The notes under the pieces are model-generated. The model was not told where the DNA came from, made no database searches, and saw only the letters and a list, made by a program, of their open reading frames with translations. From Anaeromyxobacter sp. (GTDB lineage: Bacteria; Myxococcota; Myxococcia; Myxococcales; Anaeromyxobacteraceae): DNA of 45,219 nt. The DNA lies in assembly GCA_025360965.1 (NCBI GenBank), contig JANYBC010000256.1, forward strand, positions 1-45,219. The letters run 5' to 3'. Positions 1 to 45,219 of this stretch are shown one piece after another (the stretch's first letter is position 1; every line of letters begins with the position of its first letter). The translations under genes and the position numbers were made by a program.

Positions 1-2783
1 AGCAGGCCCGCAGCCAACCCGACGCCGCGGCCCGGGCCGCGCTGCGGCGCGAGGCCGGGCACCTGCTCTCTGCCAGCGGCGACGCGGAGGACGCGCTGCT
101 GGCGGCGGACGCCCTGCTGGCGGTCACCGCCGATCTGCCCGACGATACCCTGGCCCTCCGCGAGGCGGCCGACGCGTTGCTCGCAAGCGGCCGGGCCCCC
201 GAGGCGCTGCCGCTGCTGGCCGCCCTGCTGCGCACCCGCCCCGACGACGAGCAGCTGGCCGAGCAGCTGGAGGGGGCTGGCGGACCGGCGCGCCGCAGGC
301 CTCTCGACCCCATCGCCGAGTCGATCGAGCAGGCGCTGGCCGGGACCGACCCGCCGTTCGAGACGGCGAACGATGCCTGGCCCGGGCAGCGGGACCTGCC
401 GGCCGGCGAACCGATCGTCGGCCCACGAACCCTCGAGTTCTCCTCGCCCTCCCGGGCATCCCGCGACCCGGCCCCCCTGGAGCCACCTGTCGAGCCGCCC
501 GCGGTCGCCCCCGATGAGCAGGTCGCGGAGCTCACCGCCGATCCTTTCTCGGATCCCTTCACCGATCAGGAGGCCGAGCCCGAGGCCCCGTCGCCGGGCT
601 TTGCCGAGATCGTCGGGCCGCGCACGCTCGAGTTCCCTGCACCGCCGCGACCGCCGCGCGAGCCGGCCCCGCTCGAACCGCCCGTCGCCGAGCAGGCCGG
701 GGCACCGGTGGAGGAGGTCCGGCGCGACCTCAACCGGGCCTGCGAGGCCGACTTCGACTCCCCCGCGCCCTGGGCGGACCTGGCCGAGCTGGAGCTCCGC
801 GCCGGCGATCCGATCGCCGCGGCGCGCGCATCGCTGGCCGCGTCGATCCGGACCGAGGGCCTGCCGGCGGCCGACGCCGCGCTGGTCGCGGCCCGGCTCT
901 TCCTGGAGGAGGGGCGCTCCGCGGAGGCCACCCGGGCCTTGCGGGCCGCCACGCTCGGCCATCCGGCCAGCGTGCCTCCCGAGCTGGTGCAGGCCACCGA
1001 GGCCCTGGCCAGCGACTGGCCCGAGGCGGCGGCCGGCCTGCTCGCCCAGCTCGTCCCGGTGGGGCTCAGCGAGGCGGCCCAGGCCGTGCTCGAGCAGCTC
1101 CAGCTGATGGTCAACGTCGGCGTGGCCCCCTCCGAGGCCGCAGGTCCAGCGCCGGACCCCGTGCCGGACTTCGGGCCGATCCCGGGTGAGCCGGGCGCGA
1201 GCGGCCTGGACGACGGCGGGCTCGACCTGGCCTTCGGCAACGTCCTCTCCTCCGTGTCGGCACCGCTCGACGAGCTCCTGGCCAGCTGGCCGGGCGAGCC
1301 GCCTGCTCCTGCCGCACCCTCCGTCGTGGCCGCACCCTCCGTCGTGACCGAACCTGCCGCCGTGACCGACCAGGCCGCGGCCCCCGAGCCGAGGTCGCCC
1401 GCCGGCGATCCGATCCTCCTGCTGCTCCGGGGGCAGGCCGACGCGGCCGCTGGCGCCGAGCGGGCCTCGCTCCTCGAGCGACTGGCCGGCCTCCTGGAAC
1501 GGCGCGGCGAGACCGGCGCCGCCGCCGACGCGCTGATCGAGGCGCTGGCCGCCGACCCAGAGCGCGAGCTGACCTGGGGCTGGCTCGATTCGCTGGTCGC
1601 CGACGACCCGGCGCGCGCCGGCCGGGTCACCGAGCTGCGGCTCGGGACCGCCGCCGCACCGCCGCCGCCGCCAGCTGTGCTGGCCCCCGAGACCGAGGCC
1701 GTCCTCGAGATGGAGGTGGACCTGGCGCCCGAGCCCGATCAGGCACCCGCCCACCAGGTCGCGCCGGCGGAGTCCCTGGAGCGAGCCCTCGCCGCTGCCC
1801 GCCAGGACCCGGCCGACCTCGCGGCCCTGCTCGAGGTGGCCGAGCTCGCCAGCCAGGTCGCCGCCTCCGTGGCGCCCTTCGATCACGACCGGCTCGTCGA
1901 GCTGTCGAGGCTGGCGCGCTCGCTCGCGGCGTTCCTGGCGCCAGACCGGGCCGGCGCCCTCGAGGCGCCGCCGCTGGCCACCGCCCTCTCCGAGGCGGCG
2001 CGGGACCGGGTCGCGCTCCCCGCCGCGGTCGGCCCGCTCGGCAAGCTGCTGACCCTCCTGGCGCAGCACCTCGAGCCGCTCTTCCCGGCCGACCTGACCC
2101 GGCGCGGAGCGGCCGCCGGCAACCGGCTGGTGGCGCCGGAGTCCCCCGGCGTCCGCGAGCCGCTCGAGATCGCGGCGGCCCTGCTCTCGGCCCGCGACCA
2201 CGCCACCTTCCTCGTCGATCGGCCGGGCGCGCTGGTGGTCATCGAGAACACTCGCCCCCCCGCGCTGGTGGTCCCGGCCGGCTTCGAGGCGCTGCCGCTG
2301 GGGGCCAGGCGCTTCCTCGCCGTCCGCGCCCTCGACCAGCTGGAGCGGGGCTGGGCGCTGGTCGGGAAGTTCGCGCCGCGTGACGTCGGCATCCTGCTGG
2401 AGCTGGCCTGCAGGTTCGCCGGCGGACAGCCGCCGCCGCTCGGCCTGCCGGCGGCGCGCGCCGGCGCCTTCCTCTCCGCCATGGCCCGCGCCGTGCCGCC
2501 AGGGGTTGCGGCGCGGGCCTCCTCGCTGGGCCCCGCGGCGGCCGACGAGCTGGCCGGCTCCGAGCTGGGCGGCCTGGCGGAGGTGCTGCTGCGCACCAGC
2601 TCGCGGGTGGCTCTGCTGGCCACCGGCGACCTGGACGGCGCGCTCTGCGCCCTGCTGGCCACCGAGCCGACCGACCACCCCGTCTCCGGCGCCGAGGCGC
2701 TCCAGCTCCCGGCGCTCCGCGAGCTGGCCACCCTGGCGCTCTCCGAGGCCTTCCTCGACGTGCGGGTGGCGGTGGTAGGCTGA
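1..2783 (+). CDS. Large TPR-like protein, 5' end outside window
   Basis: The reading frame is open from base 3 at the window edge, so the true start lies upstream; 926 residues are visible. The visible part is Ala/Leu/Glu-rich helical sequence of tetratricopeptide character (repeated A-LL-A--L patterns at the N-terminal side and around 1430-1600), separated by long Pro/Ala linkers. A segment beginning IVGPRTLEF occurs twice, 65 residues apart (about bases 413 and 608), each followed by a similar Pro-rich tail. The C-terminal ~200 residues (from about base 2150) look like a compact globular domain that I do not recognise. Myxobacterial genomes encode many large TPR proteins used as scaffolds; no specific function can be assigned. 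Stop is TGA at 2781-2783. Confidence 0.8.
413..694 (+). repeat. In-gene duplication of a Pro-rich segment
   Basis: Two copies of a roughly 29-codon stretch, starting near 413 and 608, both encode IVGPRTLEF followed by a variable Ser/Pro stretch and PAPLEPPV. The offset is 195 bp (65 codons), so the reading frame is kept. This looks like a duplicated linker unit inside the TPR-like protein rather than a mobile repeat. Confidence 0.7.
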
Positions 2784-2788
2784 CGACT

Positions 2789-2857
2789 GTGAAGCCGTCC
2801 GCTCGCAGCTGCCAGGCCACCTACCTGCTGACCGGCCTCCCCCTCGTGACCCGATGA
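2789..2857 (+). CDS. Possible 22-codon leader ORF coupled to queC
   Basis: A GTG at 2789 opens a 22-codon frame (starting [14 protein letters not shown]) whose TGA at 2855-2857 overlaps the queC ATG at 2854-2856 as ATGA, the usual signature of translational coupling. A -10-like TAGGCT (2776-2781) lies 7 nt before this GTG, and there is no Shine-Dalgarno sequence. It could be a leader peptide setting queC translation, or a chance frame in a 70-bp intergenic gap. I see no preQ1-riboswitch-like structure here. Confidence 0.25.
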
Positions 2858-3570
2858 AGCGCCGCCGACCCGTCCGCGCCGTGGTGCTGCTCTCCGGTGG
2901 GCTCGACAGCTCCACCGTCCTGGCCGCGGCGCTGGCCAGCGGGCGCGAGGTCCACTGCCTCTCGATCGACTACGGGCAGCGCCACCGCAGCGAGCTGGGC
3001 CGGGCCCGGGACCTGGCCCGCCTGCTCGGCGCCGCCAGCCACCGGGTCGTCAAGGTCGACCTCTCGGCCTTCGGCGGCTCCGCCCTCACCGACGCCGCCA
3101 TCGCCGTGCCCAAGGGACGAAGCGCCAGCGCCATGGCCGCGGAGATCCCGGTCACCTACGTGCCGGCGCGAAACACCGTCATGCTCTCGCTCGCGCTGGC
3201 CTGGGCCGAGGTGACGGGCGCCGAGGAGATCCACGTCGGCGTCAACGCCGTCGACTACTCGGGCTACCCGGACTGCCGTCCCGAGTTCCTCGCCGCCTTC
3301 GGTCGGGTGGCCCGGCTCGCCACCAAGGCCGGGGTCGGCGGCCGCCCCCTGAAGATCGTGGCGCCGCTGCTGCGGCTCTCCAAGGCCAGGATCATCCGGC
3401 TCGGCAGCAGGCTCGGCGTGCCGTTCGGGAAGACCATGTCCTGCTATGATCCGATCCGCGGCCGGGCCTGCGGGCGCTGCGACGCCTGCACGCTGCGCCG
3501 CAAGGGGTTCGAGGAGGCCGGCATCCCAGACCCGACGCCCTACCTGCCGGCGGCGAAACGGAGGCGCTGA
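2854..3570 (+). CDS. queC: 7-cyano-7-deazaguanine (preQ0) synthase QueC
   Basis: Converts 7-carboxy-7-deazaguanine to preQ0 with ATP and ammonia, the last step before the preQ0 branch point to queuosine (known for the family). The 238-residue product has the N-type ATP pyrophosphatase loop SGGLDSS at residues 14-20, the DYGQRH segment, the conserved VPARNTVML and [14 protein letters not shown] segments, and a C-terminal four-cysteine zinc site (C in MSCYDP, then CGRCDAC), as expected for full-length QueC. Its TGA overlaps the next gene's ATG by one base, so the two are probably co-translated. No other queuosine genes (queD, queE, queF) are visible in the window. Confidence 0.95.
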
Positions 3571-3857
3571 TGGCGGTGAAGACGATCGAGCGGGCCTACC
3601 CCGGCAAGAGCGCCGGCGAGCTCTACGGCGAGGCCGAGAAGATCCTGCGGCGGCTCGGCGACAAGTACGGCATCGCCTGCCAGTTCGACCCGGCCGCCCG
3701 GACCATCGTGGTGCCCGAGAAGATGGGGCTGAAGGGGCTCTGCACCATCAGCGACGGGCTGGTGCGGATCGAGCTGACCCACGGCCTGCTCGGCGGCGCG
3801 GTGGTCGGGAAGGTGAAGAGCTACATCGAGGAGAAGCTGGATGGCATCTTCGCCTGA
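3570..3857 (+). CDS. Polyhydroxyalkanoic acid system-like protein
   Basis: A 95-residue protein resembling the PHA-granule-region family (PHA_gran_rgn). Features are an N-terminal amphipathic segment (GKSAGELYGEAEKILRRLGD), a central two-strand region (ACQFDPAARTIVVPEKMGLKG), and a C-terminal helix (VVGKVKSYIEEKLDGIF). The family is small, cytosolic and poorly characterised; a link to PHA granules comes from gene neighbourhoods in other bacteria. Here the neighbour is queC, not pha genes, so the role is open. The ATG overlaps the queC stop by one base (TGATG). Confidence 0.75.
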   Translation: MAVKTIERAYPGKSAGELYGEAEKILRRLGDKYGIACQFDPAARTIVVPEKMGLKGLCTISDGLVRIELTHGLLGGAVVGKVKSYIEEKLDGIFA

Positions 3858-3897
3858 GCGCGGCGCCGGCCCGGCCTCCGCCCCGCGGAGGCCACGG

Positions 3898-4197
3898 TCA
3901 GTCGAGCGCCACCAGGATGGCGCCGGCCCGCTCGTTGAGCCGCTCCACCGCCGCGCAGATGGCCGCCAGCGGTGAGTCGCCGGTGCCGCGCGCCGTGCGG
4001 GTGGTGGCGTGGCGCCGCTTGGCCTGCGGTCCGGCCACGATGCGGGCGCTGGCCTGGCCGCTCATCCCGTCCGGCGTGACGTGGATCTCCAGCCCGGCGC
4101 GGTAGAGCGCCAGCAGCACCCGCCCGGTCTCGGCGGCGACACGATCCTCGGCGTAGGTCATCGAGCTTCCAGTCTGGGTGCGGCCGCGTCGAGCCAT
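3898..4197 (-). CDS. Hypothetical protein, 99 aa
   Basis: Unrecognised small protein starting MARRGRTQTGSSMTYAEDR. I chose the ATG at 4197 because a GAGG sequence precedes it at suitable distance; the frame extends to 4239 and an internal ATG exists at 4161. The body looks like an alpha/beta fold with a helix (EDRVAAETGRVLLALYRAG), a strand-rich middle and a final helix (PLAAICAAVERLNERAGAIL). No signal peptide, membrane segment or known motif. It lies convergent to the queC pair with a 40-bp gap. Confidence 0.55.
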   Translation of the reverse strand: MARRGRTQTGSSMTYAEDRVAAETGRVLLALYRAGLEIHVTPDGMSGQASARIVAGPQAKRRHATTRTARGTGDSPLAAICAAVERLNERAGAILVALD

Positions 4198-4242
4198 CGA
4201 ATCCTCACTGCGTGCGAAGGCTGCGCCGACCGGAGCCATCCT

Positions 4243-4267
4243 ACTGGCGCTGCCTGATAGCGCCAGT
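4243..4267 (-). terminator. Hairpin after the amidase gene
   Basis: A perfect 9-bp inverted repeat, ACTGGCGCT / AGCGCCAGT, with a 7-nt loop lies about 87 bp downstream of the amidase stop. On the minus strand no T-tract follows; on the plus strand TTTC follows. It is probably the amidase transcription terminator, GC-rich and U-poor as often seen in high-GC genomes, but a palindromic protein site is possible. Confidence 0.5.
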
Positions 4268-4353
4268 TTCGGGGCGGTCGCGGAGCGGGACCCTGTTCTC
4301 GTCTGGCGCGGCGGGCCGACGGCCAGTCCGGCGCAGGCAGGGCCGTTGCCCGC

Positions 4354-5952
4354 TCAGCGGTTCGACAGGTCGGCGGTGGGCAGGAACCGCGGCGGCTGGC
4401 GCAGCAGGCTGGCCTGCTCGTAGGCGTAGGCCAGCTTGAGCAGCGTCCCCTCGCTCCAGGGGCGGCCGATGAAGGTCACGCCGACAGGCAGCCCCCAGGC
4501 CTGGCCGGCCGGGACCGTGATGGCCGGGTAGCCGGCCACCGCGGGCGCCGTGGAGCTCGACATGACGAAGTGATCGCCGTTGACGAGATCGATGACCCAG
4601 GTCGGGCTTCCGGTCGGCGCCAGGATGGCGTCGAGCCGGTGCTTCGAGAAGACTGCGTCCAGCCCTTCCCGGCGGGAGAGCCGCTGCGACTTCTCCAGCG
4701 CGGCCCGGTAGGTCTTGTCGGTGAGCGGTCCCTTGGCCGCCGCCTGGGCGAACGTCTCCTGGCCGAAGTAGGGGAGCTCCTCGGAGCGCCGCGACTCGTT
4801 GAAGGCCATCAGGTCCGCCAGGGTACGAGGGCCGCCTGGGGCCCAGGCTGCCAGGTAGGCCTCGAGGTCGACCTTGAACTCGTAGAGCAGCACCTCCAGC
4901 TCGGCGTCGTCGTACTCCCCGAGGTGCGGGATGTCGGCCGGATCGACGATGACGGCGCCCCGGGCCCGCAGCACGGCGATGGCCGCCTCGGTCAGCCGAT
5001 CGGCCTCCGGCGAGAGGCCGAAGAGCTTGGCGCGGGCCACGCCGATGCGGGCCCCCTTCAACCCATCCTTGTCGAGGAAGCGGGTGTAGTCGGCGGCTGC
5101 CTTCCCCTGCCCGGCCCGGGTGGCCGGGTCGGCGGCGTCGACGCCGGCCAGCACCGAGAGCAGCGCCGCGGCGTCGGCCACGGTCCGGGTCATGGGTCCG
5201 GCCGTGTCCTGGGAATGCGAGATGGGGACGATGCCGCTGCGGCTCACCAGCCCCACGGTCGGCTTGAGGCCGATCAGCCCGGTGGCCGACGCCGGGCAGA
5301 CGATGGAGCCATCGGTCTCGGTGCCGACGCCGACCGCGGCCAGGCTGGCGGCGATGGCGGCGCCGGTGCCCGACGAGGAGCCGCATGGGCTGCGGTCGAG
5401 CGCGTAGGGGTTGCGGGTCTGTCCGCCGCGCCCGCTCCAGCCGCTTGAGGCATGGGTGGAGCGGAAGTTGGCCCACTCCGAGAGGTTGGTCTTGCCGAGG
5501 ATGACGGCGCCGGCGGCCCGGAGCCGCTGCACCAGGGAGGCGTCCCGGGGCGGCCTCACGCCGAGCAGCGCCAGCGACCCGGCCGTGGTCTGCATGCCGT
5601 CGGCGGTGGCGATGTTGTCCTTGAGCAGCACCGGGATGCCGTGGAGCGGTCCGCGCGCCCCGGTAGCCTTGCGCTCGGCGTCGAGCCTGTCGGCGATGGG
5701 CAGGGCCTCGGGGTTCAGCTCCAGCACCGAGCGGAGCTTCGGGTCGAGCGCGGCGATGCGGGCCAGGTAGGCTTCGGTGAGCGCCCGGGCGGTGAACTCG
5801 CCCCCCTGCATGGCGGCCTGGAGCTCGGCCACGGTGGCCTCCTCGAGCGCGAAGGCTGCAGGTCCGACCGGGTCGGCCAGGGCCGGCGCGGCGAGGAGGA
5901 TGGCGAGGGCGCACAGCGAGGGCAGGCCAGCAGCGATGCGGCGGTCAGGCAC
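4354..5952 (-). CDS. Exported amidase-signature family hydrolase
   Basis: A 532-residue amidase-signature enzyme, which hydrolyses carboxamides through a Ser-cisSer-Lys triad. The catalytic Lys is in [12 protein letters not shown], the first Ser in the Gly/Ser-rich [13 protein letters not shown] block, and the nucleophile region is [26 protein letters not shown] is also typical. An N-terminal signal peptide ([23 protein letters not shown]) predicts a periplasmic enzyme, unlike cytosolic GatA; no gatB or gatC is present, so this is not the tRNA amidotransferase subunit. The GTG start at 5952 follows a clear GAGGAG. Substrate unknown; exported amidases of this type often act on peptide or aryl amides. 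Confidence 0.9.
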
Positions 5953-6031
5953 GGGGACTCCTCGGGGGCAGGTCCGCGCATGCTAGCGCACCCGCCCTCG
6001 ACCGGTGCCGTCCGACGCCTCGCCGCCCCCG

Positions 6032-6733
6032 TCAGGCCAGGTCGAAGACCAGCAGTTCGGCCTCGCCCGACGGCGCCGCCAGCTCGATGGCGGCCTCGCT
6101 CGACAGGGCCACCCCGTCGCCGGCCTGCACGACCAGGCCGTTGACCGTCGCCGCCCCGCGGGCCACCTGGACCCAGCCGTGGCGGCCGGGGGCCAGCGGG
6201 TGGCGCGCCGCGCCGCCCTGCCCGAGGATGGTGGCGTAGACCCGCGCGTCCTGCTGGATGACGAGCGAGCCCCCGGCCCCGTCGGGGGTCGCGATGGGGC
6301 GCAGGGTCCCGCGCAGCTCGGCCAGCGGGATGGCCGACTGCCCATAGGCCGGCCGGTGGCCGGCGCGATCCGGCAGGATCCAGATCTGGAGGAGGTGGAC
6401 CGGCTCCCGCGTCGAGCCGTTCATCTCACTGTGGGTGACGCCAGTGCCGGCGCTCATCCACTGGACGTCTCCGTGCCGCAGCACGCCGCCGGCGCCGGTC
6501 GAGTCGCGGTGGGCCAGCGTCCCCTCCAGCACCCAGGTGATGATCTCCATGTCGCGGTGCGGGTGGGTCCCGAACCCCTCGCCGGGCGCGACCCGATCCT
6601 CGTTGATGACCCGCAGGGACCGAAAGCCCATGTGGGCGGGGTCCTGGTAGCCGGCGAAGGCGAAGGTGTGGAAGGTGTCGAGCCAGCCGTGGTCGAAGTG
6701 ACCTCGGTCGGCCGCGCGGCGCAGCGTGAGCAT
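6032..6733 (-). CDS. Pirin family protein (YhhW-like)
   Basis: A 233-residue bicupin of the pirin family, related to E. coli YhhW, which has quercetinase activity in vitro. The N-terminal cupin holds the metal-site motif GFGTHPHRDMEI and the second histidine/acid segment SAGTGVTHSEMN; RGHFDHGWLDTFHTFAFAGY is the family's opening block. I chose the ATG at 6733 because it matches the family N-terminus (MLTLRRA) and is preceded by GGAG 5 nt upstream; an in-frame ATG at 6799 would add 22 unmatched residues. It lies 79 bp from the amidase on the same strand. A physiological substrate cannot be deduced. Confidence 0.92.
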   Translation of the reverse strand: MLTLRRAADRGHFDHGWLDTFHTFAFAGYQDPAHMGFRSLRVINEDRVAPGEGFGTHPHRDMEIITWVLEGTLAHRDSTGAGGVLRHGDVQWMSAGTGVTHSEMNGSTREPVHLLQIWILPDRAGHRPAYGQSAIPLAELRGTLRPIATPDGAGGSLVIQQDARVYATILGQGGAARHPLAPGRHGWVQVARGAATVNGLVVQAGDGVALSSEAAIELAAPSGEAELLVFDLA

Positions 6734-6865
6734 GTGGTCTCCGGGGATGACGTCAGACTCGAACCTAAGCACGGCAGCCGAGCCGTCCACGCCATCCATG
6801 TGGCCCCCCGGGTGGAGGGCGGAGGGCCTGAACGACCGCGCAGGGAGACGCGGCGGCGGCCGCCC

Positions 6866-7270
6866 TCAGATCGTGAAGACCTGCAGCGGCGGCGCCGTGA
6901 AGACCGGAGGCGGCTCCGGCTGGATGGGCGGATGGCCGGCAGGAAGGCGCGGCATGGCCCGGATCGGCGGGTGGCCCTGCGGAAGTCCCATCAGGTTCTC
7001 GACGGGCGGGTGGCCGGGTGGGAGCCCCTCGGCGCACCCGTGGAGTTCCCCGATGCGGAGATCCGCCCCCTCCGGCATGGCCTCGTCGGCGGCCGGCCTC
7101 GCCCAGGAGCCGACCGCGAGCCCCATCCCGGCAACGTACGCGGCGGCCACCAGGGCGCGAAGGACGACCCTCCGCCTCGAAACATGCGCCTCCGCCGCAG
7201 CGCCTTCTGGCTCGCTCGCTGCTGGAAGCTCCCGGTTCTCCCCTGGTCCCATCTTCCTCTCGGTCGTCAT
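6866..7270 (-). CDS. Membrane-anchored protein with three GHPP repeats
   Basis: A 134-residue protein with one predicted transmembrane segment (residues ~36-57, preceded by SRRR, so N-terminus inside) and an extracytoplasmic tail carrying three spaced copies of a GHPP(I/V) motif: GLPPGHPPV, GLPQGHPPI and RLPAGHPPI. Similar LPxGHPPI strings occur in tails of some c-type cytochromes and associated proteins, but no CXXCH is present here. The histidines could bind metal or heme; this is inference. The start is supported by GAGGAGGG just upstream of the ATG. Function unknown. Confidence 0.7.
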   Translation of the reverse strand: MTTERKMGPGENRELPAASEPEGAAAEAHVSRRRVVLRALVAAAYVAGMGLAVGSWARPAADEAMPEGADLRIGELHGCAEGLPPGHPPVENLMGLPQGHPPIRAMPRLPAGHPPIQPEPPPVFTAPPLQVFTI

Positions 7271-7403
7271 GGCACCCTCCTCGAGCCTGCGGCGCAGGTC
7301 TCCGCGGCCGTTTCACTGTTCGCCGCACACTTCACCTTCATGTAGGCGACGGAGCCAGCGCGCACGCCAGACTGTCGTGGAGGGTCGCGGGCCGCCGGCA
7401 GAT

Positions 7404-7440
7404 CCTGAACGGCCGGCCCGGCGGGGGTACGCCGTTCAGG
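7404..7440 (+). repeat. 10-bp inverted repeat before the dipeptidase gene
   Basis: Perfect arms CCTGAACGGC (7404-7413) and GCCGTTCAGG (7431-7440) are separated by 17 nt. The element sits immediately upstream of a TATGAT -10-like box at 7450, where a repressor or activator site would be expected; it would lie outside the transcript if that promoter is used. The rest of the 191-bp divergent gap (7271-7461) shows no other clear signal. Confidence 0.5.
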
Positions 7441-7449
7441 GACCTCGCG

Positions 7450-7455
7450 TATGAT
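7450..7455 (+). promoter_or_regulatory. -10 box, possible leaderless start
   Basis: TATGAT is followed by 6 nt and then the GTG start of the dipeptidase gene, so transcription would begin at or next to the start codon. No Shine-Dalgarno sequence precedes the GTG. The -35 region is not recognisable. Confidence 0.45.
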
Positions 7456-7461
7456 CCGGCC

Positions 7462-8127
7462 GTGCTCCCGCTCCTCGTCGCGCTCCTGCTGGCCGCCGCG
7501 CCGATCGCGCCGGCCGCGCCGACGCCGGTGGCGACGCCGCCCGGCCTGGTCGACGTGGCAGGGCGGCTCCCCGACGCGGTCCTCGACATCCGCTACGCCA
7601 CGGCCGACAACTTCGTCGGCCGGCCCCTCTACCCGGTGGCGCGCTGCCTGCTGCTGCCAGAGGCGGCGGCGCGGCTGGAGCGGGCGGCCGTCGCGCTGCG
7701 CGGCAGGGGGTTCCGGCTCCTGCTCTTCGACTGCTACCGGCCGCTCTCGGTGCAGCGCGCGCTCTGGAAGGCGATGCCGAAGCGCGGCTTCGTGGCCGAC
7801 CCGGCCACCGGCTCGCACCACAACCGGGCGGCCGCCGTCGACCTTGCGCTCGCCGACCTCGCTGGTGCGCCGCTCGAGATGCCGACCGGCTTCGACGACT
7901 TCGGACCGGCGGCCCGCGCCTGGGCGACCGACGGGGTGAGCGCCAGGGCCCGCCGCCACCGCGCCCTGCTGCGCGACGCCATGACGGCGGCCGGCTTCAC
8001 CGTCAACCCGGTCGAGTGGTGGCACTTCGACGCCCCCGGCGCCGCCGCGCTGCCACTCCTCGACCTCCCGCTCGACGGCGAACAGGGCGCCGGCGCGGGC
8101 CCGGCGAAGGCTGGTCCATGGCCGTGA
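7462..8127 (+). CDS. D-Ala-D-Ala dipeptidase, VanX/DdpX type, exported
   Basis: A 221-residue zinc dipeptidase of the M15D family, which splits D-Ala-D-Ala. Seen here are the first zinc-ligand block SHHNRAAAVDLAL (a variant of SxHxxGxAxD, with Ala in place of the usual Gly), the C-terminal catalytic and ligand block EWWHFD, and the family opening DVAGRLPDAVLDIRYATADNFVG. The GTG at 7462 gives an N-terminal signal peptide (LPLLVALLLAAAPIAPAAP), implying a periplasmic role in peptidoglycan recycling rather than vancomycin resistance; no vanHA is present. The stop overlaps the next gene by 10 bp. Confidence 0.88.
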   Translation: MLPLLVALLLAAAPIAPAAPTPVATPPGLVDVAGRLPDAVLDIRYATADNFVGRPLYPVARCLLLPEAAARLERAAVALRGRGFRLLLFDCYRPLSVQRALWKAMPKRGFVADPATGSHHNRAAAVDLALADLAGAPLEMPTGFDDFGPAARAWATDGVSARARRHRALLRDAMTAAGFTVNPVEWWHFDAPGAAALPLLDLPLDGEQGAGAGPAKAGPWP

Positions 8128-9863
8128 CGACAGCTGGCCGGCCCTCGCTCTTCTCCGACGCTGACGCTGACGCCGCGCTGGAGCGGCGCTGCGCCGAGGC
8201 GCTGGCGGGTGAGCGCGGCGCGGTCTACACGCCGGCCCCGGAGGCCCGGCTGCTGGCCGCCTGGGCGCTGGCCGAGCTCTCGGCGCGGCGCGGTGGGCCG
8301 CCACTCGCCGCCTCGCTGCGCTCGCTCCTCTCCGGCACCCACTCACCGGCGCTGGGACGGGCGCTCGACGGTGCGCGAGTGCTCGACTTCGCCTGCGGCG
8401 CCGGGGCGCTGCTGGTGGCCGCCGCCGGCCTGGCCCGGCCGCACCGCGCCCGGCTGCGGCTCCTCGGCCTCGACGTGGCGCAGCTCGCCGTCGAGACCAC
8501 CGCGGCGCGGCTTCGGCTCCTCGGCGCCGAGGCCGGTCTGCGGCGGGCCGACGCCGTCCAGGCTCGCTGGCCGGAGGCCGACCTGGTCCTCGGCAACCCG
8601 CCCTTCCTTCGCCACGAGACGCTGCCGGCGGCGCAGAAGGCGCGCGCCGCGGCCAGGAGCGGGCTCGGCCGCCAGGCCGACCTCTCCGCCCACCTCGCGG
8701 TGCTGGCGCTGCGTCACGCCGCCGTGGTCGGGCTGGTGCTGCCGCGCGCGCTCGGCTCCGGCCGCTCGGCGGCGCCGCTCTGGGCCGACGCCGCGGCCCG
8801 CGGAGGCTTCACGCTCCGGCTCCGCTCCGGTGCCTCCGGCAGCTTCGCCGCCTCGGTCGACACCGAGCTGGCCTGCTGGGTGGCCGGGGCCGCCGACCGC
8901 GATCCGGTCGAGGCCTCGGCGCCGCTCCAGGCGCTCGACGACGCCGAGCTCGCCTGGCTGGCCGAGGGCCCGGGCTCGGCCCCCGCCCCCCGCCTCCACC
9001 GCGTCGCCTCGCGCCCGGCGCCGCCTTCGGCCGTCCCGCTCTCGTCCCTCTGCCAGGTCCGCTTCGGGATGAAGACCGGCTGCAACCAGTTCTTCCACCT
9101 GCTCCCGCTCTCCGGCGGCCGCTACCGTTCGGCGCTGCTCGGCGAGGTCAGGCTCGGCGAGGCCGACGTGGCCCCGCTGCTCTTCTCGCTCAGGGAGGCC
9201 CGGGCGCCGGAGCGGTGCGCGCCGACCCGCGTGCTCTTCCGGCCAGCCGGGGCGCCCTCTCGCCTGGCGCTCGATTACGTCCGCCGCGGCGAGGCGGCCG
9301 GCCTCGACCGCCGCCCGACCTGCGCCGGGCGATCGCCCTGGTGGCTCACCGCCCCGCGTCGAACGGCGGCGCCGCTGCTCTACCCGGCCAAGCTCGGGGC
9401 CCGGGCCTTCGCCGTCCTCAACCAGGCCGGCCTGATCGAGGACAAGAAGTGGCACGCCCTCTTCCCGGTGGGGGTGGAGCCGTGGGTCCTGTCGCTGGTG
9501 CTCTCCTCCACGCCGGTGCGGCTCGCCATCGACGAGGGGGCGCGCCAGCTCACCGGCGCCCAGTCGATCGCCGACGTCGACTGCCGCGTGCTGGCGGCGG
9601 CGCCGGTGCCGTCGCTCGGCGCGCTGGCCGGGATCGAGCGGGCCCTGGCGACGCTGCGCCCGGCCCTGGCGGTCGCCGAGGTGACCACCGACCTCGAGGC
9701 GATGCTGGCCCGCCCCGCCCAGCTGGCGCTCGACCTGCTGGTGGGCGCTGCGCTGGGGCTCGACGCCGGCGAGGTGGCGCGCCGGCGCCAGGCGCTCCTC
9801 GACCGGGTGGCCGGGCGGCTCCACCACGGCGCCGCGGTGCGGGCCAGGGTCGCGGCCGGCTGA
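8118..9863 (+). CDS. Orphan N6-adenine DNA methyltransferase
   Basis: A 581-residue gamma-type amino-methyltransferase. Motif I is LDFACGAGALL, motif IV is LVLGNPPFLRHE (the NPPF active site for adenine N6 transfer), and VYTPAPEA near the N-terminus is the usual YTP entry segment. After residue ~300 a target-recognition-like region follows (PLSSLCQVRFGMKTGCNQFF), similar to TaqI/Eco57I-type specificity domains. No endonuclease motif is visible in the protein and no restriction gene is next to it, so it may be a solitary epigenetic methylase or a remnant of a type II system. The start ATG at 8118 lies inside the end of the dipeptidase gene, suggesting coupled translation of two apparently unrelated functions. 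Confidence 0.85.
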   Translation: MAVTTAGRPSLFSDADADAALERRCAEALAGERGAVYTPAPEARLLAAWALAELSARRGGPPLAASLRSLLSGTHSPALGRALDGARVLDFACGAGALLVAAAGLARPHRARLRLLGLDVAQLAVETTAARLRLLGAEAGLRRADAVQARWPEADLVLGNPPFLRHETLPAAQKARAAARSGLGRQADLSAHLAVLALRHAAVVGLVLPRALGSGRSAAPLWADAAARGGFTLRLRSGASGSFAASVDTELACWVAGAADRDPVEASAPLQALDDAELAWLAEGPGSAPAPRLHRVASRPAPPSAVPLSSLCQVRFGMKTGCNQFFHLLPLSGGRYRSALLGEVRLGEADVAPLLFSLREARAPERCAPTRVLFRPAGAPSRLALDYVRRGEAAGLDRRPTCAGRSPWWLTAPRRTAAPLLYPAKLGARAFAVLNQAGLIEDKKWHALFPVGVEPWVLSLVLSSTPVRLAIDEGARQLTGAQSIADVDCRVLAAAPVPSLGALAGIERALATLRPALAVAEVTTDLEAMLARPAQLALDLLVGAALGLDAGEVARRRQALLDRVAGRLHHGAAVRARVAAG

Positions 9864-9893
9864 TGGGCGGCGCGGCGCGCCTGGGTCTGGGCA

Positions 9894-11441
9894 CTACGGT
9901 GAGGCGCGGCGGAGCCGGCCGGCCAGCCGGAGGGCGTCCTCGTTGACCGCGGCGGTCAGCGTGCGCCCCTTGTCGCCGGCCACCATCTTGTCGATGGCGG
10001 CGGCCAGCTCGGCCCCCTTCGGCCCCAGCGGTGCCCGCTGGGAGACCCAGTCGAGGCCGAGCACGGCGTGGTACCGGGCCGCCAGCTCGGCGTCGCTCTG
10101 GACCTGCTTGACGATGGCCTCGGTGAGCGCCCCGGCCTGGGCTGCATCGCCGGCGCGTCCCACCTCGAGCGCCGCCCGGTCGCGCACTGCCGCCGAGGGG
10201 TCGTTGAGCTTGCCGGCCCAGCACCCGACCGCGCCGGCGCAGGCATGGGCCGCCTCGAGCCGGGCCACCATGCCGTCGAGCGTCGCCTTGCGGGTGACCG
10301 GGCAGCCGGTGGCGCACTCCCTGGCCGCGCCGGCCACCAGCGCGCGCTCGGCGTCGCCGCCGATGAGCGAGAGGGCGTCGAGCGGGCCCTCGCGGGCCTC
10401 GAGCGCGCCACCGGTCGCGGCGGCGCGCAGCGGCGGCAGCGCCGAGGCGTCGCCGATGCGGGCCAGCGCCTCGGCGTAGCGATCGCGGGCGTTCGGGTCC
10501 TTCGAGGCCTTGAGCTGGGCGGCGATGGGCGTAACCGCCTGGACGGCCCTGAGCCGTCCCAGCGACTCCGCGGCGAAGACCCGGACGAAGAGCTGGGCCG
10601 ATGGATCGGCGTCGCTGTACCCGAGCGCGGAGAGGAGCGCGGCCACAGCGCCGGGGCCACCCACGTCGCCGAGCACCTGCGCCGCCTTGGCGCGCAGCGC
10701 CGCCGGGTGCACGCCCTTCGAGGCGGCCCAGCGGGAGAGCGCGGCGTCCTTCCCCTCCACCACGGCCGAGAGCGGCGCCGACATGGGGGCGCCGAGCTGG
10801 GAGGCGGCGAAGGCGGCCTCGGCGAAGAAGGAAGATCCGGGGCGCTGCGCATAGAGCATCCGCACCACCGCCGGGACCGCCCGGGCGTCGCCGATCCGGC
10901 CGAGCGCCAGCAGCGCCTTCTTGATGGCGAAGGGCTCGCCCTGCTCGTCGTTGACGACCACCAGCAGCGGATCGACGCCGGCCGGGTCGCCGATGGCGCC
11001 GAGGGCGTCGATGGCGGCCACCTGGGTGAAGGGATCCTGTGAGGTGGTGAGCCTGGCCAGCGCCGGGATAGCCTCGCGGGCGCGCAAGAGGCCGAGCGCC
11101 GTGGCGATCTTCTGGTTGGCGTCGTTGACGTCGCGCTCCGTCTTGCCGGAGAGGTCGATGGCCTCCATGAGCGGCCTCGCCGCCGACGGATCCCCGATCT
11201 CGCCGAGGATGACGGCCGCCTCGGCGCGGGCCCGGGGGGCCTGCTTCAGCACCTCGGCCAGCGGCTTGAGGGCGGCCTTCTTTTCGCCCGGCGCGGTGCG
11301 CGCCTGGGCCAGCGCCGCCAGCTTCTCGTCGAGCCGGTTGCGCGAGGCGGCCCGCTCGGCCCACCCCTCGACATCCTTGGGGTCGGCGCAAGCAGCGAGC
11401 AGCGCCAGGACGGCGAGGGCGGCGGGATGAAGGTGGCGCAT
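9894..11441 (-). CDS. HEAT-repeat lipoprotein
   Basis: A 515-residue lipoprotein composed almost wholly of HEAT-like alpha-alpha repeats (for example AVILGEIGDPSAARPLMEAI, AIDALGAIGDPAGVDPLL, ALLALGRIGDARAVPAVVRM). The signal peptide MRHLHPAALAVLALLAACAD ends in a lipobox LAAC, so the mature protein is membrane-anchored, probably facing the periplasm. The ATG at 11441 is preceded by AAGGGGA and fits the signal peptide; an upstream ATG at 11507 would spoil it. HEAT solenoids are protein-binding scaffolds; the partner is unknown. Convergent with the methylase gene, 30 bp apart. Confidence 0.88.
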   Translation of the reverse strand: MRHLHPAALAVLALLAACADPKDVEGWAERAASRNRLDEKLAALAQARTAPGEKKAALKPLAEVLKQAPRARAEAAVILGEIGDPSAARPLMEAIDLSGKTERDVNDANQKIATALGLLRAREAIPALARLTTSQDPFTQVAAIDALGAIGDPAGVDPLLVVVNDEQGEPFAIKKALLALGRIGDARAVPAVVRMLYAQRPGSSFFAEAAFAASQLGAPMSAPLSAVVEGKDAALSRWAASKGVHPAALRAKAAQVLGDVGGPGAVAALLSALGYSDADPSAQLFVRVFAAESLGRLRAVQAVTPIAAQLKASKDPNARDRYAEALARIGDASALPPLRAAATGGALEAREGPLDALSLIGGDAERALVAGAARECATGCPVTRKATLDGMVARLEAAHACAGAVGCWAGKLNDPSAAVRDRAALEVGRAGDAAQAGALTEAIVKQVQSDAELAARYHAVLGLDWVSQRAPLGPKGAELAAAIDKMVAGDKGRTLTAAVNEDALRLAGRLRRASP

Positions 11442-11465
11442 GCGGGGATCCCCTTTGAGCCCGGG

Positions 11466-11471
11466 ATTGTA
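11466..11471 (-). promoter_or_regulatory. -10 box of the HEAT lipoprotein gene
   Basis: TACAAT on the minus strand, 24 nt before the ATG at 11441, leaves a short leader containing AAGGGGA. A -35 box is not evident. It lies in the 143-bp divergent gap shared with fmt. Confidence 0.45.
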
Positions 11472-11572
11472 CGCCCCGGTCGCGGGGCCGCACCAGCGCC
11501 CCGCCATCCGACCGACCCGTCCGGAGTCGTTCCGGCCACGGCCGGGCGCTCGACCGGCAGCCCCCTTCCGCG

Positions 11573-11578
11573 TATAGA
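11573..11578 (+). promoter_or_regulatory. -10 box of fmt, possible leaderless start
   Basis: TATAGA is followed by exactly 6 nt and the fmt ATG; no ribosome binding site is present. The expected transcription start would coincide with the ATG. Confidence 0.45.
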
Positions 11579-11584
11579 GCGCCG

Positions 11585-12517
11585 ATGCGCCTCGTCTTCA
11601 TGGGCACGCCCGAGTTCGCCGTCCCGACCGTGGAGGCCCTGGCGCGGGCCGGCCACCAGGTCCTCGCGGTGGTGGCCCAGCCCGACCGGCCGGCCGGCCG
11701 GGGCCAGGCCCTCAAGGTGCCGGCCACCAAGGCCTGGGCCGCGGCGCGTGGCGTGCCGGTGCTGCAGCCCGAGAAGGTCCGCGACGGCGCCCTGGCGACG
11801 GCGCTGCGGGCGCTCGAGCCCGACCTGCTGGTGGTCACCGCCTACGGCCGGATCCTGGGTCGCGACCTGCTGACGCTGGCCCCGCTCGGCGCCATCAACG
11901 TCCACGCCTCGCTCCTGCCGCGCTGGCGCGGCGCCGCGCCGATCCAGTGGGCGGTCGCCGCGGGCGACGCCGAGACCGGCGTCACCATCATGCAGATGGA
12001 CGAGGGGCTCGACACCGGCGACGTGCTGCTGGTGCGCGCCACCTCGATCGGGCTCGACGAGACGGCGGAGGGGCTGGCGCCCCGCCTGGCGGCGCTCGGC
12101 GGCGAGGCTCTCGTCGAGGCCCTGGCGCTGCTGGCGGCCGGGGCCCTGGTGCCGATCCGGCAGGCGGAGGCCGGGGTGACGCTGGCCCCCATCCTGGAGA
12201 GGTCCCACGGCCTGCTCGACTTCACGCGCCCGGCCGCCGAGCTGGCCTGCCGGGTCCGCGGCTTCACGCCCTGGCCGGGGACCTACACCTCGGTCGGCGG
12301 CAGGGTGCTGAAGGTCCACCGCGCCCTGGCCCTGTCGGCCACGCCCGGCGACGGCCCTCCTGGCACGGCGCGGGTGGCGGGTGGCGTCCTGCGGGTGGCC
12401 TGCGGCGGCGCCACCGCGCTCGAGCTGCTGGAGGTCCAGCCGGAGGGGAAGAAGCGGATGGCGGCGCGCGACTTCGTCAACGGGCTGCCGGCCGGGGGCC
12501 TGGTGCTGGGCGCATGA
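11585..12517 (+). CDS. fmt: Methionyl-tRNA formyltransferase
   Basis: Formylates initiator Met-tRNA with 10-formyl-THF. The 310-residue product starts with the typical MRLVFMGTPEFAVPTVEAL, contains the catalytic-site block NVHASLLPRWRGAAPIQWA and the TGVTIMQMDEGLDTGD segment, and has the C-terminal OB-like tRNA-binding domain (FTPWPGTYT, KKRMAARDFVNG). Full length. It overlaps rsmB by ATGA, the common fmt-rsmB pairing. No def (peptide deformylase) gene precedes it here; the upstream neighbour is the divergent HEAT lipoprotein. Confidence 0.97.
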   Translation: MRLVFMGTPEFAVPTVEALARAGHQVLAVVAQPDRPAGRGQALKVPATKAWAAARGVPVLQPEKVRDGALATALRALEPDLLVVTAYGRILGRDLLTLAPLGAINVHASLLPRWRGAAPIQWAVAAGDAETGVTIMQMDEGLDTGDVLLVRATSIGLDETAEGLAPRLAALGGEALVEALALLAAGALVPIRQAEAGVTLAPILERSHGLLDFTRPAAELACRVRGFTPWPGTYTSVGGRVLKVHRALALSATPGDGPPGTARVAGGVLRVACGGATALELLEVQPEGKKRMAARDFVNGLPAGGLVLGA

Positions 12518-13869
12518 CGGCCCGGCCGGTCACGGCGCGCACCATCGCCTTCGACGTGCTGATGCGCGTCGAGGAGGGGGGCGCCTTCGCCTCGCGCGCG
12601 CTCGACGCCGCGCTCTCGCAGGCCGGCGCGCTGGCGCCGCGAGAGGCCGGACTGGCCACCTCGCTGGTCTACGGCACGCTGCGCCGGGCGCTCCAGCTCG
12701 ACGCGGCGCTGGCGCCGCACAGCTCCCGCCCTATCGACAAGCTCGACCCGGCCGCCCGGGTGCTGCTGCGCCTGGGCGCCTACCAACTGCTGGTGCTGCA
12801 GACGCCGCCACACGCCGCCGTGGGCGAGACCGTGGAGCTGGCCAAGGGGACCGAGCACGGCCGCGCCGCCGGCTTCGTCAACGCCGTGCTCCGCGCGCTG
12901 CTCCGCGCCGGCCCGCTGGCGCCGCCACCCCCGCTCAGCGAGGCCCCGATCGAGCACATCGCCGCACTCGAGTCGCTGCCGCGGTGGCTGGCCGCCGAGT
13001 GGGTGGCCTGGCTGGGCCCCGAGGAGGCGCTGGCGCTGGCGGCGGCCATGAACGGGCCGGCGCCGCTCACGGTCCGCTCGCCGCGCGTCGCCGAGCTGCT
13101 GGAGCGGGCGGTGGCGGCCGGGCTGGCGGCCCGGGCCTGCACCGGCTCGCCCGATGGGTTGACGCTCGGTGGAGGCTCGGTGGCGGACCTGACCCGCGCC
13201 GCGGCCGGGCTGCCGTTCCAGGTGCAGGACGAGGGGGCGCAGGCCACGGTGCTGCTGGCGGCCGGCCACCTGCGCGGCCGCAAGGCCCGGGTGCTTGACG
13301 CCTGCGTGGCGCCGGGCGGGAAGGCCTTCCACCTCGCCGAGCTGCTCGGGCCCGGATCGGAGGTGGTGGCCATCGAGCTCCACCCCCGCAAGGCCGAGGC
13401 GCTCCGGCAGGAGGCGCAGCGTCGGGGGCTGCCGGTGACGGTGATGTGCGCCGACGCCTCCCGGCCGATCCCCGGCCTCCCTCTCGCCAGCTTCGACGCG
13501 GTGCTGGTCGACGCGCCCTGTGCGGGCCTGGGCACGCTGCGGCGCCACCCCGAGCTGAAGCTGCGCCGGCTCCCCGAGGACCTTCCGCGGCTGGCGGCGC
13601 TGCAGCTGGAGATCCTCAGGGCCATGGCGCGCTACGCCAGGCCGGGGGCGCCGGTCACCTACGCCATCTGCTCCCTCTCCCGGGTGGAGGGGCCCGAGGT
13701 GGTGGCGGCGATGCTGGCCGGGGGCTGGCGGCGCGACCCGGCACCGGCGGCGGTGGCCCGGTCCATGCTCGACCCATCGGGGGACCTCCTCACCCTGCCC
13801 CACCGGCACGGGACCGACGGCTTCTACGCCGCCAGAATTGTTCGGACGGCAATTCCCGACCGAGAGTAA
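12514..13869 (+). CDS. rsmB: 16S rRNA m5C967 methyltransferase RsmB
   Basis: A 451-residue RsmB/Sun enzyme: an N-terminal NusB-like RNA-binding domain (ARTIAFDVLMRVEEGGAFASR, LVYGTLRR, NAVLRALLR) and a C-terminal Rossmann methyltransferase. The SAM motif is LDACVAPGGKAFHLAE (a slight variant of DACAAPGGKT), with the two RNA m5C cysteines in DAPCAGLGTLRRHPE and ICSLSRVEG. The start overlaps the fmt stop (ATGA). The stop codon TAA at 13867-13869 lies inside an intergenic repeat element described separately. Confidence 0.95.
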   Translation: MTARPVTARTIAFDVLMRVEEGGAFASRALDAALSQAGALAPREAGLATSLVYGTLRRALQLDAALAPHSSRPIDKLDPAARVLLRLGAYQLLVLQTPPHAAVGETVELAKGTEHGRAAGFVNAVLRALLRAGPLAPPPPLSEAPIEHIAALESLPRWLAAEWVAWLGPEEALALAAAMNGPAPLTVRSPRVAELLERAVAAGLAARACTGSPDGLTLGGGSVADLTRAAAGLPFQVQDEGAQATVLLAAGHLRGRKARVLDACVAPGGKAFHLAELLGPGSEVVAIELHPRKAEALRQEAQRRGLPVTVMCADASRPIPGLPLASFDAVLVDAPCAGLGTLRRHPELKLRRLPEDLPRLAALQLEILRAMARYARPGAPVTYAICSLSRVEGPEVVAAMLAGGWRRDPAPAAVARSMLDPSGDLLTLPHRHGTDGFYAARIVRTAIPDRE

Positions 13870-13892
13870 GGTGGGCGCATCGTCTCGGTCGG
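13855..13892 (+). repeat. REP-like element copy A with inverted partner
   Basis: The 14-mer CCCGACCGAGAGTA (13855-13868) is shared exactly with 26534-26547 and, inverted, with 35449-35462. Here its core CCGACCGAGA (13856-13865) is mirrored by TCTCGGTCGG (13883-13892), a perfect 10-bp stem with a 17-nt loop. It covers the rsmB stop codon and ends 16 bp before the rpe start, so it could also act as a transcriptional or mRNA-stability hairpin. Confidence 0.65.
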
Positions 13893-13893
13893 C

Positions 13894-13899
13894 TAGACT
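13894..13899 (+). promoter_or_regulatory. -10 box of rpe
   Basis: TAGACT lies 9 nt before the rpe ATG with no Shine-Dalgarno sequence between, compatible with a very short or absent leader. It directly follows the repeat hairpin. Confidence 0.35.
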
Positions 13900-13908
13900 G
13901 CCCCGGAC

Positions 13909-14580
13909 ATGACGCCCCCCCTCCGCATCGCCCCCTCGCTCCTCTCCGCCGACTTCGGCCGGCTGGCCGACGAGGTCCGCGCCGTCGAGGCGGCCGGCGC
14001 CGACTGGATCCACGTCGACGTGATGGATGGCCGCTTCGTCCCGAACATCACCATCGGTCCGCTGGTGGTCGAGGCGGTCCGCAAGGTGACCAGGCTCCCC
14101 ATCGACGCCCACCTCATGATCGTCGAGCCTGAGCGGTACGTGGAGGCCTTCGCCAAGGCCGGCGCCGATGTCATCAGCGTCCACGCCGAGGTCTCGCCCC
14201 ACCTGCACCGCACCCTGCAGGCTATCCGCGCCGCCGGGGCCCGGCCGGCGGTGGCGCTCAACCCCTCCACCGGGCTCGAGGCGATCGAGTACGTCCTCGG
14301 CGACTGCGAGATGGTCCTGCTGATGACGGTCAACCCAGGCTTTGGCGGCCAGAAGTACATCGAGGCCTGCACCGACAAGGTGCGCCGCCTGCGCGCCCTG
14401 GCCGAGGCCCGCGGGCAGGCCCTCGAGATCCAGGTGGACGGCGGCATCAAGCCAGAGACCATCGCCGCCGTGGCCGCGGCCGGCGCCAACGTCTTCGTGG
14501 CCGGGACCGCCGTCTTCGGCCAGAAGGACTACGCCCGCGCCATCGCCGACCTCCGGTCGGCCGCCGGGCGCCGCCCCTGA
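13909..14580 (+). CDS. rpe: Ribulose-phosphate 3-epimerase
   Basis: Interconverts ribulose-5-P and xylulose-5-P in the pentose phosphate pathway. The 223-residue TIM barrel shows every family block: IAPSLLSADFGRL, WIHVDVMDGRFVPNITIG, PIDAHLMI, the metal-site MTVNPGFGGQKYI, and VDGGIKPETI. Length is standard. Its TGA overlaps the ATG of the following kinase gene by one base. Confidence 0.97.
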   Translation: MTPPLRIAPSLLSADFGRLADEVRAVEAAGADWIHVDVMDGRFVPNITIGPLVVEAVRKVTRLPIDAHLMIVEPERYVEAFAKAGADVISVHAEVSPHLHRTLQAIRAAGARPAVALNPSTGLEAIEYVLGDCEMVLLMTVNPGFGGQKYIEACTDKVRRLRALAEARGQALEIQVDGGIKPETIAAVAAAGANVFVAGTAVFGQKDYARAIADLRSAAGRRP

Positions 14581-14916
14581 TGAACCTGGCCGCCGCCATC
14601 GCCATCGCCGCCGGCTCCATCGCCATCTTCGTCGGCCTGGTGGTCCGCCCCTTGGCGCGGGCGCCAGGCTGGGGCGAGCAGCGCTGGTTCGGCTACATCG
14701 CCTTCGGGGCCGGCGCCTACGCCCTGGGCAACATCGCCACCTCGCTGGGCTGGTCGGATCCGACGGTGGTGGCCCTCGCTCGCGTCCAGCTGGCCGCCGT
14801 GCTGGTCCAGGTCTGGGCCTGGTTCCGCTACGTCGAGGCCTGGACAGCTCGTTACCCCGGCCGCGCCGAGCGCACCGCGGTGGCCCTGCTGCCGGCCGCA
14901 CGGCCTGCTTCACGCC
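14580..14916 (+). pseudogene. Membrane half of a frameshifted histidine kinase
   Basis: From the ATG at 14580 (overlapping the rpe stop) the frame encodes hydrophobic segments: NLAAAIAIAAGSIAIFVGLV, the GYIAFGAGAYALGNIAT region, and ALARVQLAAVLVQVWAWF. Near 14890-14900 the sensible sequence shifts to the +1 frame: frame one reads VALLPAA and then turns to Arg/Pro-rich nonsense, while the next frame reads HGLLHALAFGGLLLFGLNDG and runs on into the kinase. The total span 14580-15852 is one base over a multiple of three, so a single-base insertion (or two-base loss) explains the break. An intact gene would encode about 423 residues. Confidence 0.7.
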
Positions 14917-15852
14917 TTGGCCTTCGGCGGCCTGCTCCTCTTCGGCCTCAACGACGGACTGGTGGCTTGCGGCGCCTACCCGGGCGCCTACCTGCTCGAC
15001 GTCGGCTTCGTCATCCCCGTCGGCGCCATGGCCTACACCCTCACCCAGCGGTTCGTGAGGGACGCCCGCTCGCTCCACACCCTCCGCGATCGGCTCGAGG
15101 GACTGGTGGAGGTCCGCACCAGCGCGCTGGCCGAGACCCAGGAGGCCCTCCATCAGGCCGAGAAGCTCGCCGCGCTCGGGCAGTTCGCCTCCGGTGTCGC
15201 CCACCAGGTGAACAACCCGGCCTCGGTGGTCACCTCCAGCCTCAGCTACCTGGAGCGGTGCTGCGCCGCCGGACCGCCGCCGCCCGATGCCCATGAGACG
15301 GTCATCGACGCGCTGGCCGCCATGCAGCGAATCAACGGCCTGGTGCGCAGATTGGTCGACGCCGGCCGGCTCGCCGCGGTGCCCGCTGCGGGTGGCTCCT
15401 CGTCGGTCCAGGCCCTGACCGAGCAGGTCGTCGACGAGGCCCGGGCCCAGAGCGGCGAGCGGGTCGTCTACCGCCTGGAGGGGACGCCCGGGCTGCAGGT
15501 CGGGCTGCGCCCCGAGGTGCTGGCGCAGATCCTCTCGGCCCTGCTCCACAACGCCGCCGAGTCGATCCCCGAGGGGCGCGTCGGCCACGTGGTGGTGCGG
15601 GTCGGCCTGGTCGAGGACGGCCGGGTGCAGGTGGCGGTGCGCGATGACGGCGTCGGGATGACGGCCGAGCTCCAGCGCCGCGCCTTCGAGCCCTTCTTCA
15701 CCACCAAGGGCGAGGGCAAGGGGAGCGGCCTCGGCCTGCCGGTGGCGCGGGCCCTGGCCGAGAGCCGGGGCGGCGCGCTGAGGCTCGAGTCCCGGCCGGG
15801 GGAAGGGACCACGGCCCTCCTCGAGCTGCCCGAGCCGGCAGGGTCTCGCTAG
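14917..15852 (+). CDS. Sensor histidine kinase, catalytic part after frameshift
   Basis: This frame supplies the last membrane segments (GGLLLFGLNDG, LLDVGFVIPVGAMAYTL), a coiled-coil linker (DRLEGLVEVRTSALAETQEAL), the dimerisation/phospho-acceptor box LAALGQFASGVAHQVNNP, and a HATPase domain with N box LHNAAESIPEG, G1 RDDGVGM, F box FEPFFTTK and G2 GSGLGLPVARAL. All ATP-binding motifs are intact, so a truncated product from the ATG at 14917 could still be a kinase, but the natural N-terminus is in the other frame. No partner regulator is adjacent; the nearest receiver gene is at 17547. The stop overlaps the convergent UDG gene by 4 bp. Confidence 0.8.
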   Translation: MAFGGLLLFGLNDGLVACGAYPGAYLLDVGFVIPVGAMAYTLTQRFVRDARSLHTLRDRLEGLVEVRTSALAETQEALHQAEKLAALGQFASGVAHQVNNPASVVTSSLSYLERCCAAGPPPPDAHETVIDALAAMQRINGLVRRLVDAGRLAAVPAAGGSSSVQALTEQVVDEARAQSGERVVYRLEGTPGLQVGLRPEVLAQILSALLHNAAESIPEGRVGHVVVRVGLVEDGRVQVAVRDDGVGMTAELQRRAFEPFFTTKGEGKGSGLGLPVARALAESRGGALRLESRPGEGTTALLELPEPAGSR

Positions 15853-16535
15853 CGAGGCCCGCCGTCAGCCGAGACCCGCGCCAGCGCCTGCTGCACCGCG
15901 GGGTGGGCCCCGAGCAGCGCCAGCGCCTCGCCAAGCAGCGACCGCCCCGGCTCCATCTTGAACCAGGTGGAGGCGCCCGAGGGGTGCGGCAGCGGGATGA
16001 CCTCCACGCCCTGGCCGTGCCAGGTCACCTCGAAGCTCCGCCCGATCACCTCGGCGAGCGGCCTCGGGCCGAGCACCTCGCCGATGGCGAGCCGGCCGAT
16101 GGGCACCACCAGCCGGGGGCGCAGGATGGCCACCTCACGCTCGATGAAGGGGCGCCAGCGCAGGATCTCGGCCGGGGTCGGGACCCGGTCGCCGCCCCCC
16201 CTGGCCTTCCCCGGGAAGCCTCGCGCCACCGCCGAGATGTAGAAAGCCTCGCGCGCCGCCGCCTCGCCGGCCCCGGTGGCCTGCTCGAGCCAGCGGAAGA
16301 GCGTCTTCCCGGCGGTCCAGGCGAAGGGGCGGCCCAGCTTCGCCTCGTGCGGGCCGGGGGCCTGGCCGAGCAGGAAGACCCGGCTCACCACCGGCGAGCC
16401 GTGGACGGTCGGGCCGAAGCCTCGTGGCCGGAAGGCCGCCAGCTCCAGGTGCAGCGCCCGCAGCGCCGCCTCGGCCTGGCGCCGCTTCACCGCCTGGCCC
16501 GCGGCCCCGGCGCCGGTGGTCACGACGCGCGCCAC
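15849..16535 (-). CDS. Uracil-DNA glycosylase family protein
   Basis: A 228-residue UDG-fold protein. The active-site loop is LLGQAPGPHEAKLGRPFAWT (compare GEAPG in family 4) and the DNA-intercalation/His motif is PLPHPSGAST. There is no four-cysteine Fe-S set as in family 4 enzymes, so the exact subfamily and base preference are uncertain. It probably removes uracil or deaminated bases from DNA. It overlaps the upstream DUF429 gene by 16 bp, so the two form one transcription unit. Confidence 0.85.
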   Translation of the reverse strand: MARVVTTGAGAAGQAVKRRQAEAALRALHLELAAFRPRGFGPTVHGSPVVSRVFLLGQAPGPHEAKLGRPFAWTAGKTLFRWLEQATGAGEAAAREAFYISAVARGFPGKARGGGDRVPTPAEILRWRPFIEREVAILRPRLVVPIGRLAIGEVLGPRPLAEVIGRSFEVTWHGQGVEVIPLPHPSGASTWFKMEPGRSLLGEALALLGAHPAVQQALARVSADGGPR

Positions 16536-17452
16536 GGCTCCTCGCGGACCGAGTGGATCCAGCCCTCGCAGCGCGGCACGTCGTGGGGGACGCCCTGGAA
16601 GCCGTCGGCCGCGGCGGCCGCAGCGCCCACCGCCGCGAGCAGCGCCTTGAGGTGGTCGCCGGTGCCGTCCTCGATGATGGGGGCGGCCTGCTCAATCTGG
16701 AACTCGATGCGCGCGGCGCTCCGCAGCACGCGCAGGACGGTGGCTCGGGCCGAGCGGCGCGACCCGCCGGCCGCGTCGTCGCTGGTGTCGCCCTGGCCGC
16801 AAAGCGCCCGGGCCACGTGCGCCGGCCGGACCTCGACCAGCGTGGCGCCTGTGCTGCGCGGCGGCTCCCACGGCACGAAGGCGGCGTCGAGCCTGGCCAT
16901 GGTCACCAGGCCAAAGAAGGTGCGGCGCATGGCCCGCGGCGCGGTCGGCGGCAGCGGCTCGGCCCGGTAGGCGTCGGTGACGCGGCGCTGGTCCCTGCCC
17001 AGCTCGGCGCGCAGCCGGGAGGCGCCGCCGGAGAAGTCGCCGGTCTCGCCGAGGAAGCGCTCTTCGAGGAGCTTCCCGAGCACGGCCGGGCCGCGCAGCC
17101 CCTGGCGGAGCAGGCCGAGCTGGCGCAGGTGGGTCTCGGGTAGTGAGAGCGGGAAGTCGACCCCGACCACCAGCCGGCCCTCGGCCCAGCGCAGCTGCTC
17201 CTCCAGCCAGCCGGCGAAGCGGGCGCGCACGTCGCGGCGCCCGGGCGCGTCGCTGAAGGGTCGCCAGAGCCGGGCCAGCCGGGCCCGGTCCTTCTCGCAC
17301 TCAAGGCTGGCGGCCACGATCTTGTTGCCCGCCCCCTCCACGCCGCTCCAGGCGAGGCCGATGAAGGTGCCCCGGCCCGGCAGCGCCAGCCTGGGTGCTG
17401 GGACCCGCCCGTAGACGGCGCTGGCCCCCCCCTGCTCGTGTTGGTCGGCCAC
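16520..17452 (-). CDS. DUF429 family protein
   Basis: A 310-residue protein matching the DUF429 pattern (RNase H-like fold, proposed nuclease): an N-terminal FIGLAWSGVEG strand-turn with an acidic position later at GVDFPLSLP, a middle RRTFFGLVTMARL, then LVEVRPAH and a C-terminal DGTGDHLKALLAAVGAAAAA helix followed by CEGWIHSV. The spacing of acidic residues is compatible with metal binding but activity is unproven for the family. Coupled with a UDG-fold gene, so a role in nucleic-acid repair is a reasonable guess only. Confidence 0.8.
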   Translation of the reverse strand: MADQHEQGGASAVYGRVPAPRLALPGRGTFIGLAWSGVEGAGNKIVAASLECEKDRARLARLWRPFSDAPGRRDVRARFAGWLEEQLRWAEGRLVVGVDFPLSLPETHLRQLGLLRQGLRGPAVLGKLLEERFLGETGDFSGGASRLRAELGRDQRRVTDAYRAEPLPPTAPRAMRRTFFGLVTMARLDAAFVPWEPPRSTGATLVEVRPAHVARALCGQGDTSDDAAGGSRRSARATVLRVLRSAARIEFQIEQAAPIIEDGTGDHLKALLAAVGAAAAAADGFQGVPHDVPRCEGWIHSVREEPWRAS

Positions 17453-17492
17453 GCACCGCGTTTACAGTCCCCCCCGAGCGGGTGTCAACGAA

Positions 17493-17509
17493 CCGACCCG
17501 AATGGTCGG
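17493..17509 (+). promoter_or_regulatory. Small palindrome in divergent promoter gap
   Basis: CCGACC-cgaat-GGTCGG, a perfect 6-bp inverted repeat, lies in the 94-bp gap between the DUF429 gene and the response regulator. It may be an operator for either gene; it shares GGTCGG with the REP-like element but not its GAGAGTA part. Confidence 0.3.
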
Positions 17510-17532
17510 GCGCCCACCGGGCCGTCTCGGTC

Positions 17533-17538
17533 GATAAT
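17533..17538 (+). promoter_or_regulatory. -10 box of the response regulator gene
   Basis: GATAAT ends 8 nt before the ATG at 17547; no Shine-Dalgarno sequence is seen, so the transcript may be leaderless or nearly so. Confidence 0.4.
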
Positions 17539-17546
17539 GGGCCAGC

Positions 17547-17918
17547 ATGGTCTCGCCCCTCCACATCATGCTGGTCGAGGACGACCCCTCGATCCAGGGC
17601 GCCGTCTCGCTGCTGCTGGAGCGCGAGGGCTTCAGGGTCAGCTGCGCCGGCAACGGCGCCGAGGCGCTGCGCCTGCTCGGCGGCGGCGACGACCCCGCCC
17701 TGATCCTGCTCGACATGATCATGCCGGTGATGAACGGCCTGGAGTTCAGGATCGCCCAGCACCGCGACGCCCGGCTGGCCGCCATCCCGGTGGTGGTCCT
17801 CTCGGACATGCCCGGCGCCGAGGAGACCGACCATCTCCCGCCGCCCAGCGCGGTCATGCCCAAGCCCTTCGACATCGATCAGCTGCTGGCGGCCGTCGAG
17901 AAGCACCGCCTCCACTGA
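17547..17918 (+). CDS. Single-domain response regulator
   Basis: A 123-residue receiver domain without an output domain. Acidic pair VEDDPS, phospho-acceptor Asp in LILLDMIMPVMNG, the Ser of VVLSDMP at the Thr/Ser switch position, and the conserved Lys in VMPKPFD are all present. Such stand-alone receivers relay phosphate or bind a partner, as CheY does. No kinase is adjacent; the disrupted kinase at 14580-15852 is a candidate only by proximity. Ends 3 bp from the convergent msrQ stop. Confidence 0.92.
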   Translation: MVSPLHIMLVEDDPSIQGAVSLLLEREGFRVSCAGNGAEALRLLGGGDDPALILLDMIMPVMNGLEFRIAQHRDARLAAIPVVVLSDMPGAEETDHLPPPSAVMPKPFDIDQLLAAVEKHRLH

Positions 17919-17921
17919 TCG

Positions 17922-18530
17922 TCAGGTCCGCTGCGGCCCGGTGCGCAGCCGCGCCGCCAGCCGCGCCAGCAGCAACACGCCGATCACCACCGCGAAGATG
18001 GTGGGCTTGAGCCGATCGGCCTTGACCCGCCAGGCGAAGTGGACGACGCCGAGCAGCGCCGCCGCGTAGGCAAGCCGGTGGAGCGCCTTCCAGCGGGCGA
18101 AGCCGAGCCGGCGCACCCACCCGTCGGTGGAGGTGACGGCCAGCGGCAGCAGCAGCAGCAGCGTGGCGAAGCCGACGGTGATGAAGGGGCGCTTCACGAT
18201 GTCGGCGCCGATGGCCTGCAGGTCGAAGAACTGGTCGACGCCGAGATACCAGGTGAAGTGGAGCGCCGCGTAGCTGAAGGCGGTGACGCCGAGCAGACGG
18301 CGCAGCCGGAGCGGCCAGGCCAGCCCGGTCCAGCTTCGCAGCGGCGTGGGCAGGAGCGAGAGGGCGAGGAAGGTGAGGGTCCAGAAGCCGAGCCGGTTGA
18401 GCACCGCCTCGATGGGGTTGGCCCCGAGGCGATGGCGGAGGGTGTCGGCGACGAGCAGCGTCAGGGGGGCCAGCGCCACCACCCAGCCCCCCACCTTGAT
18501 GAGCCGGCTCCGCGCCGGGCCGGAGACCAT
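17922..18530 (-). CDS. msrQ: MsrQ heme membrane subunit of MsrPQ
   Basis: A 202-residue polytopic protein of the ferric-reductase-like family that passes electrons from the respiratory chain to MsrP. Predicted helices begin at VGGWVVALAPLTLLVADTL, LGFWTLTFLALSLLP, LGVTAFSYAALHFTWYLG (heme-ligand His in ALHF), ITVGFATLLLLLPLAVTS, and the pair LAYAAALLGVVHFAWRV, IFAVVIGVLLLARL. WKALHRLAYAA is a family signature with a further His. The ATG at 18530 overlaps the msrP TGA by one base (TGATG). Confidence 0.93.
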   Translation of the reverse strand: MVSGPARSRLIKVGGWVVALAPLTLLVADTLRHRLGANPIEAVLNRLGFWTLTFLALSLLPTPLRSWTGLAWPLRLRRLLGVTAFSYAALHFTWYLGVDQFFDLQAIGADIVKRPFITVGFATLLLLLPLAVTSTDGWVRRLGFARWKALHRLAYAAALLGVVHFAWRVKADRLKPTIFAVVIGVLLLARLAARLRTGPQRT

Positions 18531-19471
18531 CAGTAGAGCTTCCGCGGGTCGAGGCCGGCGTAGAGCGAGGCGACCTCGCCGTAGCCGTTGAAGGGGAGCG
18601 TCTTGCGCTTCAAGAACTCGCCGATGCGCCGCTCGCGGGCCTGGCTCCAGCGCGGGTGGTCGACGGCCGGGTCGACGTTTCCGTAGAAGCCGTACTCGGA
18701 CGGCGCCAGCCGGCTCCAACTGGTGGGCGGCTGCTTCTCGGTGAGGGTGATGCGGACGATCGACTTCACACCCTTGAACCCGTACTTCCACGGCACCACC
18801 AGCCGCAGCGGCGCGCCGTTCTGCCCGGGTAGGACGCGACCGTAGAGCCCGACCGCCAGCAGCGTCAGCGGGTGGGTCGCCTCGTCGATCCGCAGCCCTT
18901 CCACGTAGGGCCAGTCGAGCACGGCGCGGCGCTGGCCGGGGAGCTGCGCCGGGTCGAGCAGCGTCTGGAAGGCCACGAACTTCGCCTTCGAGGTCGGCTC
19001 CACCTGCCGCAGCAGGTCGCCGAGCGGGAACCCGACCCAGGGGATCACCATCGACCAGGCCTCGACGCAGCGCATCCGGTAGACGCGCTCCTCGAGCGGG
19101 AAGCGCTTGATGAGTGCGTCGATGTCGAGGGTGAGCGGCTTCTTCACCTCGCCGTCGATGGTCACCGTCCAGGGGCGCGGCCGCAGCGAGCCGGCCCGCT
19201 GCACCGGGTCCGACTTGTCGGTCCCGAACTCGTAGAAGTTGTTGTAGCTGGTGACGTCGTCCCAGGGCGTGCTGGCCTCCCCGCCGGCCAGCTCCGCGCG
19301 CCTCGCGATCGGCAGCGCCGCACCGCTCGGCGCGGCGGCGGCGGCCGTGCGCTCGGGCCAGGCCAGCGAGAGCGCGCCGGCGGCGCCGAGCATGAGGAAG
19401 TCACGGCGGCGCAGCCAGAGCGCCTCCGGCGTGGTCTCGGACTCCAGGATGTCGGGGCGCCAGCGGGCCAT
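18530..19471 (-). CDS. msrP: MsrP periplasmic methionine sulfoxide reductase
   Basis: A 313-residue molybdopterin enzyme of the sulfite-oxidase fold that reduces Met-sulfoxide in periplasmic proteins. The twin-arginine signal [21 protein letters not shown] directs folded export. The mature part opens with [17 protein letters not shown], and the cysteine that binds the molybdenum is in [38 protein letters not shown] is also diagnostic. I chose the ATG at 19471 because GGAGGAG lies just upstream; the longer frame to 19558 lacks support. Operon with msrQ. Confidence 0.95.
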
Positions 19472-19491
19472 GATCGGGTTCTCCTCCGGAG

Positions 19492-19497
19492 AGTCTA
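19492..19497 (-). promoter_or_regulatory. -10 box of msrPQ
   Basis: TAGACT on the minus strand, about 20 nt before the msrP ATG, with the ribosome binding site GGAGGAG between. No recognisable -35. The same hexamer precedes rpe. Confidence 0.35.
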
Positions 19498-19611
19498 ACC
19501 ACCGGCCCCGGCCTGCGCCGCCAAGGAAGTCGGCGTCCCCTCTCGCCCGTGCCGGCACCGCGGGCTATGCTCCCCCGCGAAGGTCACCGGCGGCGAGCCG
19601 GGAGGACGGGG

Positions 19612-20151
19612 ATGAAGCAGGCGGGAACCGGATTCGAGGCTCGGGGCGAGCGGGCCCTCTGGAGCGTGCGCTACGTGGTGCTGCTGGCGGTGTTCGGCAG
19701 CCTGGTGGCCTCGCTGGCGGTCTTCTGGATGGCCACGGTGGACACGGTGATCATGGCCAGCCACCTGGTCAGCTACGCCTCACCAAAGCTGGAGATGGCG
19801 GCGCGCGCGGAGCTGAAGCAGGCGACGGTGGGCCACGTCATCGAGATCATCGACGCCTACCTGCTGGCGGCCATCCTGCTGATCTTCGCCCTCGGCCTCT
19901 ACGAGCTCTTCGTCTCCAAGCTCGAGCCGGCCCGCCAAGCCGAGGGATCGGAGAACCTGCTCCTCATCCGCAACCTCGACGACCTCAAGAACCGGCTCGG
20001 CAAGGTGGTCATGCTCATGCTGGTGGTGGCCTTCTTCGAGCGGGTCGTCTCGGTGAAGACCTCGACGCCGCTCGACCTGTTCCTGATCGCCGCGTCCACA
20101 GCCCTGATCGGCCTGGCGCTCTGGCTGACCCACACCAGCGACAAGCACTGA
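19612..20151 (+). CDS. YqhA family membrane protein (UPF0114)
   Basis: A 179-residue protein with about four transmembrane segments (YVVLLAVFGSLVASLAVFWM, AYLLAAILLIFALGLYELFV, KVVMLMLVVAFFERVV, LFLIAASTALIGLALWL), matching the UPF0114/YqhA family throughout (VIEIIDAYLLAAILLIFALGLYELF and NLDDLKNRLGKVV). The family's function is unknown. The ATG at 19612 follows GGAGG at 19601; a TATGCT -10-like box lies at 19566-19571. Confidence 0.88.
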   Translation: MKQAGTGFEARGERALWSVRYVVLLAVFGSLVASLAVFWMATVDTVIMASHLVSYASPKLEMAARAELKQATVGHVIEIIDAYLLAAILLIFALGLYELFVSKLEPARQAEGSENLLLIRNLDDLKNRLGKVVMLMLVVAFFERVVSVKTSTPLDLFLIAASTALIGLALWLTHTSDKH

Positions 20152-20190
20152 CGGGCCGGGGAGGGCCTGCGCCAGCCCCCAACCGCCGGG

Positions 20191-21180
20191 CTACTTCTTC
20201 GCCGCCCGGCACTGGTCGCGGGCCACCTTGACCTCGTCGAACCAGGCGGCCGGCACCACGCCCCCGCGCACCACCGGATAGCTCCGCTCCATCACCTCGC
20301 GCCACGGCTTCGGGTCGACGCTCACCACCTGCAGCCCCTGCTTCTTCATGGCCGCCACCGCGTCGACGTTGAGCTTGCGCACCTCGGCGTCGACCTTCAC
20401 CCCGAGCTCGACGGCGATGGCCTGCAGCTTGGTCCGCAGCTCCGGGCTGATCTTCTCCCAGGCGTCCTTGCGGACGATGGTGGCCCCGTAGAAGTAGCCC
20501 CAGGCCAGGTCGACCATGTTGTCGGCCTTCTCGAAGAGCCGGGCGGTGAGGATGTAGAGGGGCACGTTGGTGATGCAGTTGATCATGCCGGTCTGGAGGG
20601 ACGGCACCACGTCGGTGGAGGAGAGGACCACCGGCCTGAAGCCGGCGGCGCGCCAGGCGTCGACGCTCTTGGGATCACCCTCCCAGGCGAAGACCTTGGC
20701 GCTGGCCGCCTCCATCTCGGCCGGCGTCCGGTAGGGCTTGTCGCAGAACATCGACATGGCGCCGATGCGGCTCCACTGGAGCACCACGTAATTCTTGGCC
20801 TCGAAGGCCGCCTCGATCCTGGCCCGGGACTTCTGGAAGGTGCACTCCACCTCGGCCTCGTCGGTGAAGAACATGGGCAGCGAGAACATCTGCGGCTCGG
20901 GCAGGATGTCGTGCATGCCGATGTTGGAGATGGAGGAGGCCTGCAGCTGGCCGATCCCCATCTTCCGGACCATGTCGCCCTCGCTCCCCTGGGTGCCGCC
21001 GGCGTAGACCCGCAGCTTGACCTGGCCACCGGAGGCCTGCTCCCAGCGCTGGCCCATCTCCTTCAATATCTCGTGCCAGGTCGAGCCGGCCGGCGCCAGC
21101 GTCCCGAGCTTGATGGTGACCTGGGCCTGCGCGGTGGAGGCGGCGAGGGCGACGAGGGCGACGAGGAGGAGCTTCTTCAC
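20191..21180 (-). CDS. dctP: TRAP transporter substrate-binding protein DctP
   Basis: A 329-residue periplasmic solute-binding protein of the DctP family. Signal peptide VKKLLLVALVALAASTAQAQ, then the opening TIKLGTLAPAGSTWHEILK, the GTQGSEGDMVRKMGIGQLQ segment and the VVPSLQTGMINCITNVPLYI block that forms the ligand cleft. I chose the GTG at 21180 with AGGAG 8 nt upstream, since the frame to 21258 would bury the signal peptide. It is 34 bp downstream of tatT on the same strand. In this subtype (with TatT) the ligand may be hydrophobic rather than a C4-dicarboxylate, an inference from the Treponema TatPT system. Confidence 0.92.
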   Translation of the reverse strand: MKKLLLVALVALAASTAQAQVTIKLGTLAPAGSTWHEILKEMGQRWEQASGGQVKLRVYAGGTQGSEGDMVRKMGIGQLQASSISNIGMHDILPEPQMFSLPMFFTDEAEVECTFQKSRARIEAAFEAKNYVVLQWSRIGAMSMFCDKPYRTPAEMEAASAKVFAWEGDPKSVDAWRAAGFRPVVLSSTDVVPSLQTGMINCITNVPLYILTARLFEKADNMVDLAWGYFYGATIVRKDAWEKISPELRTKLQAIAVELGVKVDAEVRKLNVDAVAAMKKQGLQVVSVDPKPWREVMERSYPVVRGGVVPAAWFDEVKVARDQCRAAKK

Positions 21181-21214
21181 TGGGTACTCCTGGCTGGGAC
21201 GGTGGCTGTGGCGG

Positions 21215-22126
21215 CTAGAGGAAGAGGTCGTCGGCGTGATCGAGCAGCAGCCGCGCACGGCGCTGGGCCAGGGTGTTGACGAGCCGGAAGCGCGGGGCGT
21301 CGTCGAGGTCGGCCTTCAGGACCTCCTCGAGGAGGGCGGTGAAGGCGGCCCGGTCCTGCGCCTGCACCAGCAGCCCCTCGGCCAGGGAGACGCGCGGGCC
21401 GAGCTTCTGATTCATGGAGAGCTGCAGGGCCCGGTCGTAGTGGGCCCGGACCCTGGCCGTGCCGCCGCCTTCGCGCTCGCCGCGGGTGGCGTCGTAGGCG
21501 ATGAAGAACTCGTGCAGCGCGCCCTCGCTCCAGCCCTCGTCGAGGGCCAGCGCCCGCTCCATCATCGCCACCGGGGCCGGGAGCTCGGCCACCAACCCCA
21601 GGTCGGCCTTGCCGCTGACGATCGAGAGCGTCCAGGCCGAGGCGGTCCAGTAGAGGGAGGGGACATCCTCCTTTTTCGCCGCCGCCAGCGACTGCGGCAG
21701 GTCCTTCATGGTCTTGAGCCTTCGCCCCAGCCCGTCACGCTGCTCGTCGAGCGCCCGCAGGCCGTAGTCGCGGGCCCGCAGGAAGAGCCGCTTGGCACGG
21801 GCCCGGAGCGCCTTCGACTCCGCCAGCTTCCCGTCGAGGTCGGCGGCGTCGGCGTCGGCCGCCACGAAGGCGTAGGCGTACTGCGTGTAGCCGCTGCAGA
21901 GCGCCACCAGCAGGTGCTCGTTGCCCGGGTCGGAGGCGAGCACCGCCTCCATGGTCTTCAAGCCGAACGGGACGGCGTCCCGGACCAGCTCGGGGTCATC
22001 GTCGGTGGCGTAGGTGTCGCCGCCGGAGGTGAGCGCGCTGGCCGCCACCCTGGCGGCGAGCGTGGTGCAGCCCCCCGCCGAGGCGAGCGTGAGCATGGAG
22101 ATGACGAGGAGCTGGCGACGTGGCAT
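21215..22126 (-). CDS. TRAP-associated TPR lipoprotein TatT
   Basis: A 303-residue lipoprotein of the TatT family. The signal LLVISMLTLASAGGC ends in a lipobox cysteine; the body contains several TPR-like helix pairs (EHLLVALCSGYTQYAYAFV, AKRLFLRARDYGLRALDEQ, APVAMMERALALDEGWSEGALHEFFIAYD). In Treponema pallidum TatT forms a trimer that docks the TRAP binding protein TatP; here the same trio (tatT, dctP, fused QM permease) is present but the permease is on the opposite strand. Its start lies 34 bp from the permease start chosen below, so the promoters overlap. Confidence 0.88.
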   Translation of the reverse strand: MPRRQLLVISMLTLASAGGCTTLAARVAASALTSGGDTYATDDDPELVRDAVPFGLKTMEAVLASDPGNEHLLVALCSGYTQYAYAFVAADADAADLDGKLAESKALRARAKRLFLRARDYGLRALDEQRDGLGRRLKTMKDLPQSLAAAKKEDVPSLYWTASAWTLSIVSGKADLGLVAELPAPVAMMERALALDEGWSEGALHEFFIAYDATRGEREGGGTARVRAHYDRALQLSMNQKLGPRVSLAEGLLVQAQDRAAFTALLEEVLKADLDDAPRFRLVNTLAQRRARLLLDHADDLFL

Positions 22127-22202
22127 GGGACTATTCCATCGACGAGTTCATGGTACTCATATGCCCCCCGCCGGGCCGGGGGTCAAATACATCGAAATCC
22201 CC
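22127..22202. promoter_or_regulatory. AT-richer divergent region of the TRAP genes
   Basis: The short stretch between tatT and dctQM is noticeably less GC-rich than its surroundings (for example around 22130-22160 and 22183-22200) and must hold the promoter of tatT-dctP and probably of dctQM. I find no convincing -35/-10 pair or sigma54 site; a TGGTAC at 22151 has the wrong spacing to a GC for -24/-12. Confidence 0.3.
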
Positions 22203-24062
22203 GTGAATACAGCTCACTCCTCCGATCCCGCCGACCTCCACGTCAAGCCCGGCACCCGCCTCGAGCGTGGGCTGGTGACCCTGCTCCTGCTGGCCATGAT
22301 CGCGCTGCCGGCCGCCTCGACGCTGGCCCGGCGCTTCCTCGGCCGCGACCTGCCCGGCGCCTCGGTGCTGGCCCAGCACATCACCCTCTGGGTCGGCTTC
22401 CTCGGCGCCCTGCTGGCCACCGCCTCGGAGCGCCACCTCGGCCTCTCCACGCTCGGCGTGTTGGCGGACGGCCCGGTGCGCCGCGCCCTCCACGCCTTCA
22501 GCCAGATCGCCAGCGCCGCCGCCTGCGGCCTGCTCACTTGGGCCTCCCTCAAGCTGGTCGAGGTGGAGTGGGGCAGCCAGGGCGAGGTGGCCTTCGGCAT
22601 CCGGGTGGCCTGGAGCCAGCTGGTGATGCCGGCCGGCTTCGCGGTGATGGCGCTCCGCTTCGCCTGGATGGCCGGCGCCTGCCCGCTCAAGCGCGGCGCC
22701 TGGTGCTGGGGACCGCGCGCGCTGGCGCTGGCCGCCATCCCGCTGGTCTTCCTGCTCGGCCGGGTGACCCCCACCGGCGGGGTGGTGACGGTGCTGCTGC
22801 TGGTGACCTTGGCTGCCTTCCTGGTCGGCGCGCCGGTCTTCGTCGCCATGAGCGGCGTGGCCATGGCGCTCTTCTTCCGCGACGGCGGCGCCTCCACCAT
22901 CGCCGCGGTCCCGACCGCCACCTTCAACCTGGTCTCCTCCTCCACCCTGCCGGCCATCCCGCTCCTCACCGTGGCCGGCTACGTGCTGGCCGAGGGGGGC
23001 GCGGCCAGGCGGCTGGTGCGGGCCTACAAGGGGATGTTCGGCTGGATGCCGGGCGGCGTGGCGGTGATGGCGACCATGGTCTGCGCCGTCTTCACGACCT
23101 TCACGGGGGCCTCGGGCGTCACCATCCTGGCGGTGGGCGGGCTCTTGCTGCCGGCGCTGCTGGAGGACAAGTACCCGGAGGGCTTCTCGCTCGGCCTGGT
23201 GACCGCCTCCGGCTCGCTCGGACTGCTCTTCCCGCCTTCACTGCCCGTCATCCTATACGCCGTGGTGGCCGGCGCCGCCATCGACCAGCTCTTCATCGGC
23301 GGCCTGCTCCCGGGCCTGCTCATGATCGCGCTGGTGGCCGCCTACGGGGTCTGGACCGGCGTGCGCGCCGGGGCGCCGCGCCAGCGCTTCGAGCCGCGCG
23401 AAGCCTGGTCGGCACTCTGGGCCTCGAAGTGGGATCTCGGCCTGCCGCTGCTGGTGGTGGTCTCGGTCGCCGGCGGCTATGCCACGGTGGTGGAGGCCTC
23501 GGCGCTGGCGGCGGCCTACTCGATCCTGGTCGAGGTGCTGGTCTTCCGCGAGATCAAGCCCTTCCGCGACCTGCCCGGGGTCCTCTCCAGCGCCGCCACC
23601 TTGGTCGGCTCGGTGGTGCTGCTGCTCGGCACGGCGCTGGGCGTGACCAGCTGGTTCGTCGACGCCGAGATCCCGACCCAGCTGGTGGCCTGGATGACCA
23701 CCCACATCCAGAGCCCGGCCCTCTTCCTGCTCATGCTCAACGGCGTGCTGCTGGTGCTGGGGAGCGTGCTGGAGATCTACTCGGCCATCGTGGTGCTGGC
23801 GCCGCTGGTGGCGCCGCTGGGGGTGGCCTACGGCATCGAGCCCATCCACCTCGGGGTGGTCTTCCTCGCCAACCTGGAGCTGGGCTTCCTCTTCCCGCCC
23901 ATGGGGCTCAACCTCTTCCTCTCGGCCCAGCGCTTCCAGAAGCCGCTGCCGCAGCTCTACCGCAACGCCTTCCCCTTCCTGCTCATCATGTCGGCCGGCG
24001 TGCTGGCCATCACCTACCTGCCCATCCTGACCACCGGCGTGGTGCAGCTCTTCGCGCGCTAG
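22161..24062 (+). CDS. Fused TRAP permease DctQM
   Basis: A 633-residue fusion of the small (DctQ) and large (DctM) TRAP permease subunits. Residues ~35-200 carry the four DctQ helices (LVTLLLLAMIALPAASTLARRFLG, ASVLAQHITLWVGFLGALLATASERH); from ~residue 200 the DctM part has FLVGAPVFVAMSGVAMALFF, the conserved TAVPT-like stretch, FTGASGVTILAVGGLLLPAL, ASGSLGLLFPPSLPVILYAV and LGFLFPPMGLNLFLS. The start is uncertain: the ATG at 22161 or the GTG at 22203; neither has a good ribosome binding site. Works with DctP (and TatT) as a sodium-driven importer in the inner membrane. Confidence 0.92.
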   Translation: MPPAGPGVKYIEIPVNTAHSSDPADLHVKPGTRLERGLVTLLLLAMIALPAASTLARRFLGRDLPGASVLAQHITLWVGFLGALLATASERHLGLSTLGVLADGPVRRALHAFSQIASAAACGLLTWASLKLVEVEWGSQGEVAFGIRVAWSQLVMPAGFAVMALRFAWMAGACPLKRGAWCWGPRALALAAIPLVFLLGRVTPTGGVVTVLLLVTLAAFLVGAPVFVAMSGVAMALFFRDGGASTIAAVPTATFNLVSSSTLPAIPLLTVAGYVLAEGGAARRLVRAYKGMFGWMPGGVAVMATMVCAVFTTFTGASGVTILAVGGLLLPALLEDKYPEGFSLGLVTASGSLGLLFPPSLPVILYAVVAGAAIDQLFIGGLLPGLLMIALVAAYGVWTGVRAGAPRQRFEPREAWSALWASKWDLGLPLLVVVSVAGGYATVVEASALAAAYSILVEVLVFREIKPFRDLPGVLSSAATLVGSVVLLLGTALGVTSWFVDAEIPTQLVAWMTTHIQSPALFLLMLNGVLLVLGSVLEIYSAIVVLAPLVAPLGVAYGIEPIHLGVVFLANLELGFLFPPMGLNLFLSAQRFQKPLPQLYRNAFPFLLIMSAGVLAITYLPILTTGVVQLFAR

Positions 24063-24196
24063 CTGACCCGGGGTAAAGCGCCACCCGCTCGGCTTCTCGC
24101 GCGTGGAGCGCCCGCCGCGGGCCGTCGGCGACGCGGCCGCAGGGCCAAGCCGCCGGATCCCCTTCGACTTGTGGAGGCGACTCCGCCCGGCAGCCG

Positions 24197-25138
24197 ATGT
24201 GGGCCCTTGCGCACCGGGCGGCGCTCGCGGCGGGCTGCACCGTCAAGGACGGGCTGAGCGTGCTGGTGACGCAGGAGCCGCCGGGCGCCAACTGCCCGGC
24301 GGGCGGCGTGAGGGTGCAGGTCGGCAGCGGCGCACCCACCTACGTCTGCAACGGCGCCGGCGGCAGCTCCTGCACCATCGTGACCGGGAACTATGGCACC
24401 TCGCTGGTCTGCACCGATGGGACCGCCACCGTGCTCATCCAGACCTACTCGATCGGCGGCACCGTGAGCGGCCTGCTGGGCGACGGAATCTGGCTCTACA
24501 TGTGGGAGCCGGCCGGAGCCCGGAACCAGTTCGTCGCGGCCGACGGCGCCTACGAGTTCTACGGCCTCTCCGACGGCGACTGGTGGGAGCTGGGGTGGGG
24601 CTCGCCGGCCACCATGACGTGCACCGCCTCCACCGACTACGGCCTCATCTCCCGCCAGTCTGTCAGCAGCGCCGACATCACGTGCGCCTGCGCCCAGGGG
24701 CGCGGCAACTGCGACGGCGACCCATCCAACGCCTGCGAGACGACGCTCGCCTCCGACCACGGCAACTGCGGCGGTTGCGGCATCAGCTGCCAGGCGTTGG
24801 AGTCCTGCCTCTCCGGGGTCTGCTCGCGGCCGTCCTACGCGGTCAACGCTGGTCCCGCCTGGAGCGACGATCCCCCTGTCTACAGCTGCCTGGAGGCCTG
24901 CGCCCTGGTCCTGGGTGGGACGGCCTCGGGCTGGTCGTGCTCGACCGAGCCCAACGCCGTCAACCACCTCGCCTGGTACTCGGCCTACGGCAAGGACGAC
25001 CACTGCGGACCCCTCGGGACGCCGCTGCCCGAGGACCAGAACCTCGGCGGCACCTACTTCGGCGGGGGCTACTCGGCCTACGTGAACGACCACTGTGGGC
25101 CGGCGTCGATCAACTACTGCTTCCCGGCGGGTCTCTAA
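24197..25138 (+). CDS. Cysteine-rich putative lipoprotein
   Basis: A 313-residue exported-looking protein with about 25 cysteines. After a very short hydrophobic start (WALAHRAALAAGC, possibly a lipobox AAGC) comes a segment resembling repeats found in myxobacterial surface proteins (LSVLVTQEPPGANCPAGGVRVQVG), then the GNCDGDPSNACET / HGNCGGCGISCQ pattern typical of Cys-rich deltaproteobacterial secreted proteins, and a C-terminal GPAWSDDPPVYSCLEACALVLGG domain. The signal peptide is shorter than usual and no upstream in-frame start exists back to at least 24140, so the 5' end may be trimmed. Function unknown. Confidence 0.7.
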   Translation: MWALAHRAALAAGCTVKDGLSVLVTQEPPGANCPAGGVRVQVGSGAPTYVCNGAGGSSCTIVTGNYGTSLVCTDGTATVLIQTYSIGGTVSGLLGDGIWLYMWEPAGARNQFVAADGAYEFYGLSDGDWWELGWGSPATMTCTASTDYGLISRQSVSSADITCACAQGRGNCDGDPSNACETTLASDHGNCGGCGISCQALESCLSGVCSRPSYAVNAGPAWSDDPPVYSCLEACALVLGGTASGWSCSTEPNAVNHLAWYSAYGKDDHCGPLGTPLPEDQNLGGTYFGGGYSAYVNDHCGPASINYCFPAGL

Positions 25139-25197
25139 CCAGGCCGAGCGCGCCCGAAGGTCGCCCCCGGCCGTGCGCCGCATGGTAACGGTGGGGC

Positions 25198-26502
25198 ATG
25201 GGACACCTCGGCCGCCTCAAGACGGAGTACCGCGACCTGGCCGGACGCCTGCAGGCCGGCCCGGTGGCCTACCCCGAGCCGGACGACCCGGCGGCGCGGG
25301 CCGGCTGGCAGGAGATCCTGGAGATCCTCTACACGCCCGAGGAGGCGGCGCTGGCGGCCCGCCTCCCGGTCCGCCCCATGTCGCTGGAGAAGCTCTCGAG
25401 GCGGGTCGGCCTCGCCCCCGAGGTGCTGCGCCCGCGGCTGGAGGCCATGGCCGACAAGGGGCTGGTGATGGATCTGGTCCAGGCCGGGACCGGCCGCACC
25501 GCCTGGTTCCTCTCCCCGCCGGTGGTCGGCTTCTTCGAGTACTCGCTGATGCGCGCCAGCGACTCGGTGCCCAAGCGGCGCATGGCCGAGGCGCTGCACG
25601 CCTACACCCACGGTGACGAGGCCTTCGCCCGTGAGGCCTTCGGCGGCGGCACCGTCATCGGCCGGGCCCTGGTCCACGAGACGGCGCTCGGTGAGGACCC
25701 GCTCCCCGAGGTGCTCGGCTGGCAGCGGGCCACCGAGGTGATCGGCGAGGCCCGGGCCTGGGCGGTCTCGCTCTGCTACTGCCGGCACAAGGCCGAGCAC
25801 CTCGGCGAGGCCTGCGACGCCCCCATGGACAACTGCCTCTCGATCAACGGCGGCGCCGAGTTCGTCATCCGGCGCGGCTTCGGGCGGGCCGTGGAGCGGA
25901 GCGAGGCGCTGGAGCTGCTGGCCCGCTCGCGCCAGGCCGGGCTGGTGCAGATCGCCGACAACGTGCAGCACCGGCCCACCTTCGTCTGCAACTGCTGCGG
26001 CTGCTGCTGCGAGCAGCTCCAGGGGGCCAACCGCTGGGGGCTGGCCTCGGTCAATCCGAGCGGCTTCGCGCCGCGCCGGGAGGCGGCCACTTGCAGCGGC
26101 TGCTCGCGCTGCGCCCGGGCCTGCCCGGTGGCGGCCATCGAGATGGTGCCGGAGCGGCACGCCGGCAGGCCGAAGAACGGCCTGGCCCCGCAGGTCGACG
26201 GCGAGCGCTGCATCGGCTGCGGCGTCTGCGCCACCGCCTGCCACAAGGGGTCGCTCACCATGGAGCCGGGCGGTGCGCCTCGCCACGTGCCGGCCACCGC
26301 CGTGGAGAAGATGGTCCGCATGGCCATCGAGCGCGGCCGGCTGGCCGACCTGCTCTTCGACGAGGGGGCCGGCGGCGGCAGCCGCTTCCTCCACCACGCG
26401 GTGCGCGCGCTCACCCACCTCCCGCTGGCCTCGCGGGTCCTGGCCAGCGAGCAGGTGCAGTCACGCTTCGTGCGGGCCGCGCTGGCCGGGTTCAAGGGAT
26501 AG
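25198..26502 (+). CDS. 4Fe-4S binding protein with helix-turn-helix-like N-terminus
   Basis: A 434-residue protein. Residues ~40-115 look like a winged-helix domain (YTPEEAALAARLPVRPMSLE, VLRPRLEAMADKGLVMDL). The middle has a Cys set CYCRHKAEHLGEACDAPMDNC and the striking CNCCGCCCEQL cluster. The C-terminus holds two ferredoxin motifs, CSGCSRCARACP and CIGCGVCATACHKG; the second lacks the usual final Pro. Similar proteins occur in Geobacter and Anaeromyxobacter genomes as predicted ferredoxins of unknown partner. It likely transfers electrons in the cytoplasm or senses redox state. Confidence 0.88.
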   Translation: MGHLGRLKTEYRDLAGRLQAGPVAYPEPDDPAARAGWQEILEILYTPEEAALAARLPVRPMSLEKLSRRVGLAPEVLRPRLEAMADKGLVMDLVQAGTGRTAWFLSPPVVGFFEYSLMRASDSVPKRRMAEALHAYTHGDEAFAREAFGGGTVIGRALVHETALGEDPLPEVLGWQRATEVIGEARAWAVSLCYCRHKAEHLGEACDAPMDNCLSINGGAEFVIRRGFGRAVERSEALELLARSRQAGLVQIADNVQHRPTFVCNCCGCCCEQLQGANRWGLASVNPSGFAPRREAATCSGCSRCARACPVAAIEMVPERHAGRPKNGLAPQVDGERCIGCGVCATACHKGSLTMEPGGAPRHVPATAVEKMVRMAIERGRLADLLFDEGAGGGSRFLHHAVRALTHLPLASRVLASEQVQSRFVRAALAGFKG

Positions 26503-26533
26503 ATGACGACCGACCCGGGCACTCACCGGGTCT

Positions 26534-26570
26534 CCCGACCGAGAGTAGTAGGGAATCGGGGCACTCTCGG
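26534..26570 (+). repeat. REP-like element copy B (RAYT 3' side)
   Basis: CCCGACCGAGAGTA (26534-26547) is identical to copy A. Its CCGAGAGT (26539-26546) is mirrored by ACTCTCGG (26563-26570), an 8-bp stem with 16-nt loop. A GTAG tetranucleotide follows the element, recalling the GTAG seen at known REP hairpins. It lies 220 bp downstream of the RAYT stop, inverted with respect to copy D at the other side of the gene. Confidence 0.65.
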
Positions 26571-26606
26571 GCTGGCCTCGGCGGGCGACCTGGAGCCTTC
26601 CGTAGT

Positions 26607-26733
26607 GTCAGGAGGCGGTCGCGGTGAGCCCGGTGGAGCGAAGCGAATGGTCCCCAAGCCTTGAAGCGGTCGACCATGAGCCGGGCGGGAGCGTTTCGCC
26701 GAGGCGTAGGCGCACCTCTGCGTCCCTCCTGAC
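26607..26733. repeat. Long imperfect inverted repeat behind the RAYT gene
   Basis: Outer arms GTCAGGAGG (26607-26615) and CCTCCTGAC (26725-26733) are perfect; inside them GCGAAGCG and a GCGTTTCGC-like mirror, and ATGGTC (26647-26652) with GACCAT (26672-26677) continue the symmetry. The 287-bp gap 26503-26789 has no credible gene; this structure and copy B fill most of it. It may be the 3' part of the RAYT unit or a non-autonomous element. Confidence 0.45.
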
Positions 26734-26789
26734 TTGATAGTGCCTGGGCTCGGCTGCCGTTCTGGGGGGAGAGGCGTGGTTCGCAGCGC

Positions 26790-27674
26790 CTATCCGGCGC
26801 CGGCGCAGGCGACGCCACAGGCGACGCGCATCAAGTAGGTCCCGGCGGGGAAGACGGCATCTCGCTTGCCCTCGCGCCACTCGCTCAGCGCCTGCCGGTA
26901 GGCGGAGAGGAAGCTCACCAGCCTCCCCAGCGCCTCGATCCGCTTCCACTTGTCTCTCGTAGCCACCCGGGGGTTGAGCTGCCCGAGCGGCTCCACGCGC
27001 CTGGCCCGGGCGGTCGTCTTCTGCGCCAGCACCCGCGCCACGCCCAGGAAAGTACCGACCTTCCTCACCGCCTCCGCCTCCTTCTCGGCCAGCGCGGCCC
27101 AGATTTGCTCCCGGAACGTCTCTGCGGTCGGGAAGCCGGGCGGCGTGGTGAGCTTGAGGGGAACCGACTCGGGCATGCTTCCCTTGGGGTTGAAGAAGTG
27201 GTTGGGCCGTGGCACCGGGCGCGCGCCGGCCCCGATCTCCTCCGGCGCCGACCAGAGCCCCGGCCACCGACGGGCCGACCGGACCAGCCCGGCCGCCACC
27301 GGATTAGCGAGAGTGTAGGCGGTCTTGTCGACCACGGCCTGGCGGCTGGCCAGCTCGACGGCGCTGAAGCTGTCAGGACCCCAGAAGCCCTCGCGGTGCC
27401 CGAGCTGGGCGTTGATGGCCCGGGCAAGGAGACCGTCGAGATACTGCTGGAACTCCGGCAGGCGGGCGTCAGGGTCGGTGAGCACCAGGTGGTAGTGGTT
27501 GGACATCACGCAAAAGGCATGGACCTTGATGCCGTAGCGGTCGGCGGCGACCGCGAGGAGGTAGAGGAAGACCTGCCTGACCGCCTTGGATGGCCGGAGT
27601 AGAAATTGACGCTGCGTACAGCGGCGCGTGACGAGGTACGTGGTGCCGGGCAGGACTTGCCGAGGGGCGGTCAT
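26790..27674 (-). CDS. RAYT, REP-associated tyrosine transposase (Y1 family)
   Basis: A 294-residue Y1/HUH single-strand transposase of the RAYT type. Seen are GTTYLVTRRCTQRQFLLRP at the N-terminus, the HUH metal motif in FCVMSNHYHLVLTDP, then LPEFQQYLDGLLARAINAQ with the probable catalytic Tyr, GHREGFWGPDSFSAVEL and YTLANPVAAGLV. The C-terminal extension ends FPAGTYLMRVACGVACAG, making it longer than the E. coli protein. The ATG at 27674 is preceded by GAGGGG; an in-frame ATG lies at 27710. Such genes are usually single copy and associated with palindromic REP repeats; inverted 14-bp repeats flank this one. Confidence 0.9.
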   Translation of the reverse strand: MTAPRQVLPGTTYLVTRRCTQRQFLLRPSKAVRQVFLYLLAVAADRYGIKVHAFCVMSNHYHLVLTDPDARLPEFQQYLDGLLARAINAQLGHREGFWGPDSFSAVELASRQAVVDKTAYTLANPVAAGLVRSARRWPGLWSAPEEIGAGARPVPRPNHFFNPKGSMPESVPLKLTTPPGFPTAETFREQIWAALAEKEAEAVRKVGTFLGVARVLAQKTTARARRVEPLGQLNPRVATRDKWKRIEALGRLVSFLSAYRQALSEWREGKRDAVFPAGTYLMRVACGVACAGAG

Positions 27675-27744
27675 GCCCCTCAGCAAGGGCAGGACCCGTG
27701 CCACCAGCACCCCCCGCCATCACTGGGGATTTCAATTGGCCGCC

Positions 27745-27759
27745 GTCCGCGCCGCGGAC
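27745..27759. repeat. Tight palindrome between RAYT and DTW genes
   Basis: GTCCGCG-c-CGCGGAC, perfect 7-bp arms with a 1-nt centre, 18 bp from REP-like copy D. Possibly part of a composite REP structure or an operator. Confidence 0.4.
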
Positions 27760-27776
27760 CACCGGCCGTCCCGCGG

Positions 27777-27790
27777 AACTCTCGGTCGGG
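27777..27790 (-). repeat. REP-like element copy D (RAYT 5' side)
   Basis: On the minus strand this reads CCCGACCGAGAGTT, 13 of 14 bases identical to copies A-C. It lies about 100 bp upstream of the RAYT start, in the opposite orientation to copy B, so the transposase gene sits between an inverted pair. No local inverted partner is visible. Confidence 0.6.
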
Positions 27791-27836
27791 GTCGCCGGGG
27801 GTCGGGGGTCGCCGGGTCGCCTCCGGGGTCGCCTCG
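27791..27836 (+). repeat. Short GTCGCC-type direct repeats
   Basis: GTCGCCGGG occurs at 27791 and 27808, and shorter GTCGCC units follow to about 27833, forming a G-rich low-complexity tract directly next to REP-like copy D. Confidence 0.5.
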
Positions 27837-27871
27837 GCACCGGGCCGCGCGTGGTAGATGGTGCCGAGCCG

Positions 27872-29068
27872 ATGAACTCCACCCTCGTCACCAGGCCCCC
27901 GCCCAACCTGCCACCGCACCGGGAGCGCTGCCTCCGCTGCCGTCGGCCGCGGCGGGCCTGCTGGTGCGAGCACCTGCGCCCGGTGGAGAGCGCCACCCGG
28001 GCCTGCATCCTCCAGCACGTCCGCGAGCGCAAGGTGGCCATCGGCACCGCCCGCATGGCCCACCTCTCGCTGCCCAACTCCGAGCTGCACCTCGGGGTCT
28101 GCTTCGAGGAGCACCAGCGGGTGCGCGAGCTGGCGGCGGAGCCGGGGACGGCGCTGCTCTTCCCGGGCGAGGGCGCGCTCGACCCGGCCGCGCTGCGTGG
28201 CCGGCCGCCCACCACGGTGATCGTGGTGGACGGCACCTGGTCGCAGGCGCGCAAGGTCATCAAGAAGAACCCGTTCCTGCAGGCCTTGCCGCGCCTGGCC
28301 TTCAGGCCCGATCGGCCCAGCAACTACCGGATCCGGGCCGAGCCGTCGGCGGAGTGCGTCTCCACCATCGAGGCGCTGGTCCACCTGCTGGGGGCGCTGG
28401 AGGGGGCCCCGGAGCGCTACCGGCCCATCCTCGAGGCCTTCGACCGGATGATCGACCTGCAGATCTCCGAGCAGCAGGGGCGCGCCGGCCCGCCACGGCG
28501 ACTCTCCCGGCCGCGGGGCCGGCGGCCTCGCGTCGATGTCACGCTGGAGACGCTCCGGTCCCGGCCGGACGACGTGGTGGCCCTCTACGCCGAGGCGAAC
28601 GCCTGGGCCACCGGCAGCGAGTTCGACGGCGAGGCCGAGCTGGTGCAGTTGGTGGCGGCCCGGCCGCTCGGCGGCGACCGGTTCGAGGCGGTGCTGGCGC
28701 CGCGCCGGCCGCTGGGACCCGGCGTGGCCACCCACCTGGAACTCGATGCCGAGCTGCTGCTTGCGGGCGAGCCGGGGGAGGAGGCGCTGGCCCGCTTCGA
28801 GGCCTTCCTGCGGCCGGGCGACCTCTTCTGCGGCTGGGGCCCGTATGCGCTCGGGCTGCTCCAGGCCGAGGGGGTGGCGATGCGCGAGTTTGCCGACCTA
28901 CGGCTGGCCTGCGCCCGGACGCTGAAGCGGCGGCCGGGCGGGGTGGAGCAGGCGGTGCGGCTGCTGGGTGGCGCCGAGTTGCCCCCGTCCCTGGGACTCG
29001 GGAGAGCGGGGAGGAGGCTGGCGTCGTTGGTCGGGGTGCATCGCCTCCTGACCGACCGAGCGCAATGA
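27872..29068 (+). CDS. DTW-domain tRNA acp3U transferase-like protein with extra C-terminal domain
   Basis: Residues ~1-210 are a DTW domain, the family of TapT/DTWD enzymes that place an aminocarboxypropyl group on tRNA uridine. Seen are the zinc motif CLRCRRPRRACWC, the VRERKVAIGTARMAHLSL block and the signature VVDGTWSQARKVIKKNP. Typical DTW proteins end there; this one continues for ~185 residues (from VDVTLETLRSRPDD), with LRPGDLFCGWGPYALGLLQAEG and a helix-rich end that faintly recall DnaQ-type nucleases. I chose the ATG at 27872 as it starts just before the domain; an open frame extends further upstream without support. Confidence 0.85.
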   Translation: MNSTLVTRPPPNLPPHRERCLRCRRPRRACWCEHLRPVESATRACILQHVRERKVAIGTARMAHLSLPNSELHLGVCFEEHQRVRELAAEPGTALLFPGEGALDPAALRGRPPTTVIVVDGTWSQARKVIKKNPFLQALPRLAFRPDRPSNYRIRAEPSAECVSTIEALVHLLGALEGAPERYRPILEAFDRMIDLQISEQQGRAGPPRRLSRPRGRRPRVDVTLETLRSRPDDVVALYAEANAWATGSEFDGEAELVQLVAARPLGGDRFEAVLAPRRPLGPGVATHLELDAELLLAGEPGEEALARFEAFLRPGDLFCGWGPYALGLLQAEGVAMREFADLRLACARTLKRRPGGVEQAVRLLGGAELPPSLGLGRAGRRLASLVGVHRLLTDRAQ

Positions 29069-29083
29069 CCCGGTGAGGCAGGG

Positions 29084-30214
<1,131 letters not shown>

Positions 30215-30367
30215 GAGGCGTCCATCCTTGCGCCGCAGGGTGCAGGTCTTGGAGGTGCGCCCCTGCTCGATGAGGCCGCAGCGAACCGGCCCGATGCCGC
30301 AGGCGCAGCCGTGGACGGCGTCGCCGGCGAGGATGGAGCAGTCGCGCCCCAGCGCCTCGGCGCGGCT

Positions 30368-30550
30368 CTAGCCGGTGATCCGCTCCGCCGTCCGGTTCCA
30401 GGAGGTGACCCTCCCAGCCAGGTCAATTGTGAAGACCGCGTCGGGAAGAGCATCCGCGAGGGTGAGAAGCGCCTCCTCCGAGCCGAGCCCCAGGTAGGGG
30501 AGCCTGGGTGCCGTGAGGCTGGAAAATGAGAGGCGAGTCGGCACGGTCAT
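30368..30550 (-). pseudogene. PAS-domain start of the interrupted activator
   Basis: From the ATG at 30550 the frame reads a PAS N-terminus, ALPDAVFTIDLAGRVTSWNR then TAERITG, and stops at TAG. The sequence right after the stop, [13 protein letters not shown], continues the PAS fold in the same frame. In related PAS domains the motif is ITGYSREEALG, so the TAG occupies the Tyr position; TAC or TAT to TAG is one base change. Between 30215 and 30367 a cysteine cluster (C-x10-C-x-C-x6-C) is encoded, suggesting a redox or metal-sensing PAS. An earlier in-frame start at 30658 or 30610 is possible. Confidence 0.75.
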
Positions 30551-30568
30551 GCGCGGTTGGAGCCCCAG

Positions 30569-30608
30569 TGAACCGCTACGGTTCAGTTGAACGTTAGCGC
30601 GGTTCAAC
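30569..30608. promoter_or_regulatory. Two adjacent GTTCA palindromes (operator candidate)
   Basis: Palindrome one is TGAACCG-cta-CGGTTCA (30569-30585); palindrome two is GTTGAAC (30586-30592) with GTTCAAC (30602-30608), 9 nt apart. Together they give four TGAAC/GTTCA half-sites within 40 bp, in the divergent region between the activator and the cytochrome gene. The place, 116-155 bp upstream of the -24/-12 promoter, fits an upstream activator sequence for a sigma54-dependent regulator, which may also autoregulate. Confidence 0.6.
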
Positions 30609-30723
30609 ATGGCGCGGCGGCCTGACGCGGCGCGGCGGCAAGTCACCGCTCGTCGCATGGGTGAGGTGGCCCAAACCGTCTACCCGCCAGCGAAACGAGG
30701 GTGGGTCACGGGACCCAGCCTCT

Positions 30724-30738
30724 TGGTACGGAGGCTGC
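30724..30738 (+). promoter_or_regulatory. Sigma54 (-24/-12) promoter of the octaheme cytochrome gene
   Basis: TGGTACG-N4-CTGC matches the sigma54 consensus TGGCACG-N4-TTGC at 9 of 11 positions, with GG and GC at the required spacing. Transcription would start near 30750, about 50 nt before the GTG. The divergent sigma54 activator and the half-site cluster make this assignment more convincing than the sequence alone. Confidence 0.65.
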
Positions 30739-30801
30739 TCTGTCCACCACTGCGGAGCCGGGTCGGATGACCCTTCACCAGGCTCCCCGAAAGGACACTA
30801 C

Positions 30802-32763
30802 GTGAGGCTCACTTCGAACATCTTACTCGCCGTCGCCGCCGCGGCCCTCGCCGCCTGCAGCAGCAGCAGCGAGAAGTCCTGCGCCGACTTCTGCGGCCCA
30901 GGCAGCGCCTGCGCAGGCGACCGGTGCATCCCCATCGCCTGCGCGCCGACGTGTGGCGCCGGCAGCGCCTGCCAGAACGGCGCCTGCGTGCCGGTCCAGG
31001 CCGTCACCTGCGGCACCGCCACTCCCGGCTGCGCCTCGCGCATCGTCAGCGGGCAGACCGCCAGCTGGGTCTCGCTGTGCGGGACCGGCACCGCCTGCGA
31101 CACCGCCTCCGACCACTGCGTCTCTACTGTCGCCTTCCACGCCACGCTCGGTGAGGCGGGTGGCGCACTCCACGGCCCCTTCACCTCCGGCTACCAGGTG
31201 ACCGCCGCCTGCGTCGGCTGCCACCCGGGCGCCGCCGCCCAGATGATGGTCTCGACCCACTGGACCTGGTCGGGCCCGACCCCGGACCTCGTCACCGCTG
31301 CCTCGCCGAACGTGATCCTCAACCCGGGCAACCTCGGCAAGTCGGGCCTCATCAACAACTTCTGCGTGGCCACGCCGTCCAATGACAAGCGCTGCGACCA
31401 GTGCCACGCCGGCTACGGGGGTGATCCAGACCTGGGCAAGCCGCAGAAGTCGGCGCGCGCCTACACCTCGGCCGCCACCAACACCGGCGACTCCTCCATC
31501 CCGCTGGAGCACCGCGTCGACTGCCTGGTCTGCCACTCCAACCCGGCGGCGGCCTACGCCAAGGATCCCAAGAACTTCGGCAACCCGGTCGCCACCCTCA
31601 ACCTGGCGGTGGCCGCCCAGGATATCCGCAAGCCGACCCGCACCAACTGCGGCGCCTGCCACTTCTACGCTGGCGGCGGCGACAACGTGAAGCTGATGGG
31701 CTCCTCGCTCAAGAACCCCACCGAGGCCGTCGACGTCCACATGGGGCGCGGCATGGAATGCAGCGACTGCCACGCCAGCAGGGGCCACGAGTTCCGCGGC
31801 GGCGGCGTCCACGTTCCCACCCACGCCGCGCGCGCCGCCTGCACCGACTGCCACGCCGCCCAGCCCCACACCGGGAAGGTCCAGGCCAACGGCGAGACCT
31901 GGGATGCCCACACCGCCCGCATCGCCTGCCAGACCTGCCACATCCCGGCCTTCAGCCGCGGTCAGTTCGCCAAGATGAACTGGGACTGGTCCACTGCTGG
32001 TGACAACGTCACCTGCGCCGGGACGCCGAACTGCGCCGCCGGCGTGGCCACCGCCAAGGTGGCGGCCGACGGCGTCACCCCCGACCCGGCCTCCATCACC
32101 CCGGTGACCAACTACGACTTCATCAAGGGCAACTTCAAGTGGATGAAGAGCGTGGCCCCGGCCTACCGCTGGTCCAACGGCAAGTCCAGCCATGCGCTGG
32201 TCTCCGACAAGGCCAACTTCACCGCCCTCGGCCTCACCAGTGACGACGCCTCCCGCATCCCGCTCGGCGAGCCGGTGGGCGGCCCGGCCGATGGGAAGAT
32301 CGCGCCCTTCAAGCTGATGCGCGGGCGGCAGGGCTTCTACATCAACGGCGACAACGGCTTCGCCATCGTGCCCAACGTGTTCGGGCCCGGCAGCTTCTGG
32401 GGCGTCATCCAGGCCACCGGCTACAACTTCGCCACCTACGACTTCGACGGCGCCGGCCCCGTCGCGGCGGGGCAGCCCTCGGTGGACGCGCTCTGGGGCA
32501 AGGTCTTCGCCCAGGGCGCCTTCGTGGCAGGGCAGGTGACCGCCAACACGCCGTTCGCCAGGTGGGACGCCGGCTCCCCGGCGACGCCCGGCTATGCGTG
32601 GCGCTACACCAAGCTCTACCTGGACCTGAATCACGAGGTGGCGCCCAGGGCCCAGGCGCTGGGGAAGGCCGGCTGTGGCGACTGCCACTCGGCCACGCCC
32701 AAGCTCCCGCTCTGCGAGCTCTACGCCGCGCGCACGCCCCCCTGGGGCGTGACCTGCCCGTAG
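30802..32763 (+). CDS. Octaheme c-type cytochrome, tetrathionate reductase (OTR) family
   Basis: A 653-residue lipoprotein (lipobox ALAAC) with eight CXXCH heme sites at residues 137, 198, 241, 283, 320, 347, 376 and 625. Family blocks of the Shewanella OTR type are clear: STHWTWSGPT, LINNFCVA, VDCLVCHSNP, NCGACHFYAGGGDNVK, VDVHMGRGMECSDCH, CQTCHIPA, KMNWDWSTAGDN, and KGNFKWMKSVAPAYRWSNG. OTR reduces tetrathionate, and related activity on nitrite or hydroxylamine is known in vitro. Between the lipobox and heme 1 there is an extra ~110-residue cysteine-rich segment (CGPGSACAGDRC, CGAGSACQNGAC), not expected for OTR. The GTG at 30802 has AAAGGA 7 nt upstream. Probable role: periplasmic anaerobic reduction of a sulfur or nitrogen compound. 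Confidence 0.9.
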   Translation: MRLTSNILLAVAAAALAACSSSSEKSCADFCGPGSACAGDRCIPIACAPTCGAGSACQNGACVPVQAVTCGTATPGCASRIVSGQTASWVSLCGTGTACDTASDHCVSTVAFHATLGEAGGALHGPFTSGYQVTAACVGCHPGAAAQMMVSTHWTWSGPTPDLVTAASPNVILNPGNLGKSGLINNFCVATPSNDKRCDQCHAGYGGDPDLGKPQKSARAYTSAATNTGDSSIPLEHRVDCLVCHSNPAAAYAKDPKNFGNPVATLNLAVAAQDIRKPTRTNCGACHFYAGGGDNVKLMGSSLKNPTEAVDVHMGRGMECSDCHASRGHEFRGGGVHVPTHAARAACTDCHAAQPHTGKVQANGETWDAHTARIACQTCHIPAFSRGQFAKMNWDWSTAGDNVTCAGTPNCAAGVATAKVAADGVTPDPASITPVTNYDFIKGNFKWMKSVAPAYRWSNGKSSHALVSDKANFTALGLTSDDASRIPLGEPVGGPADGKIAPFKLMRGRQGFYINGDNGFAIVPNVFGPGSFWGVIQATGYNFATYDFDGAGPVAAGQPSVDALWGKVFAQGAFVAGQVTANTPFARWDAGSPATPGYAWRYTKLYLDLNHEVAPRAQALGKAGCGDCHSATPKLPLCELYAARTPPWGVTCP

Positions 32764-32782
32764 CAACCTGCTGAAGAACCGG

Positions 32783-32816
32783 CCCCGATCACGCCTCGCT
32801 CGAGGCGCGGTCGGGG
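32783..32816 (+). terminator. Hairpin after the cytochrome gene
   Basis: Arms 32783-32798 (CCCCGATCACGCCTCG) and 32801-32816 (CGAGGCGCGGTCGGGG) pair over 16 bp with one wobble and one mismatch and a 2-nt loop, 20 bp after the cytochrome stop. Only a weak T-containing tail follows. Likely terminator, perhaps bidirectional with the convergent methyltransferase gene. Confidence 0.6.
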
Positions 32817-32833
32817 TCGATTCGACTCTGGCT

Positions 32834-33735
32834 TCAGCCGCCGGAGGACTTCTCCGGGCCGGTGGCGGGGCGTTGCGTCGCCGCAGCCGGCCAGAGCAGC
32901 CGCACCAGCTTCGGCTTGACCCCGGCTGCGTCGCAGAGGTCGAGCAGCCGCGCCTTGGCCCGCCCGTCCCCGGCCCGCACCTTCTTGCCGAGGATCAGTT
33001 CGTTCTTGAGCGAGTGCTCCCAGCCGGCCAGTTCGGTCACCGTCACCGAGTAGCCGCTCGCCTCGAGCGCCAGGGCCCGCACCACGTTGGTCAGGTGCGA
33101 GCCGAACTCGCGCCGGTGCCAGGGGTGCTCGAAGAGCGAGGCCAGCAGCGGCGCCGGGTCCGCGGAGCGGTGGAGTTGCCCGGCCACCTCGGCCTGGCAG
33201 CACGGCACCACCGCCACGTGGTCGGCGCCGGCGCGGATGGCGAGCGCCAGGGCGTCGTCGGTGGCGGTGTCGCAGGCGTGCAGCGCGGTGACCAGGTGCA
33301 CGCGGGCGGGCGGGGCGGCGGCGCCGATCTCGGCCTGCTCGAAGTGCATGCGGGTGTAGCCGAGCCGGGTGGCCAGCGCCCGGGCCTTCTCCACCAGCTC
33401 GGGGCGCGCCTCGATGGCGTGGAGCGTTCCCTTGCCGGCCGGCTCGAGGAAGAGCTCGTAGAGGACGAAGCCGAGGTAGCTCTTGCCGGCCCCGCAGTCG
33501 ACCAGCACCGGGTCGCCGAAGCGGGCCAGCAGGTCCTCGATGGCCGGGGCCAGCAGCCGGGCCAGGTGGTTGACCTGCTTCAGCTTGCGCAGGCTGTCGG
33601 CGTTGAGCTGGCCCTCGCGGGTCAGGATGTGGAGCGCCTTCAAGAGCTCCGGCGACTGCCCGGGGGCGAGCTCGCGGATGGCGGCCGCGCCCTTGGCCTG
33701 ACGGCGACCGCTCCCGCCGTCGCCCGGCGCACCCG

Positions 33736-33739
<4 letters not shown>
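32834..33739 (-). CDS. SAM-dependent methyltransferase (Methyltransf_32-like)
   Basis: A 301-residue protein resembling the PF13679 family: LVDCGAGKSYLGFVLYELFL (SAM motif I), an IEARPELVEKARALATRLG helix-strand, then the family hallmark TALHACDTATDDALALAIRAGA followed by VAVVPCCQAEVAGQL. The PCC motif and ALHACDTATD are shared with Trm13-like and GSTCD-like proteins; the bacterial members' substrate is unknown. An N-terminal helix region (KQVNHLARLLAPAIEDLL) precedes. The start overlaps the end of the ABC-F gene by 4 bp, so the pair is co-translated. Confidence 0.85.
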
Positions 33740-35334
<1,595 letters not shown>

Positions 35335-35402
35335 GGGGAGCGGGTTCTAGCGGATGGGCGGCCGATCCGAAAGTAGTCGTCATATGCCCCATCCGGGTTC
35401 TG

Positions 35403-35421
35403 TCATGGACATCTCATGGAC
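35403..35421. promoter_or_regulatory. Tandem TCATGGAC repeats
   Basis: TCATGGAC occurs at 35403-35410 and again at 35414-35421, an 11-bp period as used by OmpR/PhoB-type regulators. It sits in the 137-bp gap between the ABC-F gene and the chimeric relic, so it may once have controlled the lost oxidoreductase operon. Confidence 0.3.
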
Positions 35422-35448
35422 GTTAGCTCTACCCCTGGATCGGGAAAT

Positions 35449-35462
35449 TACTCTCGGTCGGG
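35449..35462 (-). repeat. REP-like element copy C
   Basis: On the minus strand this reads CCCGACCGAGAGTA, identical to copies A and B. It lies 9 bp upstream of the GTG of the chimeric relic; its GGGAG end doubles as the likely ribosome binding site there. No inverted partner is visible. Confidence 0.6.
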
Positions 35463-35471
35463 AGCGGCAAC

Positions 35472-36203
35472 GTGCGAATCGCCATCGTCGGCAGCGGGAT
35501 CTCGGGGCTGGTCAGCGCCCATCTCCTCCACGAGGCCCACGACGTCGTGCTCTTCGAGGCCGGCGACCACGTCGGCGGCCACACCCACACGCATGACGTC
35601 GAGGTGGGCGGCCAGTCGCTGCACGACGCCCAGGTGGCCAAGATCGAGCGCATCTGCCGCAAGCTCGACCTCGGCCCTGGTCAGCACCTGCTGGAGATCG
35701 GCACCGGCTGGGGGGCGCTGGCCATCCACGCGGCCCGCCACCACGGCGTCCGCGTCACCACCACCACCCTCTCGCGGCAGCAGCACGAGGTGGCGACGGC
35801 CCGGGTCAAGGCGGCCGGCCTGGAGTCGAGGATCCGCGTCCTGCTCTCCGACTACCGCGACCTCGAGGGCAGCTACGACCGGGTGGCCTCGGTGGAGATG
35901 ATCGAGGCGGTCGGCCGGGAGTACTACCCGGCCTTCATGCGGGTGCTCTCCGAGCGGCTCACGCCCGACGGGCTGGCGCTGGTCCAGGCCATCACCCTCC
36001 CCGACCACCGCTACGAACGCTCCAAGCGCGAGGCCAACCACATCAACCGCATCGTCTTCCCCGGCACCTGCATCCCCTCCACCACGGCGCTGCTGCAGGC
36101 CGCCTCCACCACCGGCGACCTGCGGCTCTTCCACCTCGAGGAGATCGGCCCGCACTACGCCACCACGCTGCGCCGCTGGCGGGAGCGGCTGCTCTCCCGC
36201 TGA
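35472..36203 (+). pseudogene. Fusion relic: FAD oxidoreductase start joined to CFA synthase end
   Basis: Residues 1-48 are the dinucleotide-binding start of an amine-oxidase-like flavoprotein (MRIAIVGSGISGLVSAHLL, FEAGDHVGGHTHTHDVEV). From residue 49 the sequence is the middle and C-terminal part of a cyclopropane-fatty-acyl-phospholipid synthase: SLHDAQVAKIERICRKL, SAM motif LLEIGTGWGALAIHAA, VEMIEAVGREYYPAF, IVFPGTCIPS, GPHYATTLRRWRERLL. In many bacteria an oxidoreductase, a DUF1365 gene and cfa are consecutive, so an in-frame deletion of the region between is the simplest origin. The flavin domain is otherwise absent and the CFA N-terminal domain is missing, so activity is unlikely. The frame ends at TGA (36201), followed in frame by more CFA sequence. 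Confidence 0.8.
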
Positions 36204-36344
36204 GAGGAGGCCCGCGAGCAGGGGCGCGACGAGCGCTTCCTGCGGACCTTCGAGTACTACCTGGCCTCCTGCGAGGCGGCCTACGCGGCCAGGTACCTCG
36301 GCAACGTGCAGCTGCTCTTCGCGAAGCCGGGCTCGAGGAGCTGG
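36204..36344 (+). pseudogene. Severed C-terminus of the CFA synthase relic
   Basis: Directly after the TGA the same frame encodes EEAREQGRDERFLRTFEYY, then LASCEAAYAARYLGNVQLLF and AKPGSRS, the expected end of a CFA synthase. The TGA therefore is a second lesion (CGA to TGA at an Arg would do). No natural stop follows; the frame runs into the antisense of the sulfatase gene, so the gene's real 3' end is lost. Confidence 0.75.
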
Positions 36345-38201
36345 CTACTTTCCGAACAGCTTGAGGATGCGCGGCGCCGCCGCGGAGAACTTCGCCTCGG
36401 CGTCGGGGAGCGGCCGGTCGAAGGGGTCGGTGAGCGTGACCCCGCCCATGCCGCCGTCCATGCTGTTGAAGGAGACCTTGAGGTCCTTTCCGATGGCTGC
36501 GAACTTCGGCTCCCAGCCCACGGTGGTGAGCACGAAGCGGTCCTGCGGCGCCTCGAACATCGACATCCCGGCGGCGTAGCTCTCGGGCGGGTGGGTGTCA
36601 CCGAGCAGCGCCATCAGGGTCGGCACCACGTCGGCGTGGCTGGTGGGCGCGTCGAGCCGCCCCACCGGCACCCCGTCGCCCATCACCACCATGGGGACGT
36701 GGAGCTGCTGCACTGTGAGCGCCGAGCCGTGACCGACGTGCCCCTGCTCGCGCATCTCCTCGCCGTGGTCGCCGGTGACGATGACCAGCGGCCGGTGCCC
36801 CCGCTTCAGCTCGAACCAGGTGAGGAACTCGTCCACCTTCAGGTCGGCCTCGAAGGCCGAGTTGCGGGCCCGGTTGAGGATCAGGTGGCCGGGCGCAGCG
36901 CTGGCCTTGAGGATCCCGTCGCCGTCCCAGACCGGTGAGAACCTCGCGGCGCGCGCCGGGTAGGTGTAGTTGAAGTGGGTCCCGACGAAGAAGAGGAAGA
37001 CGAAGACCGGCTGGTCGCCGGCCTGCTCCACGAAGCGGCGCCCCTCGGCCAGCATGGCGGCGTCGGTCTGCTCCGGGTCGAGGTTCTTCGGCCAGTCGGT
37101 CTCGAGCGACTGCTTCACGTCGCCGAAGACCTGCTCCCGCAGCCCCATCCAGTCGACCGACGAGGCGGCCAGGAACTTCGACTGGTAGCCGTTGGCGGAG
37201 AAGGCCCGGAAGAGCAGCGGCTTTCGCCCCGCCCCCACCACGGCGTCGAGCTTGTGGGCCTCGAGGCCGAAGAGCAGGCCGAAGACCGTGAAGTAGGTGG
37301 TCGGGGCCAGCGCGTAGTGGCGCTCGAAGACGGTGCCACCGCGCGCCGCGCGGGCCGAGAGCAGCGGCATCACCTTCGGGTCGAGGTAGTCGGCTCGTGC
37401 GCTCTCCAGCAGGATGAAGACCACGTCCGGCCGCTTCGTGAACTTCACCGAGGCGGGATCGATCCCCGGCGGCAGCTTCACGGCGCTCTCACCGGTCACC
37501 CCGCGGAGCGGGCTCCCCAGCACCTTGCGGCCGGTGAGCCCCTCCCAGAACTTGCCGAGCCGGACCGGCACCTGCAGCGGCAGCGCCTGGCCGGCGGCGA
37601 AGACGCCCGGACCGCCGAAGAAGGCCACGCTGCCCGAGTAGAGCCGCTCCGCGGTGGCCAGCAGCAGCAGCGCCACCGCCACCCTCCAGACCGGCTTCGG
37701 GGAGGTGAAGCTGCGCAGGAACCAGGTGCCGACCACCACCTCGGCCACCAGCCAGGCCAGCCCCTCGGCGAGGAACCAGGCCACGTCCGACACGGGGATG
37801 CCGGTCTCGCGCAGCGCGCTCGGCTGGACCGCCACCCGCAGGAAGAAGCCGTTGATGTGGAAGCCGACCGCCGCGTAGGTGCGCGCGTCGATGGCCAGCA
37901 CCAGGGTGGCGACCGCGGTGAGGACCGGGAAGGTCCAGCGGTAGAGCCGGCGGGAGATCGAGAGCGGCAGCGCCACAACCCAGATCGCCAGCGCCAGCGT
38001 CACCGCCTGGACCACGAAGGCCGGGTAGAGCCAGGGCTGGAAGCCCTCGGGGACGCCGCGCAGCGCCTGGGCGATGGGACCCGAGAAGAGGAAGAGGAAG
38101 ACCGGGACGTGGAGCAGCGCCCAGACCAGCCCGGGCCACCGGGGAGAGTGCCCCCCGACCACCGGCCGGGAGCCAGCCGCGCCATCGCCTGAAGAGCCCA
38201 T
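36345..38201 (-). CDS. Inner-membrane sulfatase/phosphoethanolamine-transferase-fold protein
   Basis: A 618-residue protein with an N-terminal block of about five membrane helices (LVWALLHVPVFLFLFSG, AFVVQAVTLALAIWVVALPL, FPVLTAVATLVLAI and more, to residue ~190) and a C-terminal periplasmic alkaline-phosphatase-fold domain: DVVFILLESARADYL (metal site and nucleophile position; Ser rather than the usual Thr or Cys), RHYALAPTTYFTVFGLLFG, FFVGTHFNY, and LVIVTGDHGEEM with GHGSALTVQQLHVPMVV. Layout resembles YejM/PbgA and LtaS-like proteins. It may transfer or remove head groups on envelope lipids or glycans. Substrate unknown. The ATG at 38201 is the natural start. Confidence 0.85.
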   Translation of the reverse strand: MGSSGDGAAGSRPVVGGHSPRWPGLVWALLHVPVFLFLFSGPIAQALRGVPEGFQPWLYPAFVVQAVTLALAIWVVALPLSISRRLYRWTFPVLTAVATLVLAIDARTYAAVGFHINGFFLRVAVQPSALRETGIPVSDVAWFLAEGLAWLVAEVVVGTWFLRSFTSPKPVWRVAVALLLLATAERLYSGSVAFFGGPGVFAAGQALPLQVPVRLGKFWEGLTGRKVLGSPLRGVTGESAVKLPPGIDPASVKFTKRPDVVFILLESARADYLDPKVMPLLSARAARGGTVFERHYALAPTTYFTVFGLLFGLEAHKLDAVVGAGRKPLLFRAFSANGYQSKFLAASSVDWMGLREQVFGDVKQSLETDWPKNLDPEQTDAAMLAEGRRFVEQAGDQPVFVFLFFVGTHFNYTYPARAARFSPVWDGDGILKASAAPGHLILNRARNSAFEADLKVDEFLTWFELKRGHRPLVIVTGDHGEEMREQGHVGHGSALTVQQLHVPMVVMGDGVPVGRLDAPTSHADVVPTLMALLGDTHPPESYAAGMSMFEAPQDRFVLTTVGWEPKFAAIGKDLKVSFNSMDGGMGGVTLTDPFDRPLPDAEAKFSAAAPRILKLFGK

Positions 38202-38330
38202 GCGGGGGGCACCCTAGCCAAAGTCGGCGCGGGGCGCCAACCGGCCCGGATGACCCGACCGGCTCCGCGGCGGGAGGAGCGGCCGGGTCGTGGTAATCAA
38301 GGGTGTTCCCCTCGCCCCAGAGCCTGCCTG

Positions 38331-39080
38331 ATGACGTCGCGCCCTTCCTCCTCACTGTTCGGCTGGCCCAGGCCCGCCACCGCCGTCCACGGTCACGAGG
38401 TGGTGTCCGTGGCGCTGCCGGGGCTGGCCCCGGTCTTGCTGGCGCGCTGGCTCCACCCCGAGGCGCGGCGGGCGCCGGAGACGGTCGAGCCCGCCCGCAT
38501 CGCTTCCATGCAGGCCCACCTCCGCCGCGGTGACGTGGCGGTGGTGATCGGCGCCGCCGCCGGCGCCGAGGCGGTCGAGCTCGGGGTGGCGGTTGGTCCG
38601 GAGGGGGCGGTGCTGGCGCTCGAAGGCGACCGGGCGCTCTTCCCGGTGCTGGCCGCCAACGCGGCGCTCAACCGGGACGGGCTCCGCCTCTTCCCGCACC
38701 TGCTGGCGGTGGCCCGCGAGGGGCCGGCCCCCGACTTCGGCATCGCCACCCATCCGCTCGAGCCCTTCCTCGCCGCGCGCCACCCGGACCAGCTCCGGCG
38801 GCTTCGCTGGCTCTCCTTCCGCTTCGGCGGCCATGGGCCACTGCTGCTCGAGGCGCTGCGGCCGCTGGTGACGACGCGGCGCCCCCTGCTCCGCGTCCGG
38901 GTGGGGCGGACCGCCCGCCGGCCGCAGCGGCGCGCGCTGCTCAACTTCCTCGAGGAGCTCGGCTACCGCGTCGAGCGGTTCGGCGGCGACGGCACGGCCG
39001 AGCCGCTGACGCCGGCCAACGTCATGCGCTGGAAGCAGCTCGACCTGCTCGCGCTCCCGGACGGCGATCCGCGCACCTGA
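38331..39080 (+). CDS. FkbM-like methyltransferase
   Basis: A 249-residue protein. The segment RRGDVAVVIGAAAGAEAVEL then GVAVGPEGAVLALE and LFPVLAANAALN matches the SAM-binding and start of the FkbM methyltransferase fold, with the glycine motif degenerate (IGAAAGAE for VGANIGxY). The C-terminal ALLNFLEELGYRVERF also fits the family end. The ATG at 38331 is chosen by homology; no strong ribosome binding site is seen. Sits alone between two divergent/tandem neighbours; substrate unknown (family members O-methylate sugars or antibiotics). Confidence 0.6.
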   Translation: MTSRPSSSLFGWPRPATAVHGHEVVSVALPGLAPVLLARWLHPEARRAPETVEPARIASMQAHLRRGDVAVVIGAAAGAEAVELGVAVGPEGAVLALEGDRALFPVLAANAALNRDGLRLFPHLLAVAREGPAPDFGIATHPLEPFLAARHPDQLRRLRWLSFRFGGHGPLLLEALRPLVTTRRPLLRVRVGRTARRPQRRALLNFLEELGYRVERFGGDGTAEPLTPANVMRWKQLDLLALPDGDPRT

Positions 39081-39093
39081 GGCGCCCGCTGGG

Positions 39094-39140
39094 TGGTGCC
39101 GGGCGCCGGGTGGCGCCGGGTGGTGCCGGGTGGTGCCGGG
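39094..39140 (+). repeat. Decamer tandem repeats TGGTGCCGGG
   Basis: TGGTGCCGGG at 39094, TGGCGCCGGG at 39111, TGGTGCCGGG at 39121 and at 39131, with a shortened CGCCGGG between the first two. The tract sits in the 98-bp gap before the MshEN gene. A slipped-strand origin is likely; copy number may vary between strains. Confidence 0.75.
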
Positions 39141-39178
39141 GCCCGACGCACGGTACCATCGGTCCAAGGGGGGTGCTC

Positions 39179-39802
39179 ATGGCCGGTCAGACCGCACGCT
39201 CACGCCTCGGTGACGTCCTCCTCGACGCCCGCGTGCTCACCCGGGAGCAGCTCGACAAGGCCCTGGCCGAGCAGGGCGCCTGGGGCGGGCGGCTCGGCCA
39301 GGTCCTGCTCACCCTCGGCCTGCTCGACGAGCAGACGCTCGCCTCGGCCATCGCCAGGCAGCTCGGCATGCGGCTCGTCGACCTCGATCGGCTCAAGCTG
39401 CCGGAGGGTGTCAGCCAGCTCCTGCCGCTCGGCGTGGCGGAGCGCTACGGCCTCATGCCGCTGGGACGCCGCGAGGAGCCAAAGCGGCTCCTGCTCGCCT
39501 GCTTCGACCCGACCATGTCCGAGGCGCTCACCGAGGCGCAGAAGGCCTCCGGCCTGCAGGTCGAGGTCTACGTCGCCACCTCCTCCGCCATCGAGCGGGC
39601 CATCCGTCGGGTCTACTACGGTGAGGCGGCGCCCATGCCGGTGCCGGGCGCCGGCACCTTCACGATCACCCGCAACACGCGCGACCCTTCCGAGGGCGGC
39701 ACCATGACCGAAGACGTCATGGAGCGGGTGGCCGAGCTCGAGCGCGAGGTGGAGAAGCTCAGGCAGCTCGTCGACACGCTGATCCGCCCAAGGCCGCGCT
39801 GA
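39179..39802 (+). CDS. Stand-alone MshEN (GspE N-terminal) domain protein
   Basis: A 207-residue protein with the two 24-residue c-di-GMP motifs of the MshEN domain in exact arrangement: residues 9-32 (RLGDVLLDARVLTREQLDKA then LAEQ) and 38-61 (RLGQVLLTLGLLDEQTLASA then IARQ), 5 residues apart. The only departure is Ala for Gly in the first copy (DARVL). Beyond ~residue 150 a linker and a coiled coil (VMERVAELEREVEKLRQLVDTL) follow. There is no ATPase domain as in MshE, PilB or GspE, so it may act as a c-di-GMP-dependent adaptor. The ATG at 39179 has AAGGGGGG upstream. Confidence 0.85.
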   Translation: MAGQTARSRLGDVLLDARVLTREQLDKALAEQGAWGGRLGQVLLTLGLLDEQTLASAIARQLGMRLVDLDRLKLPEGVSQLLPLGVAERYGLMPLGRREEPKRLLLACFDPTMSEALTEAQKASGLQVEVYVATSSAIERAIRRVYYGEAAPMPVPGAGTFTITRNTRDPSEGGTMTEDVMERVAELEREVEKLRQLVDTLIRPRPR

Positions 39803-39853
39803 ACGACGGTGTCGAATTCCCCTCGGGGTGCCAGCGGCCGCTCGACCGCGCTG

Positions 39854-39859
39854 TAGGAT
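39854..39859 (+). promoter_or_regulatory. -10 box of the THUMP methyltransferase gene, leaderless type
   Basis: TAGGAT is followed by 6 nt and the GTG start, the same spacing as at 7450 and 40885. No Shine-Dalgarno sequence. Confidence 0.4.
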
Positions 39860-39865
39860 GGCGGC

Positions 39866-40819
39866 GTGCCCCTCGACGATCTGGTCTTCGCTGCCTGCGC
39901 CCCCGGCCTCGAGCCGGTGCTGGCCGACGAGCTGCGCGAGCTGGGGCTGCCCGCCACCGAGACCCCAGGCGGCGTCGAGACGCGCGGCGAGGAGGCGGCG
40001 GCGCTGATCTGCCTCGCCTCCCGGATCGCCGAGACGGTCCGCATCCGCGTCTACGACGGCCGCGGGGACGGCAGCGAGGCCGCACGCGCCGAGGCGCTTC
40101 GCCGCTATGGGGCCGGCGCCGACCTGCACGTCCGCCGCGCCGGCGGCCGGGTCTCGCTCTCGGTGGAGGCGGCCGGCGAGCCGCTCCATCGCCGCGGCTG
40201 GCGGGCCCGCATCGGCGCCGCGCCGCTGCGCGAGACGCTGGCGGCCGCCCTGCTGCGGGTGGCGGGCTGGAATGGCGACCGCCCCTTCCTCGACCCCATG
40301 TGCGGGTCGGGGACGCTGGCCATCGAAGCGGCGCTGATCGCGGCGCGGCGCGCTCCCGGGCTCGACCGCACCTTCGCCTTCGAGGCCTTCCCTGGCCATG
40401 ACGCCCGCCGCACCGCCCGGCTGCGCGAGCGGCTCCGCGCCGAGGCCCGCCCCATCTCGGTCCCCATCCAGGCCTCCGACCGGAACATGGGGGTGCTCCG
40501 GCTGGCCCAGAAGAACGCGGCGGCCGCCGGTGTCGAGCGGTTCATCCGCTTCGAGCGCGCCGACGCCGCCAGCCTGGTCCCGCTCCCGGGCGGGGCCGGC
40601 CTCTGCGCCGTCAACCCGCCCTTCGGCGTCCGGCTCGACGAGGACGCGGCCGGGGCCTGGCGGGCGCTCGGCCAGCTCACGCTCCGCCTCCCGGGTTGGG
40701 CGCTGACCGTGCTCGGTCCCGACCGGGGGCTGGAGCGGCTGCTGCCGCTGCCGCCGCTGCGCGCCATCCCCATCCGAAACGGCGGGCTCGCCTGCCAGTT
40801 GCTGAGCTTCCAGCTCTAG
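39866..40819 (+). CDS. THUMP-domain RNA guanine-N2 methyltransferase (RlmL/YpsC-like)
   Basis: A 317-residue protein: an N-terminal THUMP-type region (FAACAPGLEPVLADELREL, GGVETRGEEAAALI), then SLSVEAAGEPLHRRGWR and a Rossmann methyltransferase with DPMCGSGTLAIEAALIA (SAM motif) and AVNPPFGVRL (the NPPF active site for N2-guanine methylation). It matches short RlmL/YpsC-type enzymes that methylate 23S rRNA. It lacks the second RlmK domain of E. coli RlmKL. The GTG start at 39866 matches the family's N-terminus. Confidence 0.88.
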   Translation: MPLDDLVFAACAPGLEPVLADELRELGLPATETPGGVETRGEEAAALICLASRIAETVRIRVYDGRGDGSEAARAEALRRYGAGADLHVRRAGGRVSLSVEAAGEPLHRRGWRARIGAAPLRETLAAALLRVAGWNGDRPFLDPMCGSGTLAIEAALIAARRAPGLDRTFAFEAFPGHDARRTARLRERLRAEARPISVPIQASDRNMGVLRLAQKNAAAAGVERFIRFERADAASLVPLPGGAGLCAVNPPFGVRLDEDAAGAWRALGQLTLRLPGWALTVLGPDRGLERLLPLPPLRAIPIRNGGLACQLLSFQL

Positions 40820-40884
40820 TGCCGCGACCCAGGCCCTGCGGACCCAGGATCCGGGCGACCGGCCCGATCCGGTGCTGGTCGCGG

Positions 40885-40890
40885 TAGGGT
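40885..40890 (+). promoter_or_regulatory. -10 box of modA, leaderless type
   Basis: TAGGGT then 6 nt to the modA ATG; no ribosome binding site. The preceding 77-bp gap contains no terminator-like hairpin that I can see. Confidence 0.35.
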
Positions 40891-40896
40891 CGGTGG

Positions 40897-41670
40897 ATGT
40901 TCCGCCGCGGCCTGCTCTCCCTCGCCCTCCTCCTCGCCTGCACCGCCGGGGCCCAGGTCCGGCCCGCCCGGAAAACCCTCTCGGTCGCCGCGGCCGCCAA
41001 CCTCAAGACCGCCGCCGCGAAGCTGAAGGAGGGGTTCGAGGCGGGGCAGCCCGGCGTCGAGGTGACGCTGACCTTTGGCGCCTCGGGGACCTTCTTCTCC
41101 CAGCTCCAGAACGGCGCTCCCTTCGACCTCTTCCTCTCGGCCGACCGCGACTACCCGGCCAGGCTGGTGGCGGCCGGCCTCGGTGCTGCGGCCGACGAGC
41201 GGGTCTACGCCATCGGCAAGCTGGTGGCCTGGCTGCCGCCCGGCTCGTCGCTCGACCTCCAGAGGCGCGGGCTGGCGGCGCTCACCGATCCCGGCGTGAA
41301 GCGGATCGCCATCGCCAACCCGGCCGTGGCCCCATTCGGCCGGGCCACCGTGGCGGCCTTGAAGGCGGCCGGCGTCCACGAGGCCGTCAAGGAGAAGCTG
41401 GTGCTCGGCACCAGCGTCGGGCAGGCGGCGCAGTTCGCCACCACCGGCGCCGCCGAGGTGGCCTTCCTGCCGCACTCGCTCACCCTCGGGGAGGAGCTCT
41501 CCGGCGGTCGCACCTGGCCCGTGCCCGAGACGCTCTACCCCCGCATCGAGCAGTCGGGCGTCGTGCTGGCGGCCGGCAAGGCGCCGGACCTGGCCCGCGC
41601 CTTCCTGGCGTTCATCACCGGCGAGCAGGGGCGCGCCATCCTGGCTCGCTCCGGGTACGGGTTGCCGTAG
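40897..41670 (+). CDS. modA: Molybdate-binding periplasmic protein ModA
   Basis: A 257-residue solute-binding protein for molybdate/tungstate. Signal peptide MFRRGLLSLALLLACTAGAQ, then the ligand loop LSVAAAANLKTAAAKL, TFGASGTFFSQLQNGAPFDL and DLFLSADRDYP, and later NPAVAPFGRATV, all standard ModA. The ABC partners modB and modC are not beside it; downstream is the convergent phoU. Molybdate would be needed for MsrP and possibly other molybdoenzymes. Could belong to the tungstate-selective subgroup, which cannot be decided here. Confidence 0.92.
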   Translation: MFRRGLLSLALLLACTAGAQVRPARKTLSVAAAANLKTAAAKLKEGFEAGQPGVEVTLTFGASGTFFSQLQNGAPFDLFLSADRDYPARLVAAGLGAAADERVYAIGKLVAWLPPGSSLDLQRRGLAALTDPGVKRIAIANPAVAPFGRATVAALKAAGVHEAVKEKLVLGTSVGQAAQFATTGAAEVAFLPHSLTLGEELSGGRTWPVPETLYPRIEQSGVVLAAGKAPDLARAFLAFITGEQGRAILARSGYGLP

Positions 41671-41690
41671 GGGCGGCCTCCAGCCCGGCC

Positions 41691-42368
41691 TCAGTCCTTG
41701 TTCTTGGCGTGGCGCACGTCGGTGCCGCGCACCATAAAGATCACCATCTCGGCCACGTTGGTGGCGTGGTCGCCGAAGCGCTCCAGGTGCTTGGCCGAGA
41801 ACATCAGCGAGGTGGCCCGGCGGATGGCGCGCGGGTCCTCCATCATGGTGGTGAGCAGCTCGTTGAAGACCTTGAGGTAGAGGGCGTCGAGGTGATCGTC
41901 GGCCTCCAGCACCTCCTCGGCCTTGACCGGGTCGGCGGTGACGAAGGCGTCGAGGGCCTTGGCCAGCGCCGCCTCGCTCAGCGCGGCCAGCCGCCCCAGG
42001 TCGTGCAGCGGGCGGAGCGCCGGGGTCTGGGCCAGGTCGACGGCCCGCCGGGCGATGTTGACGGCCAGGTCCCCCATGCGCTCCAGGTCGGTGACGATCT
42101 TGAGCGAGGTGGTGATGAAGCGCAGGTCGCTGGCGGCCGGCTGGCGCAGGGCGAGGATGCGCCGGCAGGCGCCGTCGATGTCGACCTCCAGGCGGTTGAC
42201 CAGCTTGTCCTTGCGGATCACCTGCTCGGCCATGGCGGCGTCGCGCTCGACGATGGCCCGCACGCTCCCGGCGATGGCCGCCTCGACCAGGCCGCCCATC
42301 TCCAGCAGCCGCTCCCGGAGGGCGTGCAGCTCGGCCTCATAGGACTTGTCGATGTGGGTCTTGATCAT
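41691..42368 (-). CDS. phoU: Phosphate transport regulator PhoU
   Basis: A 225-residue all-helical PhoU: two related three-helix bundles with the metal-binding E(D)xxxD segments KLVNRLEVDIDGACRRILAL and DHLDALYLKVFNELLTTMM, plus ITTSLKIVTDLERMGDLAVNIARRA and KHLERFGDHATNVAEMVIFMVRG. It restrains PstSCAB and the PhoR/PhoB pathway when phosphate is plentiful. Last gene of the pst run, 35 bp after pstB. Confidence 0.97.
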   Translation of the reverse strand: MIKTHIDKSYEAELHALRERLLEMGGLVEAAIAGSVRAIVERDAAMAEQVIRKDKLVNRLEVDIDGACRRILALRQPAASDLRFITTSLKIVTDLERMGDLAVNIARRAVDLAQTPALRPLHDLGRLAALSEAALAKALDAFVTADPVKAEEVLEADDHLDALYLKVFNELLTTMMEDPRAIRRATSLMFSAKHLERFGDHATNVAEMVIFMVRGTDVRHAKNKD

Positions 42369-42403
42369 GTCTCTCCCCGATCCCCAGGCGCGGCAGTGTA
42401 CCG

Positions 42404-43186
42404 CTAGCCGAACTTGCCGGTGACGTAGTCCTCGGTCCGCGGCTCGCGAGGGTTGGTGAAGATCTGCTCGGTGGAGCCCACCTCGACCAGCTCGCCCATG
42501 TAGAAGAAGGCGGTGGTGTCCGAGACCCGGGCCGCCTGCTGCATGTTGTGGGTGACGATGGCGATGGTGTAGCGCGCCTTGAGCTCGTGGATCAGGTCCT
42601 CGATCTTGGCGGTGGCGAGGGGATCGAGAGCCGAGGCCGGCTCGTCCATCAGCAGCACCTCGGGCTGGACCGCCAGCGCCCGGGCGATGCAGAGCCGCTG
42701 CTGCTGCCCGCCCGACAGGCCCAGCGCGTTCTCCTGGAGCCGGTCCTTGACCTCTTCCCAGAGCGCGGCCCCCTGCAGCGAGCGGATGACCCGCTCCAGC
42801 AGCAGCGTCCTGTCGTTCAGGCCCGCCACCCGGAGCCCGTAGGCCACGTTCTCGAAGATCGACTTCGGGAACGGGTTGGACTTCTGGAAGACCATGCCGA
42901 CCCGCCGGCGCAGCTCCACCGCGTCGAGCCGGCCGTCGACCACGCTCTCCCCGTCCAGCAGCACCTCGCCCTTCATGGAGGCGCCGGGGATCAGGTCGTT
43001 CATGCGGTTGAGGGCGCGCAGGAAGGTCGACTTGCCGCAGCCCGACGGGCCGATCAGCGCGGTCACCTGCTTCTCTGGCAGCACCAGGTCGACGTCCTTG
43101 ACGGCGATCTTCTCGCCGTAGGCGACCTGGAGCTTCCTCGCCTCCATCTTGGGGCGCGGTGCGGGAGCGGAGGGTTCGGGGCTCAT
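42404..43186 (-). CDS. pstB: Phosphate ABC transporter ATPase PstB
   Basis: A 260-residue ABC ATPase. Walker [20 protein letters not shown], the Q-loop [20 protein letters not shown], signature [16 protein letters not shown], Walker [14 protein letters not shown] and the switch [13 protein letters not shown] are characteristic of PstB. A short Pro-rich N-terminal tail ([11 protein letters not shown]) is extra. Sits 4 bp after pstA. Confidence 0.97.
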
Positions 43187-43190
43187 GGGC

Positions 43191-44105
43191 TCAGGCGCCG
43201 GCGGCGGCGGCGCGGCGGGTCCGCACGCGCAGCACGATGGCGATCAGGTTGAGGAGGAAGGTCAGCGAGAGGAGCACGAGGACGGTGGCGTAGAGCAGCG
43301 GCTTGGTGGCCTCGACGTCGGTCGACTGGGTCGCCAGCACGTAGACGTGGTAGCCGAGGTGCATGAACTGGCTGAACGGCCCGTTCGGCAGGTCGGGGAG
43401 GAAGTAAGCCACCCCGGTGAAGAGGATGGGGGCCACCTCGCCGGCGCCCCGGGCCACCGCCAGGATGGCGCCGGTGAGGATGCCGGGAACGGCGCTCGGC
43501 AGGATGACCCGGATCAGGGTCTGCGACTTGGTGGCGCCCAGCGCCAGCGAGGCGTCGCGCCAGTCGCGCGGCACGGCCCGCAGCGCCTCCTCGGTGGAGA
43601 CGATCACCACCGGGAGCGTCAGCACCGCCAGGGTGAGCGCCGCCCAGACCAGCGCCGGCTGCCCGTAGCGCAGCGCCCCCTCGGCCGAGAGGGCCCGGTC
43701 CATGTTGCGCCCGAGGAACTGGATGAAGAAGCCGAGGCCGAAGAGGCCGAAGACGATGGAGGGGACGCCGGCCAGGTTCTGCACCGCCACCCGCACCGCG
43801 CCGGCGAGGCGGGAGTCCCGGGGCGCGTACTCGTGCAGGTAGACGGCGGTGAGCACGCCCACCGGCATGACCGCCACGGTCATGAGCAGGGTCAGGACCG
43901 CGGTGCCGTAGATGGCCGGGAAGATGCCCCCCGCGGTCATGCCCTCGCTGGGCGCCTGGGTGATGAACTCGAGCGAGAGGCGGGTCCAGCCGCCCGCCAC
44001 CACGTCCCAGAGGATGAAGCCGAGCATGACCACGATGAGCAGCGCCGCCACCCCGGTGGCGCCGGTCAGCGAGGCGCCCACCAGCTTGCGCGCGGCGAGC
44101 TTCAC
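43191..44105 (-). CDS. pstA: Phosphate ABC permease PstA
   Basis: A 304-residue permease with about six helices ([65 protein letters not shown] and so on) and the ABC-coupling EAA-type loop [40 protein letters not shown] is a PstA hallmark. Start overlaps pstC by 4 bp (ATGA). Confidence 0.95.
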
Positions 44106-45097
44106 GCCGCGGCTCCGGACATGCGGCGCACCAGGCGGCGCACCACCACCGCCGCCAGGCTGTTGAGGATGAAGGTGAAGAGGAAGAGTTCGATGCCGAG
44201 GAAGAAGAGCACGGAGTAGTGACCACCGCCGACGACCACCTCACCCATCTCGGCGGCGATGGTGGCCGGCAGGGTCCGGATCGAGTCGCCGAAGGACCAG
44301 GTGGTGGTGGCGGCGTTGCCGGAGGCCATCAGCACGATCATGGTCTCGCCGATGGCCCGGCCGAAGCCGAGCACCACCGCGGCCAGCACGCCCGGCGCGG
44401 CGGCCGGCAGCACCACGCGGAAGGCGGTCTCCCAGCGGGTGGCCCCCAGCGCCAGCGAGGCCTCGCGGAAGGCGCGCGGGACGGCGGTGAGGGCGTCCTC
44501 GCTCACCGTGTAGATGACCGGGATGATGGTGAGGGCCAGCGCCAGGCCGGTGCCCACCGCGTTGAGGCGGGAGGTGAAGCCGAAGGCCGACTGGAGCCAG
44601 GAGGCGAGCACCACCAGGGCGAAGAAGCCGAGCACCACCGAGGGGACGCCGGCCAGCAGCTCGATGACCGGCTTGAGCACCTCGCGCAGGCGCGGCGGGG
44701 CGAACTCGGAGGAGAAGACGGCGGCGGCGATCCCGACCGGCACCGCCACCAGCATGGACACGGTGGTGACCTTGAGGGTGCCGACGAAGAGCGGGATCAT
44801 CGAGTACTTGGGGATGTCGCCGACAGGCTGCCAGATGAACGCAGCCGGGCGGCCGGCGCGCCAGACCTGGGGCAGGAACATCCGGGCCAGGTCGGTCTCC
44901 TTGGCCAGGTCCGGGTTGCTGAAGAGCGGGAGCGCCTCGCGGGCGACGAAGACGAAGATGAGGACGACGGCGGCGATCCCGGTGAGGGCCACCAGCGTGA
45001 CGCCGAGCTCGATGGCCATCTCCTGGACCTGCCGCCGCCGGACCGCCGCGACCTGGGTGGCGGCGCGCTGCTTGAGGAAGGTGGTCATGGCCGTCAC
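44102..45097 (-). CDS. pstC: Phosphate ABC permease PstC
   Basis: A 331-residue permease: a first helix VTLVALTGIAAVVLIFVFV, a long periplasmic insert before MIPLFVGTLKVTTVSMLVAV, LLAGVPSVVLGFFALVVL, coupling loop [38 protein letters not shown] and SVLFFLGIELFLFTFILN. The long insert (ARMFLPQVWRAGRPAAFIWQ) replaces the shorter loop of E. coli PstC. Start is either the GTG at 45097 (GGGAT upstream) or the ATG at 45088. Together with PstA it forms the membrane channel fed by PstS. Confidence 0.93.
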   Translation of the reverse strand: MTAMTTFLKQRAATQVAAVRRRQVQEMAIELGVTLVALTGIAAVVLIFVFVAREALPLFSNPDLAKETDLARMFLPQVWRAGRPAAFIWQPVGDIPKYSMIPLFVGTLKVTTVSMLVAVPVGIAAAVFSSEFAPPRLREVLKPVIELLAGVPSVVLGFFALVVLASWLQSAFGFTSRLNAVGTGLALALTIIPVIYTVSEDALTAVPRAFREASLALGATRWETAFRVVLPAAAPGVLAAVVLGFGRAIGETMIVLMASGNAATTTWSFGDSIRTLPATIAAEMGEVVVGGGHYSVLFFLGIELFLFTFILNSLAAVVVRRLVRRMSGAAA

Positions 45098-45142
45098 GGA
45101 TCCCGATCTCTCACCTCTATATGTCGGGTTCGAGGCGGCCGC

Positions 45143-45160
45143 GTGACGGTGAGGTGACGG
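45143..45160 (-). promoter_or_regulatory. Pho-box-like direct repeat before pstC
   Basis: On the minus strand CCGTCAC-CTCA-CCGTCAC: two 7-bp repeats with a 4-bp spacer, the 11-bp period of the PhoB box (CTGTCAT-N4-CTGTCAY). It lies between the pstS stop and pstC, 46 bp before pstC, and a TATAGA -10-like box follows about 21 nt downstream (45116-45121). It suggests a separate PhoB-type promoter for pstCAB-phoU in addition to that of pstS. Confidence 0.5.
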
Positions 45161-45162
45161 CG

Positions 45163-45219
45163 TTACCTGACCGGGTAGTAGCCGACCTTGACGACCAGCG
45201 CCTGGCCCTCGGCCGAGAG
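45163..45219 (-). CDS. pstS: C-terminal end of phosphate-binding protein PstS
   Basis: Only the last 18 codons are in the window: LSAEGQALVVKVGYYPVR then TAA at 45163-45165. The EGQALVVKVGYYP pattern is the usual end of PstS and the position upstream of pstC fits the pstSCAB-phoU order. Confidence 0.8.
   Translation of the reverse strand, partial: LSAEGQALVVKVGYYPVR

Follow-up and report, generated by a model that had tools for sequence, protein, structure and literature searches.

Introduction

In most descriptions, RAYTs are domesticated transposases present in a single copy. In the RAYT-REP/REPIN systems of E. coli, Pseudomonas, and Stenotrophomonas (REPtrons), a RAYT-type transposase is accompanied by inverted flanking repeats whose sequence tracks the RAYT lineage, as well as by palindromic derivatives of these repeats. 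The REPs carry a 5' GT[AG]G tag at the hairpin foot, and their populations usually number >100 copies. RAYTs have been described as single-copy and vertically inherited (PMC8049555). Other RAYT-like genes are flanked by terminal inverted repeats (TIRs), many of them with the sequence GGGGWSAS; these units have been named TIRtrons or TIRYTs, for TIR-associated tyrosine transposases (Di Nocera et al. 2013, PMC3733652). Most TIRYTs fall into subclass 2.1, in which no REPs were found, and further analysis of the TIR-flanked group has been called for (Quentin et al. 2018, PMC6006769). Anaeromyxobacter is named in the main text of neither of these two papers.

Here, we analyze a RAYT-like gene in a 45,219-nt stretch of an Anaeromyxobacter sp. 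draft genome (GenBank assembly GCA_025360965.1, contig JANYBC010000256.1), which we refer to as the window. We consider positions 26534-27790 very probably to be a TIRtron/TIRYT-type element, IS-like and autonomous, with a RAYT-like HUH-Y1 gene between TIRs, and the full extent of the element is probably 26529-27795. Judged from its sequence by the TIR criterion, the element belongs with the TIRtrons, its nearest published counterparts. It shares with them a RAYT-like HUH/Y1 gene with the Y---NP signature, flanking TIRs instead of GTAG REPs, and moderate families of dispersed TIRs that occur singly, paired, or clustered. It differs in its TIR core, which is CCNGWCCSAGAG[TA] and not GGGGWSAS (2/49 tips), a sequence that is common among published TIRtrons/TIRYTs but not universal. 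It also differs in its ~300-aa protein with YxLANP and in the number of RAYT matches, up to 18 per genome. Relative to published TIRtrons, the comparisons below establish the boundaries of the mobile unit, the matching of each element's own two ends, and a 5-nt rule in tandem arrays of ends.

Results and discussion

Repeat copies in the window and the source genome

The initial annotation had reported exact copies of CCCGACCGAGAGTA at 26534 (+), 13855 (+), and 35449 (-) and a one-mismatch copy at 27777 (-). All four positions were verified by sequence, and the 26534 and 27777 copies do bracket the RAYT-like Y1/HUH gene in mutually opposite orientation (Table 1). With <=3 mismatches allowed, the window contains 13 matches to the 14-mer vs. 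6.1 expected, a number reached by 0/100 shuffles. Stems between inverted partners had been described for two of the copies; the 10-bp stem at 13855-13893 stands out from shuffled sequence (z -2.8), but the stem at 26534 does not (z +0.9).

Table 1. Coordinates of the candidate element and of related repeat copies in the window.
Feature	Position	Strand	Remarks
Predicted outermost tip of the right end, GGTCT read towards the motif	26529..26533	+	Placed by the 5-nt rule from other loci
Right-end (RE) copy of the 14-nt terminal repeat, CCCGACCGAGAGTA	26534..26547	+	
Degenerate inverted partner of the RE motif	26562..26575	-	3 mismatches; stem no better than shuffles
RAYT-like Y1/HUH transposase gene	26790..27674	-	Frame intact; start at conserved MTAPRQ (27674), longer GTG-initiated reading from 27710
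Left-end subterminal hairpin, GTCCGC-GGC-GCGGAC	27745..27759	-	
Left-end (LE) copy of the terminal repeat, CCCGACCGAGAGTT	27777..27790	-	1 mismatch
5 nt outside the LE motif, GCGAC	27791..27795	-	
12-nt direct repeat of the LE tip	27788..27816	-	Copies at 27788-27799 and 27805-27816
Solo RAYT-less inverted-end pair, REPIN/MITE-like	13855..13893	+	39 bp; overlaps the rsmB stop codon, directly upstream of rpe
Solo end copy	35449..35462	-	Between an ABC-F-type ATPase gene and an NAD-binding/CMAS gene

Next to the solo copy at 35449, the open frame 35472-36200 (+) combines an NAD_binding_8/amino-oxidase N-terminus (~residues 5-69) with a CMAS domain (48-241) and reads as if two neighboring genes had been fused by an in-frame deletion.

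The excess of the 14-mer that the initial annotation had anticipated genome-wide was found. The 3.83-Mb draft genome contains 10 exact copies and 19 copies with <=1 mismatch (reversed-pattern control 2), and CCYGACCGAGAGTA occurs in 14 exact copies (control 0). Two of the genome matches, on contigs C181 and C177, are located in paralogous open reading frames and appear to be coding sequence, so not every genome match is meaningful.

At L030:335-348 and L034:207-220, the end motif is found within two paralogous open reading frames, where the match extends to 27-29 nt with 96-97% identity to an element right end; this may be either a captured end or a coincidence. Separately, three contig ends of the source genome (C52, C171, and C138; loci L001, L008, and L005) have a 118-141-bp sequence in common, located 21-35 nt from a 14-mer copy with differing intervening sequence. 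It has no match among the other loci and may represent an unassembled multi-copy element.

The RAYT-like transposase

The window gene matches the Y1 transposase family (PF01797, E 1.2e-6), and its protein scores 58.5 bits against NCBIfam REP_Tyr_transpos, under the cut-off of 80. The HUH motif NHYH (residues 71-74) and the catalytic Tyr132 in YxLANP (P0001 numbering) are both conserved. In the AlphaFold model (mean pLDDT 69), the core reaches about 80-90, while the C-terminal domain, for which there is no Pfam match, is poorly modeled at low confidence; subclass 2.1 TIRYTs carry a helix-turn-helix-like domain at the C-terminus. The best PDB fold match of the model is 4er8, a structure of the E. 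coli RAYT in complex with a REP hairpin; this fold and the RAYT-type transposase are features that the element shares with the REPtrons.

The IS200/IS605 elements (IS608, ISDra2) are a further point of comparison. By analogy, the element would share their HUH-Y1 chemistry; it also has a left-end subterminal hairpin, and no target duplication was seen. However, IS200/IS605 elements lack TIRs and have a Y---Q motif, whereas the element described here has TIRs and YxLANP, with no fixed target tetra- or pentanucleotide and no guide-like pairing found (complementarity of the 5-nt tip with the inner ends gave no signal).

Boundaries of the mobile unit

To place the element in its family, we used full-length or almost full-length RAYT loci, 59 in all, from 17 Anaeromyxobacteraceae genomes. 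A consensus derived from these same loci, CCNGWCCSAGAG[TA][ATC], was searched with <=1 mismatch allowed. It occurs 70-140 bp upstream of the RAYT gene in 53/59 loci and, inverted, 190-290 bp downstream in 45/59. The means for 200 column-shuffled consensi were 0.06 (upstream) and 0.07 (downstream), and the reversed consensus gave 0. Because the consensus was built from the tested loci, it is the shuffles, and not independence, that carry this argument. The conserved 14-nt core can be written as CC[C/T/A]G[A/T]CC[G/C]AGAG[T/A]N.

All-against-all alignment showed that paralogous elements in different contexts are alike from motif to motif only. Homology blocks span 711-1976 in the pair L124/L128, 675-1957 in L134/L135 (99% identity), and 589-1874 in L087/L088. 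Since the similarity between paralogs begins and ends at the motif, the motif is the terminal inverted repeat of a mobile unit of ~1.27 kb. Relatives without the element at corresponding loci were found, and in one genome of the same genus (G003), the corresponding flanks adjoin. A search of 24 genomes for joined flanks did not yield a base-precise empty site because spacers in the relatives are too diverged.

Within the left end, hand counts show the subterminal hairpin GTCCGC/GCGGAC paired in 82% of cells, without covariation, and an alternative left-end hairpin paired in 61%. RNAalifold returned no consensus structure for the left ends.

Distribution and dispersed copies

In 24 genomes of the family, CCNGWCCSAGAGTA occurs 200 times (reversed control 6). 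Summed by hand from per-genome counts, 199 copies are in the 17 genomes with the RAYT family vs. 1 copy in the 7 genomes without, which agrees with the earlier expectation that RAYT-less relatives would lack the motif. Outside the family, matches are rare, with 2 in 36 order-level genomes. Three complete genomes have 7/9, 9/11, and 9/13 of their copies <=600 bp from a RAYT, and a fourth has 2/7.

The motif also occurs away from RAYT genes. About 26/42 exact copies in genome G021 do not adjoin a RAYT, and this genome has 38-44-bp palindromic derivatives in which the two ends are joined. The window pair at 13855-13893 belongs to this type of derivative. In addition to RAYT-linked left ends and a single one at a contig end, a left-end sequence model identified five RAYT-less left ends in the source genome (C244, C75 twice, C213, and C96). 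These solo left ends keep the hairpin. Overall, the dispersed copies comprise solo ends and a few palindromic pairs, all in low numbers. Decayed RAYT copies were absent next to solo ends at nearly all sites checked; at G021 locus L257, a RAYT fragment is present by a solo end.

Two further kinds of sequence resemble parts of the element. Four G021 loci (L249, L250, L246, and L241) carry a ~150-270-bp repeat family that starts with the right-end motif, has no RAYT, and is possibly a non-autonomous derivative. At L261:1497-1540 (genome G000, contig C136), a 40-nt near-perfect palindrome, GACCCAGAGTCACTTTGGACGTCCAAAGTGACTCTGGGTC, resembles two joined ends.

The initial annotation had interpreted the 14-mer as the cognate REP family of this genome. 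This corresponds to a classical RAYT-REP system, in which a stationary RAYT would maintain a dispersed REP/REPIN population that includes the 14-mer. The dispersed solo ends and palindromic pairs, the copies of G021 that lie away from RAYTs, and the REP-like combination of tag and hairpin in solo left ends all fit such a system, but the tag itself is not that of a REP, as GTRG is present in 2/49 left ends and missing in 47/49. Copy number is likewise low, at 0-42 per genome compared with the >100 usual for REP populations, and the RAYT here is multi-copy and mobile, with homology ending at the TIRs. The RAYT specificity and the dispersal that the cognate-REP proposal implied were upheld, whereas the tag, the copy number, and the boundaries of mobility spoke against REP identity, which was rejected: the 14-mer delimits a mobile unit of which the RAYT is a part and is hence a terminal inverted repeat. 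A stationary RAYT with its REPs therefore seems decidedly unlikely.

We also considered a regulator-binding or promoter motif common to the RAYT and other genes. Although some solo copies are just upstream of genes, including the one at 35449, which precedes a start codon by about 10 bp, inverted copies stand at fixed distances on both sides of 45-53/59 RAYTs, the motif coincides with the homology breaks, ends form tandem arrays, and the motif is absent from relatives without the RAYT. A regulatory motif was rejected on these flanking positions, homology boundaries, and RAYT-linked distribution, and we find it barely plausible.

Matching of ends and RAYT lineage

The two ends of an element resemble each other more than they resemble the ends of other elements. 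The LE and RE cores of the same element agree at 12.2/14 positions, compared with 11.3/14 when ends are permuted among all elements (0 of 5000; p<0.0002) and 11.9/14 when they are exchanged inside one genome (p=0.0012). Core position 8 (G/C) changes 5 times on the RAYT protein tree vs. 18.9 times with shuffled labels, and lineage-specific cores include CCCGACCGAGAG and CCCGTCCCAGAGAC.

The same trend is seen among the four RAYTs of the source genome. The C162 RAYT is 75% identical to that of the window and has CCCGACCGAGGGTT at the equivalent upstream place, while the C153 and C198 RAYTs (54-56%) are flanked, inverted, by an analogous but different word, CCCGTCCCAGAGACG; thus, different RAYT lineages have different flanking words. 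Altogether, the repeat proved RAYT-specific, as first proposed: inverted copies lie on either side of the gene, the repeat is overrepresented across the genome, among relatives it is restricted to carriers of this RAYT family, and its sequence varies with the RAYT lineage.

In the 49 loci with both ends, the outer 5-mers of the LE and the inverted RE agree at 2.04/5 vs. 1.59/5 permuted (p=0.0008 overall, p=0.09 inside a genome), as would be seen if the outer portion of the TIR evolved rapidly.

Tandem end arrays and the outer five nucleotides

The motif is tandemly repeated at 32 ends. Neighboring array units have exactly 5 nt beyond the motif in common: they are identical at frequencies of.84,.77,.72,.68, and.70 at positions -1 to -5 outside the motif, and identity falls sharply to.39,.26, and.35 at -6 to -8, where the value between loci is about.3. 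A run of >=5 identical outer nucleotides is present at 22/32 arrayed ends. On their inner side, the array units are variably truncated.

In L099, where one element has inserted into another RAYT gene, host homology stops exactly 5 nt before the motif, which indicates that those 5 nt came with the element. They read GGGGC, which is also found outside the left ends of the sister element L101. In the 99%-identical pair L134/L135, the 5 nt beyond the motif are common to both elements at both ends. The outer 5-mers differ among ~90%-identical G021 paralogs, so if the 5 nt are part of the unit, they would have to change fast or be replaced on insertion.

A 5-nt direct repeat adjoining each end copy in the arrays could also be a target-site duplication from cut-and-paste of end fragments, in which case it would not mark a nick position. 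Whole elements do not show such a repeat (1.55 vs. 1.37 of 5, p=0.11), and in L099 the 5 nt arrived with the element. HUH transposases are not known to make target duplications. We consider a target duplication unlikely.

If the 5 nt instead mark the nick, the arrays suggest how ends may be processed. The transposase would recognize the 14-nt core at each end and nick 5 nt 5' of the motif, the 3'-OH at the nick could then prime copying of the end, and rejoining of the tyrosine-linked strand would follow at a variable point, giving tandem arrays. The element has multiplied within Anaeromyxobacteraceae genomes, where the solo ends and short palindromic derivatives are probably left over from it. 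We offer only tentatively, and with less than even confidence, the full model of an autonomous RAYT-HUH transposon with a 14-nt core and a fast-changing 5-nt tip, nicked exactly 5 nt outside the core, in which nick-extend-rejoin errors produce arrays and solo ends.

The family is a clear case of RAYT-type elements still moving with their own ends. From the array edges, cleavage can be predicted at the sequence level to occur 5 nt outside the 14-nt core, and the low-copy REP-like by-product of solo ends and palindromic pairs bears on the origin of REPs. If the model is true, a mobile RAYT element could seed REP-like sequences through nick-extend-rejoin errors. In the window, the 12-nt direct repeat at the LE tip can be read as a truncated array unit.
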